From Bolinopsis microptera (taxonomy: Eukaryota; Ctenophora; Tentaculata; Lobata; Bolinopsidae): a stretch of 64,000 nt of DNA. The notes beneath the pieces are model-generated. The model was given only the letters and a program-made list of their open reading frames with translations, had not been told where the DNA came from and did not search any database. Positions within the stretch are counted from its first letter, which is position 1. The number at the start of each line of letters is the position of its first letter. Positions 1 to 64,000 of this stretch are shown piece by piece. The DNA is taken from positions 6,469,001 through 6,533,000 of the forward strand of contig NC_087073.1 in assembly GCF_026151205.1 (NCBI RefSeq), written 5' to 3'. A program made the position numbers and the translations under genes.

Positions 1-2277
1 TCAGATTCGGATACGATTCAATATAGCGATTTATTAATCGTGTTATATTACGTCTTGTATATTAGTAGTAGAATCGTAATTTACGTACAGGCGTTTGGTT
101 GTAACATAGAAGATATAGATGGAGCTCTTCAACACCATTAATTTTGGGAAAAAATATAAACGGTATGCTATGTTAAAACTTAGTCCCCCAATTACTACTC
201 CCGAATAGAATCTACTTTTTAACATATTTTAGAACATAAAACATTATATTACTGAGCATGCTCTGACCTGAGAATATGCTATTTAATTCAATATTTGCAT
301 GGTCTGCAGTTGCTGTTAAGGTCGTAAATTATGACTTCTTCGTGTTACACAATAGATTGATTAAATATCACACTAGAGGCTGTACTAAACCAGTATTCGC
401 AGGAGCCGAGAGGAACAATGCTGCTACAGGAAAGAAAGTCCCTGTCAACTACAAAGTCGGGCAGTCCTCAGTATCTGTACCCGAAACTTGACGATACTGG
501 AGTTTGAGAAGATATATATATTTAGAGATATTATCTTGTTTCTGTAGAGATATTATCTTGTTTTTGTGCGTGTAAATACCTAGAGAACTGTTTGAGTGTT
601 AAACGTGAGATCTGCTGTGGATGAAGAGTGTAGTGTACAAGGAGTTGTTTAATTAACAATACACATCCTAGCAGGGATGTATAACATATTTCCATAGCGG
701 GTGTTTTTAGTGTTTTACGTTTATTAAAGTCGATTTCGAAGTTCAAGGCGTATTTTGATCAGTACAAACATTTAATTCAAAGACAATTGAATAGTTGATA
801 GTTCCTAAATATCTTAACTAATTTACTTGTATGCATATTTGTGTGATATTGTATGGTTGATATGTTTTTTTGTATGGTTTAATATACTTTCTTTATCAAA
901 TTTAACTTTGGATTTTTCTTTATCAAATGATATCGCTAAGATTGAACAACTTTGGGCTAATCAATAGGTCGCAGTATGGGTTCGCTTATTATATATATCT
1001 ATACTAACAGTGCTTTAGATTTTATAACAGTATTTTATGTTTGGCATTTCAGTTGATTAGCCACTTTGTGTATCGCCATAGCACAGCATCATCGCAGTTT
1101 GCACCGTTACCGCTCATCGCAAATAACATGCTTTCTTTAAAGAGTATTGCTTGTTAAGTTTTTATCAGGCACACCGCTTTTTACAGTCCTATTATATATG
1201 TGCAAGTGAAGTTTTAAATATTTGCAAACACGTACATACACTATTTTCGGACACATTCGAGCATCACTTCTTTACAAAATCTTGACTTCTCAAAATTGTG
1301 CCCAAATATTTATCAATTTATTATAATACATGCCTTATGTAGGCACGCCTAAAGTTGATAACCAAATATTTAATTTATAAAAGAGATAAAAGGAGGAAAT
1401 TTTAAAAGTTTAATAAGATTTAGATTCTTTTAGGCCAATGATCTGTGTTCAAAATATTTATGAATTAATTCCAGAATTCTAACCAGTCGCTCACTGAATA
1501 CTTGGTGTTAATTAGTATTTAGATAGTGGAAGAAGTTTAATTAACTTTATTATTTGTATTTATTTTAGAAGTCTTCAAGTAATAAGTTCTAGTAATACTT
1601 GTATCAACACCATTACTATTATGCCATGTGCCAGGAGCCTGGTTACATTATACACACACACGCTCACAGGCTAGTACACGATACCAGTTTTACACCTGTA
1701 CAATGAAATAAAGCGGTAGTGTCAAGGAAAAAGCCTCCTAGCTAGGCGGTTGGTAACATAATGTACATTAAAAGTACATTTCCACATAGTTTCCTAGGTG
1801 TAATTTGCGTGGTGTTCCTGCTGTTTTCTAATCGGGGATTGTAATTTTAATCCAAATGTTTCCTCCTAATTATCAAAGTGGTTTTTATTGAACCCTCGAT
1901 TGATCAGATGCGGGTGAGTCTTCCCCTTTAAAGTGCAGTTACTGGGGCCTCTTTTGTACTTTTGATTCGCTTTGTTGATTGGCTTGCTTCATTTGATGAC
2001 AATTTAGCGGTTTATACGAATTGGTGTACACAGTTAACTTTGGCCTTTGATCGAGCTACATTTCTAATAGAACAAATTTGTGATATGTGCAATTTTACAA
2101 CGTTTCATTCTCTAGGACAGCTGGTGCTGGTATGTGTCCAATTGTGTATCATAGAAGAATTAAGGAAGTGTTTTGTTTGTGTTTGTTTAAGCCCTTGTCT
2201 CCAAGCACGCAGATCGGGACCTGAACATTCTGAGAATCTGTTGGATACTTTACGTAGCGCGCGTCATACTTTGGGCA
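1..2277. other. Intergenic DNA, no gene seen
   Basis: AT-rich sequence with only short, unconserved open frames on both strands. I saw no exon with both splice sites, no RNA gene and no clear repeat. The longest open frame near its right end opens at a TTG codon and runs into the neighbouring transposon, so it was not accepted. Confidence 0.5.
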
Positions 2278-2285
2278 GTGTCGCG
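2278..2285. repeat. Left 8-bp target site duplication
   Basis: GTGTCGCG abuts the left end of the foldback element and is repeated exactly at its right end. Confidence 0.8.
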
Positions 2286-2290
2286 GAGTT

Positions 2291-3130
2291 GATGAATCCA
2301 GATTTTTGGAACATTTTTGGAACATTTTTGGAACATGTCCCAAAATTGTCCCAAAAGTGTCCCATGCATTTATTTGCCCTAATAAGCTCTAAATAGTGCC
2401 AAAAATAATTGTAAATGATGGATATAGTTGCAAGCTAGGTCTAGGGGCCATCGAAAGTAGCATAAAATTACCCAGGTTCATGGAATGAACGAAAATGAAC
2501 AAAAATGAATATTGTCCTAAAAATGCTCAGAACGGTTTAAAATTGGTCGGAAAGTGTTTATATTAGTCCTAGGACCACTCAAACCAAGTTTGGGAATCAC
2601 TGCATGTCTAGAACCGATGTTACCAATGTTCCAAAATGTTCCAATTTTGGGACAATAATCCTCCTGAGAATCCAGATTTTTGGAACATGGGCACATCGAA
2701 GTATTGGCTGTATTTAAGTGCTGGGAAGCCTCAATTCGGTTTTCTAAGATGGATATAGGTAAAAACTAGGCCTAAGAGCCATCAAAACTCAAATAACATC
2801 ACCCAGGTTCATGGAATGAACGAAAATGAACAAAAATGAATATTGTCCTAAAAATGCTCAGAACGGTTTAAAATTGGTCGGAAAGTGTTTATATTGGTCC
2901 TAGGACCACTCAAACCAAGTTTGAGAATCACTGCATGTCTAGAACCGATGTTACCAATGTTCCAAAATGTTCCAATTTTGGGACAATAATCCTCCTGAAA
3001 ATCCAGATTTTTGGAACATGGGCACATCGAAGTATTGGCTGTATTTAAGTGCTGGGAAGCCTCAATTCGGTTTTCTAAGATGGATATAGGAAAAAACTAG
3101 GCCTAGAGGAGCCATCAAAATTCAAAGAAT
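2291..3130 (+). repeat. Left arm: ~331-bp tandem repeat units
   Basis: Two full units and a partial one. Landmarks such as GGAACATGGGCACATCGAAG and AACCAAGTTTG recur about 330 bp apart. The first part (2300-2370) is a degenerate, shortened unit with extra copies of TTTTTGGAACA. Confidence 0.85.
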
Positions 3131-3589
3131 ATTACCCAAGTTTATAGAACATTAAAATTTTCCTCAAAGCGCTCAGAATGATTAAAAAATGGTGGCAAAG
3201 AGTCAATATTTTCATCCAACAGGGTCTTAAAGTTGCAATCAGAATTATGTACAATTAGACAGAAATTATTTTATTGGGCAAATATTTTGGTTTTAATAAT
3301 CCTCCAATATTTTGATATAAATTTTTGACATCACTAGCTGTATTTGAGTGTGCTTTGTATTTTGAAAACAAAGATAACAGTCATTTAGTAAACAGCAAAT
3401 TAAATTCTACGTTTATTATCTAGTAAAAATACTGTATGTTATAAAATACTGTATATTATAAAATCTGTATATAAAAATAAACTACTCAATTACTCTACAG
3501 TAGGACTTCTTTACTCAGACCGTTTTAACGGACCAGGTGGAGATGAAAATGGATTTTGTCGTTGTGTCGGGGTTCAGTCTTCGTCTTTT

Positions 3590-5120
3590 TGTCAATTTTA
3601 AACCGTTCTGAGCATTTTTAGGACAATATTCATTTTTGTTCATTTTCGTTCATTCCATGAACCTGGGTAATGTTATTTGAGTTTTGATGGCTCTTAGGCC
3701 TAGTTTTTACCTATATCCATCTTAAAAAACCGAATTGAGGCTTCCCAGCACTTAAATACAGCCAATACTTCGATGTGCCCATGTTCCAAAGATCTGGATT
3801 CTCAGAAGGATTATTGTCCCAAAATTGGAACATTTTGGAACATTGGTAACATCGGTTCTAGACATGCAGTGATTCCCAAACTTGGTTTGAGTGGTCCTAG
3901 GACTAATATAAACACTTTCCGACCAATTTTAAACCGTTCTGAGCATTTTTAGGACAATATTCATTTTTGTTCATTTTCGTTCATTCCATGAACCTGGGTA
4001 ATGTTATTTGAGTTTTGATGGCTCTTAGGCCTAGTTTTTACCTATATCCATCTTAGAAAACCGAATTGAGGCTTCCCAGCACTTAAATACAGCCAATACT
4101 TCGATGTGCCCATGTTCCAAAAATCTGGATTCTCAGGAGGATTATTGTCCCAAAATTGGAACATTTTGGAACATATGTAACATCGGTTCTAGACATGCAG
4201 TGATTCCCAAACTTGGTTTGGGTGGTCCTAGAACCAATATAAACACTTTCCGACCAATTTTAAACCGTTCTGAGCATTTTTAGGACAATATTCATTTTTG
4301 TTCATTTTCGTTCATTCCATGAACCTGGGTAATGTTATTTGAGTTTTGATGGCTCTTAGGCCTAGTTTTTACCTATATCCATCTTAGAAAACCGAATTGA
4401 GGCTTCCCAGCACTTAAATACAGCCAATACTTCGATGTGCCCATGTTCCAAAAATCTGGATTCTCAGGAGGATTATTGTCCCAAAATTGGAACATTTTGG
4501 AACATATGTAACATCGGTTCTAGACATGCAGTGATTCCCAAACTTGGTTTGGGTGGTCCTAGAACCAATATAAACACTTTCCGACCAATTTTAAACCGTT
4601 CTGAGCATTTTTAGGACAATATTCATTTTTGTTCATTTTCGTTCATTCCATGAACATGGGTAATGTTATTTGAGTTTTGATGGCTCTTAGGCCGACTTTT
4701 TACATATATCCATCTTAGAAAACCGAATTGAGGCTTCCCAGCACTTAAATACAGCCAATACTTCGATGTGCCCATGTTCCAAAAATCTGGATTCTCAGGA
4801 GGATTATTGTCCCAAAATTGGAACATTTTGGAACATTGGTAACATCGGTTCTAGACATGCAGTGATTCCCAAACTTGGTTTGAGTGGTCCTAGGACCAAT
4901 GTGAACACTTTCCGACCCATTTTAAACCATTCGGAGCACTTTGAGAAGAATGTTCATTTTCGTTCATTTCTGGTCATTCCATGGGTAATTTTATACGACT
5001 TTTGATGGCTCCTAGGCCTAGCTTACGGCTATATCCATCTTGGAAAACCGAACTGAGCCTTCCCAGCACTCAAATACGGCCAATACTGTGATGTGCCCAT
5101 GTTCCAAATTTATGGATTCA
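3590..5120 (-). repeat. Right arm: inverted ~331-bp tandem repeat units
   Basis: The same unit as the left arm in reverse orientation, in four or more copies. The landmark GACCAATTTTAAACCGTTC falls at about 3921, 4252 and 4583, giving a period of about 331. Neighbouring copies are nearly identical, whereas the outermost unit (4890-5120) is clearly diverged, a gradient expected if the inner units were amplified more recently. Confidence 0.85.
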
Positions 5121-5127
5121 TCTACTG

Positions 5128-5135
5128 GTGTCGCG
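5128..5135. repeat. Right 8-bp target site duplication
   Basis: GTGTCGCG, identical to the copy at 2278-2285, directly follows the right terminal inverted repeat of the foldback element. Confidence 0.8.
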
Positions 5136-5371
5136 CACGTATTTTGTATGCATGGATTTCCATAATTTTAGTGTTATTATGATCTGAGATCATGCACGAA
5201 ACTCGAAAGCTGGTGAATTGGGCTAGTAAAACGTTCGCTGTGGTCAGTGAAAGTGCCAAAATCTAATGATCCTAATAGTGTATTACCAAGTTCTATTAAA
5301 ACAAAGTAGATATTCTTCCTCTTTCATGAGAATCATTTCAGGTCATTGCATCACATCACATATCGATAGAC

Positions 5372-6037
5372 TCACTGCACAGCCTTGAAATTTTGCCGAA
5401 TGGTCTTTTCTTGTTGCGCTTTGTGGAGTTTGTTCTGTCTCTGGAGGCTTCTCTTGGATCTTTCTCGGCCCTTCTTTAGTTTTTCCGACCTTTGTGACTC
5501 TGTTACTGCATTCAGGAGCGTTAGATTTGAGCTAGTAGTTAACTTCGGTGCAGGTTGGCTCATGGCTGCTGCTTTATGAGCCTTATGCTTGCCACTTGCG
5601 CTATCTGATAGGAGGAGACATTTTGTAAACCGTGTAGAATGATATTAGAGGAATTATGGTTTGCTGTGAATATTATAATATAATACAATATTATAATTTG
5701 GCAATGTTTAGCCAAACATCAATAAAACTCACTCCAATTTTTTCTCTTGCGTTTTGTAGTTACAGCTGTCACAAGGACACCATCATCGGTGTTCTTTTCG
5801 ATGATTTTCACATCTTTTTGCTCAGTCTGGCAAAATACATCAGTTTAATAATAATAAGTATGTTGCATTGATGTGTATGGTGTAGAAGACTACACATTTG
5901 GCATTTTGGGTCCTGGTTCACACTTATAGTATTTCACCTCTCACCTGTTGATTGTTTGAATTGGAACTTGTCGGGAAATCATCTTCTTCATCTTTGATTC
6001 CGAGGAGGTAGTTGACTGTACTACGCAGGAAGTACAT
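5372..6037 (-). CDS. TP53INP/DOR-like small nuclear-autophagy protein (candidate)
   Basis: Three exons on the minus strand: 6037-5945, 5826-5764 and about 5587-5372. Exon 1 starts at ATG 6037 (MYFLRSTVNYLLG, then an acidic stretch) and ends at a good GTGAGA donor. Exon 2 reads ...IIEKNTDDGVLVTA and ends at GTAACT. Exon 3 is strongly basic and ends ...RSLQRQNKLHKAQ...KAVQ before TGA. The layout of a short YLLG-type N terminus, an acidic segment ending in a hydrophobic LV motif, and a basic C terminus with an LxRQN core resembles the TP53INP family (LC3-binding cofactors that move from nucleus to autophagosomes). Oddities: the aromatic residue expected at the LIR core is G here, the protein (about 120 residues) is shorter than vertebrate members, and the exon 3 acceptor is ambiguous. 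The strongest acceptor (exon from 5604) breaks the frame, and the in-frame one is at 5587. The exons are more secure than the family name. Confidence 0.5.
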
Positions 6038-9000
6038 CGTGAAAGCGTTTAGATCATCAAAACAATGTATTGGATTTTATTTGGTCAGTGAATTATGATC
6101 GGAGTTTTCGGGCTACCACGTGCATGGTATAGCATGTTGTCATGACAACTGCACGTTATTTGGTGTATTACGATGCCTGTATACATACGTCATACGTCAC
6201 CTTTCATTGACAGTAGTAAAAGACTGGGTTTGAATGATTTAACGATGAAACATTCTTCTACACATAGATATTTTGGTGTGAATATCGGCAGTCCTGATCA
6301 GTACTATGCAACATAAAGGAAGTATTCTCGTCAACTTGATATATCACAGGTGACAGGGCTGGTTAAATGAGTAATTAGATGTCAGTCATATAATTTATTG
6401 CTATTTACTGCCAAGGGTGGAGGCTTGATCAAAGTGGCTGAAGGTTTGATCACAGAACACAGTCCACAGAGGCTGAAGTCATGATCACTGCACCAAAAAC
6501 ACTTTCAGCGATTCCCTGACAGCGAATGTCCGCTAGCAGCTAGATAAGTTATAGCGGTTCTGTAGTGCGCGCTGCACGCGCGCGCGGCTTATTTCCAACG
6601 CAGTAACTGTTGTAAATTTAATACTTTACATAAATATAATGGTCCGAGTAGACCTCAGCTTTGTTTATATCGTTCGATTGGACTTCATCCAATAATCTGA
6701 GAATCGAGTTTTGACAAATATCACGCACTTATCGAATATCATTGTTGTTTCTAGGGAACTGGAAAATCCTACTCAACTCGTGGTACATAAACTAAGAAAC
6801 AGTCTGTAGTCTAAATTTTTTTTTCTTTGTGGGCTATATTCACCATATTATTACCAATGGAATTTTAAATTTATTATGATTTATTTAATCCTCTTATCTA
6901 ATGAATATTCGAAGTTTTGCTAGTAAACAAACTTCTGTCCACAACTTCAATATTATGACAAATACAAATCCACGTCATTAGTTGCCGAAACGCAATGGGC
7001 GTTGTTGTCATTTGCGATCCATAATACTTCAGTGCATCTCACTCACTAATGTTATGAATATTCTGCAAAACTACCGGGGCTGTATAAAATGTGATTGGAT
7101 TCCAAAAATCGATGCCGGGCTTCCAAAAGGAAAGAGTGAAGTACTACGCTAGTCTTTATATCCGGCAAGAATTAATTTATTTGTATTATTTACCAATAGG
7201 GTTTCTATCCTTCTTATTAACACAGCCACCACAATACGGGTAAATTGTATTTCCATTGTTACACAAACAGCTCGATCCATCTTGTGTGTTTACCGTTACA
7301 CAGCTGCAGGCCTACACTGGAGGAAAACTGCTAATATATCAGTGCTATAACAGCAGGAACTAATACACTCATAGTATCCTGCAGTATTGCTAGCTCCACC
7401 GAACAGCTGCAATTATTCCTTATATGGAGTGCAGTACTTTCATTGACTTGTCCGTCACACTATCAGATACTGTTCAAGGATGAAAGCACGCAGTTTAGCT
7501 TGATGAACTTTAGTTTATCAAGGAGCATATAAATGTATCGCCGGTATTAACAAGGAGAATGTATAAGATACTCGTGCATATCAAGCCAACTATATAGAAT
7601 AGTTAAAATTCTTTCAAAAACTCCGAATTTATTTCACTGTTGTCTATAGCATGTTATCCAGTTTAAACAGAATAATATTGGCAAGAGTATAGGTAAATAC
7701 GGTCCAGACAAAATAGTTAGTACATGAGCATGTGCCAAGCCGCTAATTAACTTAATTAATCCGGGTTCATAACAGGAAGTTACAATTTTCTACAACTGGC
7801 CCAGCCTTTCACAATTAATCTTCCCGACACAAAGCAAATTGAATATTTTGTTAAGGTTATTAGCTGTAATTTTATAATGACTCGTAAATTGAGCAAGTCT
7901 AACGGCTCCCCTGTTAATTGGCGTGTAATTGGAACGGCTCCAGTAGATCTGGTATGAACTACAATAACAGGGGCATTTCACACTGACTCCCACAGAGGAT
8001 ATGACAGATGTCTACTGACTAGTTGTTGTAACCGAGGGTTTTAGGGTTAGCTTACGTCAAAGCGACCTGACGTATTGTGCGTATGCCGTATATGACAGTT
8101 CGGCTAGTTATTTTAATTGGAGGATAATTCTGCACTTCGGGTAAATCAAACCATCCGGTGCAAGCTTTCCTTGTACTTAGCAGTCACCAGATGAAGCTTT
8201 GGCAACGTCACAACATTCGTTTTGGAGCCTTGCCAAATCAACAACAGCTGCTTCTATAGCACACATCATTAGACCGAATTATCGGTGACGTATTGTACCA
8301 CGAGCTGGACTAGCTGATCAGCCAGCTGACTAGTCACGCTATCTGCAGCCATCACGGTCTAGCCAAACCCTCGTGCTGGTGACCTCCAGCCGGAGTAAAA
8401 CTTGAGCTCAAAGAGATCGAGAGTTTGAAAACGAGCTCTCGTGACCGTTACCGCACATGACACTCGGAGAAATTACATTTTCTCTGAGCATCGCTAAAAA
8501 TAGATCCCATCTCAACTCTCGTACTTACGACCCTACGTTCTACAGACGGTGATGCACTACAATAAACTATTAGAGTTGTATTGTGGTAACGCAGGTGTGT
8601 CTACAGGGACAATAATCCACCTTGCCACTTTAATATAACCACACCCTCCCTTCACTTGTGTAGATTACTAGATTTGCACTCCTAACAGACCTATATTATT
8701 ACACGGCTAGTCACTCTATGCGGGCTGGGATACACTCTCTGCTGCTTGACATATGGAATAGTCTAGGAGAATTAATTTACTTTATTATAGCTGCCTGCAG
8801 TTAATAAAACTGGTACAGACTTGCAGAGTTTGTCTGGACAATATCCAAACTGGAGATTTATGTTTTGATAATTACACCAAGATCGTAGCAAGCACACTCC
8901 GGCCATTCTTTTAGGAAATATTACATTATTTTTAGACCAGATTCTGTGAAAACAGCCAGAGACAATAAGAAAAGGTAGTGTCTCAAGCGAAAATCAGACA

Positions 9001-10029
9001 ATGAGACCGATAATAGGTCATTTCTCCTTGCATTATCAGCACACAATCGTCTTACAACTTTTAAAGAAAGACGTCTACCATTTATCAGGTTTTAATAATT
9101 GAAGATAAGTGTCGGCGCCTGGTTGGCTTGCTCTAGGTCTATAATGGATGATAGGATAAAAGCAGGTGGACTGGTTTTGCTACTTTTAGAGTAGAGATAA
9201 TTCAATCGATTACATTTTACGAGGTGATAATTCAATGATTAACAATTATGCTGGCTCAATTAGAGGATAATTTGTATGTCCGGAGTAATTAGTATCAATT
9301 CGTTATTCGACGTATTTACCGCTGATAAGAAAATCAACGTCACAAAAAATGGTGGTTGTTCATTTTCTTAATACCGGGTTTGTTAAATAATAAATATATT
9401 ATTATTATTAAATGATAAGATTACTACTAAAAGTATAATTAATCTTATCATTACTAAAAAGAAATTAAACACACATATTAGTTTCAATTTTAACTTATGA
9501 AATGTTAAGACTGTCCTAAAGACATGTAACAGAATACACTCACACAGAGAAGAAATATAAGTTTTTTGCAGTTAACACTGCTTTTGAAATTTCCGATCAA
9601 CGTTGTTGAAATTTTCTGGGACACAGCCCAAGATTCAGGGCCAGCCCAAAGTTTTCATTAAAAAACTGAACTGGAATTCTGGTAATACCTTTTAAGCAAT
9701 ATGAGTCACATTCGTAAACATTAAATTAACGAATATTAAAGGTTATGGTCGTATATCGACTTTGGTTGATATACAAAATAGTTTTTAAATATTAGGATAT
9801 CTGAAAAACTGGTCATTATTTTTCGATAAACTTGCAGGTTTAGCAATCAAATAAATATATGCTTACAACAACAATTACTCGTACAAAGGAAAATCAAATA
9901 CAAATTTTTAAAGATATTCTGACATCTTCAAGAAAATTTAAATAAATTAAATAGTTTATTTACATGGGTATAGATATGTAAATGATAACATCGAATTTCT
10001 TTTTCAAAAACAAAATATTTAAATATTTT
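6038..10029. other. Intergenic DNA, no gene seen
   Basis: No exon with convincing splice sites and conserved coding was found on either strand. The part nearest 6038-6700 lies just upstream of the TP53INP-like start and may hold its promoter, but no defined element stands out. The part nearest 10-11 kb is the 3' flank of the YPEL gene. Confidence 0.4.
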
Positions 10030-11140
10030 ACTTTTAGAATACTTTTAACTTTTAGAAGAGTCACGACATCTAAAGTTCTGAAAATTTAATTTTAATACGA
10101 TAAGATTGAAGGATCGTATCTTTTTAATAGATCGTATCTTTTTAAAACTTAAAATGTTAGCATCTGATCTCGTCTCATCACATTTTAAACAACATACGAA
10201 TAAATATAATAGGTACATTAGAGTTGGTCCTTGATTCAAGGCAGTTAGGGGTCCATTTGTAGCTGACTTTTCGATACTTCAGTGACAAATGCTTAATGTT
10301 ATATTTTCAGAGAAGGAACCTTACTTATACTAAGGCCATGATTTGCACAACTGCTCGCCCCTTGGGGAAGAAGAGGGGCTCAGCCACTGCCGTATTGGAC
10401 AATTTGCTGCAATAATGTGGCTGACCCAACCCCTCCACCCCTAGAGGCAATGTGCTCGACTCAGTAGAGGAAGCCTTTATTACTTTTGTAACGGAAGCAT
10501 GAAAAGTCAGACAGTAGGAACCCCCAGGGTAGTCCCCATTTGTTCACAACCAGGAAGAGGTACTACCCTGAACTCGAAGTGCAGGTTTTCTGACAAATTA
10601 CACACTCTGGTAGAGTGTTGTTAGGTTACACAACGGTTTAATTTACCGCTGTAATAACGGAACAGTTTTGAAATATTATACCTGCATTTTGAGTTTAGTT
10701 ATCTGAACGTAAAAGTAAAAGTAAAAACAAAAAACAAAAACATAAGTAGAAACCTCAGAAATCTGAAATTGTTTATTGAACGTTGTTCAAATTTGAATAT
10801 TTTGCCAGTAGTGAAAATCTGAATATGATTTCCACGTACCATGATCAGATTGTTGAAGTTTCTAACATTAAAAGGAGTCTAATTAGTCCAATTAGTCTAA
10901 TTAGACTCAATTAACAGGAGTCTTAATACAACGTCCTTACTACGAACGTGGATTAGTTAGAGAACCAGCATGCATAAAAACACTGAAAACTGAAAACTGG
11001 TCCACTTGTCATTTGAATGTTCACAGTTTCAGTTTTTACCATGGCAACGAACAGTTTGCTCTCTGTTGCCAGGATATAATAGACAAGTGGGCCAGTGGAT
11101 ACAGCTCAAGCAGTTCGTTGTAACGCCAATAAAGTTTCTC
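10030..11140. repeat. Copy A of a ~1-kb duplicated block in the YPEL 3' flank
   Basis: Shares long collinear stretches with 11500-12440, for example TTTTCGATACTTCAGTGACA, AGAGGAAGCCTTTA and TTGAGTTTAGTTATCTGAA in the same order and spacing. It lies just downstream of the YPEL stop codon and so may include its 3' UTR. Boundaries are approximate because the partner copy is full of small indels. Confidence 0.75.
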
Positions 11141-11250
11141 AGATCTCGGATCTAGCTCACTTACTTCAGATGTAAGATACACCGCCTGTACCTCTTTGTA
11201 GGACATAGCACTTCAATTCATCAAATAGCCGTCAAAGGAGAAGGCAGTCG

Positions 11251-20051
<8,801 letters not shown>

Positions 20052-20850
20052 TTCAGTTTTCCTAGGTCGGTGACATTGGATCAGTACTCATCACACAGTC
20101 TACTGTCTACAGTATATCAAGGATATAGAAGTCAAAATTGACGGAGAGTACTCAACACTAGTACAAAGATACTTGAACCAGTAGGAAATAAAAGGGATAA
20201 AAATAGAACCCAACAATATAAAGTGATAAAATAATATACAACGAATATTGGTCATGTGAATACTGAACACAGACTTATTAGGTTAATGAGAGATATAATT
20301 ATGGCTTCTGACTATGTTATTAAAACGAATGGCAATCAGCAACAGTTTACGGTCTTGGAGAGACTAGAGTTGCAACAGAAGCAAAGAGACCGTAACACGC
20401 GAACCGAATCGTCACATGCTCGATTTTATAATATCGCAATCCAACGCGAAATTAGTTTATAAACATTCTTGGGTTGAGGTTTACGCGTTATGTCGCTGAG
20501 TGCGCGGCTTTAATTTACAAAATCAACTATGAATTATAAATAAAGTCTGTAATTTTGAATTTTCGTACTAGATCGAAAGTCCCAGTTTATTCCATTACTA
20601 CATTTTCAATTGGTGTTAACATTTGGGCCTGACGTTCTTAAGTAGTGAGTTATAATTTTTGAGTTTCCGCAAATATGAAATAATTTTAGAACTTTTTCAT
20701 TTTACTTTTTATTTTCAATCATGTCAATGATTAATTCTCGTACACATAGTTTTGATATTTGAACCATCATCATTAAATGACGACGTGACATGACCAAGGA
20801 CAGGCTTTGTCCATTGTTAATGGACTAACCCGGCACGCGCTACCCAAAAA
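20052..20850. other. YPEL upstream region, no gene seen
   Basis: DNA 5' of the first recognised YPEL exon. It should contain the promoter or a further 5' exon, but no TATA-like, initiator or splice signal stands out. A 68-codon plus-strand frame (20256-20462) shows no family resemblance and was not accepted. Confidence 0.35.
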
Positions 20851-20857
20851 ACCTTAC

Positions 20858-20945
20858 TGCCTGTTACTGGGCGACGCTCAGCCTGTCATTCCGCCAAATC
20901 TTTATTATGTTTATGAACATAATAGCCTGGGGTCCCCAGGTAAAC
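20858..20945. repeat. Dispersed repeat block, also at 63445-63540
   Basis: Contains GCTCAGCCTGTCATT and a short palindrome, GCCTGGGGTCCCCAGGTAA, in the same order as in the block near the right edge of the window. This shows a repeat family with copies about 42 kb apart. Confidence 0.7.
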
Positions 20946-21269
20946 TGTAAACTGCCTGGCGAGCTTGCTAGAGGTGATATAACTGATAAAATTTTTCAAT
21001 AGCATGCGTGTTTGTCGTCGAGCGTGACGTAAAGCTCGCTGCTCGCACGCGCATGCGTTTTACAATCTCACTCCTGCGCGCAGTGTTGTGACCTCCCTTC
21101 GTCTTATTTTACACATATTTGGACGTTGCCAATTCATTCCATTGATAATTTTGAAGTTTTAACATTTTTATACTTAATTCTTTTTTAATTTGGTTCTAAA
21201 ACGATTAGGCTTGCTTTCTATGAAAATCTGAATTCAGCCATGTATATATTTTCAATCTTGAAAAAGAAA

Positions 21270-21380
21270 ATCGTAGGTTTATAACCTACCGAGACGCGCG
21301 CCGAGTTGGACTCGTCGACGGTCTTGAATATAATTATATTTGAAACAACTATTTTACGAGTATTACCTGTTTTAAAAAAG
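21270..21380 (+). repeat. Dispersed CGTCGACG-containing repeat
   Basis: Shares TATAACCTACC, GCGCGCCGAGTTGGACTCGT and ATTTTACGAGTAT with 22710-22790 and, partly, 63395-63445. A member of the CpG-rich repeat family of this region. Confidence 0.65.
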
Positions 21381-21484
21381 CAAAACGGGTGCGCTATACT
21401 TGTGACTTGCAAAAAATTTAAACGATCAAATATAATTTAGCTTGCTATGTGTTGTAGCGCGATGCGTTCAGCGTTACTGTGCCG

Positions 21485-21690
21485 CGCCGCGCACTCAATT
21501 ATGCTTCTCGCTAGATCGGCGAGATGCGCTCCTGTGCCTCGCCGAGCTGCAATGAATTGACTTGTCATACGTTGTATGACCCGCCGCGCACGAGTGCTCC
21601 CCCTGTATCGTCGAAACCCTACAGTGAAACTTTATAGTGAAGCGACCGTGGGGGTCACCACGTGATACAAGAATTGACATCGTCAATTAA
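21485..21690 (-). repeat. CpG-rich dispersed repeat, inverted copy
   Basis: Contains CGAGATGCGCTCCTGTGCCTCGCCGAGCTG-like sequence in the opposite orientation to the copies at 22215-22330 and 58765-58850, and in the same orientation as 60590-60690. It includes GATCGGCGAGATGCGC and TTGACATCGT. Confidence 0.6.
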
Positions 21691-22033
21691 TATATAAGCT
21701 ATGTGCTACTCTCAATCGTATTAGCAAAAATAGTTTGTAGTTGCCTCACGTAATTGTAGGCCCGCCACGCACAAGTACAGTGCGCGGCCGTATCATGGCC
21801 CTTTTGTCACGGAATTATTAAATGAAATGACGATGACCGGATGAGGATCACGACGTGAGACAAAAAATCGATTCGAGAAGCTCGAAAATCACCGCGCATT
21901 GGAATTGGTGTGCCAAATAAAACGACGCGATCAGCTTATCACATACCATCCGTCAAGGTTTGAGGTTGCAATAATTTATATTACTACTGTTACATCATAC
22001 ATGTTGATCATAACTGCCAATGGGCCGGCCGCG

Positions 22034-22205
22034 GCTAATATTAAATAGTAGTGGACTCTATGCAGCTCCCCCAGCGCACCTAATTTTACTGATCTGGAGG
22101 TAACATTTTATTGAGCCAGTACAGGCTAATATTAAATAATAGTGGACTCTATGCAGCTCTCCCAGCGCACCTAATTTTACTGATCTGGAGGTCACATTTT
22201 ATTGG
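22034..22205. repeat. 91-bp tandem duplication
   Basis: GCTAATATTAAATA through GATCTGGAGGT.ACATTTTATTG occurs twice in direct orientation with a 91-bp period and only a few mismatches. Confidence 0.9.
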
Positions 22206-22214
22206 GCGACATAA

Positions 22215-22330
22215 TTGATTCACGATGTCAATCCTTCGCAGCTCGGCGAGTCCCAGTGGTGCATTTCGCCGATCTACCGGTTGCGAGAAGAATTATTTGA
22301 TGCGCGGTGCGGCCCAGTAGTGCATCGCGC
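22215..22330 (+). repeat. CpG-rich dispersed repeat
   Basis: Contains TTCGCAGCTCGGCGAGTCCC and CGCCGATCTACC, matching 58765-58850 and, inverted, 60590-60690 and 21485-21690. The locally high CpG content contrasts with the AT-rich surroundings. Confidence 0.65.
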
Positions 22331-22704
22331 CGCTACAACATATAAGCGGCATAATAAATTGCAGAAATGCCCGCGCATTTCGATGGAGCCGCGCATTTTT
22401 GCCGCGGCTCCACTATTATTTAACGTTTACCCGTAAACGTAATACCGCGCATTACATTTTTTATCTAGCTTGCGTTTATAGTTATACGTTGATTGACGAT
22501 TGCATGTCAATCCTTTGCAGTTCGGCATGACCTAGTGGTTCATCGTACCAATTTAACGAAGCATGTTACTGGATGCGCTGCGCGAACCGGTAGTGCATCG
22601 CGCTACACATGCTTACTATGTACTAGTCTATTGCTGATCGATTTTCTCTATGCAAGAAGCTCAAAAATAAAAGAACGCCGCGCATAAAAGTGGTTGTTAG
22701 TTTA

Positions 22705-22908
22705 TAATTATAACCTACCAGGACGCACGCCGAGTTGGACTCGTCGACGGTCCTGGAACAAATATTTTACGAGTATCACCCACCGTTAAAAAAGTGGGCG
22801 CGCTTGGTATGCAGACTTGCCTTCGATTAACGGGTGATACTCATAAAATATTTGTTCCATATTGAGTCCAACTCGGCGCGCGTCCTGGTAAGTTGTAAAC
22901 CTACAAGC
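22705..22908. repeat. Inverted repeat (possible MITE)
   Basis: Left arm (about 22710-22789) reads ...GAGTTGGACTCGTCGACGG, then AACAAATATTTTACGAGTAT and CACCC. The right arm (about 22829-22905) is its reverse complement with several changes, leaving a ~40-bp loop. The same arm sequence occurs singly at 21270-21380 and 63395-63445, suggesting a miniature inverted-repeat element. Confidence 0.7.
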
Positions 22909-23039
22909 CTTCAATCGTCGTGCGTCGCGATACCTGGTTTTTGTTAATGTTAAATCAATATTTTGTGGCAATTTTCCGCGATCCGAAATGGCCGTCCACT
23001 CGTGCACGGCAGGTGCCACAGCGTGGAGCAAGTAATGAT

Positions 23040-24421
23040 AATACCCGTGACATGTTAACTGTTAACACGTAAATAATTGGTTCAAATATTAGACTATATG
23101 AGAATTTTGCGCCACTTAAATATTCCAAATAATAAATAAAACAGTTGAATAGGGTAAACGAAATGCTAAATCCATTTACGAATTAGCAGTAGCCATTAAA
23201 GATCAAAGTTCCTAGATCAACTCTGAACTCGATACGATTTGGAATTGTTGTGGTGCTTGTAGTTGTAATACTATAATAGGTCAAAATCAAATTTAAGGAG
23301 CTTTCTTTCGAAAAAGAAAACACCAGTTTAACAATACTTCTCGCCGCAACTTTGGAAATTGAACTTTATTTTCGTATTTTCGTATTTTCGTGATTAAGGA
23401 ACTTTGATCCAATGATAATTACACAACTCATTTTTACATATCACTACACATTTTCAGCGCAAACGGTTTAAATAGAATATAGTGTCCACGGTAACTGCAA
23501 CGGGTTTTGGTTTTAGATACTCCAAACAACGAGAACAATCATCAATATCCAATAATGCACACAGACCAGTTGATCAGCCCTAATACTGTTGTGACATATT
23601 TTAAATTTAAATTATCATATTTTCCGAAACGTAAAATATTAATTCGGATATATCAGTAATTTGGGTTGCAGTACATTAGTAAGTGGATAAAAACACCGTA
23701 TAACTATACATATATCCGTTAAAGATGATTTTAACAAGATTAAAAGATTTTCAGTCACGAAATACATAACTTTCGAATATATTTAAAGTACTATGAACAA
23801 GATAAAATAAACAATATTATATGTATTAAAAGTTTAAAATGAAACTTAGTTTTTACAATATTTAACCCAACATGCGATGACACTTACGTGATAATAATTT
23901 AACATTCTGCGTTGTGAACATGTATGAATGTTGTGGAACAAAGTACGCCGTGAGCCGAATTTTCATTTGAACCTCGCAAACAAGAAATACAAAAGCCATT
24001 AAACTACCCAGGTATTAGTAGGATCAAACTAATTTCCATCATTTTAGAATTAGCATGATTAAAATTCGCATTATCTCGCAATTAGCTGCTAATTGCTAAT
24101 TGAATTAGGATGATCATTGATCAATATGAGCATCATCTCAAAAGTTGCACGACATTTCCATCTTACGTCGAAATTAGCATGGTCTGTATTTGCATTATTT
24201 TATTATTATCTCCAAATTTGTGTAATCCTGCTCCTTCACAGAAGACACAAAGTGTCACCCACCTGTTACCATGGTAACCCTACTATCCTTCACAGAACTC
24301 CGGGGCTTACTTTGCTTCACAAACCAAACACAGAAGACAAGCGCGCGGGAGGTCTATCTTACAAAACGTAGGAAAATAAATTACTAAATACAGATGTTAA
24401 TGAGAGAGAGAGAGAGTGTGG
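23040..24421. other. 3' flank of CTDSPL2, no gene seen
   Basis: AT-rich DNA downstream of the CTDSPL2 stop codon, likely including its 3' UTR near 24400. A short GA run lies at 24402-24416. I saw no exon on either strand. Confidence 0.4.
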
Positions 24422-27400
24422 TTAATCCGGGGGTAACAGTTTGTGCAGTTTGAATCTTTGTTTGATGTGGGGTCTCACGTCCTCCTCCTGAAAATAGTGT
24501 GCATGTTAGGGCATGCATCGAGAAAAGTTTAGCGTACAGACATCATAAAAGGTTACGGTTTTTTCTACCCATGTGTTGAAGAGGGGGATGGCTGGGTGGT
24601 TTTCCTTTTAGATATCAGGCGCTGAATTCTCGAATGCCAACAAGCAGTGGTCACCACGGCACGTATAATGGGAATATTTAACAATTTATCGTATTTCAAA
24701 AACAATGTGTGCATAAATTTTACTGGATTGTGAAATTTGTGAAATTTGTTATTTGCCGCCTCATCGATAGTTTTTTAAATCTAACTTTTCATTGTAACAC
24801 ATTTGATAGAATATCCCGCAGTAAAATTTGTTTACTGCACTGTATCATAAAATAGGGACCATTTGCACGATTATTTTTTAAATAATAAAATATGCATTTT
24901 ACCAACATTTTACCGTTAATATATTAAGTTGATAAAATCATCAACATTAACTTTAATCGAATCCAGTTAACTTTTACGTTATGTTTATATTTATAACTAT
25001 GATTATGAATCATAATTATCAACAGTACTGGAAAAGCTGACAAGGCTGTAATTACTACTGCTAGATGCCTCTCTTAACTTATTAGAATTAATTTATGTGC
25101 ATTATACATGATCAGATTAACATAATTGCACTCAGGAAATAACAAAACAAAAATAACTTAGGTCTTAGCGTCCAACATTATTGTATCTGATTGGACAGGA
25201 TATTTTTTTAAATAACAAAATTCTACAAAAATTTGATTATATTGATGATCTGTAAATGAGGGTGCAGGTCAATTAGCACGGCCCCAACGTGTCTAGAAAA
25301 TGTTAATGAGGCCGGCACAGGTGTGCGTAAATACCCAGGTCAGTGGTCACCCAGTTATTTAACTAAAGTATTTTCTAGAAGTTAGCATTAGCGTTGCTAT
25401 ATTCTTAATTTTCAGTTGTAATTTTAAAAGTTTTAAGATTTATTTTGCCGCGAGTCGACACTTTACTTTCGTAACACTTTATTATTTGTATTAATATTAT
25501 ATTCTTTATAAAAGCTGTGGCTGGATTGAAATTCAGCACCTATAAAATTATCACAGGCACCTAGCGATAATTATGGCAAAAAAGGTGTAACGAACTAACG
25601 AGTGAAGCGAGATGTTCAAGGAAAGGTACGAGGTTCAGTAACTCCTTGTCATCCTGATCCTTGAACCAGGACTCTATCGGAATACCGTTGAATAACTGAA
25701 GAATTCGAAAAATGCATTAGATAAATTAGAGATTCGAAAACAAATTACAACAATTAAAAGTAACCACGGAAATTAGCGGGCGGATCAAGGAGTCCTAGAA
25801 ATTGTCAGATATCATACTAATCACGATTACAACTATCACATCTGTAACTATGATATGGTCCGTTCAGAATCTTACATCTTATGCTCTGTCAAGATTAAGC
25901 TGGCGAGGGGGGAGGGGGGGGGGGGAAGGCCAATGCTATATTCTCCAATTTTCCAGATAAATAGAAAGAATACCACCTTCCATATACCTGGTATGCAAAT
26001 GCCTGGGGGGAATTGTCGATGATAACTGTATGAGACAAATCTCGTCCTAAAACCTCCAGATCTTTTACGTAGTTTCCGTGTACCTGAAGATAATGTTCCG
26101 GTTATTTCATTGACCACATTAATCATTTAAATACATCTGATCAAGATTTACCTCACTACAGGATATATGGTCTACCGAAAGATTGTGACACTAAGACGGT
26201 GACCAAAGAAAATCTCTGCCAATTAATGAAGGTATGTAAATGTTGATGAGTACGAGGTTTTCTTTCAAACTCGCACCAGGAAAGTGTCACACATATATCA
26301 CGAAAACAAGTATGAAGGTATGCCACCTATCAAATCAGTGATTAGATAATTTTTGATTAAGTTATCGAAATGTTCTACGTTAACATATAAAGCCCAATAA
26401 ACTGAGAGAAGTACAAGTAAAACATACCTGGACACAGTGTTCCCTGAACAGCCTGTGCTTTACTAGCGATCTATCCGGATCCAGCAGATTAAGTAGTTTG
26501 TCTGAAACGAAGCTTTGTTATATTCAATTTTCGTATTAAATCCGTCACCAGCTTATCATAACGAACCCATGATCGCCATACCACGAAGTGAACCAGGGAT
26601 TCTTATTTTCATCCAGCAGTTTCCAACCAACTTTCCAGCAGTGTGGTTAACCATTTTCCCTTCACGCCTCACGGTCCGGTCATCTAAAAGTCGGAGACCA
26701 ATTACATCAGCTAAACTAGTTCCGGCAGAAGATGACACGTTAAAATCAAATTTAATGGCTAACGCACATCACAACACATGACACGTGACATTATCACGTG
26801 GCACATAATAAGGTAACGATACCTGCGTAAACTTTCTTGCTGGCGGTGAACAGGATTACTTCGTATTTCTCGCTGATCGTTTGGAGGAACTCCTTGAAGT
26901 GTGGTCGTATTCTCACGTATACCTGTGGTAATGTTATAAGTATTTATAAAGGAGCAACTGTGGTAATGTTACTCCGCGTTATTATTTTATTATCTAAGTT
27001 GTTTTAAATCTTGTGCGAGGGGTTGAAATAATACTGAGCTTTTAAATGCTTTTAACTTATTAAATATTAAAGCTTCCTGAAGTATTTGGGAGTTTAAATT
27101 GATTGAATTTGTGGATGATATGCTTCTCTAAAACGGATATTTTACTTAATTTTTAAACGTGACACGCCATTCCCCGTTATATGTAATAATTAGAACTTGC
27201 ATAATATGTGAAATATTTTCGTCTGCGTCTGCAATTCATAACCGAAAAACTCCCCGTTTTAAAATACCAAATATTTTCCTCTCTATTTTCGAATTGACCC
27301 GTCTGTTTGAATTTTAAATTGTCTGCCATTCGTTTCTGTAGCTGCTGCCTGCAAGTTTCGCCGCTTTCATTCGTTACTTTGCATCTAACTTTTGACATGA

Positions 27401-30400
27401 ACGACCTGCTCTGATACTTTCACATGATACCAGATGTTTAAAACCCCCTCAAAATATTTCATACATACTTAACCAACCGCTCAGCAAAGTGTAAAGATAA
27501 AGAGAACAAGAAGAGAGGAAGAGAGGAAATGACCGTGCTCTGTCCTTGGATCTCGGTTTGGTGTTGCTCAGTCGGGTCTCAGTACACAAAGGTTAATCTC
27601 GTTACTTATTACTACTGAGTTTACTTTTGGATCGTTTCCAAAATATTGGTACCTTTTGATATCAGTTTTCATGCATATTTGCCCACATCCTACTCAATCA
27701 TTTAATTTAAAATGTGACTTAAAAACAAAAATTAGACCTTATTTACCAACAAACGACAATAAGGACACACAAAATCACCAAATCTGTTGACGTTCACTTG
27801 GCAACCACCTAGAAGAACTTCACATCTATGCCGCTATCTGGCATTTATTATTAAATTGGAGATCTGGGACAGCGCAACAGAGAGGGCTCAGACAATGTCA
27901 CCCTACTCAGACAACTCTACCCCTGTTTCCTGCTTAACTTCTGATTACTAAATTAGGGAAATTAGAGGCCCTGAAACAATGGAATGCATTTGAGTGTATG
28001 AATAGAACCGAGTTTGAAGCTTGAATTGGGAGGGCTGGTGTAAAAAAGGATATCATTTTACAAAGGATTGGTTAGATACCGCCGGTTAGATATCACACCG
28101 GGGCCGGGGACATGTGGGACAAGTACATGATCATTACACACCGCAGTTCACCCCCTGTTCCGCACCGCATCTTTCTTTTCTTCGCCAAATAATGCTCTCC
28201 AGAAGAGACCCAACCTTGAGTTATTTTTGTCGCCAAATTTCTGTCTATTTTGTGATGGTTAGAAAGTCAAGAAATATTGGCGTAATTCCTTCTCCGGCTC
28301 GTACGTCGAGACACACAGTTATGGAGTTATTATCAGATCATGAAAAATTTGTCATTATTCTATACATCGTACGTCTTAGAATTCGTTTTGTTCAACTTTT
28401 TAGAATTGATCTTTGTTGCTACATAATGAAAAAATCCGATAACTTAATTTAAGAGATGTAACGTTGGAAACAACTTTTTTCGACTGATCCTTGGGCCTCT
28501 GTGATCTGTACTGTTTTATTTGAAGTGATAACCTTAGTTTTTTAGAAAAATTTGAACGGAAGAACCTGCATTCCGAGGAAGCTGCCCGAAAGCATACCGA
28601 TAAAGGGCCCTTCCCAAAATATCGCATGCACCGTTGTTGTTCACATACAGACGCCGTCATTTGTCAAGAAACAACTTTGAGATGATGCCTCCTAAATTGT
28701 TCCGAGCATCGGCAGATCTAAAATTACAAAAGAATTCTTCACGACGGCACTTTAAATAGGTCCCTGGATAGTGAATAGTGAATACGTGTATTGTACAGTA
28801 AAAAGGAGGAGCCAAATACCAGAGCCAAGTAAAAAGTATTAAAATATGTACTGCACTTGTCCCTAATTTGTTCGGCTAGATCGTTGCTTTTAGCCGCTCT
28901 TCGAAATTTCTAGTATTCCATTGTATTATTCATTTTGAGAGATAGTTGCTGTGCACTGATGTTATTAATCTAATTGCCCAGCAATGCTAAAGTCAAAACA
29001 AATCGGCTGAATAAAGCCTGACATTCAATTGACTAATGCTTAACAAATTTATTGGCACGATCAAATTCCGGGAATTAAATCGACAGTAGATCGGATATCA
29101 AATTGTCTTGTGTCTTATTTTAGAATCTTCTCTCCTCAAATACATTATAATATAGTGACGCCCGTATATATATATTGGAATCTGGTTCTAAATTGATAGC
29201 AATTAGCTGTGACCAACTGCGTACCACAGCAGAGAGCAGCGTCTGTCTAAACTACTCCTGCATGTTATTGCCATTTCTCTACTTTGTAGTACATAACATA
29301 TACCTTTTTATTGCGTTTACAGCAGTGTACCGTTCAGTATATTGAGTTTAACTGGGCTGAAGATGTGGGAGAGATTTTGGGTAAGTTCAAAAATATTTGA
29401 TTAAGGGTGTGTTGGCAAATGTCCAGAATATCTGTGCACCTCTGGGACCTATGGTGTGGTATAGGTGTTGGCTTTAGTCCACATTTTGGTAGGTCTATTG
29501 TCACTTAATGTGAGTTGGCCATCATGACTAGTATTATTGACCAGGTAGCAGTTATTATATATCGCTTTGTTATTGCATAATGTCTAGCCAGTACATAATA
29601 TCTAGCTAGTACAGTAGTTTTAACTCTGACCACATTCGACTCTTTTGCTTCTTGAAAACTTTACAATCTTTTACAGCTGGTTTTATACTAAATCAGCAAG
29701 CCGTCATAAACTTAACCGAGAAAAATGATTAAAGGAGATATCGCCCTCTAACTTATTAGGAACATTTTCATATTTCATGTTGAAAATTGTCATATTTTAG
29801 GAAACATTGTCATATTTTATGCTGAAATTATTGAAAACAAATATCCTGACATTGGCAGCACCTGACAAATTTTTGCAGAGGAACCTCACAATATTCATTT
29901 TACCCAGAGTTGCTTCACACAACAACTTACTACCATATTGAGTAACTGACTCCTCGGGTCTCCGGAATGTTTTACGCTCCTCTTTTTGGGTTCACCCGAC
30001 AAACTTTTCCCAGTCTTTAAAACCGTACAACTCTGTAAATTTAAAATAATTCCTTGTACCCAAACAGTTTGAGCTTGCAGGATGTCCCCAAAATGACATT
30101 GCTTTGTTTCAAATCGCCTCGTTTTTAAACATGTCGAAAAATAAGGCAAGGTAGAGTCAGCTTCTATCGAGCCCCTATCATCAGCAAATACTCTTTATTT
30201 ACGATACCCTCACTTTCAATGTCTGGTTTACCTAACTCTCAATTCACGTCTGGTAAAGTTCCCTCCCACACCCAAACACCCGACAGGGTTTGAATTTGTG
30301 AAATATTTAATAGAATTAGCGTATCCAGTTTCCATCAAGTTGTTAGCTTGGAAACCGGGATATTTCACAGCTGTCCCTTCCCTTCCGTCCCAAACATTCT

Positions 30401-33400
30401 GCTCTTAAATTCCTCCGTTCTACAACCCCATACCTTCAAGCAGTTCTGAATTTAGTATTGAAGTTTGTTGTTTGTGGTAATAGAGAAACTTGAATGAAGT
30501 ATTGTCCTCCAGCGTAATCTGATCTTAACTCAAACATTGATCAACCGCACTCAGTTAGTGTTCATTAGTGCTTGCTTGAATTGGGCAGTTTCTAATACAC
30601 ACCCATACTGTGAAAGTAAGTGTTCATCAGTGCTTGCTTGAATTTAGTAGTTTCTAATACACACCCATACTGCGAAAGGGAAATACAACTACCTAACCAC
30701 AAGAACAGTGCCGCTAATTGAAACCCCAATAATTCCGCACCTAATCACCAGTCAGCAACTTATCCCCCATAACCTCCCTCTCTTCCCTCTAGTTGCAAAT
30801 TGTAACACAAGACAGCCCAATTAGACCCAATTAAGAAAGCTATCTGATATCTCTGGGGGCAGGGGATCTCAGCCCGGACTTTGTATCGGATACTCTCTAG
30901 TCTCTACATTTGCAAATTTACACTCATGGTTAAACATGGAAGTATTCATTAGAGTTAGTTACAAACTGGGTTTGGTCTCCATTTGTACCCACTCAGCTAG
31001 GTTCATTTTGGTTCATCAGTGAATCAACATATCACCTGATATCAAGATATTTCACAGATTTTGAAATTTGAGCATTGAATTCCTGATTTCATGCACAAAA
31101 TTTGTCATTTTGAATACTTGAATCGATAGTTTGGAATTTGGCAGCTTTTCAGAACAATTTCACTCAACGGCGCAAATGGATTTGTTCTATGAAATATTAA
31201 TAAGCTTTGTTGATTGATGACCGTGTACAGTGTAGAGTGGATCAGTAATTGATTTTGTTGAGAGATAGGAAATAGCTCTTTCCTCTATCTGCCATTACTT
31301 TCTATAGCTTGAGTTGGCAAATATACTAGCTATACTAAATATACTAGCTATACTAAATATACTAGCTTTGTGGCTAGTATTGTTTAAAATCAGCTGTATT
31401 TTATACACTTCAAATCACTTGATTTGCAGTATAATTGAGGTCAGCCCGAAGTGTATTGACCCCGCCACAAGTCAATATAACCATGTATGGAATAATCACG
31501 TTTGATATGATAGAGTGATAGTATCTAGCTCTGCAGAGAGCGAGTGTAAGACCCCCCCTGCACATCTCCCCACCACACCATCGCAACATGTTTTCTCCTC
31601 GCGGCCAATTATCCAGCAATGGTGCGGTGAGCAGTGCATGTTATTGAGGCTATCTGTTGCAGTGAAAATCATGTTTTTGTTGATTGTTTGCGTGTCGGAG
31701 GGCAGGTCACATAGTTGAAATTGTTTGCCTCTTCAGCTGTCTTCACACTTTCTGTTTCAGCTGCTTTCATTTTCATCTCCTTGTGACATTTGTATTTCCA
31801 GATATATCATCTTATTTAGTAACCGTCCAATCGAGCCATTGAAAGGATAAATCATTGTCAACTTATATTTTATTAAATTTTCTTAATTTTTGATGACCCT
31901 TTAGTTAGATCTCCACATCTTCAAGCCCAATCCCAAGTCATCAGTATATAATCTCCATTTCAGTCCTCCGATTATAGCCCCCTCATTATGTACTTGAGCC
32001 CAGAAAGTTTTGTCTAAATACTACGTGCCCAAGATTTTCAACCTCAATCGTTAGGACTAGACCACTCTGACGTGATGTAAATTCTAACCTTAATAGGAAC
32101 TGGGAAGTCAAGAATTTAGGCAGGGCATGGGCAAGTATTGGGTAGATGTTAGGACTCAAATGACTGATATAGGTCAGAGCCGGGGCTAGAATTATCTTTA
32201 CCTTGCGAAAATGGAGAAGTCTACAGACCCGACGTCACGGCTTTGAACTCCAGCTAACCTCTTGGTTATGCCTTGTAATAATCAAATAGAATATGAATGT
32301 CATGTCAGCAATAAGGAGTACCTATGATCTGACGTTAAATTATCGGAATAGCTGAACATTTACCGTTCACCGAGAATCAGCATCAAACCGGAGATGAAAC
32401 TTAAAATGTGTATTTTTCAGCTAGATGGAATGGACGAGAATGGAGACACCTACACCCCGGCCTACGTTCTCCTGAGTCTATCTGCTTTTGCCATCACCGG
32501 CAACCTCACTGTCATAGTCATGGTCAGTACTTTGTCAGTTTCCAATACTTTGTCAGTTTTCAATACTTTGTCAGTGGTTACTATTTGTCGGTTGTCAGAG
32601 CTTTTTATCTTGTCGGTTTTAAAGCACCGACAATATGCCTTTTAGAGGTGATAATCCCGACAGGAAGTGGTAGACTAAAACCCGAATTCCTGCGCCGTCT
32701 AGGCCTTCCGAAATTTCACTCCTAAATTCTTCTCTGTCTAACCATATTTAGTAGAAAAATTGTATTAAATAGATGAGAACAATGACCATTGACACAAAAA
32801 TGCTGCATCCTACGCGATACAAATACTTTTGAATAATCAAAGTTTAAATCAAGTTTAAAGATACTTATGCGTGTTTGCTCGAATGACTGGACAGTGATAA
32901 CAATGAGATGAATATACAATGTTAAAAACACTCCCAGATACTATGACCGCAAACTTAAATCCTCCGTGGGACAAATGGTGAATTGATGGAACCACTAAAG
33001 ATTAGTTATCCAATGAAATTTAAAAGACGAACGATATGAAGATATTCGACTTTTAAATCCTCCCTCGCTTTGGTGCATTGTTCCAAAACTATTCAGCGCT
33101 GAAAGCAGTCTGATTGGGGGGGGGGGGGGGGAGGGACCGGGGAAGGGAGGGGAGGGGCATCATACTAGTTAGAAATTTAGAATATCCATAGCATATAGAT
33201 AAGTCAATCCTTCACATCTTTCCCGAAGAGCGGTGTGATTGAATAATTCCAACGTTGCCAAAAATCCATTCAAAATTGTGAACACCAACCTATAAAACCC
33301 CAATGTCAATTTATAACTCCAGGTAGCCCAGTACCGGTTTCTGCGGATGACGAGGACACACTGGCTCCTAGCAGCATTGGCAGCAGCTGACTTCCTCCGA

Positions 33401-36400
33401 GCTACCTTTGTGATGGTGTTTGTGGGGGTTAGCGGAGCTGTGGGGGTCTGGTTTGGGGGTGATCTCTGGTGCAAGGTATGTCATCTCACTGCACTGTCAG
33501 GTAACCAGGTAACCAGGTAACCAGGTAACCAGGTAACCAGGTAACTTGTGGGGGTTAGCGGAGCTGTGGGGGTCTGGTTTGGGGGTGATCTCTGGTGCAA
33601 GGTATGTCATCTCACTGTCAGGTAGGAATTAGGATCCTTTTATTTATTAATGAGTGTTTTGTTTTACAAGTCAACTGTTGTAAGAAATCGGATTTTAAAT
33701 AACAACACCGATCTCTTAAGCGAACCTTTCTCACATTTCTCACAATCCCTCAGATAAGTGGGAGTTTGCCGTTCCTCCTCTTTATGATTTGTTACTTACT
33801 ACACACTATGATAGCAGTGGATCAGAGACACATTGTAATGGGCTTCTTTAGTAATTACCGTATGAAACAGGTCAGTTCTTGATTCTACAAATAGAAGCTG
33901 ACAATGTCTTCACTATACGTTTAGAGTGTTCTATGAAGTCAATAAATGATTCTATCATTTGATTAAAAATATATATACTATAAATTGCTAGTATCAACGA
34001 CCAGTAGCACCGTCTGATATTCATTATTAAGGCATGATAATCGTGTTATGATTCACGAAAAAACTGATCTTATGATCGTATGTTCTGCATTTCTCCTTCA
34101 GATTATTCAAATATTTCCATGATCTCTAAAACAGCCCTGATATGATACTGAACGCCTTTATCAACATTTAAAGTGCTTATTTAAAATTTTAAACTTTAAT
34201 TGTAGGCATTTCACAACAATACTGTCCAATAAAATTTAGTCGAGTCTATAAATAAGGTGCGTGAGAGACGACTTAACTTCATAGAACAGATTCTGGATCT
34301 AAACCGGAGCTCAAATTTCAGCGAACTCCACGACATTTACTTTACAACCACATAGTACAAGTACATACAACAATAAGCGGCGGGATTGCTAACATTAAAC
34401 AACAACCGATGACAGCTACACACAATACTTGATCTTAATTGTGGGTATATTTCAGGTATCTGGAATGTTCATGGTACTGTTAGCGGTGATGGTATCCCTG
34501 TTTGTGGTGGAGGTGCCCTACTTAACCATGGAGCTGCTAACAGAGACTTCTATTCGTTACAATAACACCACCGCACATTGTGAGATGTACACTCCAGAGC
34601 AGGTACTTTTATCTAGAGCACTACTACTAGTACTACTACTATCTAGAGCAGTGTTCAACTAATCTATCGTAATATAGAATGTTTGGTGGACAAATAGGCT
34701 AAATTATTGTATAGTCTAATCCCTGATGGTTTATCTTTTACTCATACCCAATATTCAAGTTTAAGTTTCACAGACAAGCTCGTAACTGCAGCTACTATTA
34801 CGGTCTGAACTGACTACGGTGCGGCTAATTAATCAACGTACACCACTCTCAGCAACTTAATTAATTGATTTACCATCCGAACTTGCTCCTTGCAAGAGTA
34901 AACTATTGTACCCCTCATACAAGCAACCATCTGTGGGGTGGAGTAACACGTGACAATAACATGTCATAACCATTGGCATACGGGTCAGACAATCAAGATT
35001 TATCACTCAAATTATTTAAAACTAAATCCTTTTGAAGTTTTGAAGTTCCTTAAATCATGTATACCCAGACGAACAGTTAACTCCACTATTTACCGGGCAC
35101 GAAGTGGCCATGAATTCTAGAGTTAAGGAATGAAGATGAGAGTAAATTTTTCAATTTCGTGCAATTTTCTTTCAGCCACTAGCGCTACAATAAGATCTGG
35201 TCACGGGTACGTGATTGTGTCAGTCTAATCTAACTACAGAAGCCATTTACCCGATAGTGGAAATCGAATTCCCGAAATTCCATCTGTGTGGAGTGACCAG
35301 GAGTTGATACAATTCCTGAATTCCAGTGAGAAATATAATACGGAAAGGTTGCCGTCACAGTCATGAATTCATCATCTTCTAAAGTTAAACATCCTAAAAG
35401 GATTTTTGATAAGTCTACCAGATTCAACGCTAAAACATTTCCTTGTGTTTGACATTTGTTCTTCTCAGATCTACCACCGCGTTCACGTGTATGATGTGAT
35501 GTATGTGCTAAGCTACATGTTCGTACCGGGACTTGTCATATTCGGGTGTTATTGCTACATTTACGCTAGACTACGGAGGTTCTACGCCCAAGATCAGGTC
35601 AGTTAAACTAAAATAAAGTTAAAATAAAGTTAAGTTGAGTAATTTAGCTTATGACAAGATATATTGACAGAAACTGTACAGTGAAGTTTTGACATTTAGT
35701 TATTTGTTTAAGGGAAAGATTAGACTTGGGCGTTGTTTTTAACTATCCCTTGTTTAGAACGTTTACTTATAATAATAAATAAGTTGCTTAACGAATTAAA
35801 AATACTCCTTTTATTAAATAAAACTCTTCCAGCTAAATTTTAAAACTCAAGACGATTAGCTTGCTGCTGTCATCTGACTAGAATACGGCTCATTCATTGG
35901 CTCCAGCTAGTTCCTGAGATAGAGGAACTGGAAGTTCAACTTCAGCTACCTTGCTCAATAATATTCCAATCTCTCAACAGTTCTAGTGTTATAATGTGGC
36001 GCCTATTAAAGGAGATTAAATGTAGCTGGACTTAGCAGCTCCTTCATGATATATTAATTGTCGTGATAAACATGCCTAAAGATAGCATCCCTCGCTTATT
36101 ATCTAATTAACCAGTATTTATACCTCCACTAATTAGTTATTAACAACCAAACTGCCACCACCAACCACCAACCAGCCCCAGCTCCCCACAGCCAGACAAA
36201 CATAACTTGTGTCTGATGACACCTTGGTTTGGGCTTTATTCAATCATGTAACCGTTATACCCACAATATGTGCACTGTTCGCATTTCCAAAATTCGATCA
36301 AAGAAACCGCAGTAATGTGATAATATCTCCAACTATGTCTGCTAGGGGCTCTTTGCAATGCACCTTTCTGTAGAACATGAGCTCGAACTTTTAAAAATTT

Positions 36401-39400
36401 TATGCGGTCAGCCTGACTCGGCCATCAACTAAAATGTGCAGCTCAAATCAGGCTATTGTAACCTAATTGAAGGGGTGGGGCCGGAGGGGTTTGAGAGTCT
36501 AGCGGGAAATACTATTATTAGAAACTAACTCCTGGACAATAAACAAACTAAACTATTGTACTAACAAAACAGGTTCTACGACAGATTCCTGGTGGAGAAT
36601 GGTACCAAGATCAGGATATAATCTCGTACAATATCAAAGTGTTCCTGCTGCTGGCTCTAGTATTCCTGATCTCCTGGATACCGTGTTCTGTGCTTACTCT
36701 CAGAAAACTGTTTGATATCAGATACCAGCTATCTGACTGGAGGCTCGAGGTGAGAACTCTTGTGTTTTAGAGAAAGGCTGTTTTATTTGTATCATTTGAG
36801 TTTAGAAAGCCAGTGCCGTGAAAATAATATTGGTGTTTCCCTAGCAGTTGTATTACGTCTAATGTCTATGCAATGTGCAATGTGCATGACTCTATTTTTG
36901 AAGACATTCGGAAAATCTACTACGGTCCTAGGGAATTGTCTTGGATCATGGTTTTACGTACGGCAATCATATCATGACCTAAAATAAGAAATCTTGTAAT
37001 TTTCTAATATGCCAAAAGATAAGATATTCTTAGTCTTAGGGTTGAATGGTAAATCTAATGAGGTTCAATTAGTTAATTATTCCGGGGCGTGTCTTGTAAA
37101 TCATTCATCGATTCGGTTTTACGTTTTTCCAATCTGACGCTATGCATTTATCTACTCTTGTCGTGGTAAGAATTCGGGTGACCCAAATTAAATCACATCA
37201 TACGAGATTGAATTATCACAAAAACCAAGTAATTTTTGTTTAATTCTTTCTATCATCAATACGAGTAATAACCCAAAAGTTCAAGATATTTGTCGTTAAA
37301 CCATTTATAGTTAACAGACCACACTTCTCAGATGTTCAGTAAGTGGGTTGTGTACGTATCCCCTGTTATCTCCCCCTACGTCCTGATAATATCTTATCCT
37401 CCATTCCGACAAGCCTTCAAGCTGATGTGCTGTTGTAAGAGCGAGAAGGAGATCAGTTTCCAGACACTTTCCTCCATTCAGGGCACCGTCAATCTGTGAG
37501 TCTAGAAGTGATCTGTCGCGCTATTGTCGTGGTAAGTGTCACGTGACCAGAATACCGTTTTCTGATTGGTTTGTCACTGTCATGTATCAGGGACATACTC
37601 AAGAGTCCACTGCGAAGAGACGGCGAGAAGAGAACTCAAGACAATTGTGGGCAAACATTTAAGTACATTTTAAGTACGACCAGCCCTCAGCTATCTATAA
37701 CAATTGAGCCAGACCGCGGTACTAAACAGTTCAGCAGGAGTACTCAGCTGTTTCCTTGGAAACCAGACTGCACACAGTTTGTCAGAAACTAGTTGAAATG
37801 TTGAAACATGAGAGTTGTATGCTAGGATGAGCACTGAGCAGAAACTGAAGACAATAACTATTTCATTATTTATACCCATAACAAAATATTTGACGTTGTT
37901 ATTATTATAATATTATGTGTCTTTTTTAATAATATTTAACTTTATTTGTAATCTATGACCTCTCTTTATACAGCAAGTTTTATCATCAATTTCTATGAAG
38001 GGATTGTTGGCGATGATAAATACGATTTCAATTCATTTAACCAGATTAATTCTGGTTTAGTTTCTTCAATATAACATTAATTATAATGAAATTTATTCTA
38101 AGTTTTTAACAAGCTTGTCTTACTTGAAACGACAGCTCATAATTTCTTAAAAGTTTTATTTTAATCACGACACCATGAAAAATGAAAATCAGACATCCTG
38201 TCAGCCAGTCTGGTCCCTGGTGAGCATAGGTAAATTATAGCTATAAACTAAATAACTTTAACTTAACTTAATTTAACTTACAGACATGTAAGTGTAACTG
38301 AGGTGACACCGAGTCGTGTGAGTTTTTAGTGTTACTAAAAACTGAGGGTTGAGTCTCCTTGTTTCTCAAAATAATCAGATGAAATGTTGATAAATCTATT
38401 ATTGAGATACTCACGAGAATTTCAGACATTCCTACACTATATAACAGCATTGTACAGAGTTTCACAAAATTCTTCGCCCAAATTTGTAGTTGCCCGGTTG
38501 TCTCCCACCTTTAGCTTTATTGCAAAAACCTAACATTAAACGCGCCTCTTAACCCAACCTAACCTAACCAAAAAACATATTTAATCCCATCTCCGTGAGG
38601 GTGATTTAAGATGGGATACTAAGGTGATTTAAGGTCTTGATATTTGCCACACATTCCACATACCTGGTAGGTGTTCTGTTGAAAGTAGACGGGGAAGACG
38701 AGGGTAGCATCGTGTAATAGCTCCAGACTGCAATGAACCAGTGTCTCGTCCTAGACAGAGAGAAGGGTCGTAACAATTAACTTAATCAGGAGTGAATTCC
38801 ATTGAATCTGTCCCAAAACCATTACTGACAAATCGACAGTATTAAATCAAGATGAGGTATTTTAAAGACCAAAAGTTTCCATTTCAGATGGACATATTAA
38901 TACATAAACATTTTCGCCGTGCTTTCAAATTCAAACATTTCTTACCAGATCTAGAACAATCGTCTTGCGAGGGGTCTGTCTGGATTTCATTGGGAGCACT
39001 GAAATAGGAGCGGGGGTATTAAATCGTAATGGTGGAGTTACAGCTCTTAAATTCTTTGTCATGTTCTTTCACGGCTATATGCTTTTAGCGTTAAATATTT
39101 CTGTGGTTTTAGGTATGCTTGGGAAAATTCGGCGTTATGGTGGGAGCATATAATTTATATAATCATGAATGTTTAGGTTTGTCCTCGAAAGGTATTTAGG
39201 CAGCTATATTCACAGACCAGCCGCAGCCTCCGGTCCTCATAAAAGTACGGAATATTTACCAGCTGAGTTAAGCTTAAAATTGTGGCCAGTAACCAGTGTT
39301 TCCTTTCTAGAACTTCACTGTTCAACACGTGACTGAGACTCTGTGCGCTGATTGGACGAGAAACCGTGAGAATAACATCCGCAAACCCACTGCTAATCAG

Positions 39401-41491
39401 ATTACTCTCTTCTGCATAAAATTATACCCAAAACTAGTTCAACCAGGCTGGGCACATCACATTTGCCAAATTGTACCATCGCGGTGAGGCCTTGATCATC
39501 TTGGTCAACGTAAGGTCAAAATAGTTTGTTTTGACAAATATGGCCCTTAAAGGAAACGATTTATTAACGGTAAAGCCGGTGAACAACATCTCACTTCTAT
39601 TTTAAAACCGAGCTAGCGTGGAACTAATTGATCGGAACATGTTACCACAGGACACACAACCGCTTGCATGTCTAGATTTGAGCATTCTTATCCAACTTTC
39701 AGACTGTGTGCTAAATTCGATGTTTTGATTGTGCCAAATCGTACCTCTGTTACAGAAAGTAGTCATGAAATCACTGCAGTGGTAGCTGGATAAGCAGAAA
39801 AAACTCAGGCTTAGTTAACCTTTCTTGCACAACATGTCATGGTCATTAATTACATTTTTGGACGGAGGAAGTAGAGGCCGCAAATTATACACTAAGCTCC
39901 CAACATTTAGAATTACACAATTAATTGAATTTAAGATAATACCTAGTTCGGGGCAGATTCCCCACTTTCACGGTAATTTCACATTAAACTTCAATTTGTA
40001 AATTTATCCTCTCGTTTCGACTTTACATACTCTTAGAGCAGCCCAACTTAAAAACAAATCTTACCTGGTTTCCTAAACTTGAGGTACTCCGGCAGTGGGG
40101 GGACATGTTTGATGAAATAGTACGGGTCCTGCCAGTCCGGCATGCAGTCGTCTGGGTTGTCGTACGCGTGCAGGAGGTCCAGGTCGCTTTTACATTTGTA
40201 CTGTCGTGCTAATCCGGCACAGGTGTCGCACATTGGGAAGATTGGAGGTAGCTCTTCTTCTATATCTGGAGTGATATTAAGGTTCTAGTCACCACAGAAA
40301 ATGGGAAGATTTCACGTCGAAGAGTAATTTATGGTTATTGTTAGAAATCCTGTTATAACGTGTCGAAGACAAGGTAAACAAGCTTATTCTACGAAGGTGT
40401 TATTAAGACAATATTCTGATATTCATATTCTAAGAATGTTTGTTATATCGTATTGCTTTTTAACTATTGATACTTGTTAACCTTAAAACTTACTAAGCAG
40501 GAATTTCTAAGAATAATCATCATAATAATAATTATAAATAAATGCGACTTGCAAACAATGGTCCTATCCGGAAACTACAAAAGATAAATGAAAGGAGAGA
40601 AAATTCCTCAGATAAATTTTGGCCTCAGTCCAAAAGCAATTTGGCTGAACGTAGCTATGTTCAAATACCACCGGGGTTTGAAAAGGGAAATAGTACTCAC
40701 GTATTTGAGTCTGGGAGTCACTAGTGTCACTAGAGGTTGACTTCTGATCATCTTCATCTCTGTCCCTAGAAAAGAGGGTCAGCACTGGCGAGAGCAGCGA
40801 CCCTAATAGCGAGTGCCGCCTGAAAGATAGAAGATTTTAGGAACTTTAAATTTGCAGAAATATTATTATTTATATTATTTTAGATTGGTTGCTTACATCA
40901 CACCAGATAGTCGTAGACGTTTTGGAGTGGAAATTAAAATAATTGCTTTTCGTGTGCCCGAGAACATCTATATCGGCATGTAACGAAGTATCATAAATAC
41001 GTCTCAAAAATGTGTTGAAAATGCCTCAAAAACATGTCATTACTCATGAATCTTACTACGTACTATACTAAGTCCTGAATTCTAAACTGATTGGCTTACT
41101 TCGGAATTGATGGCGATGCGGGCGGTGAGCTTGTAATAACTGAAACAACAATAATATTATTGAGATGAAAAATTCATCAAGAGCAGTCCGCTCTGAAAGT
41201 TAGTTTCAGTAGATATTTTAGTGGATATTCGACCAGTGCCAAAGCAGTACGTTGAGTCGTCATGCACATCGAATCTTGATTATAGCGTGATACTTAAGAG
41301 AATACGGACCAGTCAAGAAGACCAGCTCTTTGATGTCTAAAAATCCCGATTAGGCATTCAATCAAATAATGTCTCCTCCTTCATAAAATGAAATTTGCGA
41401 TGTGTGACTGTTTGATAAATAACTCACAAGGATTGGCATCATAATCCTTAGATAACTTTATCTTCTTATTAGGGGTTTCTTCTGTCTCTGT
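24422..41491 (-). CDS. CTDSPL2: CTD small phosphatase-like protein 2 (partial, first exon(s) not found)
   Basis: Eleven minus-strand exons: 41491-41428, 41139-41100, 40819-40701, 40265-40065, 38998-38946, 38750-38664, 26922-26823, 26501-26428, 26083-25988, 25695-25600 and 24487-24422 (stop TAA). All junctions are GT-AG and all phases join, giving 331 residues. The family marks are [27 protein letters not shown] (specific to CTDSPL2 rather than the shorter SCP1-3), [61 protein letters not shown] and [19 protein letters not shown]. The HAD catalytic motif DLDET is present but split by an intron after DL. The enzyme is expected to remove phosphate from Ser/Thr residues of nuclear proteins. The open frame enters the first exon listed in phase 0, so N-terminal exon(s) lie to the right. 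The 11,741-bp intron (26923-38663) contains a GPCR gene on the other strand. Confidence 0.95.
26923..32420. other. Large CTDSPL2 intron, part upstream of the nested GPCR
   Basis: No further CTDSPL2 exon is needed here, because flanking exons join in phase. The GPCR promoter and any 5' UTR exon should lie in this stretch. A 73-codon basic minus-strand frame (27177-27398) shows no family resemblance. Only short duplications stand out. Confidence 0.4.
30558..30678. repeat. 62-bp tandem duplication
   Basis: GTGTTCAT.AGTGCTTGCTTGAATT and TTTCTAATACACACCCATAC are repeated once in tandem, with a period of 62 and few mismatches. Confidence 0.85.
32430..37792 (+). CDS. Divergent class A (rhodopsin-like) GPCR nested in a CTDSPL2 intron
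   Basis: Exons: (32421)32430-32522, 33323-33475, 33754-33870, 34456-34602, 35469-35597, 36573-36749, 37332-37495 and 37591-37792; 393 residues. The first six introns are all phase 0. Start ATG 32430 follows a TTTTTCAG acceptor, implying a 5' UTR exon. Seven membrane segments are visible: N25 (GNLTVIV, TM1), D54 ([11 protein letters not shown]2), WFGGDLWC with C81 facing C163 for the usual disulfide, sequons at N157/N158 in loop 2, P190 and Y198 (TM5), SWIP with W248/P250 (TM6) and SPYVLI with P287 (TM7). Departures: DRY is AVDQRH (D105-Q106-R107), the TM4 tryptophan is missing, and NPxxY is S286-P-x-x-L290. There is no opsin lysine. Ligand unknown. The last junction uses a perfect GTGAGT donor; if it is not spliced, a TGA at 37497-37499 ends a 327-residue form lacking the Ser/Thr-rich tail. 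Confidence 0.88.
33420..33622 (+). repeat. Partial duplication of GPCR exon 2 and its splice donor around (GTAACCAG)5
   Basis: The last ~55 nt of exon 2 and the first ~20 nt of its intron (33420-33500) recur at 33546-33620. Between them are five perfect 8-bp GTAACCAG repeats (33501-33540). The duplicated segment keeps an intact AAG|GTATGT donor at 33603. Using it would extend the exon by 127 nt and meet a TAA inside the 8-bp repeats. Confidence 0.93.
37793..38663. other. GPCR 3' flank within the CTDSPL2 intron
   Basis: AT-rich DNA between the GPCR stop (TAG at 37790-37792) and the next CTDSPL2 exon. No canonical AATAAA was seen on the plus strand soon after the stop, and no exon was found. 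Confidence 0.35.
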
Positions 41492-44400
41492 CTGGAGGAA
41501 TGATGTGTTAGATGGTCGTGTGGAACTCTATTGGCAAGCAGCTCACTGAAATCCACTTATATTGAATGATATAAGGTCATAAAAGCAAACCATTCCTTAA
41601 AACATAAATATTTCGCGGGAAATATGTCATTTAAGTTTATTCTAAGTCCAAATCAGGTTCCCTTTCGGTTGCCATGTTCAATGACTGGCCTGAAGCTTTC
41701 CACTTTTCATTGTGGCTGAAACTTGCGCCCTTAAACCAGATGTCACATTAAGACATGGCTTATAGCGTAATACATTTGAAAACTCCCGCCCAAGTATCCA
41801 CGCACGAATTATTTCAACATCCTAACAATATTTTCAACATTTAATTAAAGCTCCTTGTATTTCACAAGTGCGTGGAATGATCTATTCATGACCGTTCTAC
41901 CATTCTACCAAACTATTGCCTTAAATTCATATTGATAATGGCGAAATATTCATGTACTAAGGACGGAATGAAACATTTAGTAGATGAGACACACACAGAC
42001 AGAATGAATACAGCACTTTATTCGAAGATGTTACACAAATTTTGATGCAGACATTTCACACTTAGTAGCAAGTTCCAAAGAAATCACGAATGCAAGCTCT
42101 ATCTGTGATTGATTAGCACATGCATCGGTAGAAGACTTACCATGACTGCATTTCATATCATAGCTACTGTATGGAATTGTAATGTTATTCATGAATTGTT
42201 ATGTATGGAAGTTTTCCAAAAGGATAATTAAATTTAAGACTAGTAATTTCACCTATTTAATTACTAATTTTGGAAAGAAGCCAAAAAAGTAAAACATTAT
42301 GCGCGGCGCACGCGCGCAAATTATTGTAGTGGCTGCTAATTAATGCACTTTCTGTAAAACAAATCCTGAAAATTTGCTAGTACCAAGAGTTAAGTCTACC
42401 GTGATGGCCCAAAGCATGGTTCAAATCTGGGCGCGTACTGCGCGCAGCACTGTAACCCTGTGTGTGGCCTGTAATGTGATACGATAATTGCTGGAATATG
42501 TAGCCCTGGATAATACCTGGCCAAGTCATACACCTTATAGTGTTTAAGTTCACCAACGTATCAGCTTTCAACAGAGATATGTATAGATAGTAGCTCAGGG
42601 CGGGAAAAGTTATATCGACATTCCAGATATCTATGATAAGCGAAGTAAGTAAAAATGGTGCGTTTTAAAAGCGATAAGCTGTAGCGGTAGCCTGTCACTC
42701 GAAAACTAAATTACACATGTGGGCATAACACGATTCATATGTCTTGAAATTTTATAACGTTGTTTGATAGCGATCACAATATCATAGCAAGCTTTCTGTT
42801 AACAAATAAGAAAGAAGGATGCAGCCGGTAGCGTTGAGGTAAAAATGCCTGCCACAATTCATAAAATACGAACGATTAAATAACATTTTATTGGAACTCA
42901 ATCGGGGTTATCATTTTAACACAGTCAACAGCGTAACAAGATCCAGCATGTTGGTTGTAAGACTGCATTTCGAAACTTGGGCTAATGGACATCTCAGAGA
43001 ATTGATATAAGCAAATCAACATTTGTCTGAAAACAAACCCGGATAAATCCGACAAATTCATGTGTGTCAAAGATTCTCAGGAATTTCGCAAATACATTGA
43101 TTTTAACAGGATTGTCCAAGTTATTAAGTGACAGCTCCACCAACATAATGCCTTTAAACTGCTCGGGTAATTGCCATCACGCGACAAAACAAGTGTAAAC
43201 ATTACAAAAAATATGATGCATAATGAATATTAAGATTGTTACAATCATTGAGCTGTTCGTTTAAAACTAAGTTGGTATGTGACTATTGCAACATTGAATT
43301 ACTCGTTTTGTGTGCAATTTGCTGAAACAATATGCAATATGCAGCTGCATAGTATGGTTGAGCAATTTCAAAGCAAAATATCAAAGAAAATTAATGGGAT
43401 TGTGTTTAATAATAGTTGAACTATTAGGATGGAATGCTGGGTTACATTACAACGGGAAAATCATTTTAAGGAATAAATAGATCTAGATATAATGAGGGTA
43501 TATTAAATGTCTGCGTGATAACCTGATCAATCACGAAATCATCACCAATAAAGTTCGCCTATGAAAGTAAGCAAAAAGCCCAAACCGCACCTATCACGTT
43601 ACATTGCCTCTAAGCAACCCACAAAATTATATAAAAAGTAAAGGATGCTTATAGACTGATATAATACAATAACTCCCAAAACGTTTAAAAGAATACATCA
43701 CCAGCTCTAGTGAGTACTCACATACCTAAGCACATACCTAGTGAGTACTCACATACCTAAGCACATACCTACTACCTAGTGAGTACTCACATACCTAAGC
43801 AACTGCCAACTACTCAGAATTTTAACTTTCGCTTTTGATATTTCCATATTTGTCAATTAGATAATTTGATGTTGCAATTTGTGGTTGGTAATAGCACCAT
43901 GCCGCTGTGAATAACAGGTTATTTCCTACGAATTTTCAATACACTCGTACTACATCTATTCTTCGGATAGTATAGCTAATTGCAGACATGTTCATACTTT
44001 GCCAAGTTTCCCATTTGAGGCCATTGGTCTAAGAAATAATTTATTCTGTGAGATAAACTTGATTAAAACAGAAAGAAAAGCATGCCCTTTTCACGTGTAG
44101 ATGAAGTTACAAGACATCAATAAAAACATAAATAAAACGTTAACAAATGATAAGGAATCAAAATGTGGATGGTGATCAAAATGATGCCGACCTGTCATCT
44201 TTGTGAGAATATCCAATAGATCTGGATTCAGGTGAGTGAGTGAACCACACTTTTCAAGTGTTCACAGCAAACGAACTTTTTAACAAGTTGATGGGTTTTG
44301 AAGATTTTGTTTGGTTTAAAGACCCGAGGGCCACCCTTAAGGGCTTTGAAACCGGTTTATTGACAATATAATATATAAATAAACTGAAATCGTAACATTC

Positions 44401-45899
44401 ATGTCAATACTAACTGAAATAATACAATCTGTAGTTAAAATAATAATACTTACTGTCACTTAATTAAGATATATGATGTAATAAAATAAATTTCTTTTAT
44501 TTCCACACTAATTCTCACACCAAGCTTTAATTCACACACCAAAACTTTAAATTTTATCAGACTACAAATGTCCTAATATAGAAGTCTCTTATCTTTAGTT
44601 AAAAAGGCAGGGGTGCAGCCGTTTAACTTCAATTAAAATTAAAATAATTGATCACGCTGGATCACGATGTTTTTCTATCAAAATCAGCTAGGCGTTATTT
44701 GAATCGCCGGGCTCTGTGTGGTACTGTGTAGTGGGAAGTGGGTGTGTGTGCGCATGGTTGTTATTATGATGCGTTGAGATCAAGTACGTTGATGATATGT
44801 GATCTTGTGCGTGTTGTGCTGATAAGGCTTTAATTGAGCAATTTCCTAGTTCCACCTAAATAGAGTGCTTTGTGGAGTTTATACACTCAATGAGTAGATC
44901 AAAGTAAGTTACTTATTGAGAGTACGGACGATAGGTGGAAGGTTGTCTGTCAGCAGCAAAACATGCCGGATAAAAATGAGGTAAAAATAAAGCTAATCTA
45001 TTTTTTGATTTGTAAGAAACTGGGTCATGAGTGCAGAGTGCTGCAGTCATGTGAGTATCAAATCAAAATCAAAACGTGCAACTAGCTTATTTCTAATCAA
45101 AGATTTTAAAACAAAATTTGTGATGCTAATATCACAAGTAGTTACTACTGGCACCACAGCAATTAAAATGTTACTACAATAATAACGAACAGCTCGTTTT
45201 TTGTACTTACAGTAAACCAAGACGATAGGCTTCTAAGGCGATTCATACCATGCTACTCCTGCAAATATTTACTTTAAATTACTGAAGTAAACATACTATT
45301 CAGAATAGAACATTTAATGTACACAATGGTTCTAGAGATACAGTGTATTAATCCTTGTATATTTATTAAAAAATTTCCCAGGGTTTATGTCTTGCTATCG
45401 ATTGTCCATTTTAGAAGCAGCACCTTCCCTTATTCCCAAATGGTTCCTGCCACTAGCAATGATCTGGTATATTCCTAGATGACAAAGGTAAATCCAAATG
45501 GAACTCAGTAAAATGTAAAAGATTAGGGTTCCTGACTTGAAGGAGTTAATGAAGTGGCTACACTGCTACAGCCAGGCTTTCATCAGAATGTTCCCAAACC
45601 CTAATGGGTTGGGTCCTATCCTAATTCTATCCTGGGACTATGAACAACACATTCCTGTAGAGAAACATTTGTGGCATATTAAATCACTGAGTCTATTATC
45701 ATGTTAATTTTCTGAAATTATCATTGTGTGTCACTATGGAAGGTTAGAGTGTGTAAATGCTACCTTCTGAATGGATTTGCTAGAACCAGTTGGTAATGCT
45801 TGTGATCCAATGTAGGAAACATTTTGGAAGATTTTTGAATAGTTCAAGCTCTTTTGCCGTTTAATAGAAATTTAAATTCATTTTAAATTTAAATTTAAT
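41492..45899. other. Upstream of recognised CTDSPL2 exons, no gene identified
   Basis: The missing N-terminal CTDSPL2 exon(s) and promoter should lie here or beyond, but no exon with matching phase and conserved sequence was found. A short basic tract, a minor tandem repeat (43700-43800) and AT-rich DNA are all that can be seen. Confidence 0.4.
43700..43800. repeat. Short tandem repeat of GTGAGTACTCACATACCTAA
   Basis: Three imperfect copies of a phrase containing GTGAGTACTCAC (itself a palindrome) and ATACCTAAGCA, spaced about 30-45 bp apart. Confidence 0.75.
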
Positions 45900-45900
45900 T

Positions 45901-46156
45901 ACGGCCGGGTGGTGTAGTGGTAACACGATCGCCTCCCAAGCGAACCCGGGTTCAAATCTGGTCGGATGCAAGTCGGCCAGTTACCAAGCTGTGATTTGGT
46001 GCAGCTACGGCTGGTGATACACACTCTCTGGCTCGTAGAACTAACCCCCCCTACAGCTAGTATAGTGCCTCGGCACAGAGTGGCTTAGGGTTACTGAAAA
46101 GAAGATAAGCAGCTCAGGCCATCCCAACGTTTGGGAGAGACCTGCCCTTGTATCTT
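45901..46156 (+). repeat. tRNA-Gly-derived SINE
   Basis: Starts with a tRNA-like head: A-box TGGTGTAGTGG, anticodon loop CTCCCAA (CCC, Gly) closed by CGC/GCG, and B-box GGTTCAAATCT. The T stem does not pair properly and there is no 3' acceptor half, so it is not a working tRNA. A ~180-bp unrelated body follows, ending in (TTG)n at about 46142-46153. Head, body and simple-repeat tail are the SINE plan; the internal boxes would drive RNA polymerase III. Confidence 0.8.
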
Positions 46157-46335
46157 GTTGTTGTTGACCAATCAGTGAGGTCGGTAAGAGTGACACCAGT
46201 CGCCATCAAGGTACCCGAACCAGTATATCTATATCCGGAGAAAATGTTGATGCAATCAAAATTTTGAATATGTCCATATTCAAATTTTAGTTTTCCGTGA
46301 CCTAAATTTCACTGTTTTGACTGAATTTTCCTTGA
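46157..46335. repeat. Dispersed repeat, also at 58318-58490
   Basis: GACCAATCAGTGAGGTCGGT, CATCAAGGTAC, GAACCAGTATA and CTAAATTTCACT occur in the same order and spacing at both places. Here it lies between the SINE and the dead LINE. Confidence 0.8.
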
Positions 46336-46359
46336 ATGACCATCTACCAATGTCACAGA

Positions 46360-49300
46360 GGATCTTCTCCAGAGCAGAGGTAGAGTTGAGAAGGCAGTAC
46401 TAGAATTTGACGGCTTAAAAGCCAGTGGACCTGACGGTCTGCGCCCTATAATGCTACAGAAGGGACTACCACTCATAGGCGATGTCTTCACAAAACTAAC
46501 AAAGGCAAGTTTCCAAAGTGGATATGTTCCTGATAGCTGGCACAACTCGACAGGCATTTTCCTACCAAAACCAGGGAAAACTGACTAATATAACCCTAAA
46601 TCCTACTGAACCATCACTCTGGCTCCAATACCACTCAAGTGGATGGAACGAATAGTGTTATCAGTTATGGCATATGGAGGAAGACCTTAAGATATACTCT
46701 AAGCTTTAAAAAAACAATACGGTTTTGTAAAAGGTGCCTCAACTGAGACAGCTTTACACAAAATAGTACACAAAATAGAATGGACAATCATAAGCTCCGG
46801 TATGGCTCTAGGAACTTTCTTATATGTCGAAGGGGCCTTTGACAATGTAGCTTTCAAGTCTATAGAGAAGGCCCTGAACCGGAAATGTGAGTTGTCCTCA
46901 TTCAACAAATGGATTATGTTTCTACTCTGCAATAGAACCAAAAACGTGGAACTAAACGGATGCAAGGTGGGATCCTGTCTCCATTCTTATGGAACCTGGT
47001 AGTTGACAGTCTCATGTCGTACACCAGAGAATAGAGATATGATCTCATGTGACCTCAAGGGTTTGCGGACGATATTGCATTATAAGCTACGTTGGAGGGA
47101 CCTGCAACATGTGGCAACCAAGGCTTTGATGCTGATCATCTCAGAGAGATGACACAGCAAAGTCTTGAAGCCATCATGAACTGGTGCACTGATAACGTGC
47201 TGAAACTAAGTACACTAAAAACACATACTGTAATGTTCACTTGGACGAGGAAATGGGTATTCTTAGAACCTCTAACAATGAACGGAACTGAAATAAGTAT
47301 GCGAAATTCCACTAAGTTTCTAGGAGTAACACTCGATAGCAAACACACGTGGAATGACCACATCAAAAACCAGTGTAAAAAAGCCAAAGGCATACTCATG
47401 GATTGCAGGAGAGCCATTGGACCAACATGGGGGTTCACCCCCAAGACCATGAAATGGATATATATCAGACCTTCCTTGACATCACTGCAACAATCTGGCT
47501 CACTGATGTGTCCAAAAAACATAACTTAACAATCCTAAGCTGCGTACAGCAGCTAGGGAATATTCTCATAACAGGAGGGTTACCATCAACTCATGGAGCA
47601 GCTCTAGACATCATCACCGGAATTATCCCCATTGACCTGGTGATAGAAGAGGAAGCAGCAAAAGGAGCTCTTAGACTCAAATCCAACAACCACTGGATAC
47701 ATAAGCCAATGGTTTTAACAAGAAGGGCAACCTAACCATGCCACCCACACAAAACTAAACGAACAATTACTAAAGGCTATCAATCTCAATTGTGAAGGGC
47801 AAGATCAACAGACAAGATCAACAGGAACTTTCTTATATGTCGAAGGGGCCTTTGACAATGTAGCTTTCAAGTCTATAGAGAAGGCCCTGAACCGGAAATG
47901 TGAGTTGTCCTCATTCAACAAATGGATTATGTTTCTACTCTGCAATAGAACTAAAAACGTGGAATTAAACGGATGCAAGGTGGGATCCTGTCTCCATTCT
48001 TATGGAACCTGGTAGTTGACAGTCTCATGTCGTACACCAGAGAATAGAGATATGATCTCATGTGACCTCAAGGGTTTGCGGACGATATTGCATTATAAGC
48101 TACGTTGGAGGGACCTGCAACATGTGGCAACCAAGGCTTTGATGCTGATCATCTCAGAGAGATGACACAGCAAAGTCTTGAAGCCATCATGAACTGGTGC
48201 ACTGATAACGTGCTGAAACTAAGTACACTAAAAACACATACTGTAATGTTCACTTGGACGAGGAAATGGGTATTCTTAGAACCTCTAACAATGAACGGAA
48301 CTGAAATAAGTATGCGAAATTCCACTAAGTTTCTAGGAGTAACACTCGATAGCAAACACACGTGGAATGACCACATCAAAAACCAGTGTAAAAAAGCCAA
48401 AGGCATACTCATGGATTGCAGGAGAGCCATTGGACCAACATGGGGGTTCACCCCCAAGACCATGAAATGGATATATATCAGACCTTCCTTGACATCACTG
48501 CAACAATCTGGCTCACTGATGTGTCCAAAAAACATAACTTAACAATCCTAAGCTGCGTACAGCAGCTAGGGAATATTCTCATAACAGGAGGGTTACCATC
48601 AACTCATGGAGCAGCTCTAGACATCATCACCGGAATTATCCCCATTGACCTGGTGATAGAAGAGGAAGCAGCAAAAGGAGCTCTTAGACTCAAATCCAAC
48701 AACCACTGGATACATAAGCCAATGGTTTTAACAAGAAGGGCAACCTAACCATGCCACCCACACAAAACTAAACGAACAATTACTAAAGGCTATCAATCTC
48801 AATTGTGAAGGGCAAGATCAACAGACAAGATCAACAGGAACTTTCTTATATGTCGAAGGGGCCTTTGACAATGTAGCTTTCAAGTCTATAGAGAAGGCCC
48901 TGAACCGGAAATGTGAGTTGTCCTCATTCAACAAATGGATTATGTTTCTACTCTGCAATAGAACTAAAAACGTGGAATTAAACGGATGCAAGGTGGGATC
49001 CTGTCTCCATTCTTATGGAACCTGGTAGTTGACAGTCTCATGTCGTACACCAGAGAATAGAGATATGATCTCATGTGACCTCAAGGGTTTGCGGACGAAA
49101 TTGCATTATAAGCTACGTTGGAGGGACCTGCAACATGTGGCAACCAAGGCTTTGATGCTGATCATCTCAGAGAGATGACACAGCAAAGTCTTGAAGCCAT
49201 CATGAACTGGTGCACTGATAACGTGCTGAAACTAAGTACACTAAAAACACATACTGTAATGTTCACTTGGACGAGGAAATGGGTATTCTTAGAACCTCTA

Positions 49301-50170
49301 ACAATGAACGGAACTGAAATAAGTATGCGAAATTCCACTAAGTTTCTAGGAGTAACACTCGATAGCAAACACACGTGGAATGACCACATCAAAAACCAGT
49401 GTAAAAAAGCCAAAGGCATACTCATGGATTGCAGGAGAGCCATTGGACCAACATGGGGGTTCACCCCCAAGACCATGAAATGGATATATATCAGACCTTC
49501 CTTGACATCACTGCAACAATCTAGTCTGGCTCACTGATGTGTCCAAAAAACATAACTTAACAATCCTAAGCTGCGTACAGCAGCTAGGGAATATTCTCAT
49601 AACAGGAGGGTTACCATCAACTCATGGAGCAGCTCTAGACATCATCACCGGAATTATCCCCATTGACCTGGTGATAGAAGAGGAAGCAGCAAAAGGAGCT
49701 CTTAGACTCAAATCCAACAACCACTGGATACATAAGCCAATGGTTTTAACAAGAAGGGCAACCTAACCATGCCACCCACACAAAACTAAACGAACAATTA
49801 CTAAAGGCTATCAATCTCAATTGTGAAGGGCAAGATCAACAGACTACATCACTGAATGCTGACATTTGTTTTACTACAGAAATTCCTCGACTCTCAGAGT
49901 ATGAGGAAATTGAGAACGATACCAACACCATACAATGCTACACAGACGGCTCCAAAATTAATGAACAAGTTGGAGCAGCAGTGTACATTGTGGATAACGA
50001 CACCCCTCCACATGAGGAGTCCTACCACCTAGGAACCAACTCAACCGTCTTCCAGGCCTAGACCTTTGCCGTAGGTACAGCGGCAAAAATATTACAGGAA
50101 TCTGGAACTAAAACTAGAAAAATCATCATAAACTGTGATATCCAGGCGACAATAATGTCAAGGATACAAG
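46360..50170 (+). pseudogene. Dead LINE: reverse transcriptase and RNase H (I/R1-like)
   Basis: The plus strand reads as a decayed LINE polyprotein: RT entry (ASGPDGLRPIMLQKG, SGYVPDSWHNSTGIFLPKPG), RT core (FLYVEGAFDNVAFKSIEKAL, then GFADDIAL), thumb (NSTKFLGVTLDSKHTWNDHI) and a downstream RNase H (CYTDGSKINEQVGAAVYIV, IIINCDIQA). RNase H after the RT is typical of the I/R1/LOA side of the LINE tree. It is dead: stops interrupt every part, the first catalytic RT Asp position reads Y (FLYVEGAFD), and the position expected to be the RNase H Glu after VFQA is a TAG. The RT core is present three times in tandem (see repeat). No APE endonuclease or 5' end remains. Confidence 0.85.
46810..49848 (+). 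repeat. 1013-bp tandem triplication within the dead LINE
   Basis: Three almost identical units start at 46810, 47823 and 48836. All share the same stops, so the amplification came after the LINE died. Copies 2 and 3 share changes absent from copy 1, and copy 3 alone has ADE for ADD and a 4-bp insertion near 49522, which argues for stepwise duplication. The junctions contain a short repeated phrase, AAGATCAACAG. Confidence 0.95.
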
Positions 50171-50499
50171 GATACAAAAGTGATAATTATTTTATTGAAT
50201 CCACAATAGTTATAATTCTGAAATAATTTAAAGTTACACAATTCTAGTTATTTACAATTGTGTAGGGATAAAATAGAAATGTTTTATAATACTATTATCT
50301 TTAAATAGATCGAATTTGTAGAGTTCAATCTTATTTTGAGGTCCTATGGCATTATGCTCTGGCCAGAATGGCAAGGAAAAATGTCAAACAGTATATATTA
50401 TATACAATAAATTAAATCAAGTGATGCAATTGGCAGAGCACAATCGTAAATCCTGAGCAACAGATATCATCTATCCCTCGTAGCCCTTCTCCTCAGGTA
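50171..50499. other. AT-rich spacer between TE remnants
   Basis: Starts with a doubled AAGGATACA near 50161. No coding remnant is recognised until the minus-strand repeat ORF begins. Confidence 0.4.
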
Positions 50500-51188
50500 T
50501 TAGGTTGCCTTTCCACGTACACCTCTAACTGCTACTAGCACACTCCTCATTATATCCATGCTCAGGTGTGTCCTGATGTTACACATCACCTGGCTGTAGT
50601 CCTCCTTGGTCTTGTTGGCTATCAACACAGCAAGTCTCCTTATGAAACGCTTGGCCTCAGGTGCCATTTCTCCTGTAGTGGTAAATACAAGGGGGACGAA
50701 TGATCCTTTATCCAATTGTAGCAATGGTTCTTTTTCTCATTCTTGTGCAGAGTGTAGAGCTGTGGCATGGTCTTTCCTTGATATGTAAGCGATTTAGGAT
50801 TGAAGGAGAAAGTCCTCTCAAATGTGCTCTACACTCCTCTTGCTGATATATCGAGCCTAGCCTTATCAGCATTGTTGCCCTTTTGTTGGAAGTTGGCTGA
50901 TTCTATAGGTGTTAACAGGGGCTCGATCCTCACATCCTTGGTCACCAGCCTAAGGTATTCCGCAACTGAGTCTCTCACGTTGTTATGACGGTCGCAGAAT
51001 TTTGGGGTGTTAGGGATGTCCCAACCATACCGGAAATGAACAGCATCTCTGAAGTCTTGCTTGCTGTAAGCATACCCTAGCTGTTGAATGGGGAGAGGGA
51101 GACATGTTAGCCAAGCTCTTGACCCATGCTCTTGTACCAGCTGCAGTGACTCCCTGATATTCTCATCCACTTCACTCATTATCTCAGC
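50500..51188 (-). pseudogene. C-terminal part of a repeat-associated ORF, split by insertion
   Basis: Minus-strand frames read MSEVDENIRESLQLVQEHGS..., then FRDAVHFRYGW, HNNVRDSVAEYL, KARLDISARG and, after a break, FVPLVFTTTGEMAPEAKRF and a basic end. I recognise this block order from repetitive hypothetical proteins common near transposons in invertebrate genomes; its biochemical role is unknown to me. The segment between ISARG and FVPLVF is shortened and out of frame, so it is decayed. The reading frame continues across the insertion at 51189-57476 into 57477-57607. Confidence 0.6.
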
Positions 51189-51225
51189 CAGTGGCGTAAT
51201 GAAGGAGCCCGCTGACCCTGCTGTG

Positions 51226-51226
<1 letters not shown>

Positions 51227-51259
<33 letters not shown>
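51227..51259. repeat. (G)33 homopolymer
   Basis: An uninterrupted run of about 33 G inside the left subterminal region of the TIR-bounded insertion. The true length may differ because such runs are hard to sequence. Confidence 0.9.
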
Positions 51260-52228
51260 CGTGTTAGGGGGGGTGCCAAATCGTTGTTTGAATGTGGGAC
51301 AATTTCGAAAACTTAACTTAAGTTTTGATTGAAATAAATTTTCGTGCACATACAGAATGAATGGTTAATAATTTAATATATATGTAGACCAAGGTCTGTG
51401 CACGGGATGCTTCCTGGAAGAATCCAGTTCTTTTAGCGGGGCACCCTACCTAAAGCCAAATTGAGATATAATAATCATATTCCTAGAGAAATAATCAGAA
51501 ATCGAATACCAATCAAATAATATGATATATAGGAGTAGTAACCATATTTACTATGCAAAATGCCCCAACCACATAGTGTAAATTTATATAGAATTCAAAT
51601 TCCATATCATCATTAAACCTCAATAGTCAATATAATAGCCCAAGCAAAATTAAGTAACTTCTTATATACCTTACTGTCATACTACTAATTAATTAAACAT
51701 TTGAAATCTGTTAACCAGAGAAAAAATTTCTAAACCTAATGCAAGTGAAATAATTTAGATGCAATAATGAATGCCTAATGTGAGTATCATCTGTCAATGT
51801 CCTTGTAAAAAAGTCTGTAAAAGAGATATGAGTAACTAATATAGAAGAAAAAACAGGAAGTTGTCGTCTGTTGAAAAATAAATAAAATATCTAGAATATA
51901 AATTAGAATATAAAATAACATTCAGTCAGTGTGTCGTCAATAAACTGTACAATTAACAAATGTTGAAACTGGTTGATACAGTCACCAAAAATAAAATACT
52001 AAGTATAATAAGTAAATAAATTAAATGTGGTCTATAAAACTACCACTAGGTATAATAGGTCAATAAATTAAAAGTGGTTTATAAAACTACCACTGTGCGA
52101 ACCCTTTCTCCAGTTAAAACATGTCAGTCATGTGCAGAATCAATCAAAATGGTAAGGTGGTAAAAAAGGGAAAATCCTTTCGATACATAAATTATATATG
52201 CCTCAGATTTAAAAGAATTAGAAGATAC

Positions 52229-55204
52229 TTAGTTATCGTCGACTATGATTGCAGTGTAAAATTTGTCATATGAATTGTCGACGGTATAATTAGGGTCTGT
52301 TGTTATAGATGAGAGTAGCTGTTTCTTATACGAATCACTAAGGCTTTTAACATCGGGCAGATTTCGTAGATCTGTTGGAACATTATTCCAACATTTTGCC
52401 CCCAAGTATTGAAAGTTTTTATGTGATGTTGATCTATTAACATATAGGTTGCAGCTTTCGCCGCTCCTACTACCTCCTGATATGTAACTAAATTTGTTCA
52501 TAAAGTTTGTAGGACAATTGTCATGGATGATTCTAAACATATAATTTGACAGATGGAGTTGTCGTCTAAGATGGAGTGGTAACCATTTCATGTCTCTATA
52601 AACATTAAGGCTGCTCTCTGTTTGTGGAACGTTGAGAGCTATTTTGGCTACCTTTTTGTACAGAGTGTCAAGTTCAGCAAGTTTTGTCTTGCCAGCTCTA
52701 CAATAGATCGTGTCTAAATAATCGAATTGTGGCAACATGAGTGCATTGGCAAACATTTTCCTATATTTAATGGGTAGCAGTGCTTTACTTCTATACATGG
52801 CACCAATTCTCTTCATGACCTTCTTAATAATATAATCTACATGGCTTTTGAAGTTTAATTTACTATCTAGAATGAGGCCAAGATATTTTGTCTCTTTGCA
52901 CTCCTTGATTGTGAAAGTTACCTCATTACATTCAATGGTTAATTCATCATGTTGATCAACAGAATCAAACAATAGGAATTCAGTCTTCTTTTCATTGAGT
53001 GATAATTTATTTACACTGAGCCATTTAAAGATTGTCATAAGTTCTATTTTCATGTTTATAAATGTGCTTCTGCAGGTTTGATCAAAGAATAGTGCACCAT
53101 CATCTGCAAATAGAAAGGGCTTAGATAGGTTACAGGCATAAATGATGTCATTTATGAAGATACTAAATAATATAGGCCCAATGATGCTTCCTTGTGGTAC
53201 ACCACTCAGAACTTCTAAAAATGAACTTATTTTGCCATTGATCCTAGTGCATTGATATCTACAAGATAAGAAGTTCTTAAACCAGGTTAAAGCAATGCCA
53301 CCAATTCCATAATATGCCAATTTTTGAAGCAATATTTCATGATTCACTGTGTCAAAGGCCTTCTTAAGATCAAGAAAGATAATTCCTGGTTTATAAGACT
53401 TAGATTTACTCATATATATTTCGTCCATCAGATCGTACATCAAATAAGTTGTGGAGTGATTTTTCCGAAAGCCATATTGATGCCGGATGAAAAGTTTGTT
53501 CTCTTCCATGTAATCAGTGAGTTGCTTGCCGACAAAGTATTCTATAAGTTTTCCTACAAGTGGAAGGATGGATATTGGCCTGTAATTATTAGGATCATCT
53601 TTCATTCCTGCCTTATGGATGGGAGTTACTCTAGCTTTTTTACAAAGGGTTGGTACAACACCTGTATTAAGGCTCAAATTGACAATATGGGTCAGTGGCT
53701 CAACTATGTGTGGTACAGCTTGCTTAAGTAAAAATAGAGGCACATCGTCATATGAGGCCTTGTCATTCTTGAGCGTTTCGACATACATTAGGATATCAGT
53801 TTCATTTATTTCTTGGAATCTATCAAATGAGATGTTAGAAGTTCTAGGAGGTAAAAAATCAGTAAAACTAACTCTTTCAATATTGGGGGCCTGATTTTGT
53901 AATCTTGATCCAACATTTGCAAAATGAAAGTTAAATAGCTCAGGATCATTCTCATTGATAGTTTGACAATTAGTTGTACCAGGGGTCATATTTGATGCCA
54001 GTTTGATAGTTTTCCATACCCCTTTAAGATCATTCTTGGCACTTTTAACTTGTAGATCATCGATTACATTAGCCTTTTTGCAGGTTTTAGCTAATTTATT
54101 TCTAATATTTCTCTGAATCTTGTAGCAATCCCAAGCCTCATTACACTTTATACATTTGCTACATATACCACATTTATTGCAATTTCCATTGTCTCTCTTA
54201 TCCTTCTTTTTACGGAATTTCTTTAGAAGAAAATGTGTATGATTAATGGCATTTAAAAGTTCAGCAGAAGGTTTATGTATGAACTTTTCATGCCTTTCTA
54301 TGGTCTTGCAAGGGAAGAAGGTTGCATATGCCTGTTCAATATGATGACAAAGGCCAGCAGTGATAGCTTCAACATCTGTACTTTCCAATAGTGGACTGTA
54401 ATCAGAACAGGTATCTAGATAGTCTAAGAATTGTTTAACATTACGTTTACAATGATTTCTAATTTCAACCTTTTCAAATTTAGGAGCTATAGGTACTTTA
54501 CAATCTATCTCACACATAATAGCTTGATGATCCCCAATACGTTCATCAAGAACAGAAGATTGAACAAAATCTGCATAACAGTTAGTGAATATTACATCAA
54601 TAGTAGTCTGGGTAAAATTGTCTCCACGTTTAGCAACTCTAGTTATCCCTTGAATGGTTTGAACTAGATTGTAACATCTCAAGGTCATATCTAATTTTTT
54701 GTACTGGGTGGATGAGATATTATTCTGGTCAATGTTTATATCCCCAATCCAGATAACCTTTTTCCCGTTCAATTTTTTCATGCAAAAATGAATGTACTCA
54801 ATAAAGTTATCAACACTGCAATAATTTCCAGAGCGATAGAAGCAGCAAACATTGATCTTGCTATTCTTAAGCTTCACCCATAATGCTTCAATGTTATCAA
54901 GCTTACTATCCATAACTAATTCTGTGTAAGCTAGTTTTTTGTTTATCATTAAGCCACAACCACCCCTAGAACTGTTTGGCCTGTCGCATCGCATAATGTT
55001 GAAGGAGGAAGGAATATTTATGGTGTCTGTGTCAATAGTATCATTAAGATTCATCTCATTTAGGGAAAGTATGTCTAGCTTATGATCTCGAATGAGTTGA
55101 GTAAGTTCATTACTTTTAGCTAAATTTAGGAGACCACCTTGAATGTTACAGTGACCAATACAAAGGTTATGAAATTTGTCAGCTGAGTTGTGAATATTTG
55201 TCAT
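52229..55204 (-). CDS. LINE ORF2: APE endonuclease and reverse transcriptase (CR1/jockey group)
   Basis: 991 residues with no interruption. Residues ~12-235 form the APE-type endonuclease: GHCNIQG, E50 in LNEMNL, GDINID (D155, N157), TTIDVIFTN and GDHQAI (D225, H226). Residues ~520-760 form the RT: PIHKAG, NYRPISILP, QYGFRKNHST, FLDLKKAFDTVNHEILLQKL (first catalytic Asp D612), SGVPQGSIIGPILF and FADDGALF (D701, D702), then LSLNEKKTEFLLF and a thumb/C-terminal region ending near SYDKFYTAIIVDDN. Between the two enzymes is a Cys-rich cluster (C342, C345, C348, C351, C354, C360). Together these nick target DNA and copy the element RNA there. All catalytic residues are present. ORF1 lies 135 bp upstream on the same strand. 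There is no RNase H and no LTR. Confidence 0.96.
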   Translation of the reverse strand: MTNIHNSADKFHNLCIGHCNIQGGLLNLAKSNELTQLIRDHKLDILSLNEMNLNDTIDTDTINIPSSFNIMRCDRPNSSRGGCGLMINKKLAYTELVMDSKLDNIEALWVKLKNSKINVCCFYRSGNYCSVDNFIEYIHFCMKKLNGKKVIWIGDINIDQNNISSTQYKKLDMTLRCYNLVQTIQGITRVAKRGDNFTQTTIDVIFTNCYADFVQSSVLDERIGDHQAIMCEIDCKVPIAPKFEKVEIRNHCKRNVKQFLDYLDTCSDYSPLLESTDVEAITAGLCHHIEQAYATFFPCKTIERHEKFIHKPSAELLNAINHTHFLLKKFRKKKDKRDNGNCNKCGICSKCIKCNEAWDCYKIQRNIRNKLAKTCKKANVIDDLQVKSAKNDLKGVWKTIKLASNMTPGTTNCQTINENDPELFNFHFANVGSRLQNQAPNIERVSFTDFLPPRTSNISFDRFQEINETDILMYVETLKNDKASYDDVPLFLLKQAVPHIVEPLTHIVNLSLNTGVVPTLCKKARVTPIHKAGMKDDPNNYRPISILPLVGKLIEYFVGKQLTDYMEENKLFIRHQYGFRKNHSTTYLMYDLMDEIYMSKSKSYKPGIIFLDLKKAFDTVNHEILLQKLAYYGIGGIALTWFKNFLSCRYQCTRINGKISSFLEVLSGVPQGSIIGPILFSIFINDIIYACNLSKPFLFADDGALFFDQTCRSTFINMKIELMTIFKWLSVNKLSLNEKKTEFLLFDSVDQHDELTIECNEVTFTIKECKETKYLGLILDSKLNFKSHVDYIIKKVMKRIGAMYRSKALLPIKYRKMFANALMLPQFDYLDTIYCRAGKTKLAELDTLYKKVAKIALNVPQTESSLNVYRDMKWLPLHLRRQLHLSNYMFRIIHDNCPTNFMNKFSYISGGSRSGESCNLYVNRSTSHKNFQYLGAKCWNNVPTDLRNLPDVKSLSDSYKKQLLSSITTDPNYTVDNSYDKFYTAIIVDDN

Positions 55205-55339
55205 TTTACAAAACGTGTTAGTCGTTGTGTCTGATTAAACTAAAATCAGGTGAAAATTATCCGCCTGTAAATATTTTCAATAGAAAAGTTTTAAACTTGA
55301 AATCAAAATAAATATTCAGGTGGAAATGTCATGTCGATT

Positions 55340-56950
55340 TCAATGGTGAGCATGGTACTTGATGTGCTTTGCTAGTTTAAAGATACCATCGCTGTTTAGA
55401 TGCACATTGTCTTCCCCAAATCTACTAAAACAAGATGATTTCCTAAATCCAGATCTATCACTAAACAAAAATCGATTCATCTCTGTGGGTATAAAGCTAA
55501 CAAACGAGTATTTGGAAGGAATCTTAGATAAAAAGATATTGATGTCATTTATCACTTTATTTCTAGCAAAACTTTCTCTTGGTAAAATGTTTATGATCTT
55601 AATTTTTGCAGCTGGAGCCCACGAGTGAAGTGACTGGATCAGATTATCAATAGAGCGATTGGTGTTATCAAGGGCCTTTGCTTTTCCTGTGAACTCATCG
55701 GGTGACAATAATCTATTCCTCATGTGTCGAGGACTCTCTAGGATTAAGTCCACATCATTAGTTCCACACATGAGTACGATGGTCTTCACATTATTTGCAT
55801 CAATTGACCTCTTTCTTTCATCTGAGTGGAAGCGTTCATTGATACCGTTTGCAATGCCACCAGGATAGTGAAATACATGTGCTTCTTGATGAGCAGAGGA
55901 TAGTTTTGTAGCATCTAACTTGGAGAACATGCTTGAGCTAACATACACAGCAAGGGATTTGCTTTTGACTGAAGCAGGGGGTACGGTGCTCTTATGAGTG
56001 ATTTTGTTGGGTGATGATTTCCCTTTGATTGAGGGTTCAGTTTCTCTTACAGTAACGAAAGGCTTACTTGAGGTATCGGGTGGAGCAGACAAGGTTGCAC
56101 TGCCATCAATCTGGCGCAGAGTAATGCTAATTCTCATGTCATCAGTATGGTCCTGAATAAGGCTGTGTTCAAAGCTGTCCTGAGATTTTCTGGTCATAAT
56201 CATTATGTCGCCATGGGAGAGAGTAAGATTGGCAACGTGGACTTTGCTTTTAGACCTAAAACTGAGGACTCTTGTTGCTCCTAACGATATGGTGGAAATC
56301 ATGGAGCCTGGTGATATGGACCTCTCATCATCTGAATGGAATGGTATTCCTTGCTTGCCATTTTCATACTTAGTGATCATGGCGCTGTTAAATATCAGAC
56401 TTGGGAACTGTGAGCGTAAACGTTCTAAAATAGACTTTAATAAGGGATTGTCATTTAACGGCCTTGTGTTATGGAAGCCTCCATTGTAGGCATATGGGAA
56501 ATCCCCATAGTATGCTACAGCCCTATTGTTAAACGTTTGTGTGTATTGTGTTTCCATATCCAACTTGAGAGTGTCAACAAACCTGAATACACCTCGACTC
56601 AAATCATGATATGGATTGATGGACTTACCCACAACGTTAACACTGGTTGAAGATTGTTTGTTAACATCAGAAGAGTTCACAAGAGATGGGTTGCTATTAA
56701 GTTCAGTCACACTGCTAACTTCACAGTTTTGAGTTTCTGATTCATGTTCAGAGATAAGAACATTGTCCCCGCAAGAGAATGGAACCGCAATTTTGTCATG
56801 GCCTGAGCCTTGGGTAAGTTTGGTTAGACGAGCAATTTGTCTCCTCAAATTGTCGTTTTCAAGACTTAGTGATACACAGGTAGAACATTTTGCTTTTGCA
56901 CTGTTAGGTCTGTCACGAAGGCTGTAATTTCTGATTGGGATACCGGACAT
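55340..56950 (-). CDS. LINE ORF1: AlkB-like dioxygenase fused to SGNH hydrolase
   Basis: 536 residues, uninterrupted. Residues 22-50: a C-x2-C pair and a short coiled coil. Residues ~113-282: an AlkB-family 2-oxoglutarate/Fe(II) dioxygenase with iron ligands H205, D207 (FHSDDERSISPGS) and H262 (FEHSL), and the R273/R279 pair (DMRISITLR) for 2-oxoglutarate; the strands FNSAMITKYENG and LTLSHGDIMIM fit ALKBH2-like enzymes. Residues ~332-535: an SGNH/GDSL-type hydrolase with the block I serine in VYVSSSM (about 338-340), G364, N398 in CGTNDV, and D514/H517 in DNVHL. SGNH (esterase) domains are known in ORF1 of CR1-group LINEs; I do not recall the AlkB fusion as a described feature. Both active sites look complete. 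A role in repairing or demethylating the element's RNA, or in RNP handling, is inference. Confidence 0.92.
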   Translation of the reverse strand: MSGIPIRNYSLRDRPNSAKAKCSTCVSLSLENDNLRRQIARLTKLTQGSGHDKIAVPFSCGDNVLISEHESETQNCEVSSVTELNSNPSLVNSSDVNKQSSTSVNVVGKSINPYHDLSRGVFRFVDTLKLDMETQYTQTFNNRAVAYYGDFPYAYNGGFHNTRPLNDNPLLKSILERLRSQFPSLIFNSAMITKYENGKQGIPFHSDDERSISPGSMISTISLGATRVLSFRSKSKVHVANLTLSHGDIMIMTRKSQDSFEHSLIQDHTDDMRISITLRQIDGSATLSAPPDTSSKPFVTVRETEPSIKGKSSPNKITHKSTVPPASVKSKSLAVYVSSSMFSKLDATKLSSAHQEAHVFHYPGGIANGINERFHSDERKRSIDANNVKTIVLMCGTNDVDLILESPRHMRNRLLSPDEFTGKAKALDNTNRSIDNLIQSLHSWAPAAKIKIINILPRESFARNKVINDINIFLSKIPSKYSFVSFIPTEMNRFLFSDRSGFRKSSCFSRFGEDNVHLNSDGIFKLAKHIKYHAHH

Positions 56951-57476
56951 AGTTCAAATAAACACAATAATGCAAAGAATTCAGGATAGAGTCTAAAACC
57001 GATGCTACTGTTTAGTTATTTAGTTGTTGATTACAGTACCTTTGCAGCAATTCAGAAGATGGGAATGAGTGGTGTCTGATATTCTTTAGGTGATAGATGG
57101 GTGATAGGTGATAGATGGGAGTTAACAGCTCTTAAAAACGATGTCTGATAGTCTTTAGGATGTCTTTAAATAAACTATCGTGCAACAATCATTTAAATCG
57201 ACATACAACCTGTAATGGTTGCTACATTTGATTGAGGTGTTAATTCCCACTAGGGGTCCTCAATAAATGTAATAGATTTGTAGTGTTGTAATTAGTTTAA
57301 AACTAGCAAAACTGCGCGTTTTGCTATAGATACACACTTTTTTAGAGATTTTACCGGCGTATTCTCTAAAATCACCTAATTTGTTCAATTTTAGGGAGGG
57401 GCACCAAAAGGGGAGGGGGCGCCAACAGGGGGGCGCTTTTTCGGCGGGGGGGCCAACAGGCAACGTTACGCCACTG

Positions 57477-57607
57477 ATCTCAACAAGCTCCTTCTTCAAG
57501 CATAATTCTTTAACTAACTTGAGGCTGTCTACTCTGCCCTTTATCTTAATTTTATCAAACTTCATGTCTCCAGGGATGTCGGCCAGTGTGGCAATGAGCA
57601 ATACCAA
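57477..57607 (-). pseudogene. Upstream part of the split repeat-associated ORF
   Basis: The minus-strand frame from ATG 57607 reads MVLLIATLADIPGDMKF...KKELVEI up to the insertion edge. Removing the inserted element and one copy of the target duplication makes the frame continue directly into MSEVDEN at 51179, so the ORF was open at this point when the element landed. Confidence 0.6.
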
Positions 57608-57815
57608 AGTCCTACAATCAAGTTTCTACAATGGATACCAGCTCACTAAGCTATGATGGTAACTCTATTGCCAAACAAGGCTCTGATGACTTGGACTCTG
57701 CCCAAGTGCTACTACCAATACCAAAAGTATTATGGAAGGGAGCTCTGCGGAGTATAAGTCATCGGAAAATGAGGGGAACATGGAGAACGTTGCCCAACAC
57801 TCATTTTAAACGAGC

Positions 57816-58082
57816 ATGGAGACACTAGTTTACCAGATCAATCCCGAAACTTGGCAAAGAGAGCACAAGAACAGCGACACAATTCCTTACAGCGACAAAA
57901 TTCCTTACAACGACACAATTCCTTACTTGGACTCCTTCTACCTCAGTGTGACAGACATAGTGGACAAGTTCTCACTACCAACGATCATCGGCTTCATACA
58001 AGCAACAAAACGATTCACTAAATGTGGAGAAATAAAATTTTACCGGGTAAGCACAGGTAAGGGCTCCAAAGCTCTATCTTAG
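57816..58082 (+). CDS. Unrecognised ORF with DTIPY-type repeats
   Basis: An 88-codon plus-strand frame whose middle carries three near-copies of a short phrase (DTIPYSD, DKIPYND, DTIPYLD), followed by a hydrophobic stretch (KFSLPTIIGFIQATKRF). A second open frame (57631-57828, MDTSSLSYDG...) ends just where it begins, in another frame, as if one ORF had been frameshifted. A donor-like GGGTAAGC follows at about 58046. I do not recognise it. It lies next to the split repeat ORF and may be another TE fragment. Confidence 0.25.
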   Translation: METLVYQINPETWQREHKNSDTIPYSDKIPYNDTIPYLDSFYLSVTDIVDKFSLPTIIGFIQATKRFTKCGEIKFYRVSTGKGSKALS

Positions 58083-58317
58083 TATAACAGTGGTAATGAT
58101 CTATCCTATAGTGATAATGGCCACAGCCCCTACGAAGAAGAATGTCACTGAGGATGGCACAAGACACGACTGTGGTTCTGAAAGTGCTATTCTCAAATAA
58201 AGCTTTGAAACGTGAAATCATCAAAATATAAAAAGAGGTTTTAAAAGATTTGTGAAAAGAAGCTTTTCTGCCATCCCCATGACCAAAATTGGCGGTTTTG
58301 ACTGAATTTTTACCAGT

Positions 58318-58520
58318 GACCAATCAGTGAGGTCGGTAAGAGTAACGCAAGTTACCATCAAGGTACTGGAACCAGTATACCCGGAGTAAAATGCAATTAA
58401 AATATTGAATATGTCCTACGTACCAGGACATATTCAAATTTAACTTTCCGTGACCCAAATTTCACTATTCTGACTGAATTTTTCCTGGGTTACTATTTAT
58501 CAATGTCTCAAAGGATCTTC
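58318..58520. repeat. Dispersed repeat, second copy
   Basis: Matches 46157-46370 in order and spacing (GACCAATCAGTGAGGTCGGT, CATCAAGGTAC, AACCAGTATA, AAGGATCTTCTCCA). It extends slightly further than the common block into the same sequence that opens the dead LINE. Confidence 0.8.
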
Positions 58521-58764
58521 TCCAAATAAAAAATTGAAAAACGAAAAATCACAAAATATTTGACTGAATTTTTTAAAATGACCACTTACCCATGTCACTG
58601 AGGATTGCACAAGACTTGACGGATGTTCAATGTTACTCGTCTAAATTTCTTCGAAGTTGGAAGTAGCGCGCGCCGCTTTCCTCTCGAAATTTTAGCTCGA
58701 GGCAAGTGATACGAAATAGCGCGCGCCGAGCTTGTCCATTAACAATAAACATTTTATTTGACGA

Positions 58765-58850
58765 ATGACGATGTCAATTTTTCGCAGCTCGGCGAGGCCC
58801 AGTAGCGCATCTCGCCGATCTAACGAAGAAGCGAGAAGCATTTTCAATTA
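58765..58850 (+). repeat. CpG-rich dispersed repeat
   Basis: CGATGTCAATTTTTCGCAGC, TCGGCGAGGCCCAGTAG and CGCCGATCTAACGAAG match 22215-22280 and the inverted copies at 21485-21690 and 60590-60690. Confidence 0.7.
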
Positions 58851-58879
58851 TTGGATTCGCAGTGTTGCCCTTCAGATAG

Positions 58880-59005
58880 CCATGTGTATACGCGTACTGC
58901 GTGACGCGCTTGTTTCACAAGTTGAATATTTATCCTTTGCCGCCTATGGCCTACGGCGGTCGCGCGCTACTGCAAGCGAGAGGGCTCTGGTTAGAGCAAG
59001 TGTTG
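58880..59005 (+). repeat. ACGCGTACTGCGTGACGCGC repeat, copy 1
   Basis: Contains AGCCATGTGTATACGCGTAC, GTGACGCGCTTGTTTCACAA and CTACTGCAAGCGAGAGGGCT. It is repeated at 59319-59445 and, inverted and shortened, at 60013-60098. The inner GCCGCC...GGCGGTC segment can pair with itself. Confidence 0.85.
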
Positions 59006-59318
59006 CCCAGTAACGCAGCGCGCTACAAGAACTTGTTATATCCGGCCTAAAAATCTTTGATGCAATCAAAATTTTGAGTTTGTCCTACCAGTAAGTACAC
59101 CGTAAGACATAACTCATCGGACCTTATTTGGAGGGACAGTTATTGAACGCTGGAGGCCCTAACGTTCATTTTAATGTCTGTTCAAATAAAGTCCGTTCAT
59201 TTTATAAGGTCCGTCCAATACAAGTTAAAGTCCGTTGAATTTTTTCAAAAATTTTCCACTTCGAACTTTGTCCAAAATATGAGTATGACAACTATGAGTA
59301 TGAGAACTTAATTCACAT

Positions 59319-59447
59319 AGCCATGTATATACGCGTACTGCGTGACGCGCTTGTTTCACAAGTGACAAGTAGAATATACTACTTTGCCGCCTTCGGCGGT
59401 CGCGCGCTACTGCAAGCGAGATCAGAGGGCTCTGGTTAGAGCAAAGA
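59319..59447 (+). repeat. ACGCGTACTGCGTGACGCGC repeat, copy 2
   Basis: The same block as 58880-59005 with a small insertion (AGTGACAAGTAG) and a 4-bp expansion in AGCGAGATCAGAGGGCT. Confidence 0.85.
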
Positions 59448-59524
59448 AATTTATTGTGCCGTAAGTTAACGACGCAAAGGTTCCCCTATTGGTCTGCCGG
59501 AGGCACAGAAAACTTTACTAGTAT

Positions 59525-59743
59525 ATGATGTTTTCAAGTAAAGGGTCATGGTCCGGTCACGGTCACTTGGTGGAAAAAGTCAACGAAATTATGGCACTCA
59601 ACAACATAGTTCACAAGGTAGTCCCTGCCAACATGACAAACTTATTCCAGACGCTAGATATTACGGTAAATCGTGTTGCCAAGGACATCGTCCGATGTTG
59701 TTATAGTTCATATTACTCAGGGGAGGTAATGAAACAGTGCTAG
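59525..59743 (+). pseudogene. DDE_1-type transposase fragment
   Basis: A 72-codon frame containing VVPANMTNLFQTLDITVNRV, which follows the (P)xNxTxxxQxLDxxVN motif near the last catalytic residue of pogo/CENPB-like DDE_1 transposases, then AKDIVRCCYSSYYSG. Only this C-terminal piece is open. The first two catalytic Asp regions are not recognisable upstream, so it cannot act. Confidence 0.7.
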
Positions 59744-60012
59744 GCCTAGGAAAGCTCCACGTGATGTTAAGGTTAACATATGTACAGCTGAAGTTGTGTA
59801 AGAGTAAGATAAAACCACGTCACGCCGATTGGCTTATAAAAGTTAACACTGAAATGCAGGACCGCGACCATACCAGGGTAGTTTGATAAAAAAGTTTCCA
59901 TAAAGCTAGAAATCACTGATGCTTTAAGCCTGGGCTATTTCCGCTCCTACTAAATCGCTCGCCCAAATTTTAAGAAAATTATTGTGAAAAGGCCCTTTAG
60001 GTTGCTTTAATT

Positions 60013-60098
60013 AAACCAGAGCCCTTTCGCTTGCAGTAGCGTTGTGAAACAAGCGCGTCACCAGTCACGCAGTACGCGTATACACATGGCTATGTAAA
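60013..60098 (-). repeat. ACGCGTACTGCGTGACGCGC repeat, inverted copy 3
   Basis: AGCCCTTTCGCTTGCAGTAG, GTGAAACAAGCGCGTCAC and ACGCGTATACACATGGCT are the reverse complement of parts of copies 1 and 2, with the middle deleted. Confidence 0.8.
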
Positions 60099-60273
60099 CC
60101 CTTTAGGTATGAAGTTGATGTAAATCGGTGTATTTTTGGACGCTGATTCCGAATCACCCCCCATTGCCCATGACGTGACGTAGGGTAAAAATGCTTCCCT
60201 GGAGAGTTATGAGCAAAAAACCGTTCTGGTCACGTGACAGGCTAGTAAAACATGAATTCGATTGTTTAGGGCT

Positions 60274-60353
60274 CGGGTTAGGGTTAGGGTTGTGGTACGG
60301 GTTATAATTATAGCTTCGGTGTTATGGTTAGGGTTAGGGTTGGTATTAGGGTT
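60274..60353 (+). repeat. Short interstitial TTAGGG runs
   Basis: Two clusters of GGGTTAGGGTTAGGGTT and GGTTAGGGTTAGGGTTGG about 35 bp apart. This is the animal telomere motif, but only two to three units each, inside a transposon. Confidence 0.8.
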
Positions 60354-60589
60354 TATGTAAAACCGTTTTGTACTGCTGCAAAACCATAAAAACCAAAATA
60401 ACGTGAAATTTTTGGGCGAGCGAATTAGTAAAAGCCGACTATTTCATGCACGATAACCCATTTGATATGAATAAAAGATGATATGTGCTATATTAGACAC
60501 TGATCATGTACATATATTTTAACATTTTTACTGCTTAGCCTTAACGATTGTTTTTCATACTTACTGTATTTGTAGCGCGATGCACTACT

Positions 60590-60690
60590 GGGTCGCGCGC
60601 GCATCAAATAATGCTTCTTCGGTAGATCGGCGAGATGCACCACTGTGCCTCACCGAGCTGCGAAGGATTGACATCGTGAATCAATCACAG
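60590..60690 (-). repeat. CpG-rich dispersed repeat, inverted copy
   Basis: GTAGATCGGCGAGATGCACC and GAGCTGCGAAGGATTGACAT are the reverse complement of 22215-22280. Directly to the right are short repeats of CCCCCTTTACTATT (60738-60790) and a palindromic GGAGGCGGCGGCC core (60835-60870). Confidence 0.7.
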
Positions 60691-62260
60691 TGCTGGCAAG
60701 CACGAGCGGTGTCTTTATTGGGGTTATACTATGTACCCCCTTTACTATTGTACCCCCTTTACTATTATACCCCCTTTACACCCCCTTTGGTACACGTCGG
60801 AAGCCTCTTTCGTGCACGCGAAGCGTGCACTCCGGCCGGAGGCGGCGGCCGAAGGCCGCCGCCTCCGACAGGAGTTTTTCAGGCATTAAGACTCATCGGA
60901 AGTCGCTCAGCAGATATATTTTTAGTTGAAAACATTCTAATTTGATGTCAAAGATGACAGGAATAAAAAATAGTTATGCCAAGATTTTTAAGAAATTTGC
61001 ATAAAATACTCGCCAGCACTGTTATACGAAATTCGGTAAAAAACCCAAAATCGCCATATTCAGGTGCCTTAAAAACCATGTTAAAATTGAGTTAGAGATC
61101 TGAAATTTTTTAGGGCGTCTAGACGTTGACCAAATCGACTGCAAAAAAAGTTTCAAGTTTCAGGAGCATCGGAAAATGGGTTTTCTAGAACCCCTGTTTT
61201 ACGACAGATTGTCGTGATATATACATACATATATGCCAGTGAATTATAGCCTGTATTTAAGTGTCCGTAAATTCTGAAGTATAAAAGATACAGCCATTTC
61301 GAACCACAGGTCTTGAAGATAATTGTTTAGACTTCAGTTTAGATTATGTTAAAAAGTAATTCAACGTCATCATCACCACTTGATGACGTCATCAAGTTAA
61401 CCATTTTTAAAACTTGATTTTTCACAAAGTAGTCATTTTTCAAATCGATTTTACGCCATTGAGGAGTAATTTTATTCAAAATTTGAGGAAATTTTCATCC
61501 TAGATAATTGTTTAAGCATTCTCAAAATCTACCGGAAAGTGTTTCTAGCTTGCTCCTTCATAAAGATATTCGCTATTGAAGTTAGTGCTTTTTTAAAGAA
61601 TAATTTTATAAAAACGCTAATTTTACGTTCTAGTATTCTCTGGTGTTACACCATCCCTTGGGTTGTGGAGCTCAATGTTGCTTCCTAAAGGTCTAAATTG
61701 TGTCATAGGCTAGTTTTAAAGTTAAAAATCGAAAAGTTGCACACGTGGGGCCACGCCCAAATTGATAGAAAATTGCTAAAATCACTGAAAATTGCTGTTT
61801 TCACCAATTTCTGTCAACTTTGGAGTGCCGTTGTGATAACAGTTCTTCTTGAAATACTTTGAAACTTTTTATACTTATCAAACTATATATAAAATACCAT
61901 CACGCAAAAATTGACGGTGATTCAATATTAGATGCGGACGCAACGTCCGCTCAAGGTTTGCACGTGCGAAAGGTAAAAATTTTGCTCATTCGTGATTTTG
62001 AACAAATTCTGCTTTGCCACGACAGTTTAATGTCATTATATATGAATTTAATGCCAACTTGAATGAGTATAAAGTGGCATATTCAGTCAGTGATCCGATC
62101 GACCGATATGCTTACCTAAACAAAAGCCTACCTAAAAACCTTTTTAAAGGAAAAATTTCGAAATTGTTGAAATCACCTCCCTATTAATATTAATGAAATT
62201 ATGAGTTTACATTTCGGCTTTGTAAAGTACCCTGACATTATAATCAAAAAGAGATTATAT

Positions 62261-62616
62261 TTGACCAAAACCCATAATCATGGGTAGAGTGGAGCGCTGC
62301 CAGTGTCTTTCTTTCCCGAACAAAAGGCAATGATATCAATTTGAATGACCGTTATCAAATGCAAAATTATACCGAGAATGAAATCGGTCGCTCGCTTTTC
62401 CCATTCATTTACAATTGAAATAGATTACATGTTATAAATCGAAACTTATTACAATTCGTAAGCCATGAATGAGTGGGAAAAGCGAGCGACCGATTTCATT
62501 CTCGGTATAATTTTGCATTTGATAACGGTCATTCAAATTGATATCATTGCCTTTTGTTCGGGAAAGAAAGACACTGGCAGCGCTCCACTCTACCCATGAT
62601 TATGGGTTTTGGTCAA
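62261..62616. repeat. Near-perfect palindrome, ~150-bp arms
   Basis: Left arm 62261-62410 and right arm 62466-62616 are reverse complements with almost no mismatch (outer ends TTGACCAAAACCCATAATCA and its complement). The loop is ~55 bp. The arms contain no open frame of note. Arm identity implies a recent origin or constant gene conversion. It may be a MITE inserted in the older DDE transposon. Confidence 0.95.
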
Positions 62617-63394
62617 ATTACTGTATAAAAATGGATTTAAAAATCATTTGCTGAAATAAAAAAATGTCAAAAAAATGAAAAAAATTCGGATTTTTGATGG
62701 TTTTAATGTTTGAATACCTTTTAGTTTTAATTCTAGCGTTCATATATTAATGTCCGTTCATAATTATGTCCGTTCATTTAATGTCCGTCCAAATAAGGTC
62801 CGATAAGGTATTCAAAGTTTAGCTTAGCATACATTTTTATAGCAGATTTTAAAATACATTTCTTAGACTTTAGCTTTATACTGTGTTCAATGCAATTCAT
62901 TATCTTACTATATATAAAACGATCAGACGATATATATCCGTGCCATTTTACTGACACCACGGCATCAACTTTAACGCGACTTTCCGAAAAAACTGTAAAA
63001 GATATACAACTGAAACTTTTTTGGCTGGGTCAAATTGCAATGCTTTAATGGCCTCCAAATCAGCATGAAAAAATAAAAAATTGGCCAAGGAATAGTGATT
63101 TCAGAGCCCAAAATTTGGACCCCCAAGTGGTGTCAAAAACGCGAATTAAATAGGTAATAATTATTTTAGTCTCTTGAGTCTTGACACCATTTAGAGTTAT
63201 ATTATACGGGTTCCTGATATAGTTATATTAATATATCGTCTCGCTTTATATATAGTAAGATGGTTGGGTCGCCAAATATAAAGGATGAGAAACATCGATT
63301 TTTTCACGGCTGCGTCGCTGACCTAGCTTGTTAGTCTAGTTGTTATTGCTTGATTCTCTTAGTCTTTGTAGGTTTATAACGTGCGCCGATAATT

Positions 63395-63545
63395 TGTTAT
63401 TGGACTCGTCGACGGTCTTGAAACAAAATATTTTAAGAGTATCACTTATTGGACGGCGCTCAGCCTGTCATTATATTCCGCCGAATCTCTATTCGTGTAT
63501 ATATATGTTTATGAAAATGATGGCCTGGGGTCCCCAGGTAACAGG
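63395..63545 (+). repeat. Dispersed repeat blocks matching 20.86-21.4 kb
   Basis: GGACTCGTCGACGGTCTTG, ATATTTTAAGAGTATCAC, GCTCAGCCTGTCATT and GGCCTGGGGTCCCCAGGTAA all recur from the left cluster, but here in a different order: the CGTCGACG block comes first. Either two elements abut or one family has been rearranged. Confidence 0.7.
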
Positions 63546-64000
63546 TATTGGTACCCGTTAAACTTTCGCGCGATACCTAGCATATCATTCATACGAAGTA
63601 AAACTAAAACACTTTTTTATTTTTGCTGATATTATCATCAAATTCAACGTAAACCGAAATTGGCAAGTCACAAATACAAAAATAAATTTCATTATTCATT
63701 ATATCAATCCGACCGTAATGCAAAAGATAAACTATATAGTGCAGGAGAAGGTTTACTGTCAATTTTGTAAAATTTGTGAAATTATTTCATATGTTATTAC
63801 CTACGGCTACAACATTGAACATACAAACTATCAGTAATACTTAGAAGTATAAAGTATATGCGCAGTTTTATCTGTAGCCATGATGCATGAACAATGAAAC
63901 GTACTACTGAACATATAGAAATTTGTTGGCCCGTGTACCAAAAGCCGGTCCCCAAATAATAATACATGCAAATATAATAGCGGTCATATGTGAAATGAAG
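63546..64000. other. No feature seen
   Basis: AT-rich DNA without a recognisable exon, RNA gene or repeat. Confidence 0.4.

Follow-up and report, generated by a model that had tools for sequence, protein, structure and literature searches.

A LINE ORF1 with a predicted AlkB dioxygenase ahead of an SGNH esterase-like domain in Bolinopsis microptera

The LINE copy and its coding regions

The window, by which is meant the whole 64,000-nucleotide stretch of Bolinopsis microptera DNA analysed here (contig NC_087073.1, positions 6,469,001 to 6,533,000), carries on its minus strand a copy of a non-LTR retrotransposon (LINE), recognised by the endonuclease (EN) and reverse transcriptase (RT) encoded in ORF2, 3' of ORF1. 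The features of this copy are as follows, in window coordinates.

51325..57304, minus strand: whole LINE copy, 5,980 bp, its ends being the points at which the flanks diverge among six aligned family-A copies
56951..57304, minus strand: 5' untranslated leader
55340..56950, minus strand: ORF1, ATG to stop, 536 aa, in the order N-terminal region, AlkB, linker, SGNH
56618..56950, minus strand: N-terminal part of ORF1 (residues 1-111), fast-evolving, with CxxC at 22-25
56102..56617, minus strand: predicted AlkB domain of ORF1 (residues 112-283)
55961..56101, minus strand: variable linker of ORF1 (residues 284-330)
55343..55960, minus strand: SGNH hydrolase-like domain of ORF1 (residues 331-536)
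52229..55204, minus strand: ORF2, 991 aa, with EN and RT domains
54584..55150, minus strand: endonuclease domain (ORF2 residues 19-207; Exo_endo_phos, E 2.1e-7)
52871..53614, minus strand: reverse transcriptase domain (ORF2 residues 531-778; RVT_1, E 1.9e-35)
51325..52228, minus strand: 3' untranslated region; it contains a 47-bp repeat at 51998-52094

ORF1 lies upstream of ORF2 with a spacer of 135 bp between them, and the element ends on its 3' side in TTTCAATCAA, without poly(A). No clear target-site duplication was seen at the window copy, the one copy judged by eye for this feature. A short helix at ORF1 residues 33-44 appears in a low-confidence predicted model. Placement of the LINE in the CR1/L2 group (Jockey superfamily) is a guess from its architecture, namely the esterase ORF1 and the lack of poly(A).

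Two alternative heads of the 5' leader, AGTTTTAAACTAATTAC... and TTTTAATACTTTCAACAC..., were observed, each present in both of the families (A and B) described below; the split separates L033, L034, L040, L027, L030 and L031 from the remaining copies, as if leaders had been swapped as modules. About 65 bp past the 3' end of the LINE there is a run of 33 G (51227-51259).

The AlkB domain of ORF1

A Pfam profile search matched ORF1 to PF13532 with an E-value of 3.3e-17 and a score of 63.8 bits, where the curated cut-off is 31.2; this was the profile check proposed in an earlier note made from the letters of this DNA. The best matches in the PDB were ALKBH3 (1.2e-13) and ALKBH2 (1.5e-12). The HxD...H triad and the R-x5-R pair are both present, as H205, D207, H262, R273 and R279; from general knowledge of AlkB enzymes we take the first three to be metal ligands and the two arginines to belong to the 2-oxoglutarate (2OG) site. 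The window domain is therefore predicted to be an AlkB family 2OG-Fe(II) dioxygenase, and the earlier description of a full AlkB domain in an ORF at 55340..56950, with these residue numbers, was exact. The fold is deduced from sequence, since AlphaFold models made from the single sequence had a low mean pLDDT (38 for ORF1 and 32 for the AlkB part).

None of the five residues varies among the 13 intact family-A ORF1s that share one length. The metal- and 2OG-site residues are likewise invariant in 15 of 15 transposable element (TE) AlkB domains compared, a set for which the motifs were partly selected, the domains having been cut around HxD up to the R-R motif, and which no entered locus failed to join for lack of them. 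The 15 domains comprise one copy each of families A and B and 13 others; L050, L052 and L054 were omitted as duplicates or near-duplicates. Position 275 is serine in all 15 and asparagine in the host's three ALKBH2/3-like proteins, on which basis the cofactor site of the TE domains may differ from that of the host proteins. Serine is also found at this position in a Caulobacter phage AlkB.

The SGNH domain of ORF1

The C-terminal part of ORF1 is predicted to be of SGNH type, as in the type IV esterase ORF1. Against the whole window ORF1 the Lipase_GDSL_2 profile gave an E-value of 0.017, below its cut-off. All four members of a small A/B alignment matched this profile (best 4.4e-5), the window ORF1 at an E-value of 0.0025 with a score below the gathering score of 32.9. 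None of the SGNH proteins in the PDB was matched by a profile made from this SGNH alignment. Stronger support came from a leave-one-out test, in which an SGNH profile built from eight relatives recovered the left-out ninth in nine of nine cases (E 3.4e-12 or better, with Z set to 1000). Because A and B are close sisters, the weight of this test is carried by the harder cases L055 (2.7e-12), L057 (1.7e-16) and L058 (3.4e-12). L058 has no GDSL match in Pfam, yet it is found by the profile of its relatives.

The catalytic set had been called complete in the earlier note, which held in part. GTND (396-399), D514 and H517 are present, but the nucleophile block reads SSS (338-340) and is not lined up with the GDS, SDS or HDS of the relatives in the automatic alignment. 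L057 and L058 have a canonical GDS. Within family A, G364 is replaced by serine in one of 13 copies. The central claim of that note, a fusion of AlkB and SGNH in a LINE ORF1, was upheld, the first domain by its Pfam match and the second through the profile of relatives.

Copies in the genome

The genome searched comprises 265 Mb in 232 contigs. At least 85 matches to ORF1 were found (81 scored, the best of 851 candidates). Family A, to which the window copy belongs, has at least 16 matches spanning residues 1-536 at 98-100% identity. Its sister family B has at least 22, which begin at residue 1 or 5, end at 536 and have 65-67% identity, one of them with an internal stop. The rest were partial or, in one case, decayed (58% identity, ten stops). 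Many A and B copies also have an open ORF2, and at least 46 ORF2 places were found (the best 46 of 6537 candidates scored). The copies are dispersed, with different flanks in six of six aligned family-A copies. Pairwise differences among nine family-A ORF1s amount to 0.06-1.1%, so this element has moved recently.

AlkB domains are considerably more widespread. The PF13532 search returned at least 151 matches (the best 150 of 587 candidates scored, all 150 above the cut-off), and the AlkB domain used as query gave at least 150 (the best 150 of 778 candidates scored). Together these amount to at least 251 distinct AlkB places when places less than 1 kb apart are joined (104 from PF13532 only, 101 from the AlkB query only and 46 common to both), a figure that includes three host genes (L045, L046 and L047), frames of other kinds and fragments. 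Open frames of 500-699 aa account for 153 of them, frames of 700-899 aa for 22 and frames above 2,000 aa for six. A chance ORF or a single odd copy is ruled out by the many genome copies and AlkB families.

Outside this genome, viral contigs were scanned with ORF1 and with the aligned AlkBs of four relatives, and genome contigs with the A/B AlkB; pattern matches turned up, but no relative. The phage search returned only distant AlkBs (eight records, all below 60% identity).

AlkB and SGNH in other elements

Both domains were found in 11 of 11 frames that were read far enough to show the neighbours of AlkB: nine LINE-type ORF1s, one frame with a different AlkB (L059) and one giant Helitron. AlkB is followed by SGNH in families A and B and in L041, L042, L043, L055, L056, L057 and L058. 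In L059 the order is AlkB, a long linker and then SGNH (E 1.4e-4, against 0.38 for the best of 1,000 shuffles). For L048-L054 the AlkB part alone was covered, L052 being the same place as L059. The fusion thus recurs in further A and B copies and in other LINE families of the same genome.

An endonuclease 3' of ORF1 was matched above the Pfam cut-off in family A, L043, L056 and L058 and below it in L057; by eye alone, endonuclease text was recognised in L041 and L055 and RT text in L042. The ORF2s are of at least two kinds, those without a finger (A, B, L043 and L056) as opposed to those that begin with a C1/PHD-like finger (L041 above the cut-off, L055 and L058 below it), and endonuclease identity between the kinds is 20-26% or undetected. 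L053 and L059 form a second AlkB lineage with long frames (AlkB, long linker, SGNH). Endonuclease- and RT-like text was noted by eye in L063, 3' of L059.

The non-LINE case (L061/L044/L060/L062, contig C10) is predicted to be a giant Helitron. Its frame of 3,388 aa bears AlkB (L044) followed by DUF6570 (5.1e-6, L060), and the frame is open from L060 into L062, in which Helitron_like_N (Rep, PF14214) was matched at 2.1e-23. It also holds long Pro/Ala-rich repeats and an SGNH domain with a canonical GDS, located here ahead of AlkB (E 1.7e-4 in L061/L044, against 3.2 for the best of 500 shuffles); the L044 part alone gave no SGNH profile match, which appears when the adjoining L061 is included. 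Upstream, L061 contains the motif DVETNPGP, presumably 2A-like. Five more frames above 2,000 aa also bear AlkB.

Origin of the element-borne AlkBs

The host genome has its own ALKBH2-like gene (L045, 1.7e-59 to ALKBH2 as best solved relative) and ALKBH3-like genes (L046 and L047, 2.3e-40 and 8.4e-28 to ALKBH3). The TE domains share superfamily and catalytic residues with host ALKBH2 and ALKBH3, and the solved structures closest to the window domain are of these two kinds of enzyme; they differ in that L045 and L046 are separate host genes and the TE domains lie on another branch. A tree was made of 22 AlkB domains (15 TE, three host, and three phage and one plasmid as outgroups). In it a split with support of 98/97 sets 13 LINE and Helitron AlkBs apart from those of host, phage and plasmid. 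The special likeness to ALKBH2 claimed in the earlier note was not borne out, since ALKBH2 and ALKBH3 group with the bacterial and phage AlkBs and the window domain falls outside that group; on the same split, the 13 do not group with ALKBH2 or ALKBH3 as orthologues would.

L053 and L059 are placed on the other side of the split, beside the Caulobacter phage AlkB (87/91). Branching within the 13 is partly weak, above all for the position of the Helitron. Forcing all 15 TE AlkBs together was not rejected (AU p 0.112), and a two-group tree was as good as the best.

A very improbable alternative, given these data, is that one LINE family recently captured a host ALKBH2/3 transcript that has since hitch-hiked without function. 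The similarity to ALKBH2/3 speaks for it, but the host ALKBH2-like and ALKBH3-like genes are separate, the 13 TE AlkBs are split off at 98/97, and identity between the window AlkB and the genome's other AlkB families is 38-52%. Recent capture was rejected on the separate host genes and the AlkB tree; the spread of AlkB among the elements looks old, in view of the 38-52% identity.

Selection and module exchange

When A is compared with B, no part of ORF1 is better conserved than AlkB, which has 82% amino acid identity (dN 0.12, dS 0.99, dN/dS 0.12), compared with 67% for SGNH (dN 0.23, dS saturated) and 43% for the N-terminus. The AlkBs of L053 and L059 gave a dN/dS of 0.05 (dN 0.054, dS 1.08). 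Polymorphism within family A agrees in direction, albeit from small counts; it was taken from the 13 intact ORF1s that share one length, which leaves out L011, L015 and L016. AlkB has a pN/pS of 0.18 for shared and 0.21 for single variants, based on 9 replacement and 12 silent changes in total (shared plus single, 2+7 replacement and 3+9 silent). The corresponding counts for ORF1 outside AlkB are 4+21 replacement and 1+7 silent, and single variants there have a pN/pS of 0.73 (SGNH), 0.88 (N-terminus) and 1.3 (linker). The shared SGNH value of 0.27 is little informative, as it derives from one replacement and one silent change.

A neutral passenger was rejected on the dN/dS of both pairs and on the family-A polymorphism. 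That selection keeps the domain, as argued earlier from the open frame, was corroborated by the dN/dS of 0.12 and 0.05 and by the catalytic residues being conserved in 15 of 15. It could still be supposed that AlkB is a passenger or serves as a structural, nucleic-acid-binding fold in place of the RNA-binding domain missing from the esterase-type ORF1, with catalysis irrelevant. This is improbable, given that the catalytic residues are invariant in all 15 TE domains compared, that dN/dS is low in AlkB though the N-terminus is scrambled, and that a domain used only for binding has no need of HxD, H, R and R.

ORF1 and ORF2 have different histories. The ORF2s of A and B (window against L022) are 98% identical, with a dS of 0-0.04 from codon 81 on and 0.46 in codons 1-80, whereas dS in ORF1 is near 1 or saturated; 30-codon steps place the change within roughly the first 60 codons of ORF2, where identity starts at 0.81 and has reached 0.99 at codon 61. 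Likewise, L043 and L056 are 97.5% identical in the endonuclease part (dS 0.05) but 66% in AlkB (dS 1.8). Because the divergence of ORF1 and ORF2 clashes in both pairs, ORF1 modules seem to have been exchanged between elements. Such exchange fits the reticulate evolution of ORF1 described for the Jockey superfamily (PMC4120745).

Relation to known systems

The window ORF1 belongs to a recently active LINE and encodes a multi-domain protein with an AlkB dioxygenase ahead of an SGNH esterase-like domain. ORF1 is the less understood half of LINEs, and the types described carry RNA-binding, PHD or esterase domains. CR1/L2-group LINEs can have an ORF1 of type IV (esterase), in which SGNH follows a coiled coil and linker upstream of an EN-RT ORF2 (PMC3905857, PMC4120745). 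The present element has the same SGNH-bearing ORF1 5' of an EN-RT ORF2, but differs by the AlkB dioxygenase between N-terminus and SGNH. The ORF1 domains named in a survey of 448 elements are RRM, CCHC, PHD, esterase and coiled coil (PMC4120745); the term 'alkb' is absent from both papers, and 'oxygenase' from PMC4120745.

AlkB-type domains have been found in other mobile or infectious elements. Ty3/Gypsy (Ogre/Tat) retrotransposons of orchids carry an AlkB-type 2-ODD with in vitro demethylase activity (PMC9289625). It is likewise borne by a retroelement and has been proposed to act on RNA marks, but the element is a plant LTR retrotransposon, the 2-ODD ends a separate ORF2, and SGNH goes unmentioned in the part of that report consulted (PMC9289625). 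In Flexiviridae and further RNA viruses of plants, AlkB domains have been judged to function in RNA repair (PMC544882). They share the conserved HxD...H...R...R and sit in an RNA genome, but are part of a plant-virus polyprotein and not of a LINE (PMC544882). The LINE AlkB would be a counterpart of both.

No earlier description of AlkB in a LINE ORF1 or a Helitron was found in open-licence papers. Within the scope of the analysis, none of the three outcomes named in the earlier note as counting against it was encountered: lack of an AlkB profile match, a fusion confined to this copy and evolving neutrally, or a published account of the family. AlkB-SGNH may constitute a new type of ORF1, possibly a module shared with Helitrons, and a prior entry in Repbase or subscription journals is possible.

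Putative function

The AlkB domain is very probably a working enzyme and, with moderate confidence, is regarded as one that would demethylate bases in single-stranded nucleic acid of its own element. Both m1A and m3C are known obstacles to reverse transcription, and ALKBH2/3 are known to repair them. The ORF1 protein would be bound to the nucleic acid of the element while its AlkB part removes the methyl groups; the first substrate would be the RNA template for reverse transcription (m1A, m3C and similar marks), and single-stranded cDNA and nicked target DNA may be further ones. The sequences establish the identity of the domains, the catalytic residues, their spread over several LINE families and purifying selection; we infer the enzyme activity, the nucleic-acid substrate, the action in cis and the benefit to retrotransposition. 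Demethylation in cis is favoured because of the AlkB matches in Pfam and the PDB, the invariant residues, the low dN/dS, the EN or RT that follows ORF1 in several LINE lineages, and the analogy with the viral (PMC544882) and orchid (PMC9289625) AlkBs. A conserved ORF1 demethylase, as predicted here, would link base methylation or alkylation damage to retrotransposition in a testable way.

Repair of the RT template is unlikely to be the sole use, since the Helitron, which moves as DNA, carries AlkB and SGNH too; this case widens the putative substrates to single-stranded DNA or host marks. Removal of marks is not always good for a LINE, as ALKBH5, an m6A eraser, is reported to suppress human L1 retrotransposition (PMC7873242). 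The recurrence of AlkB with SGNH, in a Helitron as well as in LINEs, suggests a problem common to mobile elements. Selection having kept the AlkB key residues in related LINEs and the Helitron suggests that such elements rid nucleic acids of chemical marks or damage. More tentatively, and at less than even odds, AlkB plus SGNH may form a two-enzyme module that in this genome is common to Helitrons and to several lineages of LINEs, was acquired or reshuffled more than once and reverses methylation or lesions in the nucleic acid of the elements. If so, the shared module would be a TE-encoded epitranscriptome or repair function.

The main rival to template and cDNA repair in cis, which is ranked best, is counter-silencing. 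Here AlkB would erase or alter a host methyl mark (RNA m6A or m1A, DNA 6mA or 5mC) that flags elements for repression, to the profit of LINEs and Helitrons alike. In its favour are the presence of the same two kinds of domain, within one genome, in both LINEs and a Helitron, and the at least 251 AlkB places, as is the orchid Ty3/Gypsy AlkB, an in vitro demethylase for which epitranscriptomic control against TEs has been proposed (PMC9289625). The closest solved relatives, on the other hand, are the lesion-repair enzymes ALKBH2/3, which are not shown m6A erasers, and counter-silencing is considered rather unlikely.

Other repeats in the window

Three copies of an open frame of 141-147 aa, spaced 1,013 bp apart, were observed at 47086-49534; by eye they resemble part of a reverse transcriptase. 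Satellite-like arrays occur at 2417-5119, 14418-14861 and 16949-18185, with units of 331 bp (two arrays), 33 bp (13 copies) and 31 bp (40 copies).
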